Part shown: positions 1-63,691 of the stretch, piece by piece
Position numbering within the stretch: position 1 is the first letter of the stretch
How the letters are laid out: each line of letters opens with the position of its first letter
Source: Natronomonas aquatica
GTDB taxonomy: Archaea > Halobacteriota > Halobacteria > Halobacteriales > Haloarculaceae
Reading direction: 5' to 3'
Assembly: GCF_024449025.1 (NCBI RefSeq)
Contig: NZ_JAHLKM010000016.1
Coordinates: forward strand, 1 to 63,691
DNA: 63,691 nucleotides
The notes under the pieces: generated by a model
Told to the model about the DNA's origin: nothing
Database searches by the model: none
Seen by the model: only the letters and a program-made list of their open reading frames with translations
Position numbers and translations under genes: made by a program

Positions 1-111
1 GTCCAGCACTGGCTCAAGTCTGGTACTGGACGGGCCACCAGTCAACTGGCCCTCAAGTCAGGGACGTTGAATGCGAACGGAGATTATACGCCTTCCGAGT
101 TGCTCGGATAG
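1..111 (+). CDS. tnpB: TnpB (IS1341-type, IS200/IS605 family), C-terminal end, cut by window edge
   Basis: An open frame enters from the left edge and stops at TAG 109-111, giving 36 residues. They end in KSGTLNANGDYTPSELLG, a tail I recognise from haloarchaeal IS1341-type TnpB proteins, the RNA-guided nucleases of IS200/IS605 elements. The RuvC residues and zinc finger lie outside the window, so activity cannot be judged. A strong hairpin follows 19 nt after the stop, as expected for the element's right end. No TnpA is visible downstream. Confidence 0.7.
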   Translation, partial: VQHWLKSGTGRATSQLALKSGTLNANGDYTPSELLG

Positions 112-165
112 AGCGGGAGTCCACTGACAAGCCTCGGGGCTTGACCCCGAGGCGGTTGACGAACA
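112..165 (+). mobile_element. Right end of the tnpB element with hairpin; candidate 3' part of its guide (omega/sot) RNA
   Basis: Directly after the tnpB stop is a perfect 9-bp stem (131-139 with 145-153) closed by the loop CTTGA. In this family the RNA guide overlaps the 3' end of tnpB and runs through the right-end hairpin, so this stretch may be the RNA scaffold (family knowledge plus inference). Two hairpins of very similar sequence occur at 57513-57547 and 57858-57878. The exact element end and target site cannot be set from one copy. Confidence 0.45.
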
Positions 166-349
166 CGCCCGCGCCGTAGCGTCGGTTCTCCCAACCCCAG
201 CCGGCCGCGACTGGCGCCCTCGTGGACGATGTGAACGGTTCCGGTGTCGGACCCGTCGCACTCCCCGCTGCCGTCGAACACCGGCGTGGTGATCCGTGAC
301 TGTGTCAATCCCCGCGATTTTGTGCCTCGTGACATCTCACCTGAGAATA

Positions 350-474
350 TGCAGGACCGTCCGGATACCACCGACGGTACGATCTCATCGGACGAACTCA
401 CCGACCTCCTCGCCGACGCGACCGGCACCGACACCGAGGAGATCGAGGCGACGGCCGATCGTGCCGACGAGTAG
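350..474 (+). CDS. Possible 41-residue acidic protein
   Basis: ATG 350 to TAG 472-474 encodes a short, very acidic peptide with helix-like segments (SSDELTDLLADAT). An in-frame GTG at 244 would add 35 residues, but that part lies in sequence that looks like transposon flank. I see no clear TATA box and recognise no family. The acidic composition fits haloarchaeal coding, so it may be real or the tail of a decayed gene. The remaining bases to 607 hold only a short repeat at 481-504, also seen near 9098. Confidence 0.25.
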
Positions 475-607
475 GCGGTCTGTTCCTACTGAAAACATCG
501 GGTAGGGCTCTCTTTGATGTCCTCTCATGGACACACCGGCGTCGAACCTGTTATAGATGTCTCGTTATATGATTGAGTCGCTAAAGGGTGTTGAACCCTT
601 TTAAATA

Positions 608-739
608 TGCCCGGGGAGGGCTCCGAACCCTCGATCTCCGCATGTCCCAGGAACGAGACGCAGGCAGCGTCTCGGGACACGGCGGCTACCGCCTCGTACC
701 CTATGAGTGCGGCGCTATGTCCAGCTAAGCCACCCGGGC
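608..739 (-). tRNA. trnM: tRNA-Met (CAU), elongator, with intron
   Basis: On the minus strand, acceptor arm GCCCGGG (739-733) pairs with CCCGGGC (615-609) and the discriminator is A608. The anticodon stem CCGCA/TGCGG encloses loop CTCATA-A with anticodon CAT at 705-703. Exon 1 is 739-702 and exon 2 is 643-608. A TTCGGAG T-loop is present and CCA is not encoded. It lacks the three G:C pairs of initiator tRNA, which is encoded separately at 14592-14666. An intron in elongator tRNA-Met is established for Haloferax. Confidence 0.93.
644..701 (-). other. 58-nt intron in tRNA-Met after position 37
   Basis: The intron interrupts the anticodon loop between positions 37 and 38, the canonical archaeal site cut by the splicing endonuclease at a bulge-helix-bulge. 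Its core folds into a stem with GAGACGC pairing to GCGTCTC. It is somewhat shorter than the roughly 75-nt intron I recall for Haloferax tRNA-Met. Confidence 0.85.
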
Positions 740-857
740 GCGTTTTCGGGTAGCCCGCTCTCGCCCTTCAACTTTCCTATCTCCCTCGGCCGGTTCGGGG
801 TGTCACCGCCCCCCACGACCACCTCCTTTTATACTATTCTACCGGTACACCACAGAT

Positions 858-1883
858 ATGGACGCACTCCCGGAGCTGCTATCCGAGACCGTTGGTAACG
901 CGACGGTCGTCGACACCGTCGACATCGGCGGCGGCGACGCGGTCGCGGTGACACACCGAGCGACGCACGTGTACCGGTCGGACGGGCTGTTGAGCGACGA
1001 GTCGGTCGAAACGTTCGAACACGACACCGATCGGCTGTCGGTTCGATCCAAGCGCCGCAAAAGCGAGATCCATCTGGAAGACATCGACAGCGAACGGAGC
1101 TTCACTGTCGCCTCCAAGGTCGCCGACCCCATCGTCGAGGCGATGCTCGAGGGGGTCCTCCGAACGACCGGCGCTATCGGTGCCGACGAGGAGGTCATAG
1201 CACAGTTCCGTTTCAGCGAGCTGACGTTCGTCGTCACCGGAACACAGCTGCTCGAACACGTCGGCAGCGCCGTCTGGGACGGCGACTTCGATGCCGTCGA
1301 ACACGCCGATCTCACCGGTCTCGACTTCGAGAAGGGCAGCGTCGCGACACAGGTGGTGATCGAGACCGACCGCCGACGCCGGCGCGTGAAAGTACCGAAC
1401 GAACACGCCGGCGGCGTCCGACGGGCGATACAGGACGCCGTCTTCGGGTTCTACGGCGTATCCTCGCTCGAGGAGCTCCGGGCGGAGTTTTCCGCGGCCG
1501 CCGAGTCCGAACCGGGTCCGGACGGGGCGATCGGATCCGATCAAGCCGGTAACGACCGGCCGTCGACCGACGGTCCGCGGACAGGGTCCTCGGAGTCGGA
1601 CGCAAGCGAGGAGACAGAACAGTTCGTTTCGGCGGACTGGACGTCGGCGGACGACCGCGACACCGAAACGACCGCCTGGAATACGGGGATGCCCGAGGAA
1701 CGGTCGGGAATCTCCGGTTCGACCGGCGAGGCGTCCGGGGACGGGGCGTCCGATCCGGACGTCGCGAGGCTCACAAAGCAGGTCGAAGCGCTCTCAGAGC
1801 AGGTCGAACACCAGACCGAACTCATCGAGTCACAGGGGGAGCTGATCGAACAGCTCGTCGACGAACTCCGTCGCGGCCGCTGA
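858..1883 (+). CDS. Haloarchaeal conserved protein, N-terminal globular domain plus C-terminal coiled coil
   Basis: 341 residues. Residues 1-200 form a globular domain with alternating beta/helix pattern that resembles the family I remember as DUF7115 (from memory). Residues about 210-295 are acidic, Ser/Thr/Gly-rich and probably disordered. Residues about 300-340 form a heptad coiled coil (VEALSEQVEHQTELIESQGE). There are no membrane segments or catalytic motifs. A TATA-like ttttatac at 826-833, about 27 nt upstream of ATG 858, suggests a leaderless transcript. Function unknown; oligomerisation through the C-terminus is likely. Confidence 0.8.
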   Translation: MDALPELLSETVGNATVVDTVDIGGGDAVAVTHRATHVYRSDGLLSDESVETFEHDTDRLSVRSKRRKSEIHLEDIDSERSFTVASKVADPIVEAMLEGVLRTTGAIGADEEVIAQFRFSELTFVVTGTQLLEHVGSAVWDGDFDAVEHADLTGLDFEKGSVATQVVIETDRRRRRVKVPNEHAGGVRRAIQDAVFGFYGVSSLEELRAEFSAAAESEPGPDGAIGSDQAGNDRPSTDGPRTGSSESDASEETEQFVSADWTSADDRDTETTAWNTGMPEERSGISGSTGEASGDGASDPDVARLTKQVEALSEQVEHQTELIESQGELIEQLVDELRRGR

Positions 1884-1891
1884 CCTGCCCC

Positions 1892-2281
1892 CTACTCCCG
1901 CCCCGTCACTTTCCGGATACACGAGGAGCCGAACGGTCCGTGTTCGCCGGCCTCGAGTTTCATGAAATAGCCCGTCGAGAGCGACGCGCCACAGCGCCGG
2001 CACTCGAAGTCCCCGTCGCGTTCGACGACGTCGCTCTCGAAGCTGAGAAACTGCCCGCCCGTCGGACGGACGGTATCGCCCTCGCGGGTGATGTGGCCGC
2101 GCTTTTCGGCTTCCTCGAGGATCGCCCGGGTCGTCTCCGGGTGGGTGCTGATCGTCTCGATCCGGTCGACGACGTCCGAAAGCGGGAGTTCGGTGTGTTC
2201 GAGCCTGGCGAGTAGTTGTACACCGAGTTCGACCGGATCGGCCTCGCGCGTCACGCCGTCGGCTACGGCGGCGAATCTCAA
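1892..2281 (-). CDS. DUF5830-like protein: winged-helix-like domain plus zinc-binding knuckles
   Basis: 129 residues. The first 75 are helical and look like a small winged helix (HPETTRAILEEAEKRGHI, then a short hairpin). The C-terminal half has CRRC (about 95-98) and a later Cys in SSCIRK, suggesting a metal site. I recall this as the haloarchaeal DUF5830 family; no function is established. It is convergent with the preceding gene and divergent from the VTT membrane protein. Confidence 0.78.
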   Translation of the reverse strand: MRFAAVADGVTREADPVELGVQLLARLEHTELPLSDVVDRIETISTHPETTRAILEEAEKRGHITREGDTVRPTGGQFLSFESDVVERDGDFECRRCGASLSTGYFMKLEAGEHGPFGSSCIRKVTGRE

Positions 2282-2331
2282 TAGTTTTCGGAACGACTGC
2301 CGTCACTCCGAGCCACACGACCACAAAAGGT

Positions 2332-3018
2332 TTGTCTCAGCGAACGGTTCCTCTTGGCGTGCACCGTGCGACCGTCCGCCAGCTCGCTGGGATCGCCGTC
2401 GTCGCCGCGATCGCGGTGACGGCCGCGCACGCCAGTTCCCCGAACGCCGTTCTCGCGGCCCTCGAGACGCTTCTTGCCCGCCCAGTCCTGCTTTCGGCCG
2501 CCCTTTTCGTGTTGTATCTCGTCCGGCCGCTGTTGTCGTGGCCGATCAGTGCGCTCTCGGTTCTCCTCGGCTACCTCTTCGGGCCCGCGGTGATCCCGAT
2601 CGCGCTTGCAGGAGCCGTCCTGACGACGCTGCCGGCGTACCTGATCGCCCGGTGGTTCGACCACGAGGTCGGCCTCCTCGGCCGTCTCGGTGACGCGGGG
2701 ACGTCCTTCCGGCGGACGACCGGCGACCTCCGGGGGGTCATCGCGGTTCGGCTGGCGCCGCTGCCGACCGATCCGGTGTCCTACGCCGCGGGCATCGCCG
2801 GCGTCCCTGGCCGTCCGTACGTCCTGGGAACCGCGATCGGGGAGTCCCCCTGGGTCGTGGCGGCCGTCCTGCTCGGGGCCTCGATGGGCCAGTTGACGAC
2901 CACCGGCGTCTCGACGAGTCCGCTCGTGCTCGCGACGGCGGTCGCGCTCGCGGTTCTCTTTGCAGTCTCGCGGCCGGCGTACAGACGGCTCTCCGAGGAC
3001 CGAACGCTCAGAACGTAA
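2332..3018 (+). CDS. VTT-domain (TVP38/TMEM64, SNARE-associated) membrane protein
   Basis: About 228 residues with some six hydrophobic segments. The segment LLGYLFGPAVIPIALAGAVL followed by an arginine-rich turn, and the later RLAPLPTDPVSYAAGIAGVP, match the conserved core of VTT/DedA-like proteins, which scramble or transport lipids (family knowledge; substrate here unknown). TTG 2332 is the longest start; GTG 2359 is equally plausible and begins just before the first membrane segment. Its 3' end overlaps the convergent zinc-finger gene by 11 nt. Confidence 0.8.
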   Translation: MSQRTVPLGVHRATVRQLAGIAVVAAIAVTAAHASSPNAVLAALETLLARPVLLSAALFVLYLVRPLLSWPISALSVLLGYLFGPAVIPIALAGAVLTTLPAYLIARWFDHEVGLLGRLGDAGTSFRRTTGDLRGVIAVRLAPLPTDPVSYAAGIAGVPGRPYVLGTAIGESPWVVAAVLLGASMGQLTTTGVSTSPLVLATAVALAVLFAVSRPAYRRLSEDRTLRT

Positions 3019-3133
3019 ACGGGTCGCTACAGTCGACGACGACCCCGTGCTGGGGGCAGACGTACTTGCAGTGTCGCTTGTACATCTGTGTCTCACATAT
3101 CGGACAGGGCCGGCCCGCCACGTCCTCGTCCAT
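3008..3133 (-). CDS. Small zinc-finger protein (HVO_2523-like)
   Basis: 41 residues from ATG 3133 to TGA 3008. Two cysteine knuckles are visible, CPIC near residue 9 and HCKYVC near residue 20, followed by PQHG. This pattern matches the haloarchaeal micro-zinc-finger family I recall as HVO_2523. Such proteins are abundant in haloarchaea, mostly without assigned role. The gene sits between the VTT gene and nrdJ, and it is below the length usually called automatically. Confidence 0.8.
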   Translation of the reverse strand: MDEDVAGRPCPICETQMYKRHCKYVCPQHGVVVDCSDPFTF

Positions 3134-3193
3134 ACCCTCTACGGGGACGAGGCGGACAAAAAAGCTCCGAGGCCGACGGCCGACGGCTTCAGT

Positions 3194-4246
3194 TCAACAC
3201 TCCGACCAACCGCAACTCTCGCAGGTCTTACAGCCCTCAGAGTAGTACAGTGTCATGCTTCCGCATTCGGGACACTCGGGTGACTCTCCGGAGTCGATGA
3301 GCGACTGGGCGGCGTCGGTGTCGTCGTTCGGCGAGGCCGGATCACCGCTGTTCGTGTCGATGTCGGCATCGGTACCCGTAGCGGCGATCGCCCCGCCGTC
3401 CGTCTCGGGCGGCGACTTGCGTGGCGTCTCGGATCCTTCGCCCCCCTCGTCGGCGATCTCGGTGAGGTTCTGCTGTTGGGGGTAGGCCTTGTCGACCTCG
3501 CCGTCGAGGTACCGGCGCATCGCCGTCCCGATGGCGTCCGGGATCGAGTTGATCTGTTCGCCCTTGTCCCAGGCGACTTTCGGCGAGCGGATCCCCTGGA
3601 GTTCGTCGGCGATCTCCTCGGGATCGACCCCGGAGCGGAGCGCCGTCGAGATCGTCTTCGCCAGGGCCTCGGTGAAAGAAGCGGTGAAGCCGCCGGAGTT
3701 GCCGATATTGGCGAAGAGTTCGAACGGCCGGCCGTTCTCGGGGTTCTCGTTGATGTTGACGTAGAGTTTCCCGTAGCCGGTGTCGATCCGCTGGGTGACG
3801 CCGTGGAGGACGTCCGGGCGCGGCTGTTTCTTCCCGAGGGTCGGCTGGGCGTCGAACAGCGCTTCGATGTCGGTTTCGAGCGCCGCACGGACCTCCTCGT
3901 TGTCGAGAAAGCCCTCGATGCCGCCGAAGATCTCTTCGATGTTCTCGGTGATCGCCGCCGCGGCCTCGGATTCGTCCATCCCGGCGAACTCGGTGTTCTG
4001 TGCCCGGGTCGTGAGCACCTGCTTCGAGCGGGTGCCGTCGCGATAGTAGGTGACGCCCTTGCCGCCGTGGTCGTAGATGTACTCGAAGACCTCCTTTGCG
4101 TCCTCCAGCGTCGAGTCGTTCGGCGCGTTGACGGTCTTCGAGATCGCCGAATCGACCCCCTCCTGACAGGCGACCTGGACGCCGGCGTGATCCTTCGCCG
4201 AGAGGTCCCCGGTCGTCACGAACAACTCGCCGATGGCATCGGGCAC
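3194..4246 (-). CDS. nrdJ: Class II ribonucleotide reductase NrdJ, C-terminal part (separated by a frameshift)
   Basis: This is the 3' continuation of nrdJ in another frame. It begins in mid-domain (PDAIGELFVTTGDLSAKDH), carries the end of the reductase barrel and ends in a Cys-rich tail (CPECG, then CKTCESCGWSEC), the redox-active or zinc-ribbon tail typical of B12-dependent reductases. The upstream frame ends in nonsense after AQEQMAE, whereas frame +1 there reads GFDGIDGLSTVPDAIG, the normal family sequence. The split therefore reflects one lost base near 4278-4283. The ATG at 4246 is not a natural start. Confidence 0.88.
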   Translation of the reverse strand: MPDAIGELFVTTGDLSAKDHAGVQVACQEGVDSAISKTVNAPNDSTLEDAKEVFEYIYDHGGKGVTYYRDGTRSKQVLTTRAQNTEFAGMDESEAAAAITENIEEIFGGIEGFLDNEEVRAALETDIEALFDAQPTLGKKQPRPDVLHGVTQRIDTGYGKLYVNINENPENGRPFELFANIGNSGGFTASFTEALAKTISTALRSGVDPEEIADELQGIRSPKVAWDKGEQINSIPDAIGTAMRRYLDGEVDKAYPQQQNLTEIADEGGEGSETPRKSPPETDGGAIAATGTDADIDTNSGDPASPNDDTDAAQSLIDSGESPECPECGSMTLYYSEGCKTCESCGWSEC

Positions 4247-7200
4247 CGTCGAGAGGCCGTCGATCCCGTCGAACCCGTTTCGGCCATCTGCTCTTGGGCT
4301 TCCCGTTTGACCGCCTCGACGTCGAGGTCGTTCTCCTCTAAGACGCGGAGGAAGTAATCGTCGAACTCGACGAGCATCTCGTCGCCCTGGACGTCGTCGG
4401 AGACGTTCTTGTAGTAGGCGACGTTGTAGATCGGCTCACAGCCGCCGGTCGTGTTGCCCACCATGCTCGTCGTCCCGGTCGGCGCGATCGTCGTCGTGTT
4501 GTGGTTCCGCATCTCGAAGCCGTCTTCCCACTCGTCGGCGTCGAGGCCGGTCTGTTTTTCGAACCACTCGCGGTACTCGGTGGGGTCGGCGTACTTGCTC
4601 TTCTCGAATTCGTCGAAGACGCCGCGTTCCTCGGCGAGTTCGTGGGAGGCCCACTTCGAACCGTGGTTGATGTGCCGCATCAGCTGTCGGGCGACCTCGT
4701 TGCCCTCCTCGCTGCCGTACTTGATGCCCAACTGGATGTACAACTGGGCCAGTCCCATCACGCCGAGACCGATCTTCCGCATCTCCCTGACCTTCTCTTC
4801 GATCTTCGGCACCGGGAAATCCGACATCGTAACGACGTTCTCGAGGAACCGTGTGCCGAGTTCGATGCGCCGATCGAACTCCTCGATGTCGATGGCGTCC
4901 TCCAGGAAGGCGTCGACGGCGGCTTCGAGATCTGCGTACTCCCCGCCGTGGTTGTCGTACCAGACACGCCAGTCCGGCGCGTCGAGGTCCGCGAGCGTCG
5001 AGAGGTTGATGTGGCCGAGGTTGCAGGCCTCGTATTCCTCGAGCGGCTGCTCGCCGCAGTTTCCGGTAAACGCGTGTGAGAGAGCGAACGTGTGCGTCTC
5101 TTCACCGACACGGAGGTCCCACACCGGTCCGCTCTCCTCGGCTGGTGTAACCGATTCGACAATCGCATTGTCCGACCGGGTGTTCCCCCTATCAGGGGTT
5201 TTAATATCAGCCAGTGAGGCAGCCTTCGATTCGTGAGTGAGATCGAACGTCTGCCGGAATCGATGGGCCTGTGTCCGCGAGAGCTTTAGATCCCATCGCT
5301 CATACGAGTCGTTCCATTTTTCGGTCTGGGAATTACGAAGGCTTGTCTTGAGTCCGTAGAAACCGAGTAGATCGGAAACGTCCTTGATTAACTGTTCCTT
5401 CGAGGAGACGAGCACGATTCTGTGTTCGTCCTCGTCAATGAACCCGTCCGCAGAGAACAGTCCGTCAATAAACCCTTTCCTGAACGACTCGGAAGCGTCG
5501 CTCCAGAGACTGTCGGGAAGTCCCGCCCGTTTCTTTTCGACGCCGTATTCGTCCATTTTACCCCGTAGTGCGGCGTGACTCGCATGGACCTCGTACCAGG
5601 GTTCGCCGTCGCGCTGTCGTTCCGTCGGTTCGTATCTGACTCCGGTAATGTCCTCTAAGGTGTCGAGTACCCGGTCCATTACCCCTGCACCCGTGTCCTC
5701 TTCCGAGAAAATTAATCCGTACTGTGTGCGACCGTCCTTCCGATGGGTAACACTTCCATCGCCGTATAGCCAGCCGACCAAGAACCCTTCGTCGTGATCG
5801 CCAACGCTTCCGTATCGCAGGCTCTTTCGATGTTTGATCGGAAGGTGCTGACCGCGTTCGAGGTCAGTAGTTTTAGTGCGCTCGTAAGTCCCGTCCCGAT
5901 GAACTGGCCACTTATGTTCTTCAGTCGCCAGATACGTCTTCCCGTTTTCGAGTTCGACCTCGTACAGCGTTTCGTCGTCTCCCGAACGGTGACAGACCGC
6001 CTCTGCCCATTCACCACTCGCCGTGGGGACCTCGACTCGTCTTCCTTCTAACTCCTCGATATCGAGAACTCCCTGGTCGGTAAGAACCTTCGTGCCGGCC
6101 GCTAGTGACGGATTCGTAGCCAGTATCCGGTGATCCGGATGCTCCTCGACGTCGAAGGAGTGTTCCTTGTTCACCCGTTCGAGGTAGATCACGCCGGGTT
6201 CGCCGTTCTCGTGGGCGCCCTCGAGGATGTGCTCCCAGAGTGTCTCCGCCGGCACGGAAAGCACTTCCCCGACCTCGACGTGCTCGCCGAGGCCGAACAT
6301 GTCGTACAGTTCCTTCGTCTCGGGGGTGGCGACGTGGGGCTCGCCGGTCCGGGGGTTGGTGAAGGTAAACTCCTCGCCCGCCTTCACCGCCTTCATGAAG
6401 CCGTCGGTGACGCCGACGGAGATGTTGAAATTCGAGAGGTGCCCCTCGACGGCGTTGCGGAGGTGTTCGGGGACGCGTCCCTCGTCGTCGATGAGTTCGC
6501 GAGCCTCATCCAGCGCCTCCTGGAAGGAGTTGTGCGTGAAGTCGTCGGGATCGTTCAGCCGGAGCGTCTCCGCCAGGGAGACGTCCTTGTTCTTGGCGTG
6601 GATGAACTGGATGACGTCCGGATGTGAGACCCGCATGACGCCCATCTGTGCGCCGCGTCGGGCGCCGCCCTGTGCTATAGTCTCACACATCTGATCGTAG
6701 GTCCGCATAAACGTGATCGGCCCGGAGGCGATCCCGCCGGTCGAGCCGACGGCGTCGCCGTATGGACGCAACTGCCAGAAGGCATACCCCATCCCGCCGC
6801 CGCTGTTGTGTGAGACGACGGAGTTCGCGACGTATTCGTGGTTCCCCTCGACGGTTACATCGTAGACTGTCTCGTTGCCGGCGTCCTCGACGGCGACGAC
6901 CTCCTGTGTCCAGGTCGTTTCGGATTCGACTGTTCCGGCGGTCGTCGAACCGGTCTCCGACGTTACGAGCGATTCGGTCATCGTCTCGCTGCGAGTATCG
7001 ACGAAGCCGACACGGTCGGCGAACCGGGACAGACCGAGTTCGTCAGTCGGCGCGACGGTAAAGTACTCGCGATCGTCGTCGTCCCACTCCCATTTCGTCG
7101 CGGGAACGCCGACGCCGAGAAGCAGTTGCAGGGTCTCGTCGGCCAGCCGTTCTGAAGCGCTATAGAAGCGCGGATACTTCTCTTTCCCGAGCGTTCCGTC

Positions 7201-8802
7201 GGTCGTAAAGAGCCCCCGGAGGAAGGCGTGGATCCGGTCGTGGTCGGCTTTCCGGATGCAGTCGGGGACGGACGCACTCGCCGAATCGGGTTTCGCGTCG
7301 CCGAAGTTCGAGAGCCACCAGCGTTTGATCTCGTGGCTGTGGATGACCGCCTCGTAACAGCCGTCGGCCCAGGTGTGATCGACACCGATGTCGAAAAGCG
7401 ATCGCGAAAGCGAGTCGATGTGGTTGAGTACGTCGTCGCGGTTGACGTGGAACCGGATCCCGTCCTCGTGGACCGAGCCGTCGCCGATCCAGATACCGAG
7501 CAGTTCGGCGAGATCGAGGGTGAGCTCGTCCGGCTGTGTAACTTCCTTGACCGCAGTCCCGTTCGCTTCGAGGGACTGTGCAGCCCGATGTCCGCGGACG
7601 GTCGTCGCGTGTACGTCGAGTTCCTCGGCGATCTCCGTGTCCGTGTGGCCGATCTCGTACAGCCGTGTGAACTCGGCTTCGTCGAACGATCGACCGCTTT
7701 GACGACCGCCCCGTCCGTTCGGTGGAAGGTCGAGTTCGTCGGCACGGCGGCGCTGGATCGTCGAGGCCGAACTGTCGAGCTTCTCGGCGATCTCGTAATC
7801 GCTCAGCCCCTCGGCGTGTAGCTCCGCGATAGCTGTATTCGAGACTGTACGGGTGGCGCTCCACTGCGCCCCGATATCGACGCCGGAGAGCGATCCGGAG
7901 GCGTCCTCGTCCGGTATCCACCCCAGCCGTACGGAGAGTGTATGCCCTTGCTCGATATCGCCGATCTCCGTCCACTCGCCGTTTACCAGCAGTCGGTGGT
8001 TCGGCGTTCCGGTCAGTTCGATCCCGCCCTCGGTGACGACCCGTTTCGTCGGCGCGCCGTCGTAGGCGTGGATCTCCTCGACCGTCCGGGAGCGATACCC
8101 GTCGCCGTCGCGCTGGACGATATCGTCGCCCGGCTCGACGTCGGCGATCGAAACGAGTCCGCGTCCGTCGACCTGAACGTTCGATTCCGCTGTGAGACAC
8201 TGAAACACCTGTGCGGCTTCCTTGGCCGTCTGGTGGATGTCGTCGATGTCGTCATCGGGGCTGTCGACGAAACAGGCCGAAAGCTGCTGGAGTTCGTCGC
8301 CGGCGTTCATCAGCGTCGGGCTGTTCGGCATAAAGGAGAGCTGTTCCATCTGTTCTCGGAACGCCGTGGCAGTCTCCTCGACGTGTGTTTTGATCCCCTC
8401 GGGCAGCTCGGGGACGATCGTCTCGTAGGCGAACTTGTTGACGTTGTAGATCGAAAGCTCGGTTTCGGCGTCGGAATCGGCGGTGACGCCGGCCCCGAAG
8501 ACCTCGGCGGCGAGTTCGTCCCGTCGGGGGTGATCCGGCTTGAGCTGGTCGGGCGTGACGGTGATCTCTTCCCCTCGCTTCCCGGCCTCGAAGACGGCCT
8601 CGGCCAGTGCGACGTTCTTCCCGACGCGCTCGAAGAGGTCCTCCTGTTGTTCGATGAGTTCGCCGTCCGCGTCCTTCCGGAGGTACCGGGCCGGAAGGAT
8701 GTTGTGATAGGCGTTACCGGTGAGTCGCTCTTCTAAAGCGTCGCCGTCGGTCCGCTTGATGGGAAGTGTGAGTTCGTCCGCGGACAGGTCGGGTTTCGAC
8801 AT
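4216..8802 (-). CDS. nrdJ: Class II (adenosylcobalamin-dependent) ribonucleotide reductase NrdJ with two inteins; frameshifted near its 3' end
   Basis: The 1528-residue frame is the N-terminal two thirds of NrdJ, which makes dNTPs by a B12-generated thiyl radical. Extein landmarks: LQQLSACFVD (about 171-180, first redox Cys), GGGMGYAFWQLRPYGD (668-683), NP/CGEQPLEEYEACNLG around the catalytic Cys 1249. Intein 1 is residues 202-666 and intein 2 is 899-1248. Removal leaves about 713 residues of extein. The frame goes wrong after AQEQMAE and stops at 4216; the true tail is in 3194-4246. No other reductase gene is visible here. The start ATG 8802 precedes a normal family N-terminus. Confidence 0.9.
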   Translation of the reverse strand: MSKPDLSADELTLPIKRTDGDALEERLTGNAYHNILPARYLRKDADGELIEQQEDLFERVGKNVALAEAVFEAGKRGEEITVTPDQLKPDHPRRDELAAEVFGAGVTADSDAETELSIYNVNKFAYETIVPELPEGIKTHVEETATAFREQMEQLSFMPNSPTLMNAGDELQQLSACFVDSPDDDIDDIHQTAKEAAQVFQCLTAESNVQVDGRGLVSIADVEPGDDIVQRDGDGYRSRTVEEIHAYDGAPTKRVVTEGGIELTGTPNHRLLVNGEWTEIGDIEQGHTLSVRLGWIPDEDASGSLSGVDIGAQWSATRTVSNTAIAELHAEGLSDYEIAEKLDSSASTIQRRRADELDLPPNGRGGRQSGRSFDEAEFTRLYEIGHTDTEIAEELDVHATTVRGHRAAQSLEANGTAVKEVTQPDELTLDLAELLGIWIGDGSVHEDGIRFHVNRDDVLNHIDSLSRSLFDIGVDHTWADGCYEAVIHSHEIKRWWLSNFGDAKPDSASASVPDCIRKADHDRIHAFLRGLFTTDGTLGKEKYPRFYSASERLADETLQLLLGVGVPATKWEWDDDDREYFTVAPTDELGLSRFADRVGFVDTRSETMTESLVTSETGSTTAGTVESETTWTQEVVAVEDAGNETVYDVTVEGNHEYVANSVVSHNSGGGMGYAFWQLRPYGDAVGSTGGIASGPITFMRTYDQMCETIAQGGARRGAQMGVMRVSHPDVIQFIHAKNKDVSLAETLRLNDPDDFTHNSFQEALDEARELIDDEGRVPEHLRNAVEGHLSNFNISVGVTDGFMKAVKAGEEFTFTNPRTGEPHVATPETKELYDMFGLGEHVEVGEVLSVPAETLWEHILEGAHENGEPGVIYLERVNKEHSFDVEEHPDHRILATNPSLAAGTKVLTDQGVLDIEELEGRRVEVPTASGEWAEAVCHRSGDDETLYEVELENGKTYLATEEHKWPVHRDGTYERTKTTDLERGQHLPIKHRKSLRYGSVGDHDEGFLVGWLYGDGSVTHRKDGRTQYGLIFSEEDTGAGVMDRVLDTLEDITGVRYEPTERQRDGEPWYEVHASHAALRGKMDEYGVEKKRAGLPDSLWSDASESFRKGFIDGLFSADGFIDEDEHRIVLVSSKEQLIKDVSDLLGFYGLKTSLRNSQTEKWNDSYERWDLKLSRTQAHRFRQTFDLTHESKAASLADIKTPDRGNTRSDNAIVESVTPAEESGPVWDLRVGEETHTFALSHAFTGNCGEQPLEEYEACNLGHINLSTLADLDAPDWRVWYDNHGGEYADLEAAVDAFLEDAIDIEEFDRRIELGTRFLENVVTMSDFPVPKIEEKVREMRKIGLGVMGLAQLYIQLGIKYGSEEGNEVARQLMRHINHGSKWASHELAEERGVFDEFEKSKYADPTEYREWFEKQTGLDADEWEDGFEMRNHNTTTIAPTGTTSMVGNTTGGCEPIYNVAYYKNVSDDVQGDEMLVEFDDYFLRVLEENDLDVEAVKREAQEQMAETGSTGSTASRRCPMPSASCS
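5059..6108 (-). other. Intein 2 of NrdJ (350 aa) inserted just before the catalytic cysteine
   Basis: The insertion splits ILATNP/CGEQP, so the +1 residue is the catalytic Cys1249. The intein begins with Ser899 (SLAAGTKVLTDQG) and ends FTGN. Ser as first nucleophile is allowed; the penultimate residue is Gly, not the usual His. Block B is ATEEHKWPV. Two DOD motifs are visible: FLVGWLYGDG (1007-1016) and FIDGLFSADG (1111-1120). Its DNA is clearly richer in A/T than the flanking exteins, suggesting recent acquisition from another source. Confidence 0.9.
6805..8199 (-). other. Intein 1 of NrdJ (465 aa) with LAGLIDADG endonuclease and two internal helix-turn-helix repeats
   Basis: Boundaries are set by the extein: AQVFQ before and SGGGMG after. 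The intein begins with Cys202 (CLTAESNVQVDG, block A) and ends VVSHN with penultimate His, followed by Ser+1, so all splicing residues are present. Block B is TGTPNHRLLV. Two DOD motifs are visible: LLGIWIGDG (434-442) and FLRGLFTTDG (527-536). Between the splicing half and the endonuclease sit two similar helix-turn-helix units, LSDYEIAEKLDSSASTIQRR and HTDTEIAEELDVHATTVRGH, which probably add DNA contacts for homing. Confidence 0.9.
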
Positions 8803-8938
8803 TACTCATCCCTCCGTATCGGTACCTGGTGTTTCCGCTCGGTGCTCCCCTGGGCGGGACGCTCTGTGTGGATCATTTGTAACGAGGTCGGGTACTGCTG
8901 GCTGCCGGATAACCCTTGGCATCGGGGAATGTGTTGGC

Positions 8939-8977
8939 GATGCTATACGATTCCGGGGGGCACGAGATGCTATACGA
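8939..8977. promoter_or_regulatory. Pair of 12-bp direct repeats (GATGCTATACGA), 27 bp apart, upstream of nrdJ
   Basis: GATGCTATACGA occurs at 8939-8950 and again, identically, at 8966-8977. The pair lies 137-175 nt upstream of the nrdJ start on the other strand. Identical 12-mers at this spacing in an intergenic region suggest a protein-binding site, possibly for nrdJ control. It is not similar to the bacterial NrdR box. No regulator is identifiable. Confidence 0.35.
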
Positions 8978-9226
8978 CTTTCCATGGTATGTGTGCCCCA
9001 CGCGTACGACGATAACGAAGTAACGGGAACTATATAATGGTACTCAGTCCGTAGTGAAAGTGAAACTCGAGTCCGAAAAACTGGTTGACAGAAGCGTTGT
9101 TCCCACTGGAAATCATCGGGTGTTAACTGGATCTGACCGGTCGGTCGACGGGACGCCGAACGAGCGGAGGACCCGCCGGAGAACGTTTCACATCCGTTTC
9201 AGGAACTCGTGGCTACCGGCGTGACG

Positions 9227-9246
9227 CTCAAAAAATAAAACAAAAC
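9227..9246 (-). terminator. T-rich terminator of the trp operon
   Basis: Read on the minus strand this is a run GTTTTGTTTTATTTTTTGAG, 88 nt after the trpG stop. Archaeal transcription commonly ends at such U-tracts without a hairpin. It is the first T-rich tract after the operon. Confidence 0.55.
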
Positions 9247-9333
9247 TGACATTATCTGGATGCCGGTGCTTCCGGACGGTGGATCGCCGCTTACGGGCCT
9301 GCTCGATCGCCGGCTTGATCGGCTGAATCCGTC

Positions 9334-9918
9334 TCAGACGGCGTCCAGGAAGTTCTCGATGACGTCGTGTCCGACGCCCGTCAGTACGGATTCGGGGTGA
9401 AACTGGACGCACTCGATCGGGTACTCGCGGTGTCGGATCCCCATCACCAGTTCCTCGCCGTCGTGGTCGGTCGTCGCAGTCACGTCGAAACACGACGGGA
9501 TCTCGAGGGCGACGAGGGAGTGATACCGACCGCCCTGAAACCCCTGTTCGAGCCCCCGGTAGACGCCTTTCCCGTCGTGGGAGACGGGGAACGCCTTGCC
9601 GTGGATCGGTTCGGGCGCGCGATCGACCGTCCCGCCGTACTCGTAGGCGGCCGCCTCGAGACCGAGACAGACCCCGAGCGTCGGCACGTCGGGGCTGATC
9701 TCCCGGAGAACGTCCATCGTCACGCCGACGTCGCGGTCGTTCCCTGGGTGGCCGGGCCCCGGCGAGATGACGATCGCATCCGGAGCCGCGTCGCGAACCT
9801 CCCCGAGTGAGGCGGTATTCCGGAGAACGGTCGTTTCGGTCCCCCCGTGTTGGCTGACGTATTCGACGAGATTGTAGGTGAACGAATCGAAGTTATCGAC
9901 GAACAGGACGTGCGTCAT
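9334..9918 (-). CDS. trpG: Anthranilate synthase component II (glutamine amidotransferase), TrpG
   Basis: 194 residues of a class I glutamine amidotransferase, which supplies ammonia to TrpE for anthranilate synthesis from chorismate. It shows the N-terminal VDNFDSFTYNL, the catalytic nucleophile in LGVCLGLEAA (Cys84) and the His-x-Glu pair in QFHPES (His174, Glu176). The ATG at 9918 overlaps the trpE stop by 4 nt (ATGA), so translation is probably coupled. It is the last gene of trpD-trpF-trpE-trpG. The same frame stays open far upstream, but that part is antisense noise within trpE. Confidence 0.95.
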   Translation of the reverse strand: MTHVLFVDNFDSFTYNLVEYVSQHGGTETTVLRNTASLGEVRDAAPDAIVISPGPGHPGNDRDVGVTMDVLREISPDVPTLGVCLGLEAAAYEYGGTVDRAPEPIHGKAFPVSHDGKGVYRGLEQGFQGGRYHSLVALEIPSCFDVTATTDHDGEELVMGIRHREYPIECVQFHPESVLTGVGHDVIENFLDAV

Positions 9919-11549
9919 CGTCGCGCTTCCTCCGATCCCCGACCGGGGCCGGTTTCGGGTCCGGTCCTCCCCCGTTCGGCTCCGCTTTCGCCTTCGATCT
10001 CTTCGAGGGCGGTGAGGACGCCGTCCATCTTCTTTTCCGTCTCGTCGTACTCGCGTTCCGGATCCGAGTCGGCGACGATGCCGGCGCCGGCCTGGACCGT
10101 CACCCGATCGGTCCCGTCGACGCCCGCGCCGCGTTCGACCGTCGCGGTCCGGATGACGATGGCGAAATCGGCGTCCCCGGTCCACGAGTAATACCCGACC
10201 CCGCCGCCGTAGACGCCACGTGGTCGCCGTTCGAGGTCGTCGATGATCTCCATCGCCCGGATCTTCGGCGCGCCCGACAGCGTCCCGGCCGGGAACGCCG
10301 CCCGCGTCGCGTCGAAGGCGTCCCGATCGGTGGCGAGTTCCCCGGTCACGGTCGATTCGATGTGCTGGACGTGGCTGTACTTGAGGACGTTCATGAATTC
10401 TTCGACACGGACGCTGCCGGCCTCGCCCACCCGGCGGACGTCGTTTCTCGCCAGGTCGACCAACATGGTGTGTTCGGCCCGCTCTTTGTCGTCCGCGAGC
10501 ATCTCGCCGGCCAGCCGTCGGTCCTCGACGGGGCTGTTCCCCCGGTCGCAGGTGCCGGCGATCGGGTTGCTCATCACCTCCCGGCCGCGCACGGAGACGA
10601 GCGTCTCCGGTGAGGCACCGACCACGACCAGATCGTCGTAATCGAGGACGTACATGTACGGCGAAGGGTTGACTCGACGCAGCGCCGCGTACAGGCCGAG
10701 CGGATCCACGTCGCCGTCGAGTTCGCGCGTCCGCGAGATGACTCCCTGGTAGATATCGCCGTCGAGGACGTGCTCTTTGGCCTGCCTGACGGCGTCCTCG
10801 TACGCCGATTGGCCCCCGGCGCGTTCCGCCCGCCGCCGGAAGCCACCCGTCCGAAGCGGTTCGGCGTCGGCGAGGCGCGACTCGACGCGCTCGATTTCGG
10901 CCTCGATCCCGTCGTATATCGCTCCGGGATCGTCCTCGGTCCGGACGAGGGGCGTGAACACCAAAGAGACGGTTCCGGCGGCGTCGTCGAAGACGAGCGT
11001 CTTCGTCGTCAATACGAACTGCGCGTTCGGAAACCGCGAGTCCGGTCGCTCCAAGCCGACCTCCTCGAGCCACAGGTCGTACACCGCGTCGTAGGCCAGA
11101 AAACCGACGAGCCCGCCCTGTAACTGCTGGCGGTCGGTCTCGGGGAAGTTCCGAAGCGGGACGTCCGGCAGCGCCTGCCGGAGCGTCGCGACCGTGTCCC
11201 CGCCGTTCGGTTCGAAGAACCCCTCGTATCGGTCGTCGTCGATATCGACCGTCGCCGCCGCGTCGCCGTCGACCGTCACGACGGCGGCCGGATCGTAGCC
11301 GACGAAGGAGTACCGGGCGTGTCGGTCCGCGTCGCTGCCGGCCCTGAACGCGCCGTCCGGGTCACTGGAGGGGACCTTGCCGGCACTCTCGAGCAGGAAG
11401 GTGTGGTCGGCTCGTTCGCCGTCGGCCGTTCGACCAGTCAGGGCGGCGTAGGCCTCCAGCGGTTCCGTATCGACGTCGAGTTCCGAGACGGCGCGGATCA
11501 CGGCCGGCCGTTCCTCGGCGAACTCGACGAACGACGACCGAGAGATCAC
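9915..11549 (-). CDS. trpE: Anthranilate synthase component I, TrpE
   Basis: 544 residues of the chorismate-binding family. The C-terminal half has the catalytic signature AGTLSGAPKIRAMEII and earlier SNPIAGTCDRG, both typical of anthranilate synthase large subunits. It uses chorismate and ammonia from TrpG. The N-terminus, SRSSFVEFAEERPAVIRAVS, is the usual haloarchaeal start. It overlaps trpF upstream and trpG downstream by 4 nt each, so all four genes form one tight transcription unit. Confidence 0.95.
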   Translation of the reverse strand: MISRSSFVEFAEERPAVIRAVSELDVDTEPLEAYAALTGRTADGERADHTFLLESAGKVPSSDPDGAFRAGSDADRHARYSFVGYDPAAVVTVDGDAAATVDIDDDRYEGFFEPNGGDTVATLRQALPDVPLRNFPETDRQQLQGGLVGFLAYDAVYDLWLEEVGLERPDSRFPNAQFVLTTKTLVFDDAAGTVSLVFTPLVRTEDDPGAIYDGIEAEIERVESRLADAEPLRTGGFRRRAERAGGQSAYEDAVRQAKEHVLDGDIYQGVISRTRELDGDVDPLGLYAALRRVNPSPYMYVLDYDDLVVVGASPETLVSVRGREVMSNPIAGTCDRGNSPVEDRRLAGEMLADDKERAEHTMLVDLARNDVRRVGEAGSVRVEEFMNVLKYSHVQHIESTVTGELATDRDAFDATRAAFPAGTLSGAPKIRAMEIIDDLERRPRGVYGGGVGYYSWTGDADFAIVIRTATVERGAGVDGTDRVTVQAGAGIVADSDPEREYDETEKKMDGVLTALEEIEGESGAERGRTGPETGPGRGSEEARR

Positions 11550-12190
11550 GGCGGATCACCCGCGACGGCACCCGCGAGCGCCCGATCGACGAACGCTTCG
11601 ACCGCGTCCGGATCCTTGCGTCCCGGGCGTGATTCGACGCCGCTGGCGACGTCGACGCCGAACGGTCGGACGGTCTCGACTGCCTCGGCGACGTTCTCCG
11701 GCGTGAGGCCGCCTGCAAGCACCACGGGCGTCGATAGTTTCTCGACCAGTTCGCCCGTCCGGACCCAATCGTGGGTCGTCCCCGTTCCACCCGCGCCGTC
11801 CTCGTCCAGCGAATCGACCAACAGTGCATCGGCGACAGTCTCGTATATCCCGGCTTCCTCCGGGGAGACCGCCTTGATCACGTCCCCGCCGACGTTCGCC
11901 GAGAGGTAGGCCAGATCGCCGGGCGTCGATTTCCCATGAATCTGGACGACGTCGGGCTGGATCCGGGCGGCCAACTCGACGGTGGTCTCAGGGGCGCCGG
12001 GCATCGTCACGAGGACCGTCGTGACGAACGGCGGCGTCGCTCTGGCGAGTTCGACCGCGAGGTCGGGATCGATCTCTCGGGGGGTCCCGACGTCGACGTC
12101 GACGATGAGTCCGATCGCGTCGACGCCGGCCTCGACGACCAACTCGAGGTCTTCCCGGGAGGTGATCCCACAGACCTTCACCCGGGTCAT
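11546..12190 (-). CDS. trpF: Phosphoribosylanthranilate isomerase, TrpF
   Basis: 214 residues with the TIM-barrel signature RVKVCGITSREDLE at the N-terminus (catalytic Cys7) and the phosphate-binding end VVLAGGLTPENV and GVDVASGVE. It isomerises phosphoribosylanthranilate in tryptophan synthesis. The length is normal. It overlaps the trpD stop by 4 nt and runs into trpE with a 4-nt overlap. Confidence 0.95.
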   Translation of the reverse strand: MTRVKVCGITSREDLELVVEAGVDAIGLIVDVDVGTPREIDPDLAVELARATPPFVTTVLVTMPGAPETTVELAARIQPDVVQIHGKSTPGDLAYLSANVGGDVIKAVSPEEAGIYETVADALLVDSLDEDGAGGTGTTHDWVRTGELVEKLSTPVVLAGGLTPENVAEAVETVRPFGVDVASGVESRPGRKDPDAVEAFVDRALAGAVAGDPP

Positions 12191-13197
12191 GGCTCGAACT
12201 CGCGGAGCGACTCCAGTTGTGCCGCCGCTTTTCCCGTCTCGATCGATTCGCGGGCGGCGTCGACGCCGGCCTCGAGGGAGTCGACGGTCCCGGCGGCGTA
12301 GATCGCGGCGCCGGCGTTGGCGAGGACGATCGCCCGCTTTGCGCCCCTGATCGATCCGTCCAGGATCCCGCGCATGTCGGCGGCGTTTTCGGTCGGCGTC
12401 CCGCCGGCGACGTCGACGAGGTCGTACCGATCGAGGCCGAGGTCTTCGGGCGAGAGCGTGTACGTCTCGACACTCTCACCGTCGACTTCCGCGACGGCCG
12501 ACTCGCCGTGGACGCCGATCTCGTCTAGCCCGTCGCCGTGGACGACGAGGGCGCGTTCGACTTCCATTCGTGCCAGCGCGTTTGCCAGGACGGGAACTAG
12601 ATCGGGGTCGTAGACGCCGACGACCTGTGCGTCCGCCCCCGCAGGGTTCGTCAGCGGCCCGAGCACGTTGAATATCGTCCGCATCCCGAGTTCCTTCCGC
12701 GGGCCGATGACCGCCTTCATCGCCGGGTGGAAGACTGGAGCGAGCATAAACCCCATCCCGGTGGACTCGACACAGCGCTCGACGGCCGGCGGTTCGGCGT
12801 CGATCGTCACGCCGAGTTCCTCGAGGACGTCGGCGCTCCCGGACGACGACGATACCGAGTAGTTGCCGTGTTTCGCCACCGGCACGTCGGCCCCGGCGAC
12901 GACGAAAGCGCTCGTCGTCGAGACGTTGATCGTGTCGTGGCCGTCGCCGCCGGTCCCGCAGGTATCCACCAGCGGCTCTTCGTCTGGATCGATCCGCCGG
13001 GCGGCGTCGCGCATCCCCTGTGCGAAGCCGGCGATCTCGGCCTCCGTCTCCCCTTTCGCGCGGAGCCCCGCGAGGAGCGCGCCGATCTGTGCCTCCGTCG
13101 CCTCCTCGAAGACGAGCGAGGCCGCCTCGCGGGCCGCATCCCGAGGGAGATCCTCGCCGTCCGTCGCCTGCCGAATGTACTCTTTTATAGTGGCCAT
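12187..13197 (-). CDS. trpD: Anthranilate phosphoribosyltransferase, TrpD
   Basis: 336 residues, first gene of the trp operon. It shows the PRPP/anthranilate site DTCGTGGDG (78-86), NVSTTSAFV and KHGNYSVSSSSGSADVLEELG, all conserved in TrpD. It joins anthranilate to PRPP. The ATG at 13197 lies about 20 nt after a TATA box and a palindrome that are predicted to control the operon. The later genes trpC, trpA and trpB are not in the window; in many haloarchaea they form a separate operon. Confidence 0.95.
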   Translation of the reverse strand: MATIKEYIRQATDGEDLPRDAAREAASLVFEEATEAQIGALLAGLRAKGETEAEIAGFAQGMRDAARRIDPDEEPLVDTCGTGGDGHDTINVSTTSAFVVAGADVPVAKHGNYSVSSSSGSADVLEELGVTIDAEPPAVERCVESTGMGFMLAPVFHPAMKAVIGPRKELGMRTIFNVLGPLTNPAGADAQVVGVYDPDLVPVLANALARMEVERALVVHGDGLDEIGVHGESAVAEVDGESVETYTLSPEDLGLDRYDLVDVAGGTPTENAADMRGILDGSIRGAKRAIVLANAGAAIYAAGTVDSLEAGVDAARESIETGKAAAQLESLREFEP

Positions 13198-13217
13198 TAA
13201 TGATCAGTTATGTGTTG

Positions 13218-13247
13218 TGATGTACAAATAAGTACATCAATATAAGG
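13218..13247 (-). promoter_or_regulatory. trp operon promoter with palindromic operator
   Basis: TGATGTAC (13218-13225) and GTACATCA (13232-13239) form a perfect 8-bp inverted repeat around AAATAA. On the minus strand the TATA-like CTTATATT lies just upstream (13240-13247). The palindrome therefore falls between TATA and the expected start of transcription near 13216, the classic position for an archaeal repressor. The half sites contain GTACA, resembling the TGTACA box of the methanogen regulator TrpY (inference). Confidence 0.6.
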
Positions 13248-13380
13248 CTATCGCTGGCTGTCAGGTCGACGGGTAGGATGGCGGCGGTCGTTCCCTCCGG
13301 TTCGGCGTCCCGGCGGGAGCGATTCCGAAAGGTTCAATTATATCACCGGGTTACCGACGAGTGCAGGCAAACGCCAGCAC

Positions 13381-13455
13381 GGGTTCGTGGTCTAGGCTGG
13401 TTATGACACCTCCTTGACATGGAGGAGGCCGGCAGTTCAAATCTGCCCGAACCCA
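13381..13455 (+). tRNA. trnV: tRNA-Val (GAC)
   Basis: Acceptor GGGTTCG (13381-13387) pairs with CGAACCC (13448-13454); the discriminator is A13455. The anticodon stem CCTCC/GGAGG holds loop TTGACAT with anticodon GAC at 13416-13418. The T arm CGGCAGTTCAAATCTGCCC is regular. CCA is not encoded. A TATA-like AATTATAT lies near 13336-13344, and a T-run at 13485-13491 may end the transcript. Confidence 0.95.
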
Positions 13456-13491
13456 TCAAAAATTTTACATTTCTTTCCGGGGTATTTTTTG

Positions 13492-14145
13492 TTATCTATA
13501 TCGGTATCGGAGCTTTTCGAGTTCCGTCTCTGGAGATTCGTTCCTTGGATTGACGGTCTGTCCACCCGCATCAGGATGGTGGGTCCAACAGACGGAAACT
13601 AGATTTTTGAGTGCATGCGCTTCACGAGGGGGTCGACCACACTCGATGAACCGTCGAACGGGAACGAAGTGATGAACATCCAATCCATGACCGAATTGTT
13701 CTCTATGTCTGTCATCACTGATACCACAGACAACACACCGGTACCCATCCCGTCGAAGTGCTAACTGCCGTTGTCTATGCCAGATCCCTCGATACAGTTC
13801 GTCGATGTCTGCTGTAACCCGATTATCTTCTCCCCAACACGCCATCGAACAGTACGTCGTATCCAACGACTGTCGGCGCTCGAACGTCTCTTCGCAGTTC
13901 GGACAGGTGATCGTTACTTGTCGCTTGTCGGGATCTTTGGCGCACTCGTTCGAACAAAACTGCCCGTCCCGAACGGAGGGGTAGGTACGCACTGACCGCA
14001 CTATCGGCGTGCGATCGAGTGTGTATCGACTGCCGATCGTGACTGCGCTACCGGGCTTCGAGGAGCGTCGCGTACCTGGTCGGATTTCTATATTCGGCCG
14101 ACCAGCCGTCGACACGTTCCGTGGGGTGTATGCCGGAAACGACAC
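13492..14145 (-). CDS. HNH endonuclease family protein with zinc knuckles
   Basis: 217 residues. Paired cysteines occur in FCSNEC, CPNC and YCSMAC (about 65-110), followed by an HNH nuclease core: RDGYRCVVCG, then HGLDVHHFVPVR and LVSVCWTHH. Such proteins are common lone nucleases of mobile origin in haloarchaea; the target is unknown. The first 60 residues match nothing I recognise and the true start may be internal. The gene is AT-richer than its surroundings and sits just after tRNA-Val, a common integration site. No integrase is visible. Confidence 0.75.
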   Translation of the reverse strand: MSFPAYTPRNVSTAGRPNIEIRPGTRRSSKPGSAVTIGSRYTLDRTPIVRSVRTYPSVRDGQFCSNECAKDPDKRQVTITCPNCEETFERRQSLDTTYCSMACWGEDNRVTADIDELYRGIWHRQRQLALRRDGYRCVVCGISDDRHREQFGHGLDVHHFVPVRRFIECGRPPREAHALKNLVSVCWTHHPDAGGQTVNPRNESPETELEKLRYRYR

Positions 14146-14259
14146 ACGGGCAAAACGAAAAAACGAATGATGTACTTTTTACTCAGCTATGCAATATTCA
14201 AACAAACGTAGTCGTAAACTATACCAAAATATATATCGAAAGCCACTAATAATGGGAGT

Positions 14260-14463
14260 ATGGGCGATCAAATAGTTGCGTGTCCGCGGTGTGGAAAACA
14301 CATCAACTTCTCGATCGTAGAACTGACCGCAGACCGGAAAGTCGCGTTCGTACAGAAAAATGAGATCACGGAGGACGGCGACTGGGCAGTCCACCGAACC
14401 GAATGTCCGGAGGGCCACCCGTTCTGGTACGCGACCGAGGAGATCGATCCGCTGACCGTCTAG
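14260..14463 (+). CDS. Small zinc-ribbon-like protein, 67 aa
   Basis: 67 residues with a CPRCGK knuckle at 8-13 and CPEGH at 50-54, together a plausible single zinc site. The rest is short beta-like segments (VAFVQKNEIT, FWYATEEI). A TATA-like AAAATATATATC at 14227-14238, about 27 nt before ATG 14260, supports a leaderless transcript. The family is a haloarchaeal conserved hypothetical as far as I can tell. It lies in the AT-rich stretch between tRNA-Val and tRNA-iMet. Confidence 0.7.
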   Translation: MGDQIVACPRCGKHINFSIVELTADRKVAFVQKNEITEDGDWAVHRTECPEGHPFWYATEEIDPLTV

Positions 14464-14591
14464 GGCCGTTTCGGTGTCGGTCCGCATCGGGAAGGCGGTC
14501 TCCGTTCACACGCCGGGAAACACCACGGGAGGATTCAACGGACGGCGGGTCAATCACAACCCTTAATTGGGGCACCCGACTACGAACTGGT

Positions 14592-14666
14592 AGCGGGATG
14601 GGATAGCCAGGAGATTCCGCCGGGCTCATAACCCGGAGACCGGACGTTCAAATCGTCCTCCCGCTA
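14592..14666 (+). tRNA. trnM: Initiator tRNA-Met (CAU)
   Basis: Acceptor AGCGGGA (14592-14598) pairs with TCCCGCT (14659-14665), giving the A1:U72 pair typical of archaeal initiator tRNA. The anticodon stem ends in three G:C pairs (CCGGG/CCCGG), an initiator hallmark, around loop CTCATAA with CAT at 14627-14629. The discriminator is A14666; CCA is not encoded. A TATA-like CTTAATTGG lies about 30 nt upstream. Confidence 0.95.
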
Positions 14667-14778
14667 TACTGTTTTGACTCTCGCTGCAGGTTTCGCCCGT
14701 CACTGCCAGGCCGGTTTCACGTGGCCACCCGGAACAAAGTACACGAGCATTCTAATGCCCCGTCGGGGGCTTCGGGTA

Positions 14779-15348
14779 TCAATCATCCCCTGTCGGGTTG
14801 ACGATGACGACCTCACCGTCCTCGATGACGACGTTGATGAGCGTCTTGGCGCTGTACTCGGAGCTTTCGAGTTCGTTGTCGCCGTCGTCCTTCTTGATGA
14901 CGGCGACGATATCAACGATGTTCGCGCCGATGTCCTCGAGGGCCGCACAGATAGCCGAAAGCGTCCCGCCGGTCGAGAGCACGTCGTCGAGGACGAGGAC
15001 GTTATCACCCCCCTCGACGTCGTTGATGTACATCTGACTCTCCGAGTAGCCGGTCTGCTGGAACAGCGGCGTCTCGCCGGAGAGGCCGTACTCGCGTTTC
15101 CGGATGACCACGAGCGGGATGTCGGTCATAAGCGAGACGGCGGTCGAAATGTGGATCCCCATCGCGGCCGGGGTGACGATCTTGTCGACGTTCTCGAGGC
15201 GGGCCTTCCGGATGATCTTGATGACGATCTCCCGGAGCAGGCTGGGTTCGAGCATCGGGACGCCGTCGCTGATCGGATGGACGAAGTAGTGATACCCCTC
15301 CTTTTCGATGATCGGCGACTCCAGAAGCGACCGTCGTAGCTGATCCAT
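14779..15348 (-). CDS. hpt: Hypoxanthine/guanine phosphoribosyltransferase family (purine salvage)
   Basis: 189 residues from ATG 15348. The PRPP-binding loop [12 protein letters not shown] is at about 118-129, and the N-terminus [21 protein letters not shown] is that of haloarchaeal HGPRT-like proteins (close to adenine phosphoribosyltransferase in fold). It converts a purine base and PRPP to the nucleotide. An upstream extension in the same frame to 15570 is low-quality sequence and rejected. The gene is monocistronic by appearance. Confidence 0.9.
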
Positions 15349-15406
15349 GCATCGGATACCGGGAGATAGAGCTAAAGCCTGACGATAGCTGACAGCCGCA
15401 GGAGAC

Positions 15407-16474
15407 CTACTCCGCCGGCCGATCGAGCGCCCCGAAAGCCGCGAGTATGACTCGTTTCGTGACGGCGCCGCGGGTCGTCCAGTGGTGGGCGTAATCCAGC
15501 ATGTCGTCGTAGATGTCCGGCTTGCAGCCGGCAGCTTTCGGGTGTCCGCCGCCGTTGACCTGCCGGGCAACCTCGTGGCACCGCTGGAAGGCGTCGGTTC
15601 CGCGGATCGACGCCGAGCCGGCCGGTTTGACGATGACCGAGGCGTCGGCCCCCTCGCTTCGCATCGCCTCGGCGACCTCGTTCTGCGAGCATCGACCGTA
15701 CGTAACGCCGACGGTCCATCCGTTTATTTCCCTGTAGTCGGCGCGTTCGACGGCCTTCTCGACGAGGGCGTCCTTTTCGATCCGCCGTTCCTCGAGGAAC
15801 TCCTCTACCGCCTCGGGGAGGTCGGGCCCGTGTTCCAGAACGGTTTCGATGTACTCCTCGGGCTCTACCCAGTGGGCGTAATCGGCGAGATCGTCGCTCC
15901 GTGGGTCATCGCGGATCCACAGATCGTGATCCCGGGTGACCGTCGCCAGTTCGACGTGGCGGTCCTCGAACTCGTGACCGAGTTCCTCGCGGGCGACGTC
16001 CGCGGTGCAGACGCGCTCGGAGTCGCCGACGACCAACTCGGCGTGCTCGGAGACGGCCTCGGCGAGCGACTCGTCCCACTGGTGGTGGTCGAACCACCGG
16101 ACCTGCCCGGCCAGCTCCGCGACCGCCGGGAGCGATTCGATATCCGCGGCCGAATCGGGGCACAGATCACAGACGAAGACGTCGATTCCGGGATCGCCGT
16201 ACTCGAGGACGTACTCGAAGGCGTCGGCGATCTCGTGGGGGCCCGCCGGAAGTAGTGGCGCCGTCCCGAACGCGATCCGGGCGAGCGCGACACAGCCAAG
16301 CCCGTCGGCGTCCGGATCGGCGATGACGATCCTGTCGGCGCCGGCAAGCGCCTCCCGGGCCCGCTGTTCGGATTTCGTCTCCTCGATCGAATCCGGAACG
16401 AAGAACCCGCCGCCAGGGAGCAGCGACCGGCGATGAAGGGAGATCGTCTCGTCGTCGATGAGGTAGTCGTCCAT
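15407..16474 (-). CDS. DHH/DHHA1-family phosphoesterase (RecJ-like)
   Basis: 355 residues. Motif [10 protein letters not shown] (51-60) and WFDHHQWD (127-134) are the DHH metal ligands, and [11 protein letters not shown] near residue 308 is the DHHA1 substrate-binding loop. The family cleaves single-stranded DNA, nanoRNA or cyclic dinucleotides; archaeal members include replisome-associated RecJ-like proteins. Which substrate applies cannot be read from sequence. The gene starts with [21 protein letters not shown]. No operon partner is evident. Confidence 0.9.
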
Positions 16475-16538
16475 ACTCCAAGGGCGGCTCCGGGGCCAAT
16501 AAGCCTCCTGTCTCCGCGGTGTCGGTCCCCCGATGTCA

Positions 16539-16973
16539 CTATAACTGTCGAACGGTCAACACTGGAACGGGACACGTCCGGACGACCCGTTCGGCGACGC
16601 TCCCCAGCAGAAACGAGTGTTCGCCGCTCCGTCCCCGGGTCCCCATCGCGACGGCGTCGGCGTCGATCTCACGGGCGTAGCCGACGATCTGTTTGGCTGG
16701 CTGGCCGCCCCGGACGGCGGTCTCGATCTCGATCGAATCCTCAGTCCTCCTGTTTGCCTCGAGGACCGTATCGAGCGCCGCCTCGGCTTGCTCGTCGAGC
16801 GCGTTTCGGACGTCGTCGTGGAGCCGGTCCGGGAGCGTTTCGACCTGCCCCTCGTCGCGGACATAGAGGGCGTGTACGGTGGCATCGAACCGCGCTGCGA
16901 AATCAAGCGTACACTCGGCGGCCCGAGAGACGCTCTCGGAGCCGTCGGTCGCCACGACCACCGTCTCGAACAT
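16539..16973 (-). CDS. Universal stress protein (UspA family)
   Basis: 144 residues with the UspA fold: N-terminal ETVVVATDGSESVSRAAE (ATP-binding Asp), the motif MGTRGRSGEHSFLLGSVAERVV for phosphate binding, and the C-terminal strand CPVPVLTV. The G-2x-G-9x-G(S/T) pattern indicates an ATP-binding member. ATG 16973 was chosen because the family N-terminus begins there; the longer frame is out-of-family. It is divergent from another Usp gene at 17098. Confidence 0.92.
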   Translation of the reverse strand: MFETVVVATDGSESVSRAAECTLDFAARFDATVHALYVRDEGQVETLPDRLHDDVRNALDEQAEAALDTVLEANRRTEDSIEIETAVRGGQPAKQIVGYAREIDADAVAMGTRGRSGEHSFLLGSVAERVVRTCPVPVLTVRQL

Positions 16974-17097
16974 ACCAGCGTTCGGTCCGCCGAACGCATA
17001 AATCCACCTGGCCGGGAATACGAACAGTCGGAGGCCGAATCCACGGGCGGTCCAGCGTACGGTAATCACTAATACGAGGTGTTCACAACGTACCCGT

Positions 17098-17529
17098 ATG
17101 CAGATCGATACCGTCCTGGCGCCGGTCGACGGGACACGCGAGGCCATGGATGCCATCGAGTACGCCCTCGCGATCGCGGACCACTACGATGCGTGCGTTC
17201 ACGCGCTATACCTGTTCGGTGAAAGCGCCGCCGCGGAGATGCGAGAAGGACGTATCGAGGCATCCACGATCGCCGAGCGGGGTGAACAGGTCATGGCTGG
17301 CGTCCGTGCGCTCGCTGAAGATATCCCGGTCGATCACTCCTCTGCCTGTGGGTTCTCGGTGAGTCGATTGACACAGCATCCGGGGAGCGTGACCCTCGAC
17401 GTCGCCGAAACCCTCGACGTCGGGTTCATCGTCGTCCCGCGGGGCCCCATCGACGACCCGGAAGCGGTGATCGAGAAGGCCTCCGAGTACGTCCTCGCGT
17501 ACGCTTCCCAGCCGGTGTTGTCGGTTTAG
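17098..17529 (+). CDS. Universal stress protein-like (UspA family), lacking the ATP loop
   Basis: 143 residues with a Usp N-terminus (IDTVLAPVDGTREAMDAIEYAL). At the C-terminal phosphate loop it reads VPRGPIDDPEAVIEKASEYV instead of the glycine-rich ATP loop seen in its divergent neighbour, so it is probably a non-ATP-binding Usp. Its stop overlaps the convergent GNAT gene by 4 nt. A tactaatacgag stretch about 29 nt before ATG 17098 may be its TATA region. Confidence 0.88.
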   Translation: MQIDTVLAPVDGTREAMDAIEYALAIADHYDACVHALYLFGESAAAEMREGRIEASTIAERGEQVMAGVRALAEDIPVDHSSACGFSVSRLTQHPGSVTLDVAETLDVGFIVVPRGPIDDPEAVIEKASEYVLAYASQPVLSV

Positions 17530-18068
17530 CTGCGGTCGTCGTCGCTGTCGGTTAACCGAGCCGCCATCTCAAGTTCGAAGTTCCCGTTTTCGGTCGAGAC
17601 GAAGCCGACCTTCTGATAGAGAGCGACCGCCGGCGAGTTCCAGCGCTCGACGGTCAACCAGACGTGGCCGATACCTTCCTTTCGGCCGGCGCCGAGCAAG
17701 CTTTCGAGGAGTTCGGTCCCGATCCCGGCCCCCTGGTACTCCCTGAGGACGAAGATGGCCAGTTCGGAGGCACCCTCGCCGTCGGGGACCAAAATCGCGT
17801 GTCCGGTCGGACGGTCCTCGTGCCAGGCGACCACGTTGACACAGTCCGCGGAGAGCAGTTCCTCGAGCCACGTTCGGATCTGTGGTTCCTTGGCGGGCGG
17901 GATACCCTGGGCACGATCCTCCGGGTTGAACTCCCGATACATCTCGACGAGCGTTTCGAGCCCGTCGTCGTATCGGCGGACAGTGATCCGGCGGCCCTCC
18001 TGATCCTCGAATTCGCGTGGCGGCGGGTCGTAGGGGCCGGCGATCTCTTCGGGGTATTCGCGGGTCAT
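17526..18068 (-). CDS. GNAT-family N-acetyltransferase
   Basis: 180 residues. The acetyl-CoA loop is ELAIFVLREYQGAGIGTELL (about 110-130, Q/R-x-x-G-x-G/A pattern), followed by HVWLTVERWNSPAVALYQKVGF, the usual GNAT motif B. The acceptor substrate is unknown. Its ATG (18068) overlaps the stop of the upstream Usp gene by 4 nt, so the two are translated as a unit; the N-terminal 45 residues (EYPEEIAGPYDPPPREFEDQ) are an extension common to haloarchaeal members. Confidence 0.88.
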   Translation of the reverse strand: MTREYPEEIAGPYDPPPREFEDQEGRRITVRRYDDGLETLVEMYREFNPEDRAQGIPPAKEPQIRTWLEELLSADCVNVVAWHEDRPTGHAILVPDGEGASELAIFVLREYQGAGIGTELLESLLGAGRKEGIGHVWLTVERWNSPAVALYQKVGFVSTENGNFELEMAARLTDSDDDRS

Positions 18069-18433
18069 CTGATGAGAGTCACCGTCGTTCGGGCGTTCAG
18101 CAGCACGAACTCAGCGATTTCGCCGAGCTTTACTTTTCCCAGCGGGCTCGTCTCTCCCCCGCCAAGAACGATCCGATCGAAGGAACCACGTTCGGCGAGG
18201 TCGACGAGTTCGCTGCCGGGATGGCCGGAGAGCGTCGTGATCTCCGCGTCGAATTCGGCGGCCGAAAGCTCTTCGGCGATCCGGTCCCGGATCTCCGTCT
18301 GTGTTGGCTCGGCTTCGGGGTTTTCGACGATCGCGATAGTCAGATCATCACCGGCCTGCTTGGCCCGGCGGATAGCTTTTTTCAGGGCGTACAGCGAATC
18401 CTCGCTCCCGCCGATACCCAACAGAGTTTTCAT
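18065..18433 (-). CDS. Universal stress protein family, short form
   Basis: 122 residues from ATG 18433 (KTLLGIGGSEDSLYALKKAI). The C-terminal half has DRIVLGGGETSPLGKVKLGE, a variant of the Usp phosphate-binding loop, and ends RTTVTLIR. It is first in a two-gene unit with the GNAT acetyltransferase. An upstream ATG at 18460 would add nine residues out of family and is less likely. Confidence 0.85.
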   Translation of the reverse strand: MKTLLGIGGSEDSLYALKKAIRRAKQAGDDLTIAIVENPEAEPTQTEIRDRIAEELSAAEFDAEITTLSGHPGSELVDLAERGSFDRIVLGGGETSPLGKVKLGEIAEFVLLNARTTVTLIR

Positions 18434-18546
18434 ATCTGCCCCCTTGCCGTCCGAAAGCAAAAGCCTCCCGCCTGTCGGACGACAGCGTCTGCCGTCCGTC
18501 CGACATCGCCGGTACGCTTTTTCGGCGGCGGACCGCTACAGTCGGT

Positions 18547-19185
18547 ATGGCCGATAATGCACAGACGTCGGTGGACGGAGAGGGGTCGACGGACGGTGAC
18601 GGGACCGGCGGCTCCGATCGCAGTCCCGAGGCGTCGGACGCCGACGTGCCCGACGACGTCAGAAGCTACACGCGCTTTTCGAAGATCGACGGCGCGACAT
18701 ACGACCGTGCGAACGAGTTCCTCCGGGATCGGACCTACATCACTGCCCGCGAGTGGGCGATCGCCCGCCTCTGTGCGGATTTCAGAACCGAGACCGGCGT
18801 CGAGATGACGAAGATCGGATCGAACCTGCCGGAACTCGTCCCGTTCATGACCGACACCTACAGCCCGCAAGCGGTGAATCAGGCACGGGCTTCCTTCGAC
18901 GAGAAGGTCCGGAAGGCGGGTGCGACGTTCCTCTACGGGGCGATGTGTGATTTCTACACCGCCGAGGAACTCGACGAGTTGATGTACGAGATCACGGAGG
19001 TCGCGAAGTTCCTCCTCGAGGTCGAGGGGGTCGAGCTGTCGGTCGACGAAGAACTCGACACCGAGGAGCGTATCTCGAGCGTGATGCGGGAGGTACGCGA
19101 ATCGTCTGCGGCGCTCAGACACGACGAGTGTCCGAACTGCGGACACGAACTGGGAAGGGAACCGGGCGAAGGGACCGACGAGTGA
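18547..19185 (+). CDS. DUF5806-like haloarchaeal protein
   Basis: 212 residues: an acidic disordered N-terminus (1-38), a helical middle (SYTRFSKIDGATYDRANEFL onward, about 40-165), and a C-terminal zinc knuckle with only one visible pair, CPNCGHE. The family is what I recall as DUF5806, restricted to haloarchaea and without known function. The TREWAIARLCADFRTETGVEM helix region is well conserved in my memory of the family. It is monocistronic and convergent with the lipoate ligase-like gene. Confidence 0.8.
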   Translation: MADNAQTSVDGEGSTDGDGTGGSDRSPEASDADVPDDVRSYTRFSKIDGATYDRANEFLRDRTYITAREWAIARLCADFRTETGVEMTKIGSNLPELVPFMTDTYSPQAVNQARASFDEKVRKAGATFLYGAMCDFYTAEELDELMYEITEVAKFLLEVEGVELSVDEELDTEERISSVMREVRESSAALRHDECPNCGHELGREPGEGTDE

Positions 19186-19210
19186 TCGGCGACGGGACAA
19201 GAAAGGCTCG

Positions 19211-19918
19211 TCACGGACGGTCGTCTTCCAGTACTTCATCGGCGGACAGTGGGGCGATCTCACGCCCGTCGATAAATTCCGTCTCGACAGCCTCGATAAC
19301 CCTTTCCGGGTCGGCCGTTCCGCCGGCACCTTCGACACTGCCGACGGATTCCGGATCGAACGGGACCCCGAGTGCGGTGTAGACTGGATCGAGAACTGTC
19401 GCCACTGCCCGTTCGTCGGATTCCGAGGCGAGTACGCACCCACCGATGAGGGCGCTTTCACGACGGACACGCTGTGCGATACCGGCGATCTTGCCGTCCC
19501 CTTGCAGTGAGTGTTTGCCGGGACAGAACGACCGGTCGGGTTCGCCGCGGGCGACGGTCGCACCGGCTGTTTCCAGGGCATGACCGAGCGTCGAAGTCGC
19601 TTCTCGATACCGATCCTCGATACCTCCCCGTCCGCCAGCCGTCGGAACGGCGAGTGCGAACGCGACGGTCGATCCCGTGTACGCGACAGCGCTACCGCCG
19701 ACGCTCCGTTCGACCGGCGTGTAACCGCGTTCGGCAGCGGTCTCGCGGGCGCGCTCGTACCCGTCCGCGGCCGAATCGCGGCGACCGAAGGCAATCTGTC
19801 GAGGGGGCATCCAGACTCGCAGTGTCGGTTCGTCGGTCCGTTCGGCCGTACTGACGAGCTGTCGCGTGACCCGTCTATCGTCGTCGACGTCGGACAGTGA
19901 TCCACGAACGACGTACAC
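19211..19918 (-). CDS. Lipoate-protein ligase A-like protein (BPL/LplA fold)
   Basis: 235 residues from GTG 19918 (YVVRGSLSDVDDDRRVTRQL). The biotin/lipoate ligase core is visible: RSVGGSAVAYTGSTVAFAL, corresponding to the RR-GGG-V loop, and GDGKIAGIAQRVRR, corresponding to the catalytic lysine region K-I-x-G. It would attach lipoate or octanoate to acyl carriers, but the first loop is less glycine-rich than in LplA so the substrate is uncertain. It is divergent from the M23-like gene, 51 nt away. Confidence 0.8.
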   Translation of the reverse strand: MYVVRGSLSDVDDDRRVTRQLVSTAERTDEPTLRVWMPPRQIAFGRRDSAADGYERARETAAERGYTPVERSVGGSAVAYTGSTVAFALAVPTAGGRGGIEDRYREATSTLGHALETAGATVARGEPDRSFCPGKHSLQGDGKIAGIAQRVRRESALIGGCVLASESDERAVATVLDPVYTALGVPFDPESVGSVEGAGGTADPERVIEAVETEFIDGREIAPLSADEVLEDDRP

Positions 19919-19969
19919 GGGAGCGGATAGATGCCGAGGGGATAAAGCGGTACGGATCGAACCGACGGT

Positions 19970-20803
19970 ATGGTCACCGTACCCCCGGACGTTCTCGATC
20001 GATACGAGCGGTTTTCGCTCTATAACTCGCCGTATTCGGCACACGATACCGGCTGTGCGATCGATCTCTATCCCGGCGACGACGACGCGATCTCTCCCGT
20101 CGCCGGAACCGTACTGGACACGCGGAGGGTCCGCTGTCCCGACCAACCGTACGCCGTCGCGGAAGACTCGCTGCTTCTCGTCGACTGTGGGACCCACGTC
20201 GCCCGGATCCTCCACGTCGACCCCGCCGTCGAACCGGGCGAATCAGTCGAGATCGGCGACTCTCTCGGGACGCTCGTTCGGTCGGGGTTCTTCGGTCGGT
20301 GGGTCGACAACCATCTCCACCTCGGCTTCCGGCACCCCGATCAGAACCTCGAGCGCGCGAGCGGTTCACTGCCGGTGGAACCCGAAACCGCCGTCTCCGG
20401 TGTCGGGTGGGACGGGACAGGGACCGTCACGGAGACGGGAAAGACGCACGTCCTGCTCGATTCCCCGTCCCACGCTGGCCGGGGGTTCGCGGCGCTGGCG
20501 AGCGACGACGGGACACCGCTGGACGGTGGGTTACCGCATTACTCCGGAGGTGGGGTCCTGAAATCGACCGATGGAGCCATCGCGTTACTCGGGGCGACGG
20601 TCGGCGATACCGACGGCCGGACCGTCGAGTGGCGCGACGTAGCGGTCTACGCCGACAGAAAACGGGCGACGGGGCTTTCGCTGTTTGCCTCGCAAGGTTC
20701 GTTGGGGGCCAAGATCGTCTTCCATGAGGGACACGGGTTAGACGTCGGCGACCGGGTTCGGGTCACTATCGAACCGACTGAGGAGCCGCGACAGTTGGGC
20801 TGA
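19970..20803 (+). CDS. M23-peptidase-like (duplicated hybrid motif) protein
   Basis: 277 residues. The N-terminal half has HDTGCAIDLYP (His-x(6)-Asp) and NHLHLGF (H-x-H), the LAS/M23 metallopeptidase ligands, within a glycine-rich beta fold. Haloarchaea have no peptidoglycan, so a cell-wall role is excluded; relatives are of unknown function. The C-terminal part (about 140-277) is a second beta-rich domain without a recognised motif. No signal peptide or membrane segment is present, so it should be cytoplasmic. Confidence 0.7.
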   Translation: MVTVPPDVLDRYERFSLYNSPYSAHDTGCAIDLYPGDDDAISPVAGTVLDTRRVRCPDQPYAVAEDSLLLVDCGTHVARILHVDPAVEPGESVEIGDSLGTLVRSGFFGRWVDNHLHLGFRHPDQNLERASGSLPVEPETAVSGVGWDGTGTVTETGKTHVLLDSPSHAGRGFAALASDDGTPLDGGLPHYSGGGVLKSTDGAIALLGATVGDTDGRTVEWRDVAVYADRKRATGLSLFASQGSLGAKIVFHEGHGLDVGDRVRVTIEPTEEPRQLG

Positions 20804-20902
20804 CAGCCGGCACCGGACCGATCCGTGGCGGTGTGCCGGACTCCCGCCGTGTTCGCCACGGAATACCCATCAGCGCACACGGAGGGTGGTCCCGCCCCGG
20901 TA

Positions 20903-20922
20903 TATAAATCCTCGCGAGGATT
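20903..20922 (-). terminator. Hairpin plus TTTATATA tract after tsr3
   Basis: AATCCTCGCGAGGATT (20907-20922) is a perfect 16-nt palindrome, followed on the minus strand by TATATA. It starts 11 nt after the tsr3 stop in a convergent gap. The same arrangement occurs at 40646-40666. It could equally be a stray TATA box for the plus strand, but no gene follows there. Confidence 0.4.
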
Positions 20923-20932
20923 CGATCGCCCG

Positions 20933-21439
20933 TCAGGCGTCGAGATACTCCGATTGGACGTCGACGACCTCGCCGGAGTCCGCACAGCCGGCGTACCGCC
21001 GCAACGGTTCGTCGTTCAACTCCAGGAACGTATGCCCCCAGTTGAACTTCCCGAGGATCCGTTCGGCCTGCTCACGACGGTCGAGAATACAGAGCGCGCC
21101 CGCGAACGCCTCGACGGTGTTGAGCCGGAAAGGCGTCCCGTAGTTTATCGGGTTCGCCGCGACGAGAAACGGCAGCGATCGGTGTGGGCCGTCGAGTCTG
21201 AACGCCTCGGCTTCGGCCGTCTCCCAGGAGCAATCGAGCGCGACGAGCCGTTCGTCTCCGTCGACATCGGCGCTCCCGTCGGCGGGCGACAGCGCACGGT
21301 CGGCGTACGGGTCGAGGACGATCCCCGGCGGCGTCCCGCGGGCCGAGCGGTGAAGCGTCGCGAGATCGAACCGGGCGAGTTTCCGGGCCGAGCACTTCTT
21401 TGGGTCGTCGTCGCCCTCGTACCGGACGTGTAACTCCAC
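20933..21439 (-). CDS. tsr3: Tsr3: rRNA small-subunit aminocarboxypropyltransferase (DUF367)
   Basis: 168 residues of the Tsr3 family, SPOUT-like enzymes that transfer the aminocarboxypropyl group of SAM to a hypermodified uridine/pseudouridine in small-subunit rRNA. Typical stretches are [11 protein letters not shown] at the N-terminus, [23 protein letters not shown] and [11 protein letters not shown]. Length is normal. A TATA-like TTTTTATACG (minus strand, about 21463-21472) precedes the ATG at 21439. The gene is usually single and essential-looking in archaea. Confidence 0.93.
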
Positions 21440-21513
21440 GCGTCCGGTTGGCCACGAGCGTATAAAAATAGACCGGGGCGACAGTATATCCGTCCGGAGC
21501 GACCACGATCCGT

Positions 21514-21858
21514 ATGGACGGCGTCACGCTGGTTCGGGAGTATTACCGCTCGGTCGACGAAGACGAGTACGCGGCACTGACCGATGTACTCGCCAGCGGG
21601 TTCGTCCACCGGCGGCCGGACCGGACGATCGAGGGCCGCGAGGAGTTCATCGCGTTCATGCGCGGCAGCCGGCCGGAGCGCGATACCGAACACGAACTCG
21701 AAGCGATCTATACGGAACGTGACGGCGGCCGGATCGCCGCGGAGGGACAGTTACGGCACGCCGACGGGAGCGAGTGGTTCGGGTTCGTCGACAGTTTCAG
21801 GATCCGACGTGGAAAGATCAGAAGTATCCGGACCTACACCGACGCTTCGCCGGCGTGA
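21514..21858 (+). CDS. SnoaL/NTF2-like small protein
   Basis: 114 residues with the NTF2-like pattern: N-terminal helices ([20 protein letters not shown]), then [20 protein letters not shown], and C-terminal strands ending [14 protein letters not shown]. Members bind small molecules or act as isomerases/hydrolases; no active-site prediction is safe here. A single gene convergent with serS, with stops 2 nt apart. Confidence 0.8.
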
Positions 21859-21860
21859 GA

Positions 21861-23231
21861 TCACTCGCCGACGGCCGACTCGCCGACGGAGGGACCTCCC
21901 TCGATGCGTTCGGTCCCACCCATATACGGCCGTAGCGGCTCCGGGACCTCGACGGTGCCGTCGTCGTTCTGGTAGTACTCGAGGATGGCGACGACGACCC
22001 GCGGGACCGCGACGCCGGACCCGTTGAGCGTATGGAGGTACTCGGCGGATTCGTGCTGTTCGGGGCGGTACTGGATCCCCGCGCGCCGGGCCTGGAAGTC
22101 CTCGAAGTTCGAGACCGACGAAACCTCAAGCCACCGACCGCCGATATCGGGGCCCGTCTCCATGTCGTCGCCCGGCGCCCACACCTCGACGTCGTATTTT
22201 TTCGCCTGTGTAAAACCCATGTCGCCGGTACACATCTCCAGTATCCGATAGGGGAGCCCGAGCCGTTCGAGCACCGCCGTCGCCTCCCCGAGCAGCCCCT
22301 CGAGGCGGTCGTAGCTGTCTTCAGGCCGCACGAAGTTCACGAGTTCGACCTTGTTGAACTGGTGGACCCGGACGATTCCCCGGGTCTCGGTCCCGTGTTC
22401 GCCGGCCTCCCGCCGGAAGTTCGGCGAGTACGCCTGATGTTTGATCGGGAGATCCTTGTCGAGAAGGATCTCCTCGCGGTACATGTTGGTGACCGGCACC
22501 TCGGCGGTTGGGAGTAGCCACAGGTCGTCGTCGTCGTAGGGTTCGTTGTTGGTGCCGCCGATCCGGTAGGCGTCCTCGACGAACTTCGGGAACTGTCCCG
22601 TCCCGCGCATCGAGGCGGAGTTGATCGGTAACGGCGGGAACACGTCGGTGTAGCCGTGTTCCTCGCGGTGGAACTCGAGCATGAACTGGATCAAAGCGTG
22701 TTCGAGCCGTGCGCCCTCGCCCTTCGCGAAGTAGAAGCCGCCGCCGGACACTTTCGCCCCGCGTTCGAAATCGAGAATCTCCAGTTCCTCGCCGAGATCG
22801 TAGTGGGGGACGACCGGGTCCGGGAGATCGCGGAGATCCTCGAAGCCGACGCGTTCGGTTTCGACGTTGTCGGACTCCTCATCGCCGACCGGTGCGTCGG
22901 GATGTGGCGGGTTGGGCAACTCAAGAAGCGCCGCCTCAAGTTCCGATTCGAGTTCGTCGGCGCGGGATTCGACCTCCTCGAGTTCCGATTTCAGCTCCGC
23001 GGAGCGCTCGATCGCTTCCTCGGCTTCGTCGTCTCTCCCTCCGCGTTTGAGTTCGCCGATCTCGCTGGAGATCTCGTTTCGCTTTCGCCGCAGATCGTCG
23101 CCTTCGGCCTTGAGCGTCCGCCACTCCTCGTCGATCTCGAGGATCCGATCGAGGTCGGCCTCGACGCCCTTGGTCTCGAGCGCCCGCCGGACCTCCTTGG
23201 GGTTCTCGCGAACGAACTGCCTCGATAACAT
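21861..23231 (-). CDS. serS: Seryl-tRNA synthetase
   Basis: 456 residues. Residues about 25-105 are the antiparallel coiled-coil arm that binds the long variable arm of tRNA-Ser. Class II motifs: motif 2 FRREAGEHGTETRGIVRVHQ and motif 3 with GSGVAVPRVVVAILEYYQ. The serine/ATP site GTNNEPYDDDDLWLLPTAEVP is present in a slightly halophile-specific form. It is the bacterial-type SerRS used by haloarchaea, not the methanogen type. ATG 23231 gives the standard LSRQFVRENPKEVRRAL start. Confidence 0.96.
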   Translation of the reverse strand: MLSRQFVRENPKEVRRALETKGVEADLDRILEIDEEWRTLKAEGDDLRRKRNEISSEIGELKRGGRDDEAEEAIERSAELKSELEEVESRADELESELEAALLELPNPPHPDAPVGDEESDNVETERVGFEDLRDLPDPVVPHYDLGEELEILDFERGAKVSGGGFYFAKGEGARLEHALIQFMLEFHREEHGYTDVFPPLPINSASMRGTGQFPKFVEDAYRIGGTNNEPYDDDDLWLLPTAEVPVTNMYREEILLDKDLPIKHQAYSPNFRREAGEHGTETRGIVRVHQFNKVELVNFVRPEDSYDRLEGLLGEATAVLERLGLPYRILEMCTGDMGFTQAKKYDVEVWAPGDDMETGPDIGGRWLEVSSVSNFEDFQARRAGIQYRPEQHESAEYLHTLNGSGVAVPRVVVAILEYYQNDDGTVEVPEPLRPYMGGTERIEGGPSVGESAVGE

Positions 23232-23367
23232 TGCACGCCGGTTCGCCGCCGCCGGTCAAAGTCGTGTCGGTACTCGAAGGCTCGAAGACGGGCCGGGGCG
23301 CGGAGGGGGACCGTTCTCGGCCGGCGAACCGGTATCCGCTTTAATGAGTGTCCCCGAACGTACCCGT

Positions 23368-24273
23368 ATGGGAACCGGCGACGTCTATGCGGTCGACGCT
23401 GTGCCGAACTGCTACTACGTCGATACCGGCATGTACGGCACGTCCGGATACGGCTCGGTATACATTTACGATACTGAACGGCCGGCGATCGTCGATACCG
23501 GTATCGGGACGAACTACGAATACGTCCTCGACGCCATGGCGGAGATCGGCATCGCGTCCTCGGAGCTGGCGTCGATGCTCGTGACCCACGTCCACCTCGA
23601 TCACGCCGGCGGGGCGGGCTTTCTCGCGGCCGAAACCGACGCCGACGTGTACGTCCACGAAAGCGGTGCGTCGTTTCTCGCCGACCCCGAGAAGCTCTGG
23701 GAGGGGACGAAGGCGGCCGTCGGCGAGCAGATCCAGTTCTACACCGAGCCCCGACCCGTTCCCGAAAGCCGGATCGAGCCGATCAAGGAGGGGTCGACGA
23801 TCGACCTCGGCTCCCGGACACTCGGGGTCCACCACGCCCCGGGGCATGCGTTCCATCAGGTGGTGTTCCACGACACCGATGCTGACGCCGTCTTCTCGGC
23901 CGACGCTGCCGGGATCTACGCGCGCCACGTCGGAACGATCTTCGAGACGTCCCCGCCGCCGGGGTTCGACCTCGGAGAAGTCCTCGATGACGCCCGGATG
24001 ATCCGGCGGCTGGATCCCGAAACGATCTGTTATGGACACTTCGGGCCGGCTGACGCCGACGGCCGCCTCGAGACGTACATCGACGTGATAACCGGGTGGG
24101 TAGAGTCGGTCGAAAAAAAGCGGGCCGAACTCGAAGACGACGATGCGGTCGTCGAGCACTTCGTCGAGACGTCGCCGGTAACCGACGTGTGGGAGGGGCC
24201 GAAGGGTCCCGAGGAGGTCAGGCTCAACGTCCGCGGCGTGTTGCACTACCTCGACAGTCGGTCGGAAGAGTGA
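23368..24273 (+). CDS. Metallo-beta-lactamase fold hydrolase
   Basis: 301 residues. The metal motif THVHLDHAGGAG (about 77-88) is H-x-H-x-D-H; further ligands lie in APGHAFHQVVF, SADAAG and YGHFGP. This is the glyoxalase II/hydrolase type, substrate unknown. ATG 23368 was preferred to ATG 23344 because a TATA-like CTTTAATG sits about 27 nt before it. The longer open frame back to 22867 is antisense to serS and rejected. The C-terminus carries a coiled, charged segment (ESVEKKRAELEDDDAVV). Confidence 0.9.
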   Translation: MGTGDVYAVDAVPNCYYVDTGMYGTSGYGSVYIYDTERPAIVDTGIGTNYEYVLDAMAEIGIASSELASMLVTHVHLDHAGGAGFLAAETDADVYVHESGASFLADPEKLWEGTKAAVGEQIQFYTEPRPVPESRIEPIKEGSTIDLGSRTLGVHHAPGHAFHQVVFHDTDADAVFSADAAGIYARHVGTIFETSPPPGFDLGEVLDDARMIRRLDPETICYGHFGPADADGRLETYIDVITGWVESVEKKRAELEDDDAVVEHFVETSPVTDVWEGPKGPEEVRLNVRGVLHYLDSRSEE

Positions 24274-24321
24274 AATCGGCCGTCAGCCACCGATCGGGGT
24301 CGGGGGACGTATCGCCCGAAG

Positions 24322-25302
24322 TTACGGCGGCTCTGCCCCGGGGAGGTCCGTCTCGATCTCGAGTTCGCCGGCGACCTCCGTCAGGAGTTCGCCTTTGACC
24401 TCGGAGGTTCGCGTTTCGATCTCGGCGAGAAGCGGCGGCCCGAACTCCTCGCGGACGCGCCGGAGCCGCTTTCGTTCGGTTTCGACCCGGTCGCGCAGGT
24501 ATCGCGCGCCTCGGCCGTTCTCCTCGTCGTCGGGCGAGGGCGTCAGCCGGTTTGCGACAAGCCCCCGAACGGACAGCCCCGACTCGGCCATCGCCTCGAT
24601 GGCACGTTCCGTCTCGTTCAACGAGAGCTCGTCGGGGTTCAACACGAAAAAGAAGGCGGCGTCCTCTCGGAGCGTCTCGCCGGCGAATTCGAAGAACTCC
24701 TTGCGCTTCTGGAGCCGATCGAGGACGGGATCGCCGTCCATCACCCGGCGCGGTTCGTTGCTTCCGATCGCGGCCTTCTCGAAGAGGTCGATGCTCGTCC
24801 GGCGTTTGTACATCAGCCGGTCGATCCACTCCTCTAGGAGTTCCGGCAGCCCCAAGAGCCGGAGCGTACTCCCCGTGGGGGAGGTATCGAAGACGACCCG
24901 GTCGTAGGGGTCGGCCGAGCGCATCACCTCGATGAACCGATCGAAGAGCGCCGATTCGTAGGCCCCCGGCGTGTCGTGGGCCATCTCTAGCTGTCGGTTG
25001 ATCTCGTTGACCATCGCCGCCGAGACCTGCTCGGAGAGGTCCTCCCTGATCTCGTTGAGGTGGCGGGTGACCTCCTCTTCGGGGTCGATCTGCATCGCTT
25101 TGAGGTTGTCAATCCCCTCGACTGGGCGGGCGTCGTCGTCGAACGGCTGATCGAAGACGTCGGTCACCGAGTGGGCCGGATCCGTCGAGACGACGAGCGT
25201 GTCGTACCCGTCACGGGCCGACTGGACGGCGTAGGCACAGGAGACGGTCGTCTTGCCGACGCCGCCCTTGCCGCCGAAGAAGACGAACGGCTCCATGCTC
25301 AT
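24322..25302 (-). CDS. ArsA/Get3-family ATPase
   Basis: 326 residues. Deviant Walker A GGKGGVGKTT (about 10-19), switch motifs STDPAHSVTDVF and FDTSPTGSTLRLL are diagnostic. Archaeal Get3/ArsA proteins handle tail-anchored membrane proteins or, in arsenic operons, arsenite export. No arsB/arsR neighbour is present, so a Get3-like role is more likely (inference). A 98-residue gene lies 28 nt upstream in the same direction and may be co-transcribed. Confidence 0.9.
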   Translation of the reverse strand: MSMEPFVFFGGKGGVGKTTVSCAYAVQSARDGYDTLVVSTDPAHSVTDVFDQPFDDDARPVEGIDNLKAMQIDPEEEVTRHLNEIREDLSEQVSAAMVNEINRQLEMAHDTPGAYESALFDRFIEVMRSADPYDRVVFDTSPTGSTLRLLGLPELLEEWIDRLMYKRRTSIDLFEKAAIGSNEPRRVMDGDPVLDRLQKRKEFFEFAGETLREDAAFFFVLNPDELSLNETERAIEAMAESGLSVRGLVANRLTPSPDDEENGRGARYLRDRVETERKRLRRVREEFGPPLLAEIETRTSEVKGELLTEVAGELEIETDLPGAEPP

Positions 25303-25330
25303 CGACCTCCGGGGTGGTGTGGCACGGTCA

Positions 25331-25627
25331 TCAGAAGTGATACTGCTGGCCCTTGCGTTCGATGTAGGAATCCCGATCCCACAGCCGCCGTTCCCAGGCC
25401 TCGAACTCGTCTTCGAGGTACGGAAGCAACTCGGCGGTGTAATACGAGACCGGCGACGGGATGCCGAACGCGTCGGGGAAACACGCGAGGACGAACGCGT
25501 CCTCGGCGTCCTCGGCCTCCTTTTCGATCTTCTCGTAGGCCGGATGCGAGATCATTCCGTGGTACAGTCCCCGGAGCCACTCCTCGAGGGTGAGCCGGAA
25601 CGATTCGATCCGATCGGCGAGGGTCAT
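25331..25627 (-). CDS. Conserved 98-aa acidic helical protein, partner of the Get3-like ATPase
   Basis: 98 residues, mainly helical, with LADRIESFRLTLEEWLRGLYHGMISHP at the N-terminus and a Trp/Tyr-rich end (EAWERRLWDRDSYI). No metal motif, signal or membrane helix. I do not recognise a named family. It begins an apparent two-gene unit with the Get3-like ATPase and is divergent from the CobW-type gene. Confidence 0.7.
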   Translation of the reverse strand: MTLADRIESFRLTLEEWLRGLYHGMISHPAYEKIEKEAEDAEDAFVLACFPDAFGIPSPVSYYTAELLPYLEDEFEAWERRLWDRDSYIERKGQQYHF

Positions 25628-25754
25628 TCGTCACAACGATCACCCGCCGCGAACTAATACCTGTCGCGAATTCGTGCGACCGCCGAAACACAGAAACGGT
25701 CGCCGGAGCGGTGAGCGGCGGCGCTTTCAAGAGGATCGACGCCGTCGTCCCGGT

Positions 25755-27053
25755 ATGAGTACCGATACGGGCCACGGGAACATCCCGGTGACGATCCTCT
25801 CGGGGAGCCTCGGCGCCGGCAAGACGACGCTTTTGAACCACCTGCTGGCCGAGGCCGACAACCGCCGTATCGCCGTCCTCGTCAACGACATGGGGACGGT
25901 GAACGTCGACGCCGAACTCATCGCTGAGGGGTCGGAACTGGACGTCGACGACGGCGTCGCCGAACTGTCGAACGGCTGTATCTGCTGTGAGCTGCAGGAC
26001 GATCTGGAGACCGCCGTCGTCCGGCTGGCGCGGGACCAGTCCTTCGATCACCTCGTCGTAGAGCCGTCGGGGATCTCCGAACCGGCGCCGATCGCCCGGC
26101 TTTTCACCACCGAATCGCGCGTCGCGGCCCGATACGACGTCGACTGTATCGTCTGTGTGCTGGATACGCCGTACTTCCTCGAGATGTTCTCCGGCGGGGA
26201 GGTCGAACGGCGCGGCGAGGAGGGCGATCGGCCGCTGTCGGATCTCCTCGTCGAGCAGGTCGAAACCGCGAACGTCGTCCTGCTCAACAAGACCGACCGC
26301 TGTAGCGACGAGGAACTCGAGCGGGCGGCCGGCCTCGTGGCCGGGCTCCAGCCCGACGTCGAGACGATCCCCACGGAGTTTTCCGATGTCGATCCGGACC
26401 TGATACTCGATACCGGCCGCTTCGACCGCGGGCGGATGCAGGAACTGCCCGCCTGGAAGCGGTTGCTGGAGGAAGACGAAACGGAGGGAGAGGAAACGGA
26501 GGGAGAGGAAACGACGGAGGCGGACGGTCATCGAGATCGACACGACCGGGATCACGACCACAACCACGGACATGATAACGAACACGATCACGAACACGAT
26601 CACGCCCACCCGGACGAGGTTTACGGTGTCGATTCCTTTACTTACCGTCGCAGACAGCCGTTCGATCCGGAACACGTCGCGGCGGTCCTCCGTGAGCTAC
26701 CGCCGTCGATCGTCCGGGCGAAAGGGACCGTCTGGATCGCAGGCATCGATCTCCGGATCACGCTGAGCGTCGCCGGGCCGTCGGTGCGGGCGACCGCACA
26801 GGGACCGTGGCTCGCCTCTCTCCCAGAGATCGAACGGGAGATGTACCGCTCGAACCGGCCGGAACTGGAGTGGCACAAGGAACACGGCGATCGCCGGACC
26901 GAACTGGTGTTCATCGGGACCGAGTACGACCGGGACGCGATCGAGACCGCCCTCGATGGGGCCCTGGTCGATCCCAGCTCCGGAACCGGGGCGGCTCCGG
27001 ACGGCGGACCGTTCCCCGTGGAGGCTGGCGAAGAGACCGTTCTCAGGGAGTAG
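25755..27053 (+). CDS. CobW/COG0523 (ZNG1-like) metallochaperone GTPase
   Basis: 432 residues from ATG 25755. Walker A GSLGAGKTT (17-25), the metal-binding GCICC (74-78), and the guanine motif NKTD are all present. Residues about 235-290 form an acidic repeat (EGEETEGEE) followed by a His/Asp-rich run (HDHNHGHDNEH), a probable metal-binding loop. The C-terminal CobW domain follows. The family loads zinc or cobalt into target proteins; the target is unknown here. The upstream open frame to 25590 has no family match. Confidence 0.9.
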   Translation: MSTDTGHGNIPVTILSGSLGAGKTTLLNHLLAEADNRRIAVLVNDMGTVNVDAELIAEGSELDVDDGVAELSNGCICCELQDDLETAVVRLARDQSFDHLVVEPSGISEPAPIARLFTTESRVAARYDVDCIVCVLDTPYFLEMFSGGEVERRGEEGDRPLSDLLVEQVETANVVLLNKTDRCSDEELERAAGLVAGLQPDVETIPTEFSDVDPDLILDTGRFDRGRMQELPAWKRLLEEDETEGEETEGEETTEADGHRDRHDRDHDHNHGHDNEHDHEHDHAHPDEVYGVDSFTYRRRQPFDPEHVAAVLRELPPSIVRAKGTVWIAGIDLRITLSVAGPSVRATAQGPWLASLPEIEREMYRSNRPELEWHKEHGDRRTELVFIGTEYDRDAIETALDGALVDPSSGTGAAPDGGPFPVEAGEETVLRE

Positions 27054-27057
27054 GTCC

Positions 27058-27273
27058 TCAGCAGGCGCAGTCCCGTCCCGAGGAGCGCTCGAACCGCATC
27101 GTCTCCCCGCAGTCCGGACAGTCTACGTCCTCACCGGGATCGACGTCCAACTCGACGTCGCGGATACGGTTGCTGCAGTCGTCACACCAGTAAGCACCTT
27201 TCGAGCCGTCGTCCGGCCGTCCCTTCGGCGACGGGGAGGCGAAGGCGTCCTTGACGCTGTCGATGAGTCCCAT
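27058..27273 (-). CDS. Zinc-ribbon protein, 71 aa
   Basis: 71 residues from ATG 27273. Two knuckles are visible, CDDC (about 31-34) and CPDC (about 53-56), and the protein ends in CAC. The N-terminus is GLIDSVKDAFASPSPKGR, then a basic/acidic linker. The stop is 5 nt from the convergent CobW-type gene stop; the proximity to a zinc GTPase is suggestive but not evidence of a link. Confidence 0.75.
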   Translation of the reverse strand: MGLIDSVKDAFASPSPKGRPDDGSKGAYWCDDCSNRIRDVELDVDPGEDVDCPDCGETMRFERSSGRDCAC

Positions 27274-27347
27274 ACCGGCGTTCGTTCGGCCACACATACA
27301 ACGTTCTCGCGGCTGTGTGTCAGTGCCACACGGCCGCGAGCACCCGG

Positions 27348-27752
27348 TCAGGCCTCGGCAGCGATCCGATCGAGCAGCCGGTCCAGTTCGCCCCGCCGTT
27401 TCCAGGCGGCCAGACGATCCGAGAAGGGCAACGGGACGGCGATCGAGACGGACGACCGGACCGAGACCCGCGAGCCCTCGTTTTCCGGGGCGGCGGTGAG
27501 CCACGTCTCCATCGACTCGAAGGGCCCGGCCTCGCCGGCCTGCGTGTAGTAGAACCCGCGATCGATCGGCTCGAAACGCAGCGTGAACGTCAGTCCGGGA
27601 CCCGAGACGGTCACCAGCGTCCCCTCGTCGGATTCGATAGTCGCTTCGACCGAAAAGCTCCCCTCGAGTTTGACGATCCGGGCCGGATCGAGCAGCCCCT
27701 CGAGTTCACGCGGCGTCGAGGGGACGAACCGGGAGCGCTCGATCTCGCGCAT
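27348..27752 (-). CDS. SRPBCC (START/polyketide-cyclase-like) family protein
   Basis: 134 residues. The pattern of an N-terminal strand (REIERSRFVPSTPRELEGLL), long antiparallel sheet and a C-terminal amphipathic helix (WKRRGELDRLLDRIAAEA) fits the SRPBCC hydrophobic-pocket fold. Ligand unknown. A clear TATA (TTTATATATG on the minus strand, about 27772-27782) sits some 27 nt before ATG 27752, so the mRNA is probably leaderless. Confidence 0.75.
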   Translation of the reverse strand: MREIERSRFVPSTPRELEGLLDPARIVKLEGSFSVEATIESDEGTLVTVSGPGLTFTLRFEPIDRGFYYTQAGEAGPFESMETWLTAAPENEGSRVSVRSSVSIAVPLPFSDRLAAWKRRGELDRLLDRIAAEA

Positions 27753-27815
27753 ACCCGGAGCTTGCGGCCGTTCATATATAAATCGGGGCGGCTGTTCGTG
27801 ATAATTCGGCGGCTG

Positions 27816-28130
27816 TCACCTGAGGAAAAGCGGGAGCGTCAACCCGAGCAGGAGAACGCCGAACGCCAGCGCCCCGTAGAGCAACCGTTCGGCGCGTATC
27901 TCGACCGACGTCTCCGCCGGCGGGTAGGCGTCCCACACCTGCCAGTAGAACGAACCGACGACGACGGCGACGGAAACCGCGGCCGCACACAACAGAGCGA
28001 CCGGAAGCGAGAGGCCGAACGCCTGGCCGTACAGCGGACCGAGCGACAGCGTCAGCATACAGCCCAGCCCGGACACGACGGCGAACGGGACCGGATCGAT
28101 CGGGGTTCCGTGCCGGTTCGAAAGCGGCAT
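27816..28130 (-). CDS. Small membrane protein, three predicted TM segments
   Basis: 104 residues from ATG 28130. Hydrophobic stretches at about 13-33 (VPFAVVSGLGCMLTLSLGPL), 41-60 (LPVALLCAAAVSVAVVVGSF) and 83-103. A polar PPAETSVEIRAER loop lies between TM2 and TM3. No family recognised. Divergent from another tiny membrane protein gene at 28180; the pair may share a promoter region. Confidence 0.7.
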   Translation of the reverse strand: MPLSNRHGTPIDPVPFAVVSGLGCMLTLSLGPLYGQAFGLSLPVALLCAAAVSVAVVVGSFYWQVWDAYPPAETSVEIRAERLLYGALAFGVLLLGLTLPLFLR

Positions 28131-28179
28131 ACCCCTGCTTTGTCGACAGAACAATAAACCCTCCGCCGGTGTCTCCGGC

Positions 28180-28398
28180 ATGGACGAGGGCGATCCGAAG
28201 GGGTTCGATGAGGGGATCTCCGGCAGTCGGGGGGACCCCCGTGTCCTGTTCCTGTTGAACGTGGTCCTGTCGGCCTCGTTCGGAGCGACGGTCGTCTGGG
28301 GGCTGTCGCTGCTCGATGCGGCGGAACTGTCGCTGATGAACGTCGCGACCGCGACGGTCGTGCTCTTCGCGTTGACGTATCTCGTTACGAACAGTTGA
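28180..28398 (+). CDS. Small membrane protein, two predicted TM segments
   Basis: 72 residues. Acidic, Gly-rich N-terminus (1-22), then two hydrophobic segments at about 23-43 (VLFLLNVVLSASFGATVVWG) and 50-70. No catalytic residues. The gene is divergent from 27816-28130, with 49 nt between starts. Confidence 0.62.
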   Translation: MDEGDPKGFDEGISGSRGDPRVLFLLNVVLSASFGATVVWGLSLLDAAELSLMNVATATVVLFALTYLVTNS

Positions 28399-28434
28399 AA
28401 CGGACGCGAGGAGAGTTGAAACGGACCGGAGGGC

Positions 28435-28644
28435 CTACCGGCCGTAGGTGAACCGCTGGACAGCGGCGTTGAGACGGGCGCCGATCCTGCTGAGCCAGAC
28501 GGCCGGCGAGATCCGGCTGAACGTCTCGCTGTCGACTTCGATCCGCTCGTCGCCGAACGGATCGCGTTCCTCGCCGTCGACGGCGGCGTCGACGACCGTC
28601 GTCATCGAACACCGGCCGCAGGCTTCGGTCTTCTTTTCGGTCAT
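28435..28644 (-). CDS. Small haloarchaeal protein, 69 aa, with a CGRC knuckle
   Basis: 69 residues from ATG 28644 (TEKKTEACGRCSMTTVVDAA). The single Cys pair CGRC could bind metal in a dimer or form a disulfide. A middle acidic part (GEERDPFGDERIEVDSE) leads to a C-terminal amphipathic stretch (VWLSRIGARLNAAVQRFTYG). Its family is unknown to me. The longer frame to 28704 is less likely because TATA-like sequence precedes 28644. Confidence 0.6.
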   Translation of the reverse strand: MTEKKTEACGRCSMTTVVDAAVDGEERDPFGDERIEVDSETFSRISPAVWLSRIGARLNAAVQRFTYGR

Positions 28645-28747
28645 ACCCTCGAATACGCGGACGAACTGATTAAAATCTGTCCTGGTTCTGCATCGGCTCC
28701 GCACGGCCGTCGATGGCTATTTGCGGACCCTCGTCATACGGTGGCAC

Positions 28748-28891
28748 ATGAGACGACGATCCGTCGACGGGGCGGCCACCGAAGGGATCCTCGAACGGCT
28801 ACGGGCGCGTCGGACGGCGTCGAACGACGGGCGGACCGTCCGGACGAACACGACACAGGCCGAACGCGGTCGTGAGGACGAGAGACGATGA
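28748..28891 (+). CDS. Possible 47-aa Arg-rich protein, first in a three-gene unit
   Basis: ATG 28748 to TGA 28889-28891 encodes an arginine-rich peptide starting MRRRSVDGAATEGILERLRA. Its stop overlaps the next start by 4 nt (ATGA), the same coupling seen between 28888-29556 and 29553-30173. That coupling is the main reason to believe it. The basic composition is unusual for a haloarchaeal protein, so an untranslated leader is possible. Confidence 0.4.
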   Translation: MRRRSVDGAATEGILERLRARRTASNDGRTVRTNTTQAERGREDERR

Positions 28892-29556
28892 GCGGAGCAG
28901 AAGAGAGCGACCCGTCCGGGAGGACTAACGAGGGATACGAGGCCGAGCGCTCGGCCGACGCCGCCGCGGCCGAACTCCCCGAGGAGATCCGCGAGGCCGT
29001 CCCCGAGTGGGATGACGAGTATCTGGACCGGGTGAGCGACCGGCTGATGTACAACTACGACCTCGAACGGGACCGGCACGTCCACGGTGAGCGCTGGGAG
29101 ATGTACGGCGAAATGCGCGTGCTCAACCAAAAGCAGTTCTTCCACCCGGCGTTGAGCTACGCCGACCACGAGACCGAAGAGTACCTCTTCGTCCGCCGCG
29201 AACCGCGACCGACCGTCGCCGAACTGCGCCGATTGGTCGATTTGGGACACGAGATCGCCGACGAGCGGATCGTCGCCGACGAGGAACACTTCGGGACGGA
29301 CGTCACGTTCGTCCTCGTCTGCGAGGAACTCCCCGACGACGTCGCCGGGTTCGTCCCGGGGTTCCGCGAACGGGAGTTGCTGAAGTTCGGATATTACGGC
29401 CACTACGACGTGAACCTCGTCGTCGTCGTCCCCGAAGCCGAACGGGCGGTCGCGAGCGAAGCCGCCGACGTCGCCGAAGCGTTCACGCTCTGGAAGGACG
29501 TCACCGAACCCGAGGAAGGGTTCCTCTCGCGGTTCGCGAAACGGTTCTGGAGATGA
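28888..29556 (+). CDS. Conserved haloarchaeal protein, 222 aa, function unknown
   Basis: 222 residues. The first 30 are acidic and disordered; the rest is a mixed alpha/beta domain with stretches such as YLDRVSDRLMYNYDLERDR and KFGYYGHYDVNLVVVVPEAE. It lacks membrane segments and motifs I can name (perhaps DUF8052; from memory and unsure). It is translationally coupled by 4-nt overlaps to the short upstream frame and to the downstream lipoprotein gene. Confidence 0.75.
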   Translation: MSGAEESDPSGRTNEGYEAERSADAAAAELPEEIREAVPEWDDEYLDRVSDRLMYNYDLERDRHVHGERWEMYGEMRVLNQKQFFHPALSYADHETEEYLFVRREPRPTVAELRRLVDLGHEIADERIVADEEHFGTDVTFVLVCEELPDDVAGFVPGFRERELLKFGYYGHYDVNLVVVVPEAERAVASEAADVAEAFTLWKDVTEPEEGFLSRFAKRFWR

Positions 29557-30173
29557 GACCGCCGCGAACAACGAGACGGGGGCTTCTCGTCGGCGGGACG
29601 GTTGCACTGGCCGGCTGTGGACTCCGGCCGGGGGAAAGCGAGCCGATCGAGGCAACCGCGACGACGCCGGCCGAACTCCCGGAGGCTGCGGCCACCGAAG
29701 CGGGTTACAGTCTGGAAACCGAGGACGAACGCACCATCGAGACGACGGTCACCGCGGAGATCTCCGGGGACGTCGAAACCACCGCCAGACGCGAAGTGAA
29801 CGCGACCGTTTTCCGTCGGGTCTACACCGACGGAGCCTCGGCCCGGTTCGGCGTCGTCACCGCCCCGCTGGTGGATCTACTGGAGGGTTCGGAGCTCCGT
29901 CGTGATCCCGTCATCGCGTTAGACGACGCGACGGCCATCGAGCACGCGACAGGACGGGCTATCAGCGATCCGACAGCCGACGGCGACGTTTCGGTCGTCC
30001 TGCTCGGGGCCGAAACGACAGGGGTCCGACTCGGCGGGACTGTCGACGGGACGGCAGTCAGCGTCGTCCGGGCGAGCGTGTCCGCGGGCGAAGACGGCGT
30101 TACGGCCGTCGCACTCGTTCCCTCTTCGGGGACGGTCCCGTCGCTTTTCGAGGACGTCCGTCGCGGCGAATAA
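29553..30173 (+). CDS. Tat-exported lipoprotein (DUF6517-like)
   Basis: 206 residues. N-terminal RPPRTTRRGLLVGGTVALAGCG has a twin-arginine motif and a lipobox (ALAGC), so export by Tat and lipid anchoring at Cys22 is expected. The mature part is acidic and beta-rich; I recall it as the DUF6517 family of haloarchaeal lipoproteins. It closes a coupled unit with the 222-residue protein. Its 3' end faces cstA. Confidence 0.8.
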   Translation: MRPPRTTRRGLLVGGTVALAGCGLRPGESEPIEATATTPAELPEAAATEAGYSLETEDERTIETTVTAEISGDVETTARREVNATVFRRVYTDGASARFGVVTAPLVDLLEGSELRRDPVIALDDATAIEHATGRAISDPTADGDVSVVLLGAETTGVRLGGTVDGTAVSVVRASVSAGEDGVTAVALVPSSGTVPSLFEDVRRGE

Positions 30174-30189
30174 AAAAGTACGCAGCGGC

Positions 30190-32025
30190 TCAGTCGTCGC
30201 CCGGTTCGGCGGCCGGGGTTTCCGGCCCGCCACGTGCTTCGGAGATGCTCCGATAACCGAGTCGGACCAAAAGAAGCGCCAGCGTTATCAACACGACCGC
30301 GAGCACCATCTGGACGCCCGCGGAGATCGCCCCCTCAGTCGTCTCGGCGCCGCCCTGGATCAGGTTGACATAGAGGTTCTCATAGAACGCGAGCCACGCC
30401 AGCCCCAGCACCGTGATCGTGACCATGATCGCCATCGGGATGCCGGTCGAGGCGAGCTGTTTCGTCTCGTCCCAGTTGGCGATCCAGACGGTCGCCGTGA
30501 GCAACGCGAGCGCGGCGAGCAGCTGGTTCGCGCCGCCGAACAGTCCCCACAGAACGACCCACTGCCCGGAGATGACCATGAGGTACGCCGGGATGATCTG
30601 GATGAGCGGGTTGGTGTAGCGACCGCGCGCGATCGAGCCGATGTCGGCGCTCAGCCCGGTATCTGTCCGGCCGGGGGTCGTCCCGACGATCTCCTCCATC
30701 ATGTATCGGCCGAGCCGGACGGCCGTGTCAGTGGAGGTGAGCAGGAAGCTCACGAGAACGAGCGCCATGAACACCGAGCCGACCGTCTCGGGGATACTGA
30801 GGCTCGTCAGGATGAGGCCGCCACCGGAGGCGAAGTTCGGGAGCGCGGCACCGATGCCGCCGCCGGGCTCGGCGAAACCCCACACGGCAAGCGTCGACAG
30901 CGCCGTCGCGGCCAGAAGACCCTCACCGAGCATCCCGCCGTAGCCGATCAGTCGGGCGTCGGTTTCCTTGTCGAGTTGTTTCGCCGTCGTCCCCGAGGAG
31001 ACCAGCGAGTGAAAGCCGCTGATCGTCCCGCAGGCGATGGTGATAAACAGAAGCGGGAACAGCGGCAAGAACACCGACTCGACGCCCCAGAAGCCGTTGA
31101 ACGCACCGATCGTCGAGTCGATGACGAGGGGTTCCGAGGAGGTGCCGAGGATCGTTCCGACGATGATCGCGATGATCGCTCCGCCGACACCGGTGTACAG
31201 CAGGAACGACGAGAGGTAATCGCGCGGCTGGAGCAACACCCACACCGGGAGTGCGCTCGCGATCGCGCCGTACACCATGATAACCGGGATCCAGCCGGCG
31301 GTGTTGCCGCCGAGCGCCGCGGCACCCGGAACCCAGTCTCCGGAGCCGCCGAGAAGGACGATCGTTCCGGTCGGGTAGTCACCGGCGAAAAGCGCCACCG
31401 GATACTGGAGCCCGACCCAGACCGCCGCGAAGATTCCGGCGACGAACACGACCGTCCCCGGGATGAACGGACCGTCGAGTTGGTACAGATACACCCCGAA
31501 AACCAGCGCCAGCAGGACATAGAGGAACGACGCGGTCACGACCTGCGGGAAGGCGTTGAACACGATCCCGACGACCAACGCGAAGACGGCGACGACGAGG
31601 ATGATCGTTATGAACGCGAACCAAAGCAGCATGTTCTTGCCGCCCTCGCCGACGTATTCACCGACGATGTACCCGATCGATTTCCCCTCGTGTCGGAGCG
31701 ACCCCGACAGCGAGACGAAGTCGTGGACAGCCCCCATGAGGGGATTCCCTATCGCGACCCAAAGCAGTGCGGGCACCCACCCCCAGACGGCCCCGGCCGT
31801 GATGGGGCCGACGATAGGTGCCCCCCCGGCGATGCTCGAGAAGTGATGCCCGAGCAACACCGGCTTCTTCGAGGGTACGTACTCCTGTCCGTCTTCGTAT
31901 TTGTGTGCTGGCGTTTCCCGTTCCTCGTCGAGATCGACGAACCGTGCCAGGTACCGCGAGTACCCGACGTATCCGACGGTGAACGTTACTAACACTGCCG
32001 CCACGATCCATATTACCTGTGTCAT
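30190..32025 (-). CDS. cstA: Carbon starvation protein A (CstA), peptide/pyruvate transporter family
   Basis: About 611 residues with some 16 hydrophobic segments. CstA landmarks are GHHFSSIAGGAPIVGPI near residue 62, WVPALLWVAIGNPLMGAVHDF, and SGFHSLVSSGTTAKQLDKE in the middle. CstA members import peptides or pyruvate (family knowledge). ATG 32025 was preferred over GTG 32037 since a TTTATC box lies about 20-25 nt upstream. An AT-rich 295-nt promoter region separates it from the divergent Cas4-like gene. Confidence 0.93.
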   Translation of the reverse strand: MTQVIWIVAAVLVTFTVGYVGYSRYLARFVDLDEERETPAHKYEDGQEYVPSKKPVLLGHHFSSIAGGAPIVGPITAGAVWGWVPALLWVAIGNPLMGAVHDFVSLSGSLRHEGKSIGYIVGEYVGEGGKNMLLWFAFITIILVVAVFALVVGIVFNAFPQVVTASFLYVLLALVFGVYLYQLDGPFIPGTVVFVAGIFAAVWVGLQYPVALFAGDYPTGTIVLLGGSGDWVPGAAALGGNTAGWIPVIMVYGAIASALPVWVLLQPRDYLSSFLLYTGVGGAIIAIIVGTILGTSSEPLVIDSTIGAFNGFWGVESVFLPLFPLLFITIACGTISGFHSLVSSGTTAKQLDKETDARLIGYGGMLGEGLLAATALSTLAVWGFAEPGGGIGAALPNFASGGGLILTSLSIPETVGSVFMALVLVSFLLTSTDTAVRLGRYMMEEIVGTTPGRTDTGLSADIGSIARGRYTNPLIQIIPAYLMVISGQWVVLWGLFGGANQLLAALALLTATVWIANWDETKQLASTGIPMAIMVTITVLGLAWLAFYENLYVNLIQGGAETTEGAISAGVQMVLAVVLITLALLLVRLGYRSISEARGGPETPAAEPGDD

Positions 32026-32286
32026 GAGCGAATCCACACTGATAAACGCGTATCAGTGTCTTAAAACTGTAGAAAAAGTTAATATTAATTAGTAGGACTT
32101 GCCCGCAAAGGCTTTGACTTAAAAATATCCGGAGAGTGTGCGGGTTTCACACAAACATAGAGGGAGAAACACGTCGGGGAAGAGACATCGAGAGAACACT
32201 GTGATCATCCTCCCGAGACCGTTCCAGAACCGGTCGGGACCGACACGAGTATAAACGACGTTGGAGGCCTCAGACGCTCGAAGGCG

Positions 32287-32297
32287 AGTATTTATAC
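32287..32297 (+). promoter_or_regulatory. TATA box of the Cas4-like gene
   Basis: GTATTTATACG is centred about 28 nt before GTG 32321, so the transcript should begin at the start codon. This supports GTG 32321 over the longer frame from 32261. The rest of 32026-32286 is AT-rich promoter sequence without a recognisable gene. Confidence 0.6.
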
Positions 32298-32320
32298 GGG
32301 AAAGCGGGACCAGACTGCCC

Positions 32321-32971
32321 GTGGAAGCGTTCACCGATATCGCGACCGCGACGTACTGTCCGCGAAAGCTCTACTACAGACGGAAACACGACGATAATGA
32401 ACCCCCGGAGTCGGTCGCGGGGATCCGTAACCTCGCGTTCCGGTACGAGGATCTGCTCGATTCGGCGGATCTCGCGGCGGAGCCGATCGCCGTATCGCCG
32501 TCCGAGTATAGCGAAACTCTCGGCCGGACGAGCGTCACGACCGATCGCTGGGGCGAACTGGTCGATCCGGCCGAGACGCGCGTCTATCTGGCGGGCAAAG
32601 ACGCCCACGGGATCGCCCACAAACTCCTTGAGGACCCGCCCGCGCCAGTCATCGTCTCGCCCGGCGAACCGCCCGAACGTGGCGTCTGGGGACCGCAAGG
32701 CGTCCGGGCTACCGCCGCCGCGAAGGCGCTCTCGTGGGAGCGAAAGCGGCCGATAGAGCGGCCCTACGTCGAGTACCCCGCATACGGGATCGTCCGGCGG
32801 GTCCGGCTGACGACGCGCCGGAAGGCGGCCTACCGGAAGGCGCTTCGGACCGCCGAATCGCTTGACGGTCCCCCGCCGCGGTTGGGAGACGACGCGCGCT
32901 GTCGGGCCTGCGAATACCGGTCGGAGTGCGGCACGAAAACCCGATCGCTCCGCTCCCGGCTACCGCTGTGA
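32321..32971 (+). CDS. Cas4/Dna2-like Fe-S nuclease, stand-alone
   Basis: 216 residues from GTG 32321. The N-terminal TATYCPRKLYYRR and C-terminal CRACEYRSEC supply four cysteines, the 4Fe-4S pattern of Cas4 (PD-(D/E)XK exonuclease). Between them lie plausible nuclease strands (AKALSWERKRPIERPYVEY). No cas1, cas2 or repeat array is in the window, so it is a solo family member as in many haloarchaea, presumably a DNA repair nuclease (inference). Its 3' end overlaps the convergent sua5 gene by 12 nt. Confidence 0.82.
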   Translation: MEAFTDIATATYCPRKLYYRRKHDDNEPPESVAGIRNLAFRYEDLLDSADLAAEPIAVSPSEYSETLGRTSVTTDRWGELVDPAETRVYLAGKDAHGIAHKLLEDPPAPVIVSPGEPPERGVWGPQGVRATAAAKALSWERKRPIERPYVEYPAYGIVRRVRLTTRRKAAYRKALRTAESLDGPPPRLGDDARCRACEYRSECGTKTRSLRSRLPL

Positions 32972-33553
32972 TCGGCTATCAAGCCACGCCTCGATCTCGC
33001 CGGCGAGCGCGCCGCGGCGGACGATATCGCCCGAATAGACGTTCACGACCGTACTTTCGGCACCGGGTGTTTCACCCGTATCGACGACGACGGCACGCTC
33101 GCGGATCGAGGGATCGATCGATTCGACACGGCGGGCGCTTTCCACGCCGGAGCGGTTCGCGCTGGTCGCGGTGATCGGACCGGTCCGACGGGCCAACTTT
33201 CGGGCGGTGTCGTGGTCCGGCACGCGGATCCCGACCCGGTTGCGGCCGGCGACGAGGATGTCGGGGACGCGCTCGGTCCGTTCGAGCAGGACGGTCACCG
33301 GCCCCGGCAGGAACTGCTCACAGAAGGCACGCTCCCGGTCGGTCGTGTGAGCGTAATCGGCCGCGGCCGACAGTTCCGGCAGCGCCATCGAGAGCGGCCG
33401 ATCGCGCGACCGTCCCTTGGCTTCGTAGACGCGTTCGACCGCCTCGGGATCGAGCGCGTCCGCGCCGAGCCCATAGACGGTCTCCGTGGGATAGACGACC
33501 AGATCGCCGCGTCTGATCGCCGCCACGGCGTCGGTCAGGTCTGGCTCGGTCAC
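32960..33553 (-). CDS. Threonylcarbamoyl-AMP synthase (Sua5/YrdC family)
   Basis: 197 residues from GTG 33553. YPTETVYGLGADA (21-33), KGRSRDRPLSMAL (47-59) and PITATSANRSG (126-136) are signature motifs of the enzyme that makes threonylcarbamoyl-AMP for t6A in tRNA. It has the YrdC core only, not the longer Sua5 C-terminal domain. The start overlaps the redoxin stop by 4 nt, making it third gene in a glutaredoxin-redoxin-yrdC unit. Confidence 0.93.
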   Translation of the reverse strand: MTEPDLTDAVAAIRRGDLVVYPTETVYGLGADALDPEAVERVYEAKGRSRDRPLSMALPELSAAADYAHTTDRERAFCEQFLPGPVTVLLERTERVPDILVAGRNRVGIRVPDHDTARKLARRTGPITATSANRSGVESARRVESIDPSIRERAVVVDTGETPGAESTVVNVYSGDIVRRGALAGEIEAWLDSRSQR

Positions 33554-34065
33554 AGCTCCTCGATCGCCGCCTCGATGTCGTCGTACGGCGGGAACTCCGG
33601 CCACTCGGTCGCGACCCAGCCGTTCCGTATCGTTCGGCTCTCGTCGACGACGAAGACGGCCGGCCGTGGTTCTTCGATCCCGGCCATCCCGTCGAGGTCG
33701 TGGCTGATCCCGTAGCGTTCGGCGACACCGTTCTGTGGGTCCGAGAACAGCCGGAACGCTTCCATGTCCCACTCCTCGAGGAAGCGGGAGTGTTCGTACG
33801 GCGAGGAGACGGAGAGCCCGACGATCTCCGCGTCGTACTCTTCCCACCCGCGGTCGCGGATCTCCTGCCAGATATACGTCGCGGGGAAATCCCCGTCCAT
33901 GGTGTGAAACACGAGCACGACGGGGCCGGCGTCGGTGAGTTCCGAAAGCGAGGCGTCCTCCCAGAACTCGTCGTTGACGAGCGGGCGGGTGAAATCGGGC
34001 GCTTTCTCGCCGATCTCGGGGTGATCGGCCGGGCCGAGTTCGACGACGTCGAACTCTAGGTTCAT
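33550..34065 (-). CDS. Peroxiredoxin-like redoxin without any cysteine
   Basis: 171 residues with the AhpC/TSA fold: GEKAPDFTRPLVND (19-32), VVLVFHTMDGDFPATYIW at the active-site loop, and PRPAVFVVDESRTI. Where peroxiredoxins have T-x-x-C, this protein reads MDGDFPATYIW, and no Cys occurs anywhere in the chain. Peroxidase chemistry by cysteine is therefore excluded (seen directly). It is coupled by 4-nt overlaps to the glutaredoxin-like gene upstream and yrdC downstream. Confidence 0.85.
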   Translation of the reverse strand: MNLEFDVVELGPADHPEIGEKAPDFTRPLVNDEFWEDASLSELTDAGPVVLVFHTMDGDFPATYIWQEIRDRGWEEYDAEIVGLSVSSPYEHSRFLEEWDMEAFRLFSDPQNGVAERYGISHDLDGMAGIEEPRPAVFVVDESRTIRNGWVATEWPEFPPYDDIEAAIEEL

Positions 34066-34370
34066 TCGCCCTCCCCTCCCGCGGCCGCGCTTGCGGGGGC
34101 GCGTTCGGACCGACCGCCGTCGCCGCCGTAGGTCGTCTCGAGATACTCGACGATGTTCGCACTCTCGCTCATCGTGACGCCGGTTCGTTCGTCGACGATC
34201 GCGGGCACCGTCCGGGAACCACTGAGTCGCTTGACGGCGTTCCGGCGGGAGTGTCGCGGTTCGACGAACCGCGATCGATACGAGAGTCCGAGATCGTTCA
34301 ATACGCGGATCACGCGTTCACAGTACGGACACGCCTGCAGCCGGTACACCGTTATCTCTGGCTCGGTCAT
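34062..34370 (-). CDS. Glutaredoxin/GST N-terminal-like protein
   Basis: 102 residues. Active site QACPYCERV (Cys14, Cys17), cis-Pro in TVPAIVD and the C-terminal SESANIVEYLE follow the glutaredoxin/GST-N fold. Residues 83-102 are a Gly/Ala/Glu-rich tail. Haloarchaea use gamma-glutamylcysteine rather than glutathione, so that is the likely thiol partner (family knowledge). First gene of the operon with the Cys-free redoxin and yrdC. Confidence 0.88.
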   Translation of the reverse strand: MTEPEITVYRLQACPYCERVIRVLNDLGLSYRSRFVEPRHSRRNAVKRLSGSRTVPAIVDERTGVTMSESANIVEYLETTYGGDGGRSERAPASAAAGGEGE

Positions 34371-34507
34371 ACCACCCCTTGGAGGGGTTGCCGCCTAAGC
34401 GTGTCGCCGTTCGACGGGCGCGGCGGGAAAGCGGGAAGCCGGCGACTGCACAACCGAAGCGCCATGGCAAGTCTTAATCTCGCCCCGAATAAAGAACCGG
34501 CGTCCAG

Positions 34508-35896
34508 ATGGGCTCTCTCGTATGGAACGTCGCAACCGTGGTGATACAGGCTGCCCCCGACGCCGGTGACCTCCCGTTCAGCGATGGAACCGTTGTGGTG
34601 GTCGGTTCGGCCGTGATCTTTCTTCTGTTGCTCCTGTCGGCCTTCTTTTCGTCCTCGGAGATCGCGATGTTCTCTCTGCCGGCCCACCGCGTCGACGCCT
34701 TGGTCTCGGATAACGTTCCGGGGGCGGAGACGCTGAAAGGGCTCAAAGACGATCCGCATCGACTGCTCGTCACGATCCTCGTGGGCAACAACATCGTCAA
34801 CATCGCGATGTCCTCGATCGCGACCGGACTGCTCTCGTATTACTTTTCGCAGTCGGTCGCCGTCCTCGCTGCGACGTTCGGCATCACCGCCCTGGTGTTG
34901 CTCTTCGGGGAGAGCGCACCGAAGTCCTACGCCGTCGAGAACACCGAATCGTGGGCCCTCCGGATCTCGAAGCCACTGAAGCTCTCGGAGCTCCTCCTTT
35001 TGCCACTCATCGTTACGTTCGATTACCTGACCCGACAGGTCAACCGGATCACCGGCGGGCGCGGGGAGATCGAATCGACCTACGTCACCCGCGAGGAGAT
35101 CCGGGACATCATCGAGACCGGCGAGCGGGCGGGCGTCTTGGAAGAGGACGAACGCGAGATGCTCCAGCGCATCTTCCGGTTTACCAACACCATCGCAAAG
35201 GAGGTTATGACGCCGCGGCTCGATATGGACGCCGTCTCGAAGGACGCAACCGTCGACGAGGCGATCCAAGAGTGCGTCCAGTCCGGCCACACCCGGCTGC
35301 CGGTCTACGACGGGAGTCTCGATAACGTCCTCGGGATCGTCCACATCTCCGATCTCGTCCGCGATTACACGTACGGCGAGCGTGACGGGGTCGAGCTAGA
35401 GGATCTCATCGAGGAGACGCTTCACGTCCCCGAATCGAAGAACGTCGACGAACTACTGGCGGAGATGCGCGAAAAGCGGCTACACATGGTCGTTGTCATC
35501 GACGAGTTCGGGACGACCGAGGGGCTCGTGACGATGGAGGACATCACCGAGGAGATCGTCGGCGAGATCCTGCAGGCCGGCGAGGAGGAGCCGATCGAGT
35601 TCGTTTCCGACACCGAAGCCATCGTCAAGGGCGAGCTCAACATCGACGAGGTCAACGAGGCGCTCGATATCGACATCCCCGAAGGCGAGGAGTTCGAGAC
35701 GATCGCCGGTTTCATTTTCAACCGTGCGGGTCGGCTCGTCGAGGAGGGCGAACACATCGAGTACGACGGCATCGAGATCCACATCGAACGCGTCGAGAAC
35801 ACCCGGATCATGAAGGCACGGGTCGTCCGAACCGGCGAATATGACCGGCTACGGCAGGAGAAAGAACAGATAGAGAGCGACGAACAGCCGGAGTGA
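34508..35896 (+). CDS. CNNM/CorC-type membrane protein (DUF21 + CBS pair + CorC domain)
   Basis: 462 residues. Residues about 30-170 hold three to four TM helices of the DUF21 transporter core (SAFFSSSEIAMFSLPAHRVD is the typical start). A CBS pair lies about 235-350 (VMTPRLDMDAVSKDATVDEA, VVIDEFGTTEGLVTMEDI), and a CorC/HlyC domain about 365-445 (ELNIDEVNEALDIDIPEG). These proteins move magnesium or sense it. ATG 34508 is preceded by AT-rich tcttaatctcg, a weak TATA. Confidence 0.93.
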   Translation: MGSLVWNVATVVIQAAPDAGDLPFSDGTVVVVGSAVIFLLLLLSAFFSSSEIAMFSLPAHRVDALVSDNVPGAETLKGLKDDPHRLLVTILVGNNIVNIAMSSIATGLLSYYFSQSVAVLAATFGITALVLLFGESAPKSYAVENTESWALRISKPLKLSELLLLPLIVTFDYLTRQVNRITGGRGEIESTYVTREEIRDIIETGERAGVLEEDEREMLQRIFRFTNTIAKEVMTPRLDMDAVSKDATVDEAIQECVQSGHTRLPVYDGSLDNVLGIVHISDLVRDYTYGERDGVELEDLIEETLHVPESKNVDELLAEMREKRLHMVVVIDEFGTTEGLVTMEDITEEIVGEILQAGEEEPIEFVSDTEAIVKGELNIDEVNEALDIDIPEGEEFETIAGFIFNRAGRLVEEGEHIEYDGIEIHIERVENTRIMKARVVRTGEYDRLRQEKEQIESDEQPE

Positions 35897-35898
35897 CG

Positions 35899-37068
35899 CT
35901 ATAGACCGACCGAAAGGAGCGTATACAGCCCGAAGCTGAGTACGCCCGCACCGAGGAGCGAACCGATCCAGGCCAGAACCGTATACCCCATTTTGCTACC
36001 GCTGACGCCGCCGGTTCCGGCCGCCGCGCCAGCACCGATGACTGCCGAGACGATAATCTCGTTGAACGAGATCGGGACGCCGAGCAGGATCGCGACCTGT
36101 GCGATCATAAACGAGGGAATCAACGCCGCGATCGAGCGGCGCGGCCCGAGCGAGGAGTAATCCTGGGCGATCGCCTTGATCATGCGGGGGGCCGCCGTCC
36201 AGGAGCCGGCCAGGAGTCCGAGCCCGCCGCCGAAGAGCAACGCGACGAGCGGGACGGCGACACCGGCCGTATCGAATAGCGGCAACAGCGGCCCGAGAGC
36301 GAGGCCGACCTGACTCCCGCCGGCCGAGAAGGCGACCAGCCCGCCGAGCGCCAAAAGGAAGTGCCGCTGTCCCCGGGCGCGGTCTGATCGCATGTCCGCC
36401 GCCAGCGCCCCAGCGACGACGGTGGCGAACAGAAGCGTTACCGCGAGACGAACGCGTGGATCCGGGGCGACCGTTCCGGCGATGCTTTGGGCGACGTCGG
36501 GCGGGCCCAACAGTACGAACTCGACGTTCGCCAGGATCGCGCCGACCAACCCGGCGAGAACCGACGTGGCGAGGAGTTCGGGAACCGCCTCGTGCCGCAG
36601 GAGTTTCGCGGTGCCGAAAGCGACGCCGCCGCCGACGAAAGGGGTCAACGTCCAGACAGTGAGGATCTCGTAGTACTTCGGGATCGCCGGCTCGCCGCCC
36701 ATCGCCAGCCCCGCGCCGACGACGGCGCCGGTCACGGTGAAAGCCGTCGCGATGGGGTATCCAGCGAAAACCCCCAGTGCGACCAGCCCGGCCGCGATCG
36801 AGAGCGCGACGATCGCGGCCACGGGCGACAGCGTCGTTCCGACGACGAGATCCCGTCCGACCGCTTCGGTCACGTTCGCCCCCTGCAGGGTCGCACCCAA
36901 CAGCCCGAGGATCCCGACAAAGAAGCCGGCCCGCATCACCGAGATAGCGTTCGCCCCGACGGCGGGGGCAAACGGCGTCGACCCGGACGAACCGGCGCCG
37001 ATCGCCCACGCCATGAACAGGCTTGCTATGCCGGCGGCGGCGAACGTCACGACCGTTCCTGGGTCCAT
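35899..37068 (-). CDS. PiT-family inorganic phosphate transporter
   Basis: 389 residues from ATG 37068, about ten TM helices. The two inverted PHO4 repeats show GANAISVMRAGFFVG near residue 39 and VSGSKMGYTVLAWIGSLLGA near the C-terminus. The DxxNx signature is replaced by PAVGANAIS, as is usual in haloarchaeal members. It imports phosphate with H+ or Na+ (family knowledge). Stop codons of this gene and of the CNNM gene are 2 nt apart. Confidence 0.88.
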   Translation of the reverse strand: MDPGTVVTFAAAGIASLFMAWAIGAGSSGSTPFAPAVGANAISVMRAGFFVGILGLLGATLQGANVTEAVGRDLVVGTTLSPVAAIVALSIAAGLVALGVFAGYPIATAFTVTGAVVGAGLAMGGEPAIPKYYEILTVWTLTPFVGGGVAFGTAKLLRHEAVPELLATSVLAGLVGAILANVEFVLLGPPDVAQSIAGTVAPDPRVRLAVTLLFATVVAGALAADMRSDRARGQRHFLLALGGLVAFSAGGSQVGLALGPLLPLFDTAGVAVPLVALLFGGGLGLLAGSWTAAPRMIKAIAQDYSSLGPRRSIAALIPSFMIAQVAILLGVPISFNEIIVSAVIGAGAAAGTGGVSGSKMGYTVLAWIGSLLGAGVLSFGLYTLLSVGL

Positions 37069-37155
37069 TGTCGGCCGATACACGATCCGTCGTATAAACA
37101 CCCGTCGGACGGCGACGACGAAACCGGTAAGCCCACCCGCCTCGAACGGCCTGCC

Positions 37156-37779
37156 GTGTCAGAACCGGACGCCTACCGGACGATCGCCGGACGTACGAGC
37201 GTGGGGTTTACCGTGCGGGGATCGGAATTCATCGGACACGCGACGCCCGCCGGGACGGTGGCGGCGGCCGAGTCGTTCGTAGAGGAAATCGAAGTCGAGT
37301 ACGACGACGCGACCCACAACGTCCCCGCCTACCGGGTCCAGGCGGATCCGTTCCGCGAATACGCCGACGACGACGGCGAACCCTCCGGAAGCGCCGGAAA
37401 GCCTGTGCTTTCGGTACTCCAGGGTCGCGATCTCGAGAACCTCTGTGTCGTCGTGACGCGATACTTCGGTGGGACGGAACTCGGGATCGGCGGGCTGGTC
37501 CGGGCGTACTCGCGGGCGGCGACGGACGTCCTGGATGCGGCCGAAACGGTCGAAAAGCGGCCACAGGAGCGGTTCACGGCCGTCGTCGACTACGACGACT
37601 CGGGGACGGTCCGGGGAATCCTCGAAAGCGAGGGGACGACGTTCGAGGCCGACTACGGCGAGCGCGTCGCGTTCGAGATCTCCGTTCCGATCGCCGACGC
37701 CGACGCGCTCCGCGATCGGCTCCGGAGCGCGACCAGCGACCGGATCGAACTCGAAGCGGCCCGTCAGTCGTCCGTCTGA
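37156..37779 (+). CDS. YigZ/IMPACT-family protein (UPF0029)
   Basis: 207 residues from GTG 37156. The conserved block FREYADDDGEPSGSAGKPVL, then LCVVVTRYFGGTELGIGGLV, is diagnostic for the IMPACT/YigZ N-terminal domain; a ferredoxin-like C-terminal domain follows. The role is poorly known, possibly related to translation stress. The longer open frame from 36487 is antisense to the phosphate transporter and rejected. It is divergent from that transporter with 87 nt between starts. Confidence 0.9.
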   Translation: MSEPDAYRTIAGRTSVGFTVRGSEFIGHATPAGTVAAAESFVEEIEVEYDDATHNVPAYRVQADPFREYADDDGEPSGSAGKPVLSVLQGRDLENLCVVVTRYFGGTELGIGGLVRAYSRAATDVLDAAETVEKRPQERFTAVVDYDDSGTVRGILESEGTTFEADYGERVAFEISVPIADADALRDRLRSATSDRIELEAARQSSV

Positions 37780-37848
37780 CGTTTCAACAGGAGAACGATC
37801 GGCCGACGGGGCGGCGATCCAGACGAACCGGAGGGGTTTACACCCGGA

Positions 37849-38520
37849 TTATGTTCCGAACGCGCGATCGCCGGCGTCGCCGACGCCGGGGACGATGTAT
37901 CCTTCCTCGTCGAGTCGCTCGTCGATGGCGACCGTGAGGAGATCGACGGCCGGGTACGCTTCCTCGACCCGGTGGAGTCCCCGCGGGGCGCTCACTGCCG
38001 AGAGTACGATGAGCCGTTCCGGGCGACCGATATCGAAGACTTCCTCGAGGACTGCAACCATGGTGCTCCCGGTCGCGAGCATCGGGTCCGCCACGATGAC
38101 CGTATCGTCGTCGTTGATGTCCGGGATCTTGACGTAATCGACAGTAATCGGGAACTCACCGGCCTCGTTCATTCCGGCGGCCTCGTCGCGTCCGGCGGAG
38201 ATGACACCCTGTCGTGCCTGGGGGAACGCCTTGACGAGCCCCTCAACGAACGGGGTGGCCGCCCGGAGGACGTTCACGATGACGACGTCGTCGATCCCCT
38301 TGACAACCTCGCCTGTCGTCTCCGCCAGCGGCGTCGTGATCGAGACGTACTCGGTATCCATCATGCCGTCGACGATCTCGAATCCGCAGAGCCGGCCGAG
38401 TTCGATCAGACCGTCCCGGAACGCGACCTGACCGGTTTCGTCGGATCGAAGCTCCGAAAGCATGTGCTTCGCCAGCGCGTGGGTGATCACGTGGGCGTCA
38501 CCACGGTCCTCGATAGCCAT
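37849..38520 (-). CDS. upp: Uracil phosphoribosyltransferase
   Basis: 223 residues. The PRPP loop is [16 protein letters not shown] (about 140-155), and the C-terminus [16 protein letters not shown] is the uracil-binding end typical of UPRTases. It salvages uracil to UMP. Length and start are normal. It faces away from the DUF5828-type gene and converges with the YigZ gene. Confidence 0.96.
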
Positions 38521-38627
38521 ACCGATTATCGCGTCCGCCGGCGGCTTAAACCCAACCCCTAGACGGCGTCGCCGGGGAACGTGCCGGTAGCAGGGTATAT
38601 AAGCGTTCGTCCATATACAGGAATCAG

Positions 38628-39332
38628 ATGGACATCGAGGAGAGCGTCTCCGGATTCAAACTACGCGGGAGCTGGGGCGAGGTCGTCGAGCACGGCGAAC
38701 GGATCACGCGGGCGCTCAAGGATATCGCCGCGGAGGACGAGCCGATCGACGAGGAGGCACTCGAAGAGTGGGACGAGTGGCGTCCGAAAGCCGACGAACG
38801 GCTCGGGGAGGACGTCAGCGAAAAGACCGCCGAACAGGCGAGCGTCGACGAGGGGGAAGGCGAAAAAGCCGGAAAGGCCCCCGACGAGGACCTGAAAACC
38901 GCCGGCGAAAAGCTCACCCATTCGTACGATCGGCTGGAAGCGCCGGGCGAGGCGGTCAACGAGTGGCGCGAATCGATCAACTACGTGGCGCGTGCGGCCG
39001 ACTCGGCGACCCGGAAGGCCCTCCGAAAGGTCGAGGGCAGCGTCTACGAGAACGTGATGACACAGATGTCGCCGTACTACTTCGACAACGGGCTCGTGAG
39101 CGCGAACCTCAGCCGCGCCGACGCCGACGCCGGCGAGTACGTCTTCGAGATCAACGTCAACGACGACGACCTGAAGATCCGGGTCTCGAACAAACTCGCC
39201 GACTACGAGACCTCGGTCGATCGGTGGCACGTCGACACGCCGAAAGAGACCGATATCGCGGAAGCCGTCGAGGGACACGCGCCGCCGGAGACCGAGACGA
39301 CCGACGGCGGGTCGGACCCGAAGCAGACCTGA
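38628..39332 (+). CDS. DUF5828-like haloarchaeal protein
   Basis: 234 residues, very acidic, helical. N-terminus [20 protein letters not shown], an extended Glu/Lys-rich middle (about 60-105) and a C-terminal domain with [21 protein letters not shown] recall it as DUF5828; no role is known. A strong TATA (GGTATATAAG, 38595-38604) is centred about 28 nt before ATG 38628, so the mRNA is leaderless. Confidence 0.8.
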
Positions 39333-39343
39333 CCGCCGGACCG

Positions 39344-39847
39344 TCACTCGATTTCGATCTTCCGGACAAAGGACAGCTCGCGGATATCGTTTATCAACGC
39401 CCCGTCGAGTCGCTCGTCGGTGATGATATAGAGTTTGGGCTCGTCGGTGAACTCCGGGTCCTCGCTTATCGTCTGTCGGATCGAGATACCGGCCTCGGCG
39501 ATCCGGTCGGTCACGCCCGCGACGATACCGGGCTCGTCGGCGTCGGTCACGCGAACCGTCAGGACCGTTAGATCCAGCACGGGCGCGAGATCCATGAGCG
39601 AGGGGATCGCGGAGATGTTCTGGAAGATCCGGCGAAGTTCGTCGTCCTCGAGGATCGCGGTGGTCGTCGCGTCGACGACGCGTCTGTCGACGTCGATCTC
39701 GCGGGCGATCCCCGTATCGGGGATCTCGATTCCGCCGGAGACGACCCGTCCCTCATCGTTGACCGAAAAACCCCGTTCGAGCAACAGACGGATCACGGCC
39801 TGCTGGCTCGGGCTATCTTCGAACTTCCGCATTATCTCCTCGAACAT
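39344..39847 (-). CDS. ACT-domain amino-acid-sensing regulatory protein
   Basis: 167 residues. The N-terminal half (FEEIMRKFEDSPSQQAVIRL) looks like a winged helix, and the C-terminal half (about 92-167, LTVLTVRVTDADEPGIVAGV) is an ACT domain, normally an amino-acid-binding sensor. This arrangement matches archaeal regulators of amino-acid metabolism. The target is unknown. An IS-like hairpin scar lies 43 nt upstream of its ATG. Confidence 0.85.
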   Translation of the reverse strand: MFEEIMRKFEDSPSQQAVIRLLLERGFSVNDEGRVVSGGIEIPDTGIAREIDVDRRVVDATTTAILEDDELRRIFQNISAIPSLMDLAPVLDLTVLTVRVTDADEPGIVAGVTDRIAEAGISIRQTISEDPEFTDEPKLYIITDERLDGALINDIRELSFVRKIEIE

Positions 39848-39889
39848 TGTTTGCTTCTCGCGGGCAGAAGTGTTGTTAGTTACGGAGAA

Positions 39890-39930
39890 TCGAGGAGAAA
39901 GCCTCGCGCTTCAGCGCAGGGAGGATGTCA
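39890..39930 (+). mobile_element. Solo IS200/IS605 right-end-like hairpin (scar B)
   Basis: Two hairpins in tandem (CGAGG-AGAAAG-CCTCG, then GCGC-TTCA-GCGC) are followed by GGGAGGATGTCA, which resembles the terminal sequence of IS200/IS605 elements downstream of tnpB. No tnpB is nearby. Its first 25 bases recur without change at 49537-49561 and, decayed, at 53739-53778. The rest of the 265-nt gap (39848-40112) shows no gene. Confidence 0.5.
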
Positions 39931-40112
39931 AGCCGTGTTCCGGACGCATCGCTGGATCGACTCGTCTGGCGAGCGTCGACGCGGCCCCGAAGGTCTCACT
40001 GTTCGTCTTCTCGACGACGGCTCCCGGATCGTAGCTATCGCTAAGCTATTCGTTCAATTTCCCTCACGTGGCGAACCGGGGGAGCTTTTTCCGATCGACG
40101 TAGAACGGGCGT

Positions 40113-40544
40113 ATGGAGATCGCAGAGATTTTCGATCGGATGCCGTTCGGTGACCTGCTCGGTATCGATGTGCGCGAAATCGGGGACGGCAGCGCTGTCG
40201 GGGAACTCGAACTCTCGGTCGAGCACTCCTCGACTCCGGAAACGCTGGTCACTCATGGTGGGGTGACGTACGCGCTGGCCGATACCGTCGGCGGTGCCGC
40301 GGTGATTTCCGCGAGCGGTACCGTCGCGCCGACGATCGACATGCGGATCGATTATCTCTCGCCCGCAACCGGTGGCGTGCTTCGGGCGGAAGCCGAAGTC
40401 GTTCGGAACGGCAGTGATGTCGCGGCTGTCGAAGTGGAGATTACCGACGAGGACGGGGCTGCGATCGCGACAGCCCACGGCACGTACAAATCCGGCGGTG
40501 TCGGGGACGGGTCCGCGTGGCTGGGCGAAGAATCGATAGAGTAG
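40113..40544 (+). CDS. PaaI-type hotdog-fold thioesterase
   Basis: 143 residues. MPFGDLLGIDVREIGDGSAV leads into THGGVTYALADTVGGAAVI (about 48-66), the active-site HGG helix of PaaI-like acyl-CoA thioesterases, and IDMRIDYLSPATGG. A short Gly/Ser tail follows. It would hydrolyse aryl- or acyl-CoA esters; substrate unknown. It is a single gene, convergent with the Hdr-like gene. Confidence 0.9.
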   Translation: MEIAEIFDRMPFGDLLGIDVREIGDGSAVGELELSVEHSSTPETLVTHGGVTYALADTVGGAAVISASGTVAPTIDMRIDYLSPATGGVLRAEAEVVRNGSDVAAVEVEITDEDGAAIATAHGTYKSGGVGDGSAWLGEESIE

Positions 40545-40645
40545 GGCGAACAGGCGGTGTGACCGATCAGACCGACGTGGCACCGCGCTCCCGCGAAACG
40601 CCGGCCGCGACTCGTCAGAGCATGGACCGGTCTGGCCGCTTGATC

Positions 40646-40666
40646 GTATATAAACACTCGGCCGAG
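40646..40666 (-). terminator. Hairpin plus TTTATATA tract after the Hdr-like gene
   Basis: CTCGGCCGAG (40657-40666) is a perfect palindrome followed on the minus strand by TGTTTATATACG. It lies 26 nt after the stop of the 40692-42899 gene, in a convergent gap. The arrangement mirrors 20903-20922. An alternative is a chance TATA box on the plus strand. Confidence 0.38.
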
Positions 40667-40691
40667 GCCCGACCTACCGCACCGGGGCGAG

Positions 40692-42899
40692 TCAGTCGTC
40701 GGCCGGCGCGGTGTCGGCACCCGACCCGACCGTGCCCGCCGCTGTCGCGTCCTTTGCTTCTAGCGCCTCGACGATCAGTTCGGCGACGTCGACGATCTCG
40801 ATGTCCTCCTCGAAGCCGCCGGTCTTGCGGCCGTCCTCGTACATCGTCATACACATCGGACAGGCGACGACGAACTTCTCGACGGCACCGCCGGCGTCGG
40901 TGTCCTCGAGCGCCTCCCGGAGCCGTTCCTCGCTCGGTTTCTCCTCTTCGTCCATCTCCATCCACAGCCCGCCGCCGCCGCCGCCACAACAGAAGCTGTT
41001 GGCGCGGTTGCGTGGCATCTCGTGGAGTGAACAGCCCGTCGCCCGGACCAACTCGCGAGGGGCCTCGTACTCGTCGTTGTATCGGCCCAGGTGGCAGGGA
41101 TCGTGGTAGGTGACGGTGTACTCGAGTTCGGTGCCCTCGAGGCCGAGGGCGTCTCCCTCGACGAGCTCCTCGACGGCCTGCGTCCAGTGGTACACCTCGA
41201 CGTCGCCGTCCTCGTTCCAGTAGCCGTCGATCTCGAACTCCATCATCGGATCGTCGGCGAACTCCTCGAAGTCGATCTCGGGATATTCGTTTTTGAACGT
41301 GTTGTACGAGTGGGGATCCGTACAGACGATCTTCTCGAAGGAACACTCCGAGAAGGAGTCGACGAGCGTCCCCGCCTGTTCGACGTAGAGGAACTCCTCG
41401 CCGACGCGGCGGATGTCGTTGCCGTCGTAGACCTCGTCGTCGTAGAGGATGCCGACCTCGACGTCGGCGTGCTCGAAGATCCGCGCGAGCGAGCGGGCAA
41501 CCTTCTTGTTGCGGTCGTCGTAGCTCGGGTAGTCGCCGACGTACCACAGGTACTCGACGTCGGTCTCGCGGGCGTCGGCGACGTCGAACGCCAGTTCCTC
41601 GGTCCAGTCGCCACGGGCTCCCGGCGAATCGCCGAAGGTGTTGCCCTTCTGCATGACGTTCTGGAAGACGTCCTGCATGCTCGGCTGGATGTCGCCTTGG
41701 TCTGTGAGCTGTCGGTTCAGCCGGGTGAAGCTCTTGAGGTGTTCGATCTCGACCGGACAGGCGTCCATACAGGCCATACAGGACATACAGGACTCCATCG
41801 TCGTCGCGTCGATGACGCCGCCCCCGTCGGCGACGATGTCTTTCGTCTCGCCGCCCTCCCGTTCGAGCGATTCGCGGTACTGTTTGAGATCGAGAATGAC
41901 GTCCCGCGGGTCGAGGGGCCGCCCGGACGCCTTGGCCGGACAGACGGACGAACAGCGGCCACACTTCGTACAGGCGTCCTGATCGAGCATATCCTTCCAG
42001 GAGAAATCGTCGATCGATTCGGCGTTCGTCGCGTCGAGATCCGAGGGGATCCCAGGCAGCCGCACGCCGGCCTTCTCGTCTCTGGTGACGACGTTCGCAA
42101 ACGAGGAGATCATATGGAAGGGCTTGGCGTACGGGATCACCGCGATAAAGAGGAACGCAAGCAGGGCGTGGGACCACCACGCGATCGGATAGATCGTGGC
42201 CGCGGCGGACGTCCCCACCCCGAGCGCGGCGAGCCCGAGCGCGGTCGCGGTCCCGACGAAGCTCACCGGCTCGACGGTGACGATCGGTTCGGTGCTCCCG
42301 ACGATACGCAGCCCCTCCAGGAGGAAGCCGCCGGCGCCGAGGAGAAACAGCGACCACACGAGGAAATCGTCCTCCCAGTCGGTGTGTTTACCGTGGAGCC
42401 GGTCGGTCCGGGCGACGTAGCGGCGCCACAGGGCGACCGAGAGCCCGACGACGAAGAGCAACCCCAAAGCGTCGGTCACGAGCTGATAGGAGAGATAGAA
42501 GTCGCCGACCCAGAAGGACTGTCGATCACCCATAGCGATGGTGAACACGCGGTACCACTCGTCAATAAAGAGGATCGTGGTGGCGATGAGCAGGGTCAGA
42601 AAACCCCACAGGATGAAGGCGTGCATCAGCCCGCCGACCAGATCGCGGTTGAACTGTTTCTCGTTGGAGGCGACGATCTTCGAGGCGGCGGCGATCCGGC
42701 CGGCCAGCCCATCGAGGCGATCGAACCAGTCGGCCGTCCCGCGGGCGTAGCGGGCGAACCGCTGATACGTCCCGTAGGCGAACACGAACACGGTCACCGT
42801 CGCGAGGAAATAAAAGAGGACCTTCTCCGAGTTGGAGATCAGCCAGAAGGTCTTGCGGGTAGCGCCCTCCGTCGCCTGTATCGGAACCACCGGAAGCAT
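40692..42899 (-). CDS. Membrane-bound heterodisulfide reductase-like Fe-S oxidoreductase
   Basis: 735 residues. The N-terminal 290 carry about six TM helices of a NarI/HdrE-like cytochrome-b-type domain. Then come two 4Fe-4S motifs, CTKCGRCSSVCPAKA (about 308-322) and CMSCMACMDACPV (about 368-380). The C-terminal half has a CCG domain (DPCHLGRY, CCGGGGGGLW, then CPMC). Haloarchaea lack coenzyme M/B, so it probably links a soluble dehydrogenase or electron-transfer flavoprotein to the quinone pool (inference). Confidence 0.9.
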   Translation of the reverse strand: MLPVVPIQATEGATRKTFWLISNSEKVLFYFLATVTVFVFAYGTYQRFARYARGTADWFDRLDGLAGRIAAASKIVASNEKQFNRDLVGGLMHAFILWGFLTLLIATTILFIDEWYRVFTIAMGDRQSFWVGDFYLSYQLVTDALGLLFVVGLSVALWRRYVARTDRLHGKHTDWEDDFLVWSLFLLGAGGFLLEGLRIVGSTEPIVTVEPVSFVGTATALGLAALGVGTSAAATIYPIAWWSHALLAFLFIAVIPYAKPFHMISSFANVVTRDEKAGVRLPGIPSDLDATNAESIDDFSWKDMLDQDACTKCGRCSSVCPAKASGRPLDPRDVILDLKQYRESLEREGGETKDIVADGGGVIDATTMESCMSCMACMDACPVEIEHLKSFTRLNRQLTDQGDIQPSMQDVFQNVMQKGNTFGDSPGARGDWTEELAFDVADARETDVEYLWYVGDYPSYDDRNKKVARSLARIFEHADVEVGILYDDEVYDGNDIRRVGEEFLYVEQAGTLVDSFSECSFEKIVCTDPHSYNTFKNEYPEIDFEEFADDPMMEFEIDGYWNEDGDVEVYHWTQAVEELVEGDALGLEGTELEYTVTYHDPCHLGRYNDEYEAPRELVRATGCSLHEMPRNRANSFCCGGGGGGLWMEMDEEEKPSEERLREALEDTDAGGAVEKFVVACPMCMTMYEDGRKTGGFEEDIEIVDVAELIVEALEAKDATAAGTVGSGADTAPADD

Positions 42900-42965
42900 A
42901 CGGTAATACGGAGGATCGGACCCGCTTAAGTTTTGTTACACGGTGGCACTCCGGAACGGGGCGGA

Positions 42966-43685
42966 TCAGGGGGCCCAGATCGCCCCGTACCCCGCGATAG
43001 CGAGGAAAGCCGTGCCGACGAGGACGGCGGGCACATCGAGCGGCGAAAAGCCGACTTCGGGAAGGGTCGGGTTCCACGAGAAACAGCGGGCCCGCAGCGC
43101 GAGCGAGAAGCGATCGGCCCGATCGAACGCGCGGTTGAACGCGGCGACGACGAGCAGTCCCATCCGCTCGGGGACGGACCGTTCGGTGCCGAGTCTCGCC
43201 CGATAGCCGTCCCGGATCCGCCCGATATCGGCGCGCAGGACCGGCAGGAACCGGAAGACGAACGCGACGCCCATCCCCAGAAACTGGCCGGGGCGTCCCG
43301 GAACCGCCCACTGAATCGCCGCCCGCGAGTCCCGAACCGGCGTCGTTCGGACGTACGCGGCAGCGACCAGAAAGACCAGGAGGGCGCGATAGCCGGCCAA
43401 CGCCGAGGGAATCGCGTCCTCGGGGACGAACCACGCACCCCACGCGAACCCCCCGAGCAGCGGCGCGGCGAAAAGAAACGGAAAGACGAAGCGGAACTCC
43501 CACAGCACCCGGTGGGGTGCGGTCCGGGCGACGGCGAGGAGACCGAACGCGACGGCGGTCAGCGCCGCCAGCCCGCGCGGCGTCGTATAGACGAAGGCGA
43601 CGGCCGCGAATCCCCCCTGGACGAGGAGCTTCGAGCGCGGATCGAGATGGTGGGCGACCGAGTCGCCGGGCTCGTAGCTCAACAC
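42966..43685 (-). CDS. bioN: Energy-coupling factor transporter, transmembrane subunit EcfT (BioN-type)
   Basis: 239 residues from GTG 43685 (LSYEPGDSVAHHLDPRSKLL is the typical EcfT start). Five to six TM helices are visible. The coupling motifs appear as RGTRSV-like AARG: here RAAIQW and RARCF in the C-terminal cytoplasmic part. The start overlaps the ecfA stop by 7 nt. It forms the core of the vitamin ECF transporter with the ATPase and BioY. The open frame upstream of the GTG is noise in ecfA. Confidence 0.88.
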   Translation of the reverse strand: MLSYEPGDSVAHHLDPRSKLLVQGGFAAVAFVYTTPRGLAALTAVAFGLLAVARTAPHRVLWEFRFVFPFLFAAPLLGGFAWGAWFVPEDAIPSALAGYRALLVFLVAAAYVRTTPVRDSRAAIQWAVPGRPGQFLGMGVAFVFRFLPVLRADIGRIRDGYRARLGTERSVPERMGLLVVAAFNRAFDRADRFSLALRARCFSWNPTLPEVGFSPLDVPAVLVGTAFLAIAGYGAIWAP

Positions 43686-44377
43686 GGCCGGACGCCGAGC
43701 GATTCCAGCCGCGGGGCGACCGCCCCGGGCGGCCCGTCGAAGGCGACCGTTCCCGAAGCGAGCGCGACGATCCGGTCGACCCGCTCGAGCAGTCCCCGGA
43801 GGTCGTGGGTGACGATCACGAGACTCGTCCCGTCGGCCGAGAGGGCCTCGAGGCGTTCGAGTACCGTCCGCCGCGAGGGCCAATCGAGCCCCGAGAAGGG
43901 CTCATCGAGAACGAGGTGGGCCGGTTCCATGGCGAGCGCCCCGGCGATCGCGACCCGAGCCTGCTGGCCGCCGGAGAGCCGATCGATGCGGCGCTGTCGG
44001 TGGGTCGTCATCCCGACGGCTTCGAGGGCAGCCGTCACTCGCCGGTCGATCTCGGCGCGATCGAGGCCGAGATTCTCCGGACCGAAGGCGACGTCGGCCT
44101 CGACGGTCGCGGCGACGAAACAGTCCCGGGGGTTCTGAAAGACCATCCCGACGGACGTGCGCGCGGCGACCGGGTTCTCCGGAACGGAGGCTCCATCGAC
44201 CGTTACGGACCCCTCGTCCGGGTCGAGGAGCCCGTTCAGATGCCGGACGAGCGTCGTCTTCCCCGACCCGTTCGGGCCGACGAGCGCGAGGAACTCGCCG
44301 TCGTCGACCCGGAGCGAAACGCCATCGAGGGCGGTCGTCTCCCCGCGTTCGTGGACCACATTTTGGACGGCGATCAT
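43679..44377 (-). CDS. bioM: Energy-coupling factor ATPase (BioM-type)
   Basis: 232 residues. Walker A GPNGSGKTT (34-42), Q-loop FQNPRDCF, signature LSGGQQARVAIAGAL (134-148) and Walker B HLVLDEPFSGLD are complete. It is the single ATPase of the biotin ECF system. ATG 44377 overlaps the bioY stop by 4 nt. The order bioY-bioM-bioN, all coupled, is the standard bioMNY set. Confidence 0.92.
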   Translation of the reverse strand: MIAVQNVVHERGETTALDGVSLRVDDGEFLALVGPNGSGKTTLVRHLNGLLDPDEGSVTVDGASVPENPVAARTSVGMVFQNPRDCFVAATVEADVAFGPENLGLDRAEIDRRVTAALEAVGMTTHRQRRIDRLSGGQQARVAIAGALAMEPAHLVLDEPFSGLDWPSRRTVLERLEALSADGTSLVIVTHDLRGLLERVDRIVALASGTVAFDGPPGAVAPRLESLGVRPC

Positions 44378-44958
44378 GCGGCCCGGATCGCGTCGCTCCG
44401 GACGATCCCGATCGCCGCCGTCATCTTCGCCGCCTCGGCGGGGACGAACACGACGGCGCCGGTGACGACGGCCGTCCTGAGGGTCATCTCGAGGTTCCAC
44501 CACAGAAACGGGACGCCGATCCCGTAGATGACGGCCACACCGAGGACCATCCCGCCGACGAGCCGGGCGACGGACGCCTCCGCGAGCGATCGGAGTTCGA
44601 GCCCGCCGTGGGCGACGGCGCCGACCGCAAGCGCCGCGAGCGGATACGAGAACAGATAACCGCCGGTCGGCCCGAGCAACACGCCGAGACCGGCGCCGCC
44701 GTTCGAGAAGACGGGCGCGCCGAGCGCGCCGGCCAGCAGGTACAGCACCATCGCCGCCGCGCCCCACAGCGGGCCGAGAAACAGCCCGGCCAGAAAGACG
44801 CCGAGGACCTGCAGCGTCACCGGCGCCGGCGAGAGCGGATACGGAAACGCGACGTACGCGAACGCGCCCATGAGCGCCGCGAAAAGCGCGGCACGCGCGA
44901 TGTTCAGGGTCGTTTCGTCGCCGACGAGATCGACCTCCGCCGCTGTCGAGTTGCTCAT
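44374..44958 (-). CDS. bioY: Biotin transporter substrate-binding subunit BioY
   Basis: 194 residues, about six TM helices. PLSPAPVTLQVLGVFLAGLF (43-62) and LGPTGGYLFSYPLAAL (95-110) are BioY landmarks that shape the biotin site. First gene of the operon. Its promoter contains an inverted repeat resembling the BirA box, so biotin repression is predicted. The N-terminal 20 residues are polar and variable. Confidence 0.93.
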   Translation of the reverse strand: MSNSTAAEVDLVGDETTLNIARAALFAALMGAFAYVAFPYPLSPAPVTLQVLGVFLAGLFLGPLWGAAAMVLYLLAGALGAPVFSNGGAGLGVLLGPTGGYLFSYPLAALAVGAVAHGGLELRSLAEASVARLVGGMVLGVAVIYGIGVPFLWWNLEMTLRTAVVTGAVVFVPAEAAKMTAAIGIVRSDAIRAA

Positions 44959-44970
44959 GGGTGGCGATGT

Positions 44971-45002
44971 TCGTCAACTCCAATTACCTTATCGGTTGAC
45001 GG
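44971..45002 (-). promoter_or_regulatory. BirA-box-like operator over the bioY promoter
   Basis: CGTCAAC (44972-44978) and GTTGACG (44995-45001) form a 7-bp inverted repeat with a 16-nt spacer. The geometry and core (GTCAAC-N16-GTTGAC) match the bacterial/archaeal BirA box, TTGTAAAC-N(14-16)-GTTTACAA. A TATA-like GATAAGGTAATT lies in the spacer, 14-43 nt before the ATG, so binding would block the promoter. Biotin repression is an inference. Confidence 0.6.
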
Positions 45003-45080
45003 ACGTTGTTCGTGACGGGCGAGCGTCCGCCCCGATCGGAGACGGCGCCCGGCGGCAAGGCGGCGAGGACCAGGGAGTTT

Positions 45081-45136
45081 ATTCGGGCTAATTCGGGCTA
45101 ATTCGGATTCAGCGGCGTTCAAACGTCGATATTCGG
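45081..45136. repeat. Phased ATTCGG repeats (10-bp spacing)
   Basis: The unit ATTCGGGCTA is present twice in tandem (45081-45100) followed by ATTCGG at 45101 and again at 45131, all offset by multiples of 10 bp, one helical turn. They precede a TATA-like TTTATC (45154-45159) and the ATG at 45188, so a cooperative DNA-binding protein is possible. Confidence 0.45.
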
Positions 45137-45187
45137 ATCCGGCGTTACCCTCCTTTATCCGGATAGCTCTCCGTAGGATCGGATACG

Positions 45188-45634
45188 ATGATACCGAAAC
45201 GACTCATCACGGTTGCGCTGGCAACGATGCTCCTGATCGGCGGCGTGGCGGCGGTCGGTGCCGCCAGCCCGGCCGACCGGGCCGCCGAGGAGGCAACGGA
45301 CGCACACGACGGAACAGTTCCGGACGAAACGGACCGGAACAACGAAGCCAACGAAACCGACAGACAGAACGATCGCGGCGAAAGCGCCGAAGACGCCGGC
45401 GAGCGGGGAGATAACGCAGAAAGTGTCGGACCGAGCGACGGGCTCCCCGAGCAGGTCCCCGATCACGTGAGCGAGATCCACGAAACGATCGATTCGTTCC
45501 TCGGGGGCTCTATCGACGATCTCGGCGAGTCGCTGAGCGACCGCAGCTCGGACGAGAAAGCGGACGACGGTGTTGCCGACGGGAGCGATGAGGCCTCCGA
45601 AAACAGCGAAACGACCGCTTCACAACCGTATTAA
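45188..45634 (+). CDS. Secreted acidic low-complexity protein
   Basis: 148 residues. Residues 1-26 are a Sec-type signal peptide (KRLITVALATMLLIGGVAAV, cleavage after GAA). The mature protein is nearly all Asp, Glu, Asn, Gly and Ser, with one short helix (SEIHETIDSFLGGSIDDLGE). No fold or motif is recognised. TATA TTTATC about 30 nt upstream and phased ATTCGG sites suggest specific regulation. It heads a group of exported proteins. Confidence 0.7.
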   Translation: MIPKRLITVALATMLLIGGVAAVGAASPADRAAEEATDAHDGTVPDETDRNNEANETDRQNDRGESAEDAGERGDNAESVGPSDGLPEQVPDHVSEIHETIDSFLGGSIDDLGESLSDRSSDEKADDGVADGSDEASENSETTASQPY

Positions 45635-45685
45635 GTGTACAGCACATAATTATAATATATAATCATAATTGATAATACGATAGCC

Positions 45686-46246
45686 ATGGATAGACGTACG
45701 TATCTCGCAGCAACGGGTGCGGCGACGGCGGGGATGGTCGGCCTCGCCGGCTGTAGCGGCGACGGGTCGACCGGGACGCTCGCGACACAGGTGACCGATC
45801 AGCCCGGCGACATCGCGGACTTCGAGTCGTGTGTCGTCACCGTCGTCGGCATGTGGCTCGGCCCCGAGAGCGCCGAGGCCGGCGACAGCGAGGACGAAGA
45901 ACCCAGCGAGCGCGAGTACTACGAGTACGACGAGCCCCAGGAGGCCGACCTCGTCGACCTGCAGGGCGACTCGACACAGCTGGTCGACGAACGGGATCTG
46001 GACGCCGCCACCTACGAGTTCCTGCAGCTGGATACGGACGGCGTCGACGCCGCGCTTGACGGCGGCGAATCAGTGACCGTCGAAGTGCCGGGCGAGGCGC
46101 CGCTGACGTTCAACGAGGCGTTCGACATCCGCGAAGGGAGCCGTACTGTGTTCACTGGCGACTTCACTCCCGTTAAGCGAGGGCAGTCCGGGTCGTACGT
46201 CCTCCAGCCGGTGGCGGACGGGATCACGGTCGAGTACGAAGAATAA
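45686..46246 (+). CDS. Tat lipoprotein with DUF4382-like domain
   Basis: 186 residues. DRRTYLAATGAATAGMVGLAGC has the twin-arginine motif and lipobox (LAGC, Cys23). The mature part, GTLATQVTDQPGDIADFESC onward, matches the DUF4382 pattern (beta-sandwich surface domain); EREYYEYDEPQEADLVDLQG is the usual middle. AT-rich promoter sequence (ATTATAATATATAATCATAA) precedes it. It is followed after 17 nt by the next exported-protein gene. Confidence 0.82.
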   Translation: MDRRTYLAATGAATAGMVGLAGCSGDGSTGTLATQVTDQPGDIADFESCVVTVVGMWLGPESAEAGDSEDEEPSEREYYEYDEPQEADLVDLQGDSTQLVDERDLDAATYEFLQLDTDGVDAALDGGESVTVEVPGEAPLTFNEAFDIREGSRTVFTGDFTPVKRGQSGSYVLQPVADGITVEYEE

Positions 46247-46263
46247 CACATTCGATACGAGTT

Positions 46264-46791
46264 ATGAACACGAACTATCTGATCGGCGGTTTGCTCGTCG
46301 TCCTCGTCGCCTCCGTCCTCGGGGTGGCGCTCTATGCCGGTATGGGGCCGGCCCCCGGCGGGGGTTCGGGCGAAGAGATCGAAGAGTTCCCCACCGAAGG
46401 GGACGCCGACGACGGGACGGACGCGACGCTCTCAGACGACACTGAGCCGTTCTCGTTCACGATAGACGACATCGAGGAGTGCGGGGAGACCTGCCGGGAC
46501 GTTACCGCGACGCTCGACAACAACCAAAACGGGACCGCGACCGACGTCACCGTGTACATCCGGATCTTCGCGGGAGAAGGCAACACCGAGACGGGTGACG
46601 TCGTCTGGGAGGACATCGAAGACGTCGGCGAGATGGACGCCGGTGGCACCCACACGACGACGAAACGCGTCGAACTCTCGCTTCAGGACGGGCGGAGCGT
46701 CGAGCGAAACAACGGGTGGATCACCATCCTCACGACCGTCGAATCGGACGACACGACGGTCACGTTCCAAGAGAGCAGACAGGTGGCGTAG
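46264..46791 (+). CDS. Membrane-anchored extracellular protein, CARDB-like beta domain
   Basis: 175 residues. A single N-terminal hydrophobic segment (5-27, LIGGLLVVLVASVLGVALYA) anchors the protein; a proline/glycine and acidic linker follows (28-60). The remainder is a beta-sandwich with CGETC near 73 and YIRIFAGEGNTETGDVVWED, resembling a CARDB/FxLYD-type fold. Gap of 17 nt to the upstream lipoprotein gene suggests co-transcription. No function known. Confidence 0.72.
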   Translation: MNTNYLIGGLLVVLVASVLGVALYAGMGPAPGGGSGEEIEEFPTEGDADDGTDATLSDDTEPFSFTIDDIEECGETCRDVTATLDNNQNGTATDVTVYIRIFAGEGNTETGDVVWEDIEDVGEMDAGGTHTTTKRVELSLQDGRSVERNNGWITILTTVESDDTTVTFQESRQVA

Positions 46792-46877
46792 CGCGATGCG
46801 CACGCGTCCACGCCGTGAGACCGGTCGAACCGCTCCCCTTACCCGGGCAGAAACGAAAGAGAAGGGAGACAGAGAGC

Positions 46878-49001
46878 ATGCCGGCTGAATTCCCGACCGC
46901 CATCGACCGCCGAACCTACCTCGGTTCCCTCGCCGCGATCGGGGCCGCATCGACCGCCGGCTGTTCGTTCCTCGACGCCGACGAGGACAGCCCGACGACG
47001 ACGCTCGAGGGGGACGAGGCACGCGAACTCGCCGAACGGTTCGCACCTTCGATCTATTTCGACACCCACGAGCAGTGGTTTCCTACCGATCCGCGCCCCT
47101 ACGAGACCGACGATGACGGCGCAACCGTCGTCGACGGGTTCGACGCGTTCGACGGCTATTCGGACCGTTACGACGACCCGGACACGCCGCCGAACCCGAC
47201 CGTCTTCTATCACGCCGTCGAGTACGAGGCGTCGCCGCTGGCGGTCGTCCAGTTCTGGCAGTACTCGGCGTTCGATCAGTTCACCACGAACTTCCACTGG
47301 CACGACTGGGAAGTGCTTCACGTCTTCGTCGACACCGAGACCGAGGATCCGCAACTCTACGTCGCGAGTTCCCACTCCCGGAAGGTTCCAAACAACGAGT
47401 TTCTCGATCCCGATCCGGACCGGATCCCGGCGTTGCTCGTCGAGTTGGGATCACACTCGAACACGCTCTCGGTCAACGACCAGCGCGAGCAGTTCCAGCG
47501 GCTTCCGCTCGACGACGTGCTGCCCGACATTACCAACGGGGTGTTCGACGGTATCGACTCACTGGCGGAACTGCCGATCGCCTACGGCCTCCCCCGCGAC
47601 GAAGGGGGCCGGTTCCCCTTCGTGCTCCCGGAACTCGACGGGGCGCCGGTCTACGAGCACGACCGGCTCCCCTCGGTCGACCGGACGGATCTCGTCGACG
47701 AATCGCTGGTCGTTCGATCCTTCGAGGCGCTTTCGTCGCCACCGACGGATCTGCCCGAGCGGGAATCGGGTATCGTCTTCGACCACACCGCCCGCAGCTC
47801 CCCGGGGATGGACGTGGGGTACGATCTGGTACCGTCGGAGGAACTCGAACACATCGAGGACTTCACCGGGCCGCAGTTGAGCTTCGAGTTCGCCGTCCCC
47901 GGGTTCGTCGAGGACGCCGTCTCGGGTCACATCACGACGACCAGCGTCCCCTGGCGGACCCCGCGGTACGAGAACCCGGCGGCGGACATCTCGGATCCGA
48001 ACCACCGGGCTGAACTGGCCCAGCGGTACGAAGCGATCGGCGAACCGGGGGCCGTCGGCACGGTCGTCGCGTCGATCACCGAAGCGGTCACCACGGACGA
48101 GGCGCCGGAGGACGAGGGGCTCACCACGGGTGAATCTACCGTCGAAAGCGTCGCGCTGCTGGAGAGCGATCCGGAAGCAGTGCCGACGTTCGGCGGCGGG
48201 GTTACGGTCCTACAGAACGTTCCCGAGGACGACCACCAGCTGACGGTGAACGGGCCCGGTGTCGCCCCCCACAGCGAGTCGGTCTCGGTCGAGGGCAACG
48301 ATGAACTGACGCCGGCCGGCGTCGACGGGGAGATCCCGCTTGTCGCCAACGAAAGTGCGACCCGACTCGAGGTCGACCCCGCCGACGCCGACAGCGAACT
48401 CACCGGCCTCGCCGTCGAGGACGATTTCGCCGGCCGTCTCTACGACGCGCCGCTTTCCGAACCCGACGCAGTCTACGTCCATCGCGGCGGGGCCTACACG
48501 ACCGAGGTCCGGGACACGGACGGCGAGATCGGCGCGGTTCGCGTCAATCCCGACTCGACGGAGCCGGTTCGGATCGACCAGCCGAAAACGGGGAAAGCAT
48601 CGCTGGCGACGTATCTCGCGACCGTCACCGAGGAGACGGCGGCGACCGTCGGCGAGTCCTCGGACGACGGGACCGAAGAGGAGGGTGACGACGACGACCG
48701 CCCGACCGGGGACGACAGTTCCGGGGGCGACGGCGGCTCCGAGAACGCGGTCGAAGGCCTCCAGCGGGCGCTTACCGCTGTGGCTGAATCCGCACGACGG
48801 GCCGCCGAACGCGCCGAGGCCGGCGATCGGGGGAACGCCGACGCGGCGCTCGATGCCGTCTCGACGCGACTCGAACGGGTCAGCGAACGGCTCTCGGAGG
48901 CCCGGGGGACGCTTCCCGACGAAATCGGGCGGGCGAGCGATCGCCGCCTCGAGCAGGCCAGACGTCGCACCGAACAGGCGAAAGCCGCAGAGAAGCTGTA
49001 A
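46878..49001 (+). CDS. Large Tat lipoprotein with HDWE (Vps62/NPP1-like) domain and C-terminal helical bundle
   Basis: 707 residues from ATG 46878. TAIDRRTYLGSLAAIGAASTAGC is a Tat lipoprotein signal. Residues about 50-390 form a domain with RFAPSIYFDTHEQWFPTDPR and FHWHDWEVLHVFVD near 145; the HDWE core recalls necrosis-inducing (NPP1) and Vps62-type proteins, where the site binds metal. Residues about 480-600 are beta-rich; after an acidic linker (605-635) comes an Ala/Glu/Arg helical tail (640-707). It is the last of a row of exported proteins. No function is known. Confidence 0.75.
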   Translation: MPAEFPTAIDRRTYLGSLAAIGAASTAGCSFLDADEDSPTTTLEGDEARELAERFAPSIYFDTHEQWFPTDPRPYETDDDGATVVDGFDAFDGYSDRYDDPDTPPNPTVFYHAVEYEASPLAVVQFWQYSAFDQFTTNFHWHDWEVLHVFVDTETEDPQLYVASSHSRKVPNNEFLDPDPDRIPALLVELGSHSNTLSVNDQREQFQRLPLDDVLPDITNGVFDGIDSLAELPIAYGLPRDEGGRFPFVLPELDGAPVYEHDRLPSVDRTDLVDESLVVRSFEALSSPPTDLPERESGIVFDHTARSSPGMDVGYDLVPSEELEHIEDFTGPQLSFEFAVPGFVEDAVSGHITTTSVPWRTPRYENPAADISDPNHRAELAQRYEAIGEPGAVGTVVASITEAVTTDEAPEDEGLTTGESTVESVALLESDPEAVPTFGGGVTVLQNVPEDDHQLTVNGPGVAPHSESVSVEGNDELTPAGVDGEIPLVANESATRLEVDPADADSELTGLAVEDDFAGRLYDAPLSEPDAVYVHRGGAYTTEVRDTDGEIGAVRVNPDSTEPVRIDQPKTGKASLATYLATVTEETAATVGESSDDGTEEEGDDDDRPTGDDSSGGDGGSENAVEGLQRALTAVAESARRAAERAEAGDRGNADAALDAVSTRLERVSERLSEARGTLPDEIGRASDRRLEQARRRTEQAKAAEKL

Positions 49002-49126
49002 TTACGTTGTGCACGATATAATGCGCGTTTTGGACTGTCTCAGATCGAACCCAGCGAGGCTTCAATCAAAACCTGCCGTTCCTCAATGAGTGCGATTCAG
49101 TCTCCGTATCAATCTGTGTGCTCAAC

Positions 49127-49336
49127 TCAGTAACCACCCCCATCGTCGAAACACCGACCGCATTTCGTGGTCGTTGTGGTCGCGACCAGCCCCTCGATTT
49201 CTGTTTGACGGAGCTGGTCCTCTGGAACGTTATACGTGATCCCACAGGGGGTCTGGAAGGCCACTGTGCCAGGCTCTTTTTTATGAACCGTGTTCGTCGC
49301 CTCGTTCAGAATCCCATCCATATTGGGGATACCCAA
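49127..49336 (-). CDS. Small conserved haloarchaeal protein ending CGRCFDDGGGY
   Basis: 69 residues with NTVHKKEPGTVAFQTPCGITYN and the end TKCGRCFDDGGGY. The three cysteines (PCG, KCGRC) suggest a zinc site. I have seen this C-terminus in other haloarchaeal hypotheticals but know of no function. It lies at the left border of the accessory region. Confidence 0.65.
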   Translation of the reverse strand: MGIPNMDGILNEATNTVHKKEPGTVAFQTPCGITYNVPEDQLRQTEIEGLVATTTTTKCGRCFDDGGGY

Positions 49337-49536
49337 TCGAAATCTATAGCTTATTCACTTGATGAATCAGGGCGCATAAACGTGTCTGACCGAAGCTCGA
49401 TACCTACGCTCTTTCCCAGTTACTCAGCTGCTGAGCAGTTATAGAGCTCCCGGGTCGTTTCGCAACGCACGTGCCCCGTATTGATTCATCGGGGCTTTCT
49501 CGGATGCCACACGCGCCCGAGGCTGTTTACGGAAGT

Positions 49537-49570
49537 TCGAGGAGAAAGCCTCGCGCTTCAGTGCGGGGAT
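49537..49570 (+). mobile_element. IS200/IS605 right-end-like hairpin (scar C)
   Basis: The first 25 bases are identical to 39890-39914 (hairpin CGAGG-AGAAAG-CCTCG and CGCGCTTCAG), after which it diverges (TGCGGGGATGAA). An identical sequence 9.6 kb away in the same orientation marks a dispersed family. Confidence 0.5.
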
Positions 49571-49870
49571 GAATCCGACAACCCCTCTACACGCTACCCT
49601 CTCTGTTCTGAACGGATGTTTTAAGCAAGTAATTACCGTACTGATAGATAACCGAGGCGGCCTGTCCGCCCACCTAATTGGACACTATCGGGATTCGTTG
49701 ATTCCACGCAGAAAGCATCCTTTCTGTTGTGGATTTCGGGATGCAGGCAGGAAAAGTATCTCTGATTCCCATACCGGGATAGGAGTAACGGCTGGTTGGC
49801 ACAGCCAGTAGCCGTCTCTCGAGGCGTCTACAAACCGTAAACATTCCAAACCAGCGGCGCAGTGCCGTGG

Positions 49871-49904
49871 GAATCTTCGCCCTCCAGGGCGGAGAGGATG
49901 TCAA
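49871..49904 (+). mobile_element. IS200/IS605 right-end-like hairpin (scar D)
   Basis: Hairpin CGCCCT-CC-AGGGCG (49878-49891) is followed by GAGAGGATGTCAAG, the same terminal motif as scars B and F. It lies 310 nt after scar C, possibly the two ends of one lost element or two separate insertions. Confidence 0.48.
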
Positions 49905-50086
49905 GTGGGTGACGGCCGATACGAAATTGTCAGTGTGGGACCCGGTCAAACCCCCGGGATCCGCCACCGTCCCGTTATCGCCGGCGGACAGTGCCCAGGG
50001 GATCTCTTCGGCCGCGAGGAACCCGTACGCTTTCTAAGCGTCTTCGAGTCGGCGGCACGGTCGGCGTCGAACGAGTGAGGGTCCCA

Positions 50087-50527
50087 CTAGAGGTTCTCGA
50101 AAGCCTCCTCAACGAATTCACCGGTATCGGCGACGATGTCCGCCATCTCCTCGTTGTCAGGGGCCATCCCGACCAGCCGTGCGATGCGCATGATGGAGAC
50201 GTGATAGACACGCTGTCGTCCGGGTGCTTCTTCCCAGATAACCACGTTGCAGGCCATGAGGCCACCGAGTTTGTTGTCGGTTGCGTCGAGAGCCCGGTCG
50301 GCGACTTCGGGGTTGCACGCTCCCAGCACGTAGTAGGGGTCACGACCTGCGTCGACCTTCTCGTTGAGCATCTCCGAGGGTGAAAACTCGACGGGGACGC
50401 CGAATCCAGCGTCGGAGAATACCTCGCGAACGTGTTCGATCGCTTCCTCGTGATCCATCTCGAGAGTGGTCTGTTTTTCGCCGATGTCGTCCGGGTCGAT
50501 CCGGCTCGGGTCGATTGGGAGTACCAT
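50087..50527 (-). CDS. DUF302-domain protein
   Basis: 146 residues from ATG 50527. The DUF302 pattern is clear: EMDHEEAIEHVREVFSDAGF, VLGACNPEVADRALDATDNK and MACNVVIWEEAPGRQRVYHV. Members are small beta/alpha proteins often found beside thiol and sulfur genes; the function is unknown. Cysteines at CNPE and ACNV are typical. It is divergent from the thioredoxin gene at 50682. The open frame beyond 50527 has no family match. An ATAGTAC site overlaps the expected transcription start. Confidence 0.88.
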   Translation of the reverse strand: MVLPIDPSRIDPDDIGEKQTTLEMDHEEAIEHVREVFSDAGFGVPVEFSPSEMLNEKVDAGRDPYYVLGACNPEVADRALDATDNKLGGLMACNVVIWEEAPGRQRVYHVSIMRIARLVGMAPDNEEMADIVADTGEFVEEAFENL

Positions 50528-50533
50528 TCTCGT

Positions 50534-50638
50534 ATAGTACTGGGCCGATGCGAGAAAGACCCTTCGGGTACACTGTCGGAAGACCTGGTTCGTATAACTC
50601 TCCGATACCGTCCCTTCGCTGCTGTAGTATTGTACTAT
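50534..50638. promoter_or_regulatory. Inverted ATAGTAC/GTACTAT sites between the DUF302 and thioredoxin genes
   Basis: ATAGTAC (50534-50540) sits 7-13 nt before the DUF302 start; TAGTA-TTG-TACTA (50625-50637), a perfect 5-bp inverted repeat, sits 45-57 nt before the thioredoxin start. The halves face each other across the divergent gap, as expected of one regulator serving both promoters. A related ATTGTATACTA precedes the second thioredoxin gene (52793-52803). Confidence 0.4.
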
Positions 50639-50681
50639 CTTCCCAAAACAAATAAAACGATCCAGCACAAACGGTAGAATA

Positions 50682-51095
50682 ATGACAGACGAAATCGAAG
50701 AGATCCGTCGCCAGAAACTAGAGGACCTCCGTAACAGGAAGGAAACGGGACAGTCCGACGAGTCGGAAGCACAGAGTCCGTCCGAACCGATTCCGGTAAA
50801 CGGAAACGCTGAGTTGACCGAGACCGTCACCGGATACGACATCGTGCTGGCCGACTTCTACGCTGACTGGTGTGGGCCGTGCCAGATGCTTGAACCGGTC
50901 GTCGAAACGATCGCCGCCGAAACCGACGCCGCTGTCGCGAAAATCGATATCGACGCAAATCAAAAGCTGGCCGCCGAGTACAGCGTCCGAGGCGTTCCGA
51001 CACTCGTTCTGTTCGCCGATGGACAGCCGGCCGAACGCCTCGTCGGAATGCAGGACGAAGCCCAGCTTCGCTCCGCGATCGAAAAACATAGCTGA
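50682..51095 (+). CDS. Thioredoxin with N-terminal extension
   Basis: 137 residues. The thioredoxin core has FYADWCGPCQMLEPVVETIA (active site CGPC near residues 64-67) and the cis-Pro loop RGVPTLVLF. An N-terminal charged extension of about 42 residues (DEIEEIRRQKLEDLRNRK) probably forms a helix, a feature shared with some archaeal thioredoxins. It is a dithiol reductant. A 68-residue frame and the M20 peptidase follow closely. Confidence 0.93.
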   Translation: MTDEIEEIRRQKLEDLRNRKETGQSDESEAQSPSEPIPVNGNAELTETVTGYDIVLADFYADWCGPCQMLEPVVETIAAETDAAVAKIDIDANQKLAAEYSVRGVPTLVLFADGQPAERLVGMQDEAQLRSAIEKHS

Positions 51096-51103
51096 ATAAA
51101 CCG

Positions 51104-51310
51104 ATGGTCCCCGGATCACCTGACCCCGACGTAGGCCCACGCCTATCGGTCGATCGATCACTTGTAGCCAACGTGGGGCGACTCGTATCGATACTGGGGG
51201 ACGACCGCGACGAGACGGAAGTTGCTCTCGCCGTCCCAGAGAAAGGCGGAGACGCCCTCGTCCCCTGTAACGAGACTGCGAGGAGGACACTCGCGGGGCG
51301 TCTCGACTGA
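51104..51310 (+). CDS. Possible 68-aa protein between thioredoxin and peptidase genes
   Basis: ATG 51104 is 8 nt after the thioredoxin stop and the TGA ends 1 nt before the peptidase ATG, which argues for a coding role in an operon. The translation has a helix and strand pattern (VGRLVSILGDDRDETEVALA, then CNETARRTLAGRLD). No family recognised. Confidence 0.45.
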   Translation: MVPGSPDPDVGPRLSVDRSLVANVGRLVSILGDDRDETEVALAVPEKGGDALVPCNETARRTLAGRLD

Positions 51311-51311
51311 C

Positions 51312-52571
51312 ATGTCAGCCGACACACCGGCTACCTACGTCAGGAAGAGCGGAAACGAACTCGCCGATCTGGCGCTGGAGCTTTTGGCTGTCGAGACCGC
51401 GAACCCGCCGGGGGACACACGCGAAATTGTCGAGCTTATAGAGCGGTATCTGGACCCATATTCCGTCGAAGTCGATCGGTTCGCTGTCGATCCGGCCAAA
51501 CCCAACCTCGTGGTACGACTGCCGGGCGAGCGCGACGAAAGCATACTGTACAACGGTCATACTGACACGGTACCGTTTGACACCGAGGTGTGGTCGTACG
51601 ACCCACTCGGGGAGCGCGTTTCTGATCGGGTATACGGCCGTGGCGCGACGGATATGAAGGGGCCGCTCGCAGCGATGATATTTGCGATCACGGCGTTCCT
51701 CGAGACCGGGGCAACCCCGGCGACAGATCTGGTGTTCGCGTTCGTGAGCGACGAGGAGGTGGGCGGCGATGCCGGTCTACCGGCACTCGTAGACGAGGGG
51801 CTCCTCGAGGCGGATGCCTGCGTGATCGGGGAGCCGACCTGCGAGGAAGGTCGTTACTCAGTGACGGTCGCCGACCGTGGGAGTATCTGGTTCACATTCG
51901 AGGCGCGCGGTGAGTCGGCTCACGGCTCTCGACCAGTTCTCGGCGAGAACGCCATCGACCGACTCTACGGGGCCGTTCAGACGCTCCGAAAGCGGTTCGG
52001 AACGCGGAAACTCGACGTATCGCCGGAATTGGAGCCGGTTATCGAGGAATCAATCGAGTATTACGCGCCGACGATGGGCTCCCAAGCGGCCCGAGACCTC
52101 TTTGGTTTTCCGTCGATCAATCTCGGAACGATCGAGGGGGGAGAGGCCATCAACAGCGTTCCCCAGTCGGCACGGGCAGAGATCGACATCAGGCTGACCG
52201 CGGGAATCGAGACGTCCGATGTCCTCTCGGACATCCGCAGCTGCGTTACGGACTGTGAGGGCGTTACGATCACTGACGTGTCCTGGAGTGTCGGAACCGC
52301 AGAGACGATCGACACCCCGATCGTCGAGGCTGTCGCCTCGGGTGCGGAGGCTGTAACTGGAGGGCGGATCTACCGGCGGAGCGCGACCGGCGGCGGCGAC
52401 GCGAAACGGCTTCGAAACGCCGGGATTCCGACAGTAGATTTCGCGTTCGGGACAGACACAGTCCACGCCGTCGACGAGTACATACCCGTCGATGCTCTCG
52501 TCGACAACGCGTTGGTATACGTTACTCTGCCCGAGGCGTTCGCCAGGGAGTTTGACGACGATGTGCGCTGA
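51312..52571 (+). CDS. M20-family metallopeptidase/deacylase (ArgE/DapE type)
   Basis: 419 residues from ATG 51312. First metal motif NGHTDTVP (His/Asp near residues 80-82), GRGATDMKGPLA (second metal Asp), catalytic SDEEVGGDAG and EPT, then the dimerisation domain (GESAHGSRPVLGENAIDRL). The closing motif GTDTVHAVDEYIPVD is complete. The family removes acyl groups from amino acids or cleaves dipeptides; the substrate is not predictable. It is preceded by a short frame in the thioredoxin unit. Confidence 0.92.
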   Translation: MSADTPATYVRKSGNELADLALELLAVETANPPGDTREIVELIERYLDPYSVEVDRFAVDPAKPNLVVRLPGERDESILYNGHTDTVPFDTEVWSYDPLGERVSDRVYGRGATDMKGPLAAMIFAITAFLETGATPATDLVFAFVSDEEVGGDAGLPALVDEGLLEADACVIGEPTCEEGRYSVTVADRGSIWFTFEARGESAHGSRPVLGENAIDRLYGAVQTLRKRFGTRKLDVSPELEPVIEESIEYYAPTMGSQAARDLFGFPSINLGTIEGGEAINSVPQSARAEIDIRLTAGIETSDVLSDIRSCVTDCEGVTITDVSWSVGTAETIDTPIVEAVASGAEAVTGGRIYRRSATGGGDAKRLRNAGIPTVDFAFGTDTVHAVDEYIPVDALVDNALVYVTLPEAFAREFDDDVR

Positions 52572-52792
52572 GTCTCCCCGTGACTCGTCGTAGCCATCCC
52601 ACCCCATAGAGGCGTTTGTTCGTCACAGCCACTGGCAACGTTCAGAACGGGACGGGGATCGCCGCCGGTCCCGGACGAATCCGAGCCGATACCGATCACC
52701 TTCCCATTTGACACGGCGGGTCTCTCTCGGTCGTGTCGATTTCTGCCGATCCGTTACGGGGATACTCCTTGGCCCCTCCAGTAACTATTTAT

Positions 52793-52803
52793 ATTGTATA
52801 CTA
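52793..52803 (+). promoter_or_regulatory. ATTGTATACTA element before the second thioredoxin gene
   Basis: The element lies 41-51 nt before ATG 52844 and resembles the ATTGTACTA element before the first thioredoxin gene at nearly the same distance. A TATTAA box (52813-52818) follows at about 28 nt before the ATG. Bases 52572-52792 show nothing else. Confidence 0.4.
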
Positions 52804-52843
52804 AGCACAAGTCTATTAACTACTCCGTCCGTAGTCGGTGTTA

Positions 52844-53182
52844 ATGACAACTCGGACGACCGATGCGGGTAGCGTAGTTTCGCTCGGCGACGACGATCTC
52901 GAGTCGGTCGTTGGGGTCGATGGCCCCGCTCTTGTAGAGTTTCACGCGGAGTGGTGTGGCGCCTGCCAGCGGATGAAGCCGCACCTCGAAACGATCGCCG
53001 CCGAGACCGACGCGACAGTACTGACGGTCGATATCGAATCGCATCTCGAAACTGCGATCGAGTTCGGTGCCCAGAGTACGCCGACGTTCGTCCTGTTCGT
53101 GAACGGACAGCCGGTGAAACAGCTCCGAGGGGCACAAACCGAGCAGTCGCTTCGCGATCTGGTCGGCAGATACAATAGCTGA
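52844..53182 (+). CDS. Thioredoxin-like protein with CGAC active site
   Basis: 112 residues from ATG 52844 (leaderless by TATA position). The core FHAEWCGACQRMKPHLETIA has the CGAC active site (about 36-39) and the cis-Pro STPTFVLFVNG. It is shorter than the first thioredoxin and lacks the N-terminal extension. GTG 52838 would add two residues. It is 660 nt upstream of the broken dsrE-like gene on the other strand. Confidence 0.92.
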   Translation: MTTRTTDAGSVVSLGDDDLESVVGVDGPALVEFHAEWCGACQRMKPHLETIAAETDATVLTVDIESHLETAIEFGAQSTPTFVLFVNGQPVKQLRGAQTEQSLRDLVGRYNS

Positions 53183-53217
53183 ATGTCCGTCCTGTCGATC
53201 CGGGCGGGATCGAGTAA

Positions 53218-53661
53218 TCAAACGGGAAGCCTGGCATCTGCGTCGGCCATGTCTTGGAGGGCTGTCGCAGCGCCGACGCCGGTAGTGACGCCGTCGTAGA
53301 AGTAGTCTCCGTCGTAGTCCATCAGGTGGATAGTCATCCGACAGCCCCGGAGCTCAACGCCCATCTCGAGGCTCGTCTCCAGCAGGTCCTCGATGGAGGC
53401 CGTGTCGTTGTCTTCGATCTTCCTTCGCGTCATCTTCGTCGTCACGCAGTCCATCCCGGGGAGGGCGGCAACGGCGTTCGGAACGGGCATGTCTGGATTG
53501 CCGACCGACCTGAACTCGAGGCCCTTCGAACGCTCCTCGCGGAGGATATCCCGGCTCCAGAACGTGTCCGTCGGGATAATGCTCGTCTTCTTGGTGTCGT
53601 CTCCGACGGTAGCTTCGGCGAGGACGCCCTCGAATTCGTCGACACGCGCGGGAGTTCCTCG
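53218..53661 (-). pseudogene. DsrE/DrsH-like sulfur-relay protein, 5'-truncated and internally deleted
   Basis: Read on the minus strand, the frame is open from a TAA at 53664 and reads VDEFEGVLAEATVGDDTKKT, SIIPTDTFWSRDILREERSK, then GNPDMPVPNAVAALPGMDCV and FYDGVTTGVGAATALQDMAD. The last part is the end of the haloarchaeal DsrE-like family. Between SII and DTFW the family carries some 25-30 residues (the Met-Ala-Tyr-Pro-Pro region) that are missing here, and no start codon precedes. The ATG at 53490 would give only the C-terminal 90 residues. I judge it inactive. Confidence 0.72.
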
Positions 53662-53737
53662 TTACCCCCGCCCTGCTACTGCTGAACTACCGGGCACCTC
53701 TCGCGGTCGGCAGCGGGATGGGCTCTCCGTTAGGGAA

Positions 53738-53778
53738 CTTCGAGGAGAGATCTCCGTGTCTTAGCGTAGGGAGGCTAT
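53738..53778 (+). mobile_element. Decayed IS200/IS605 right-end-like hairpin (scar E)
   Basis: About 28 of 40 bases match scar B over its full length, ending GGGAGGCTATCA. Most differences are C/T transitions, which suggests old decay. It lies between the broken dsrE-like gene and AIM24. Confidence 0.4.
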
Positions 53779-54431
53779 CACAGTTCTTCGTACGGCTGGA
53801 CGGCGACGAAGCCGTCCGATCCCTCGAAGTTCATCTGGAAGCGTTCACCGGACTCCTGGCCGATCATATCCGAGAGGTTCTTGTTGACCTCGACGCTCGG
53901 GGTAGTTCCGTTCCACGCGACAGTGGCGCTCGGATCGGTCGTCACCGGGGGTTCGATGACGATCGGATCCCCGTGGGTTGTAAGTGCGACGTATCCGGGG
54001 CCTTCGAGGTAGACGTTCGTGAAGCCACCCGCAAAGGCACCGGCGAGGCTGTCGATACTGTTGATCTCATAGGCGACCTGTGATTCGAAGGCGAGGACGT
54101 CCTCGCCGTTAACCGTGAGAGCGTCGCCATCGTCGAGCGAGAGGACCTGAACTTTCTTTTCCTGATCGGCCAGATACACGTGGCCATTACCTTCGACGTT
54201 CATTATCGGCGTCCCTTCACCGGTGGCCGCCTCCTTGAGAAAGCCGGTGATACCACCCTCGGGGGTGGCTTGGCCGGTAAAGGAGAGTTCTCCGGTGTAT
54301 GCGATCATCGCGCCAGCCTTCGCCAGCACCGATCCGTCGACGGCGACATCGAGCGTGTAGCTGTTCTCCAGTTCGAACGGTTCTTCGGTCCCGGTAGGCG
54401 TGTGTTGAGTCTTGAATCGGTCGATATTCAT
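53778..54431 (-). CDS. AIM24-family protein
   Basis: 217 residues. The all-beta AIM24 pattern runs through the whole chain: SYTLDVAVDGSVLAKAGAMI at the start, GFLKEAATGEGTPIMNVEGN in the middle and VYLEGPGYVALTTHGDPIVI late. Mitochondrial AIM24 supports inner-membrane structure; the archaeal role is unknown. ATG 54431 fits the family (NIDRFKTQHTPTGTEEPFEL). Its stop abuts scar E. Confidence 0.85.
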   Translation of the reverse strand: MNIDRFKTQHTPTGTEEPFELENSYTLDVAVDGSVLAKAGAMIAYTGELSFTGQATPEGGITGFLKEAATGEGTPIMNVEGNGHVYLADQEKKVQVLSLDDGDALTVNGEDVLAFESQVAYEINSIDSLAGAFAGGFTNVYLEGPGYVALTTHGDPIVIEPPVTTDPSATVAWNGTTPSVEVNKNLSDMIGQESGERFQMNFEGSDGFVAVQPYEEL

Positions 54432-54624
54432 GGTTTCACAGAGCCGATCGGGAGGGCTCTACCCTTCGTTCGCTACAGTAGAGTATGAAGCGGGCGGTAG
54501 CTACAAATCAGATTCGAGCTAACCTGTCGAGGGATTGTGTCGGTAACGCTTACGTCGCTTTCGGCGTCTTGATTCCGATACGATCGTAAATGCGATTCTG
54601 GAATTGCTGGGGCTGATATAAATA

Positions 54625-54687
54625 TCACGTCACGATCTGGACGGTCACGCCAGTGAGAAACAACACAAGCAAGAGAGCAAAGGGCAT
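54625..54687 (-). CDS. Possible 20-aa hydrophobic peptide
   Basis: MPFALLLVLFLTGVTVQIVT is encoded just 16 nt after the stop of the DUF7847-like gene, with GGGAG 9 nt before ATG 54687. It would be a single membrane helix. Peptides of this length cannot be judged from sequence alone. Bases 54432-54624 contain AT-rich sequence but no other frame. Confidence 0.25.
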   Translation of the reverse strand: MPFALLLVLFLTGVTVQIVT

Positions 54688-54703
54688 CTGTTGCTCCCGT
54701 CTC

Positions 54704-55462
54704 CTACAAACTGGTCGTCGAAACGTCTCGGGTTGGTTGTGAGTTATGCGGCGGTTTGCTCCCGTCTTGGAGTTGAACGTACATCGCAGCCATGATCCCG
54801 TAGACGAAGACGAAGCCGATACTATTGGCGACAACCGTGATGAGATCTCCGAGCAGTGGTTCGCCGCCGGCCTGGAGGATTGCGGACGGGATGCTGACGA
54901 GCATCCCGAACACTCCCAGCGAGAACACGAACACGCCGAGCTTGAGCCGGTGGCCCCGAGAGAATCCCCAGCTCCGTTTTAAACCACCGAGTACGCCACG
55001 GTCTTCGACACCGACGGCGAAGATGAAAAACATGAAACACGCCGCAAGGAAGATCCCCGGGAGAATAAAAAAGACCGACCCGATCATGACGGCGAGCGCG
55101 ACGAAGATGCTACCGACGAGCATCGACAGCGTCGCCCGGGCCATACGACGCGTGTACAACAACGGGGGGAACGACGAGAGCTCCGACTGCGGTCGGACGA
55201 ATGCTCGAGCGACGATCACCAGATAGACGACCGTGAAAAGCAGCGTGCCGACGGAGAGAACGCCTGCGACGGTCCCCGAGACCGGAAGCATCACACCGAG
55301 CGTTTCGGTCGCTTCGGGCGGGAATCGTGCGGCGATGGCCGTGTTGATGGAGGCCAGCGAGAGAAATTGCAGGGCGAACAACAACACGAACGCAACCGCG
55401 CCAGTCAGTGTCAGTGTCCGTTCGATGCCGTCCGAAACCGCCTTCGTCAGTTGGAGGGCCAT
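54704..55462 (-). CDS. Polytopic membrane protein (DUF7847-like)
   Basis: 252 residues from ATG 55462, about six TM helices (near 15-35, 65-90, 110-130, 135-160, 180-205, 215-240). LQLTKAVSDGIERTLTLTGA begins it, and RSWGFSRGHRLKLGVFVFSL is a typical cytoplasmic-to-membrane transition in this haloarchaeal family (DUF7847, from memory). The function is unknown. The longer frame to 55492 is less likely. Confidence 0.78.
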   Translation of the reverse strand: MALQLTKAVSDGIERTLTLTGAVAFVLLFALQFLSLASINTAIAARFPPEATETLGVMLPVSGTVAGVLSVGTLLFTVVYLVIVARAFVRPQSELSSFPPLLYTRRMARATLSMLVGSIFVALAVMIGSVFFILPGIFLAACFMFFIFAVGVEDRGVLGGLKRSWGFSRGHRLKLGVFVFSLGVFGMLVSIPSAILQAGGEPLLGDLITVVANSIGFVFVYGIMAAMYVQLQDGSKPPHNSQPTRDVSTTSL

Positions 55463-55980
55463 GGCTGTGGTTTCCTCGGGTAGTAGTATCAACCCGTGGA
55501 TGGGTCAAAACTGGATTTAACCGTCACGGGGCTTCGTCATAGCGATAACAGCGAGGGAACCCACGGGTTCAGCTGTGAGGTAGCTTATCACTGCTTGGTT
55601 TTGGGATTACCGATCTGAAAAAAGAATAGTTCGTCGCGAGGTTATCCGATCGAGGCTGGGAATACAATCACAGAAAAACTGAATTATCTGAATACGAGTG
55701 ACAGCACTCTGTCGCCGTGGAGTGACTTACCACAAGATATGTGTGAGACGCGACCTCATACCACACGGGGACTGGGGATACGTGATCCTTAGGGCTTGTA
55801 TCGACCCTCCCCACTCCCTGTCCTCGAAGGAATAAACACGGGCCAAGACATCTCCGACGGGCCTGAATACTCGATGCAATACGTTCCGACGGTGCCGTAA
55901 GCAGAGACGCTGAGCGAGTTATTCGTCCCCTCAAGAGCCCTGAGATCAGCCCCCAGTGCGTTTCTATCGACACCACCTGT
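55463..55980. other. 518-nt intergenic region without a recognisable gene
   Basis: AT-rich sequence with an inverted repeat AACCCGTGG (55491-55499) / CCACGGGTT (55561-55569), and GAACCC-AC-GGGTTC within it (55557-55570). A minus-strand frame at 55668-56177 overlaps the bactofilin-like gene in another frame and shows no family; I regard it as chance. Confidence 0.4.
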
Positions 55981-57096
55981 CTATGCTTTCGCCTCCTGTA
56001 CCGCCGGATATGGGGCCGACTCTCTTTGCTCGCCATTATCCCCGTTCGCGAATCGCCACTCGTAGAGTGCCCGGACAAATGCGCCGACCCCGAACAGCGC
56101 GATCCCGACCAACAAAAACCCCATATACGGGAGTATGTTGGCGAGACTGACGACCGCCAATCCAGCCGCGAGCCCACCCCATCGATGGTCGTAATCGAAT
56201 ACGGACAGTCCCCACGTTCCGATCACGAACGCCCCGTAGACCAGCCCGATCCACAGGAAGAAAATGAAACTATAACTAGCGAAAAACGCGAGGGGAATCC
56301 CGACGACCGACAGAAACAACGCGCCGAGAACGAACGGCATTCCGATCAGCGTCGCCACGCCAACGCCGCCACTGACGATCGGTCGATCGATACCTTGCGC
56401 GGAGACCCGATCGCTAAACCGGGGCGCGGCCACCAGTAGAATCGCCCCGAACAAGAAATTCGCCAGAAACAGGTACAAGCTGACGAGCGGCGTCAGGGCT
56501 GCATCGGGGATATCCGGCAGCGACACGTTCGAAAACGGCGCCATCCCCTCATCCCGTTCGGTTTCCGTTACCGCACCTGTAATGTCGGCGTCGTCCGAGA
56601 TCGTCGTCTCGTCGGCGCTGTAGGTCAAGTCACCGTCGATCGTTGCCGTCGGGCCGACCGTAACGGATTCGCCATCGAGCCGCGTGTCGCTATCGGTCGT
56701 GCCGTCAACGGTGACGGTTTCGCCGGTCGCCTCGACGGGCCCACCGATGTTCGCGGCTTCCCGAACATGGACCTCACCGCCGGTTGCCGTCAGGTCACCC
56801 TCGACAGTCCCTTCGATTATCACGGACCCTCCTGTCGCTGTCACGTCACCGGTCACGTCGCCCGAGATGGTCACCGACCCGCCAGTCGCGGTTAGATCAC
56901 CGTCAACTGTGCCCGCCACGAGCACATCACCGGCTGTTACCTCGAGATCACCCGCATGCGTCTCACCGGGACCGATCGTGATCGAGCCACCGGTTCGCTG
57001 ATCCTGTGCGCTCACGACACCGATCGTACCTGACAGACACAGGGTTCCAACGACCACAAAGACGGCGATTCTTCCGAACTGCGAGGATCGGGTCAT
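55981..57096 (-). CDS. Exported bactofilin-like beta-helix fused to a membrane domain
   Basis: 371 residues. Signal peptide 1-30 (FVVVGTLCLSGTIGVVSA). Residues about 35-180 are a right-handed beta-helix of repeats such as GDLTATGGSVTISGDVTGDV, as in bactofilins but outside the cell. Residues about 205-350 have four to five TM helices (LVSLYLFLANFLFGAILLVA; FASYSFIFFLWIGLVYGAFV). The beta-helix should face outward. Function unknown; perhaps envelope scaffold (inference). Confidence 0.82.
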   Translation of the reverse strand: MTRSSQFGRIAVFVVVGTLCLSGTIGVVSAQDQRTGGSITIGPGETHAGDLEVTAGDVLVAGTVDGDLTATGGSVTISGDVTGDVTATGGSVIIEGTVEGDLTATGGEVHVREAANIGGPVEATGETVTVDGTTDSDTRLDGESVTVGPTATIDGDLTYSADETTISDDADITGAVTETERDEGMAPFSNVSLPDIPDAALTPLVSLYLFLANFLFGAILLVAAPRFSDRVSAQGIDRPIVSGGVGVATLIGMPFVLGALFLSVVGIPLAFFASYSFIFFLWIGLVYGAFVIGTWGLSVFDYDHRWGGLAAGLAVVSLANILPYMGFLLVGIALFGVGAFVRALYEWRFANGDNGEQRESAPYPAVQEAKA

Positions 57097-57162
57097 TCCT
57101 ATTGTCTGACCTCACTATCGTAGCCAAGAGCCCGATCCGACATAACGGATCCGTAGACTAAA

Positions 57163-57381
57163 AACGAGATTTGATACGGAGTTCGCTGTCGTTGGAAATC
57201 AATACGTTGCCGCAGGCGATCTCCACGAACTCGACTCCGAGACCGGCGAGACGACCTGGCAGGCCCACCTCCCGAGCGAGGGCACGGCCGCCCCGGTCGT
57301 GAACTACCCCACTTGCTCGCGCTGTCGCGATAGCAGTCATCGCAATCCGTCATCGACCCAACGAACCATCGGAACAGGCTG
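57163..57381 (+). pseudogene. Fragment of a PQQ-like beta-propeller protein
   Basis: A plus-strand frame with no start reads FAVVGNQYVAAGDLHELDSE and TGETTWQAHLPSEGTAAPVV, one blade of a PQQ-type beta-propeller repeat. It then runs out of family (NYPTCSRC) and stops at TGA 57379-57381. A typical protein has seven or more such blades, so only a remnant is left. Confidence 0.6.
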
Positions 57382-57512
57382 AATAATTCGGTTCCGAATA
57401 GAGCTATCGAACAGACGCTGTCCGGGTCGATCCACGACCATCGGACGGAACATATTCATACGGCTTTCTTTCAGAGGAGTGTCACTTCTGGATACAGGTA
57501 GGAAGCCGGGAT

Positions 57513-57878
57513 GTGAAGTACCTCTGGGGCAAGCCCCGAGGCTTCACCGTCTTGGGGCCGCACCGCACCCGCAGGCGAAATTTAATTCCTCCCGACCTTC
57601 TCCGTGAGGAGTCGGCTGGAATTCACACCCGAACACGCCGAAGTGTCCGTGGGAGTCGGTGGCTTCACGCCGCCCGTTGAAACCCCCGTCGCACCGCCGT
57701 AGCGGGTTTTGAGAGGGGCCACATTTCCAAACTGTCGAACGACCAGCGAAGGAAATGAGGTCTTCATTTCCATACTTTGAGAGGTTTGTTTCTGGTCGTT
57801 GTCGGCATGTTAACGCTAGAAATACTTGAATTTGTGGAATATAGTGACGGCATTTACCCTCGGGATCAAGCCCCGAGG
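57513..57878 (+). mobile_element. Degenerate tnpB-element (IS1341-type) remnant bounded by two hairpins
   Basis: Left hairpin 57513-57547 (CCTC-T-GGGG-CAAG-CCCC-GAGG with flanking GTGAAG/CTTCAC) and right hairpin 57858-57878 (CCTCGGG-ATCAAGC-CCCGAGG) share the core of the right-end hairpin after tnpB at 131-153. The interior holds frames such as GGFTPPVETPVAPP that look like a decayed TnpB tail, with antisense frames. No intact transposase is left. The stretch lies just before the MFS gene. Confidence 0.5.
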
Positions 57879-57950
57879 CACTCTGCCTGTTAATCTGTAG
57901 AAACATTAATTAAGCAGGTGTGATGACGCTTCAGTATCACGCTGACGAGT

Positions 57951-59156
57951 TTGTTCGAATCGGGACGAAAGGAAGTTACAGCGCTCCGACGAAAGGGGCG
58001 GGGGAAGATCCTGGTCGTGGTTGCCTTTCCGTGGGCACTCCTGTTAGGCTCGCGCATGGCGTTGCCCGTCTTACTTCCCTACATACAGACCGAGTTCGAT
58101 CTGAGCCTTTCTATCGTCGGCCTCTTGGTGACGTTGCTGTGGCTTGGAGGTGCGATCGGACAATTGCCAGGCGGTATCCTCGCAGATCGCTATCAAGAAG
58201 GCTCGATCCTCACACTCAGCGTCGGGTTAGTCGCACTCGCTCTCATCGTTGTTGTGCTGGCCCCAAACACAGCCAGTCTATTTCTCACCGTTACGCTCTG
58301 GGGGTTCGCCACGTCACTCTATCCGATCGCTCGCATCACCATTCTCTCCGAGACGTATCCGGATCGGCTCGGCAGCGCCCTCGGGCTCACCATGGCAACA
58401 GGAGACCTCGGCCAAACGCTCGTGCCGCCGATCGCAGGAACCCTCGCAGCAGTATTCGTCTGGCAAGCCGGAATCGGCTTTATTGTCCCACTCCTCGTTA
58501 TCGGTGGTATTGGCACCTGGATCGTCGTTCCGAGATCAGTTCAAACAGCCAGTTCAAACGAGACGTCGTCTCTCAACACGGCCCGCTACGTCATCGAGGA
58601 GATGCGCCGTCCGATCATGGTATTTGTGAGTTTCATCCTCGTTTTGTTTTTCTTCTTCTGGCAGGCGTTCACATCGTTCTTCCCGACGTATCTGGTCGTC
58701 GAGAAGGGTATCTCGACAACGATGGCGAGTCTCCTGTTCGGGGCGTTCTTTGCCGCGGGGGCAATCGTCAAACCGGTCGCCGGGATGGCGTACGATCGGA
58801 TCGGGATGCGATGGGCGCTGATCAGCGTCCTTCTCGGACCGGTCGCCGGACTCCTTTTGCTTCCGATCGTCGAGCGGCTCGAACTGATCGTTATCGTGAC
58901 ACTAGCGATCAGCACCATGCTCGGAAACGGAGCGGTCACGCAATCGTTCGTCGCAGAGCAGTTCCCAGCAGAGATCCAGGGAACCGGCCTCGGTGCTGTG
59001 CGAACAATAGCAGCAGTGGTCGGATCGACAGGGCCGGTTCTATTCGGTATCGTAGCGGATCGCGGGTTTTTCGACGAAGGGTATGTCGCCCTCGCGGTGC
59101 TCTTGCTAATCGTGATCCTGCTCGCGTACCGAATGCCCAATCCCGACAGAGGCTGA
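57951..59156 (+). CDS. MFS transporter, 5' end uncertain
   Basis: 401 residues, 12 TM helices. VVVAFPWALLLGSRMALPVL is helix 1; LADRYQEG between helices 2 and 3 is the MFS motif A variant; PVAGMAYDRIGMRWAL is its repeat in the second half. The best start is TTG 57951; an in-frame TGA is at 57924 and no ATG precedes helix 1. The IS remnant directly upstream may have replaced the original promoter and start. Substrate unknown; it may be a pseudogene by promoter loss. Confidence 0.85.
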   Translation: MFESGRKEVTALRRKGRGKILVVVAFPWALLLGSRMALPVLLPYIQTEFDLSLSIVGLLVTLLWLGGAIGQLPGGILADRYQEGSILTLSVGLVALALIVVVLAPNTASLFLTVTLWGFATSLYPIARITILSETYPDRLGSALGLTMATGDLGQTLVPPIAGTLAAVFVWQAGIGFIVPLLVIGGIGTWIVVPRSVQTASSNETSSLNTARYVIEEMRRPIMVFVSFILVLFFFFWQAFTSFFPTYLVVEKGISTTMASLLFGAFFAAGAIVKPVAGMAYDRIGMRWALISVLLGPVAGLLLLPIVERLELIVIVTLAISTMLGNGAVTQSFVAEQFPAEIQGTGLGAVRTIAAVVGSTGPVLFGIVADRGFFDEGYVALAVLLLIVILLAYRMPNPDRG

Positions 59157-59501
59157 CATCTCCCCACCTGGAACCGAGAGACAGGGTATGTACACGTCTC
59201 CCGTCCCCACTTTCTGGGGGTACCATCGCCGCGTCTCGGCTTCACTCGGCTGTCAGCGCTGAAAGAGAGGCGTCGAGGGCTTCGGCTCTTTTTCTCACAG
59301 TGTCCCGCCGGGCAATCGGTCGATCAGGCCCTTCCCTCTACGCTCGCGTGTAGCAAATCGTTGCAGTCTCACGGTTTCACGTTCCAAAAGCTTGCCGGCC
59401 ATGATCACGGGTGTTGTCGACTCTTCGGGTTGCTCTCTCGTCGTCGAGGCCGGAATCGGGTGGTGGAGAACCTATTTGGTTCCAGCGAGATCATCCCTTC
59501 C
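59157..59501. other. 345-nt intergenic stretch before asparaginase
   Basis: No gene-like frame. It contains a CTATTTGG TATA-like box at about 59472-59479, roughly 27 nt before ATG 59502, and moderate AT-rich sequence. Nothing else is recognised. Confidence 0.45.
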
Positions 59502-60464
59502 ATGGTACTCGAGGTTGTCTCGACGGGTGGCACGATCGCATCGACGGGTGACAGCGGCTCCGGAGTAGAGCCGGAACTTAGCGGTGACAACCTCGTTGCC
59601 GATATTCCGGAACTCGAGGACATCGCGGACGTCCGCACTCGTGATTTCTCGAATATTCCGAGCCCCCACTTTTCGATCGATCGGATGTGGGAGCTATCCC
59701 AAACGGTCAGGAAACTGGATGCGGATCCGGACGTCGAGGGGGTTATCGTTACGCATGGAACCGATATTCTGGAGGAAACCGCATACTTCCTCGATCTCAC
59801 GTACGGCGGTGAAACCCCCGTGGTCTTTACCGGCGCGATGCGAAATCCCTCGCTACAAAGCCCGGACGGCCCGGTTAACCTCCTTACCAGTGCCAGAGCT
59901 GCGGTTGATGCGGATGCCCGTGGGAGGGGCGTTCTGGTTGCGTTCAACGAGCGGGTACACCCAGCCCGTGACGTAACCAAGGTCCACTCGACGAACGTGG
60001 ACACGTTCCGATCGCCGGAGAGTGGCCCACTCGGCGTCATCGATGAGACCCGTGTAACGTGGCTCCGCCGACGCGAAGAGTCCTCCCCGACGCTTGACCC
60101 CGATGCGGCGCAACTCACCAACGCTGTCCACGCTGTAACCGTCACAGCGGATATGAACCCGGCACAGATCCGCGCGGCAGGAGACGCTGCGGCGCTGTGT
60201 TTCGCTGCGACGGGCGCCGGTCATATTCCACCCTCGATCGTCGATCCGCTGTTCGATCTCAAAGACGACGATATCCCGCTAATAGCGACGACCCGATGTC
60301 CCGAGGGACGGCTCGCTCGCCGGACATACGGCTTCCGTGGCAGCGAAGCCACACTTAAAGAGTTGGATTGTTACTTCAGTCCATTAAATCTCCAGAAGAC
60401 CCGGATCGCCGCCGTTCTCGGAGTCGGAACCGACTCGCTAGAGAGCCTCTTCGAACAGCCATAA
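59502..60464 (+). CDS. L-asparaginase
   Basis: 320 residues from ATG 59502. STGGTIAST (8-16) holds the catalytic Thr; VIVTHGTDILEETAYFL (about 82-98) is the second signature; GAMRNPSLQSPDGPVNL follows. The chain fits type I/II asparaginase, which hydrolyses Asn to Asp and ammonia. The frame is open further upstream to 59361 but the family N-terminus (VLEVVSTGGTIAST) begins at the ATG, 27 nt after a TATA-like box. Confidence 0.93.
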   Translation: MVLEVVSTGGTIASTGDSGSGVEPELSGDNLVADIPELEDIADVRTRDFSNIPSPHFSIDRMWELSQTVRKLDADPDVEGVIVTHGTDILEETAYFLDLTYGGETPVVFTGAMRNPSLQSPDGPVNLLTSARAAVDADARGRGVLVAFNERVHPARDVTKVHSTNVDTFRSPESGPLGVIDETRVTWLRRREESSPTLDPDAAQLTNAVHAVTVTADMNPAQIRAAGDAAALCFAATGAGHIPPSIVDPLFDLKDDDIPLIATTRCPEGRLARRTYGFRGSEATLKELDCYFSPLNLQKTRIAAVLGVGTDSLESLFEQP

Positions 60465-60612
60465 CCCCATCTGGGGGATCGGGCTCTGCGATGTTACGAC
60501 AAAAACTCCTCGAGTGGGCGTGGGTGTCGGGCATGGCTCTATCCGATCTTCTCCGTTTCAACTCAGAGCTGAGTTTCAACAAAGTCCGTCGGCTGTGATC
60601 GTCTCGAGATAC

Positions 60613-60924
60613 TCAATGCTGACTCGCCACGGGACACCGGGAGGTGAGTCGTGATCCCAGAGAAACGACCCTCTCGGTGGACAGCCCCGAAACCCCCTCG
60701 TGTAGCGGGCCTTCGCCTGTGGGAGGCCCCCGTTCACAGCGGGTGAGGATGTCACCCAGTGTATCGTGCTTCCAGTTTTCGAGGGAGGAAAGCGTCGCGA
60801 CGAACCCCTCGATTTCTTCGAGCAACCGGGGTTCGGCCTCGTCGACCGCCGGGAGCGTCACGGCCACCCGATCAGTCACGTCGGCGGCGTCGGTGGGGCT
60901 GTCCGTCTCTGCGTGGAATGCCAT
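60613..60924 (-). CDS. Possible 103-aa protein, C-terminal part running into an IS scar
   Basis: ATG 60924 starts 36 nt after the stop of the MoaD-like gene. Residues 1-56 (AFHAETDSPTDAADVTDRVA, VDEAEPRLLEEIEGFVATLS) look like acidic haloarchaeal protein. From about residue 57 the frame reads the antisense of scar F (60707-60755) and beyond, so the C-terminal 45 residues are probably acquired or non-native. It may be a truncated gene. Confidence 0.45.
   Translation of the reverse strand: MAFHAETDSPTDAADVTDRVAVTLPAVDEAEPRLLEEIEGFVATLSSLENWKHDTLGDILTRCERGPPTGEGPLHEGVSGLSTERVVSLGSRLTSRCPVASQH
60707..60755 (+). mobile_element. IS200/IS605 right-end-like hairpin pair (scar F)
   Basis: GGGCCT (60707-60712) pairs with AGGCCC (60724-60729); CCCG (60729-60732) pairs with CGGG (60740-60743); then TGAGGATGTCACC follows, the same terminal motif as scars B and D. 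It is embedded antisense in the 3' part of the 103-residue frame. Bases 60465-60612 hold no supported gene. Confidence 0.5.
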
Positions 60925-60959
60925 GGGCGAAACGTCTCCCGTGTCCTGATCGTTGCTGA

Positions 60960-61214
60960 TCAGTCCCGCATCGGCGACGTAGAGACGTTCAACTGGTCGC
61001 CGTCGGCGAGTTGCGTCGACGGATCCAAGTGACGCCCGTCCCGCATGACGACGAGCGTATCTTCGTCGTCGATCAGTCCCTCGAGGTCGGTATATTCCCC
61101 GGCGAGCCGATCCAGGACGTCCGCGACCGTCGCGCCCGTTTCGACTGTCAGCTCCGTCCGGTCGGCGGTGACGGCCTCCCGGACGTTCCCGTAGCATCGA
61201 ACCACGATCTCCAT
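60960..61214 (-). CDS. MoaD/SAMP-like ubiquitin-fold protein without terminal diglycine
   Basis: 84 residues with the MoaD beta-grasp pattern: EIVVRCYGNVREAVTADRTE, VETGATVADVLDRLAGEYTD, LADGDQLNVS. It ends STSPMRD rather than GG, so it cannot be activated as a sulfur carrier or modifier in the normal way (seen directly; consequence inferred). It is divergent from an intact homolog at 61306 and followed by the 103-residue frame. Confidence 0.8.
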   Translation of the reverse strand: MEIVVRCYGNVREAVTADRTELTVETGATVADVLDRLAGEYTDLEGLIDDEDTLVVMRDGRHLDPSTQLADGDQLNVSTSPMRD

Positions 61215-61305
61215 GCCGTCCGGTTCGTGCGCCGGCTAGTAACCGTTTGGGAACGCCCCGATCGGACTCGGATAGATTGATACCGATCACGTCTCTAGAC
61301 CACGT

Positions 61306-61587
61306 ATGGAGATCGAGTGTGTGTTCTTCGGACCGATCCAGGAGGCCACCGGAACGAAAGCGACGGCGTTGACGATCGAGCCGGGCACCACGGTGGCGGA
61401 ACTGATTACGGACCTGACCGCCGAGTACGAAGGCCTCGAAGAGCGGCTATTGACCGACAGCGGCGAGATCCGCGACAGCCTCGTGTTCACCGTGAACAAA
61501 CGCCATATCCGCCATCTGGAGGGCGAAGCGACGGAGCTGTCGGACGGCGATACGGTGCGGATCACGACGTCGATACAGGGCGGGTAG
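61306..61587 (+). CDS. MoaD/SAMP-like ubiquitin-fold small modifier or sulfur carrier
   Basis: 93 residues. EIECVFFGPIQEATGTKATA, IEPGTTVAELITDLTAEYEG and DGDTVRITTSIQGG show the beta-grasp fold and the C-terminal diglycine needed for adenylation. In haloarchaea such proteins serve both molybdenum/tungsten cofactor synthesis and protein SAMPylation. It converges on the aldehyde:ferredoxin oxidoreductase gene, a tungstopterin enzyme, which makes a cofactor role likely (inference). Confidence 0.9.
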   Translation: MEIECVFFGPIQEATGTKATALTIEPGTTVAELITDLTAEYEGLEERLLTDSGEIRDSLVFTVNKRHIRHLEGEATELSDGDTVRITTSIQGG

Positions 61588-61629
61588 TCGGCCGGGACCG
61601 GCGTCCGCTACCGGTCGGATCCGAGCCGT

Positions 61630-63306
61630 TCAGTCGTCGCCGGCGGCCGCGGATTCGGCGGCGCTTTGCTCCGGGACAGTCCCGTCGTCATTCCAGCCTC
61701 GGCTGGCGTAGTACTCATCCAGTGCCGTCTCGAAGTCGGGCAGCTCGTAGGGTAGCCGGTCGTCCTCGCGGTCCATCCCGCGTTCGTTGTTGAAGTGGCG
61801 TTCGAGTTCGATAACGCGGCTCCCTATCCCGTCCAGCCGTTCCCAGTCGGTGCCGAGGAGCGCGGCGAGTTGCTCTTCGCTGATGTAATCGTCGATCCCG
61901 AACGCACAGACGATCCCGCTGTCGCGGATCGCCATCTTGTTTTCGCGGTGGATCAGCATCTCGACTTTCTCCTCGAACAGCCCCTCGGGATCGATCTGAC
62001 CGTCGTACTCCGGGCCGAGCATGTTTCCGTACATGTGGTCGGCGCCACGGTTGGCGACGGCGTACGAGAGCCCCTGTCCGTGGATCGCTCGTCCGTCGTG
62101 GGCCGCAAACTCGAGGCCCTTGACGCTCCAGTTGCCGACGCCGAGCTCTTCGTGTGCACGTTCGACGCCCTCGGCGAGGGTGTCGCCGATCCCCTCACGG
62201 TGGGCGATTTTCGGCAGTATCTCGTGGACGAGTTCGGCGTTCCCGAACTCGTCTTCGGCGGCGAGGTAGGCGGCGACGGTGTCACCGGCGCTGATCGTGT
62301 CCATCCCCAGCAGGTCACAGAGCTCGTTCGATTGCATCACGTCGACGACGTCGCCGATGCCCTGGTTGCTGCCGAACGAGAACACGGTTTCGAACTCCGG
62401 CCCCTCCGTCTCCAGATCGCGCGCCTCGTCTTTCGTCGGAAGCTTGCAGGCGAACGCACAGACCGAACAGGCCTCTTTCTTGTACTTTTTCGACTCGACC
62501 GCGTCGCCGTTGATCCCCTCGACCGATTCGAACTCCATCTCCGAAAAGTACCGGGTCGGCAGCGAGAAGTTGTCGTGGATGAACTGCGTCCCCGCGGTCG
62601 TCCCCTGTCGCTTCATCATGTCGTCGGTCGTCGCGGCTTCGGCGTGGATCTCGGACTGTACGTCCTCCGGCAGCTCCACCGACGGCGTGGAGTCGCCCTC
62701 GAAGGACATCGTCTTGACGTTCTTCGATCCCAGGACGGCGCCGAGGCCACCCCGCCCGAAGGCCCGAGAATCGTAGGTCATGACGCAGGCGAACCGAACG
62801 AGGTTCTCGCCGGCGGGTCCGATGGTGATCAGGTTTTCCGACTCCAGGCCGTGTCGCTCGTTCATGACTTCGGTCACCCGTGGGACCTGGGCCTCGGCCA
62901 GTTCGGGGACTTCCTCGAACTCCACGCCATCGTCGGTGACGTGAATCGCGAGCAGTTCGTCGCTCTCGCCGACGATCTCGACGACTGGATACCCCGTCCC
63001 GGCGAAGTTCCGGGAGAGATAGCCGCCGGCGTTCGTCGAGAGGACCCCGTCCGTCAGCGGCGAGAGCCCGGTCATGTTCATCCGGCCGGTAAACGACATC
63101 TGGGACTGCTGGAGCGGTCCGGTCGAGATGTACGCACGGTTCTCGGGGCCGAACGGATCGGCATCGAACGGGATCCGGTCGTGGGCGAGTTTCGTCGCGA
63201 CACCGCGCCCGCCGACGAACGATTCGAGTTCGTCGTCGATATCGGTTTCGCGGACGGTTCGGGTTCCGACGTCGATCGTCAGGAGCGGTCCTTTGGCGTG
63301 TTCCAT
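61630..63306 (-). CDS. Aldehyde:ferredoxin oxidoreductase family (tungsten enzyme)
   Basis: 558 residues. N-terminal LTIDVGTRTVRETDIDDELE and the pterin/4Fe-4S motif EACSVCAFACKLP (about 292-304, C-x2-C-x3-C) with a later Cys in CAFGIDDYIS are those of the AOR family. RMNMTGLSPLTDGVLSTNAG (75-95) is a pterin-binding segment. It oxidises aldehydes to acids with ferredoxin. Length is slightly below hyperthermophile AORs. ATG 63306 gives the usual start. Confidence 0.92.
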   Translation of the reverse strand: MEHAKGPLLTIDVGTRTVRETDIDDELESFVGGRGVATKLAHDRIPFDADPFGPENRAYISTGPLQQSQMSFTGRMNMTGLSPLTDGVLSTNAGGYLSRNFAGTGYPVVEIVGESDELLAIHVTDDGVEFEEVPELAEAQVPRVTEVMNERHGLESENLITIGPAGENLVRFACVMTYDSRAFGRGGLGAVLGSKNVKTMSFEGDSTPSVELPEDVQSEIHAEAATTDDMMKRQGTTAGTQFIHDNFSLPTRYFSEMEFESVEGINGDAVESKKYKKEACSVCAFACKLPTKDEARDLETEGPEFETVFSFGSNQGIGDVVDVMQSNELCDLLGMDTISAGDTVAAYLAAEDEFGNAELVHEILPKIAHREGIGDTLAEGVERAHEELGVGNWSVKGLEFAAHDGRAIHGQGLSYAVANRGADHMYGNMLGPEYDGQIDPEGLFEEKVEMLIHRENKMAIRDSGIVCAFGIDDYISEEQLAALLGTDWERLDGIGSRVIELERHFNNERGMDREDDRLPYELPDFETALDEYYASRGWNDDGTVPEQSAAESAAAGDD

Positions 63307-63448
63307 ATTCTCTAGACCGAACGCTCAGCCACATTAACGTTCGGGTGGAAAACAGCGCGAACGGTTCGACGGCGGGACTACCCCGTGGCTCGGCCGCCGG
63401 ATCGGTGCGGGTCCGCTTTCGAGTCGGAGGAATCGCGGGTGAGAGCGA

Positions 63449-63691
63449 TCAGAACAGATAGAAGAGTGGGAAAAGGAAGACCCAGACGATATCGACGAAG
63501 TGCCAGTAGAGCCCGAAGTACTCGACGGGCCGGTGATCGTCCAGATAATACCCCTGGTAGGCCCGAACGATCAGGAAGGCCGCCACGACGAGCCCGATGA
63601 TGACGTGCAGCCCATGGAGCCCGGTCGTCACATAGTAGATGCTGGCCTGGATCGGCGGCCCGTGGGGGTTCTGGGTCAGCGTGATGCCGAC
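63449..63691 (-). CDS. Cytochrome c oxidase subunit III, C-terminal part, cut by window edge
   Basis: The visible 80 residues run from the right edge to TGA at 63449. GLHGLHVIIGLVVAAFLIVR and YFGLYWHFVDIVWVFLFPLF are the last two TM helices of CoxC/subunit III, including the conserved W-H-F-V-D segment. It belongs to an aerobic terminal oxidase complex, most of which must lie outside the window. The gap to the AOR gene (63307-63448) shows nothing special. Confidence 0.93.
   Translation of the reverse strand, partial: VGITLTQNPHGPPIQASIYYVTTGLHGLHVIIGLVVAAFLIVRAYQGYYLDDHRPVEYFGLYWHFVDIVWVFLFPLFYLF

Follow-up and report, generated by a model that had tools for sequence, protein, structure and literature searches.

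In MoaD-type proteins the C-terminal glycine is adenylated by an E1 enzyme and then thiocarboxylated, and that end enters MoaE for the formation of molybdopterin (PMC4443979). A function in tungsten-cofactor synthesis has been suggested for MoaD genes located beside aldehyde:ferredoxin oxidoreductases (AOR) (Iyer et al. 2006, PMC1779556), and WorX, a 'ThiS-like' protein encoded beside class I tungsten oxidoreductases, is predicted to have a pterin/tungsten cofactor role (PMC13328260). MoaD-type proteins contribute to the activity of tungsten-cofactor enzymes in Thermococcus kodakarensis (PMC11323500), and in Aromatoleum aromaticum the co-expression of aorDE raised AOR activity, as well as tungsten content when tungstate was added, while AorD and AorE were both absent from the purified AOR (PMC6365974, PMC9295118). 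The locus described here lies in a 63,691-nucleotide contig of the haloarchaeon Natronomonas aquatica (NZ_JAHLKM010000016.1, analysed over its whole length and hereafter called the window), and comprises two ubiquitin-like genes, UBL-A and UBL-B, beside an AOR gene, as shown in Table 1. In the parts of the sources at hand, the AOR-linked MoaD/WorX system is a MoaD/ThiS-fold gene strictly beside AOR, which UBL-B fits exactly; these parts describe one gene, assigned to pterin synthesis, whereas UBL-A represents a second conserved copy without Gly-Gly. Aromatoleum likewise has two accessory genes beside its AOR, aorD and aorE, MoaD-resembling by description, but that AOR is a bacterial, three-subunit enzyme. 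No published account of a conserved Gly-Gly-less companion of an AOR-linked MoaD was found in the open-access literature, and we rate the AOR-linked MoaD as already known and the added conserved, conjugation-incompetent paralogue as the new element.

Table 1. Features of the UBL-A/UBL-B/AOR locus, in window coordinates.
Feature	Position	Strand	Description
UBL-A, MoaD/ThiS-fold protein	60960..61214	-	84 aa, no Gly-Gly, C-terminus STSPMRD; ORF
UBL-B, MoaD/SAMP-like protein	61306..61587	+	93 aa, C-terminal Gly-Gly; ORF
Divergent intergenic region, start codon to start codon	61215..61305		91 nt; sequence
Tungsten aldehyde:ferredoxin oxidoreductase (AOR/WorL)	61630..63306	-	558 aa; AFOR_N + AFOR_C

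The first-pass annotation had described two divergent MoaD/SAMP-like genes starting 91 nt apart, which the ORFs and Pfam matches confirm, and had given one a Gly-Gly end and the other the end STSPMRD, which can be read directly in the translations (last ten residues VRITTSIQGG in UBL-B and LNVSTSPMRD in UBL-A). Both promoters presumably lie in this 91-nt interval. The AOR shows both domains of the AOR/class I WOR large subunit, AFOR_N with 197.5 bits and AFOR_C with 270.6 bits in Pfam, and its ORF carries CSVCAFAC plus a Cys motif further downstream. One MoaE gene and one full-length E1 gene were detected in the genome. Directly downstream of UBL-A, the ORF at 60616-60924 (-) is what is left of a decayed gene: its start and a middle stretch match intact proteins of 124-129 aa in related genomes, part of the interior is deleted and the end is scrambled; we take its family to be UPF0047/YjbQ-like, and it was dropped as a candidate partner of UBL-A, being the remains of a gene of another family.

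Both small proteins belong to the MoaD/ThiS beta-grasp superfamily, with 36.6 bits for UBL-A and 51.1 bits for UBL-B against the Pfam ThiS profile (PF02597; cut-off 22.5). UBL-B matches this profile through its last residue, and the alignment to MoaD structures reaches the final Gly-Gly in UBL-B and stops at the last strand in UBL-A. The AlphaFold2 model of UBL-A is a confident beta-grasp (mean pLDDT 91, about 60 over the last four residues), for which H. volcanii SAMP1 was the best Foldseek match and bacterial MoaD was also close (both with probability 1.00), and the best solved relative of UBL-B by sequence was HVO_2177 (2m19). The H. volcanii proteins SAMP1 and SAMP3 (HVO_2177) are accordingly the closest solved folds, with 3po0 (TM 0.88) and 2m19 for UBL-A and 2m19 for UBL-B; SAMPs end in Gly-Gly and become isopeptide-linked, which UBL-A, lacking Gly-Gly, cannot. 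Both proteins remain below the curated cut-off of 60 bits for the SAMP1 equivalog NF041918 (38.9 for UBL-A and 58.1 for UBL-B), and RefSeq nonetheless names the UBL-B orthologues 'ubiquitin-like small modifier protein 1', the UBL-A orthologues being just 'MoaD/ThiS family protein'. TmoB of toluene monooxygenase, a ubiquitin-fold subunit bound non-covalently to a metalloenzyme, offers a functional analogy to UBL-A but belongs to another enzyme, and UBL-A is not a member of that family (14.9 bits against PF06234 in Pfam, cut-off 25).

Differential patterns were observed for the C-termini of the two proteins. A Gly-Gly end, the site for E1 adenylation and for a sulfur-carrier or modifier role, was found in none of the 19 UBL-A homologues and lies within the last six residues of 78 of 83 B-type sequences, four of the remaining five carrying Gly-Gly followed by an extension. 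In the window the UBL-A tail is equal in length to that of UBL-B, with RD in place of GG, and many UBL-A homologues also have a tail as long as a Gly-Gly tail, indicating replacement rather than truncation. The ends vary among RD, RE, PE, PEG, VED and IDE over the 19 homologues, with P[MV]-x-[ED] followed by at most one further residue in 13, NPVGRE or DPVGRE in three and ADTIDE in three; at the tail arginines and serines the codons differ synonymously and the residues are kept. The reading frame is intact in all homologues, and no Gly-Gly remnant was found past any UBL-A stop when all frames were translated. The earlier description of UBL-A as 'tail-less' is thus incorrect, the tail being of full length with GG exchanged for RD and with no GG frame just past the stop. 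Since there is no C-terminal glycine to activate, a role as sulfur carrier or modifier is very unlikely for UBL-A. That it still serves as a covalent modifier or sulfur carrier, through a non-canonical C-terminus or through processing, is accordingly improbable: the MoaD-like fold speaks for it, as do the residues after Gly-Gly in some AOR-linked UBL-B proteins, which suggest that proteins of this group undergo or require C-terminal processing, but Gly-Gly is present nowhere in the tail of any UBL-A, the residues laid bare by trimming would be Pro-Met, Val-Gly or Thr-Ile and never Gly-Gly, and the C-terminal glycine is the site of E1 adenylation in MoaD/ThiS-type proteins (PMC2948915, PMC4443979).

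The UBL-B proteins with residues beyond Gly-Gly (GGKPDRRPRSHS..., GGRE, GGSG, GGG) are AOR-linked and were observed in L060 (genome G338, 7341-7685) and also in L062, L067, L070 and L059; such proteins could be activated only once their C-terminus is processed, unless the stop is to be read differently. Another unequal pair of ubiquitin-like genes, arranged in tandem, was seen in L068 (G435) at 7544-7822 and 7834-8115 (-), with the ends PPVTGG and PPRTGP, adjoining a different, distantly related AOR type; its PPRTGP member looks like an independent loss of Gly-Gly.

Clear members of the UBL-A family were detected by profile search in 12 of 391 haloarchaeal genomes and 7 of 85 genera, all scoring at least 86.9 bits, and further members were added by an AOR-seeded scan (Halegenticoccus tardaugens, Halegenticoccus soli, Haladaptatus halobius and two Halococcaceae MAGs) and by a plasmid search (Haladaptatus caseinilyticus), with Halomarina sp. 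BND7 carrying it as well, which gives 19 distinct homologues from several haloarchaeal families. In a bounded first look outside the haloarchaea, a phylum-wide sample of 295 genomes, no member was found at the same threshold. The UBL-A of the window is a divergent orthologue, with 49% identity at best; a homologue at 48% identity is present in G055, from another genus of the same family, and none was found in 19 genomes of the same genus. With the tail columns excluded, the 13 UBL-A sequences used for the clade test group together in a single clade, with support of 98 (ultrafast bootstrap) and 94 (SH-aLRT).

UBL-A is under purifying selection, with dN/dS values of 0.14 for a pair of Haladaptatus sequences (bootstrap 0.06-0.30), 0.25 for the Halomarina/G392 pair (0.10-0.53) and 0.34 for the G370/G212 pair (0.16-0.66), these three pairs carrying the reading as a fourth was too little diverged to inform. 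Two UBL-B pairs gave comparable values (0.31 and 0.34), and AOR a lower one (0.07). The first-pass annotation had also raised the possibility that UBL-A had decayed and lost its end. The notion that UBL-A is a decaying UBL-B copy that lost its end in this genome draws on the missing orthologue among the 19 same-genus genomes, on the absence of UBL-A from some related cassettes and on the truly decayed left-hand neighbour at 60616-60924, but the intact frames and the bootstrap intervals below 1 in three pairs are not those of a pseudogene of UBL-B, the tail is equal in length, an alternative tail is common to several families, the homologues in the clade test form a clade apart from UBL-B pointing to a single origin, and the tail codons differ synonymously under a dN/dS well below 1. 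Decay is therefore refuted for the family by the tail, clade and dN/dS evidence, and is very improbable for this genome. A recent local loss of Gly-Gly was likewise rejected, as Gly-Gly on both genes, which had been named as a sign of such loss in close relatives, was never seen. UBL-A is thus a conserved, intact and selected family with its own C-terminal signature, travelling with AOR and UBL-B, and is probably functional as a non-covalent partner, not a defective duplicate.

A MoaD/ThiS-like gene beside a WOR/AOR large subunit was observed at many loci for UBL-B and at 18 for UBL-A, so that UBL-A adjoins AOR in 18 of its 19 occurrences, all within one broad AOR clade. The lone UBL-A away from AOR, in L066 (G230) at 7778-8044 (-), ends in TGTPMPE and has a ribonucleotide-reductase-like gene and a transporter as neighbours. 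Mapped onto a 125-AOR tree, UBL-A presence requires 4 changes compared with 16.2 for shuffled labels (0 of 500 shuffles as low). This fits a single early gain followed by several losses, although the starred branches force at least three changes. AOR residues tracking UBL-A presence, such as M511, C174 and Y178, were discarded as confounded by phylogeny. The suggested check on whether the pair and its tail difference are conserved next to AOR came out positive, as the pair recurs in other haloarchaea and is more than chance; the refuting observation named with it, that relatives have no second copy, is true of many (the 19 same-genus genomes and several AOR plus UBL-B loci) and fails elsewhere, where the pair is found.

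The divergent UBL-A/UBL-B order recurs in G427, G354, G332, G370, G283, Haloplanus ruber and Haladaptatus, and in the majority of loci AOR is faced by UBL-B, with UBL-A divergent from it. The reported convergence of the intact UBL-B (+) on AOR (-) holds in the window, with 42 nt between their ends, but is not general: G338, with the AOR most closely related (82%), has the pair in inverted order, and there AOR is faced by UBL-A; an aldolase-family gene separates UBL-B from UBL-A in Halomarina and G392; AOR is flanked by UBL-B and UBL-A in G396; and in G255 UBL-A is present alone, 51 nt past the end of AOR and in the same orientation, UBL-B not being found in the 16-kb locus, so that in this relative AOR and UBL-A stayed together when UBL-B was lost. 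Thermosome/chaperonin-like genes, recognised by eye, adjoin AOR and UBL-A in L064 (G255, 8437-11748) and L065 (G370, 5153-6814). In the megaplasmids of H. halobius and H. caseinilyticus (L255, L256) the only DNA shared in 12 kb is the segment 3930-6255, which consists of AOR, UBL-B and UBL-A with almost nothing more and has sharp borders; as these three genes alone are shared, they behave as a cassette and bear the marks of a mobile three-gene tungsten-enzyme unit. Several AOR plus UBL-B loci have no UBL-A, such as that of H. pallidirubidus, and the many relatives without it indicate that UBL-A is a lineage-specific, dispensable part of the cassette; AORs with UBL-B and without UBL-A in the same tree show that AOR function does not generally depend on it.

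Of the possibilities first raised for the Gly-Gly-less member, a conjugation-dead paralogue that serves in regulation or structure is its best reading, and two such roles have to be weighed. As a non-activatable competitor, UBL-A would take the place of UBL-B or SAMP1 on E1 or MoaE and lower molybdopterin synthesis or sort it toward tungsten. Its MoaD fold and tail length would allow it to fill the same sites, its transcription is mostly divergent from that of UBL-B out of one short region, and in H. volcanii MPT synthase is regulated through attachment of SAMP1 and SAMP3 to MoaE (PMC4443979); yet a global regulator of the single MoaE is expected neither on plasmid cassettes with one AOR nor in restriction to one AOR clade, and UBL-A without UBL-B in G255 speaks against competition, which we consider the main alternative, somewhat less probable than the preferred reading. 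The retention of UBL-A with AOR even without UBL-B favours instead a non-covalent role at AOR or in its cofactor loading.

The preferred reading, to which we assign a probability of roughly 45%, is that UBL-B is an AOR-linked sulfur carrier of the MoaD/WorX kind and that UBL-A is a conjugation-incompetent paralogue acting non-covalently, most plausibly as an assembly or stability partner of AOR. By analogy with MoaD chemistry, UBL-B would be adenylated by the single UbaA-like E1 and then thiocarboxylated, and its sulfur would pass via the single MoaE to the pterin of the tungsten cofactor. UBL-A, not being activatable, would bind non-covalently, with AOR or the cofactor loading of AOR as the favoured target, and its P-M-x-[E/D] tail may dock where a Gly-Gly tail would. 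AOR is inferred as the partner from gene linkage alone. Against this reading count the divergence of the window's own UBL-A, the AORs with UBL-B in the same tree that lack UBL-A, the single-subunit AORs of other organisms that are active without such a partner (PMC13328260), and the UBL-A without an adjoining AOR in G230. A more specific form of this reading, offered tentatively, is that UBL-A could be dedicated to a haloarchaeal tungsten enzyme, either as a non-covalent subunit or as a chaperone for cofactor loading, and thus be a MoaD paralogue turned enzyme partner in which Gly-Gly was exchanged for a conserved acidic tail.

The archaeal ubiquitin-like survey of Makarova and Koonin (2010, PMC2948915) chose families partly by GG or CC ends, and surveys selecting in this way could miss proteins like UBL-A, which is a clear example of how a MoaD-type protein has left the sulfur-transfer/conjugation pathway. 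A Gly-Gly and a Gly-Gly-less member moving with AOR as one cassette allow sulfur carriage to be told apart from any role in binding, and the roles of both are testable in genetically tractable haloarchaea. The cassette bears on how tungsten enzymes gain their cofactor and on what the extra MoaD/ThiS-like genes adjoining them do.
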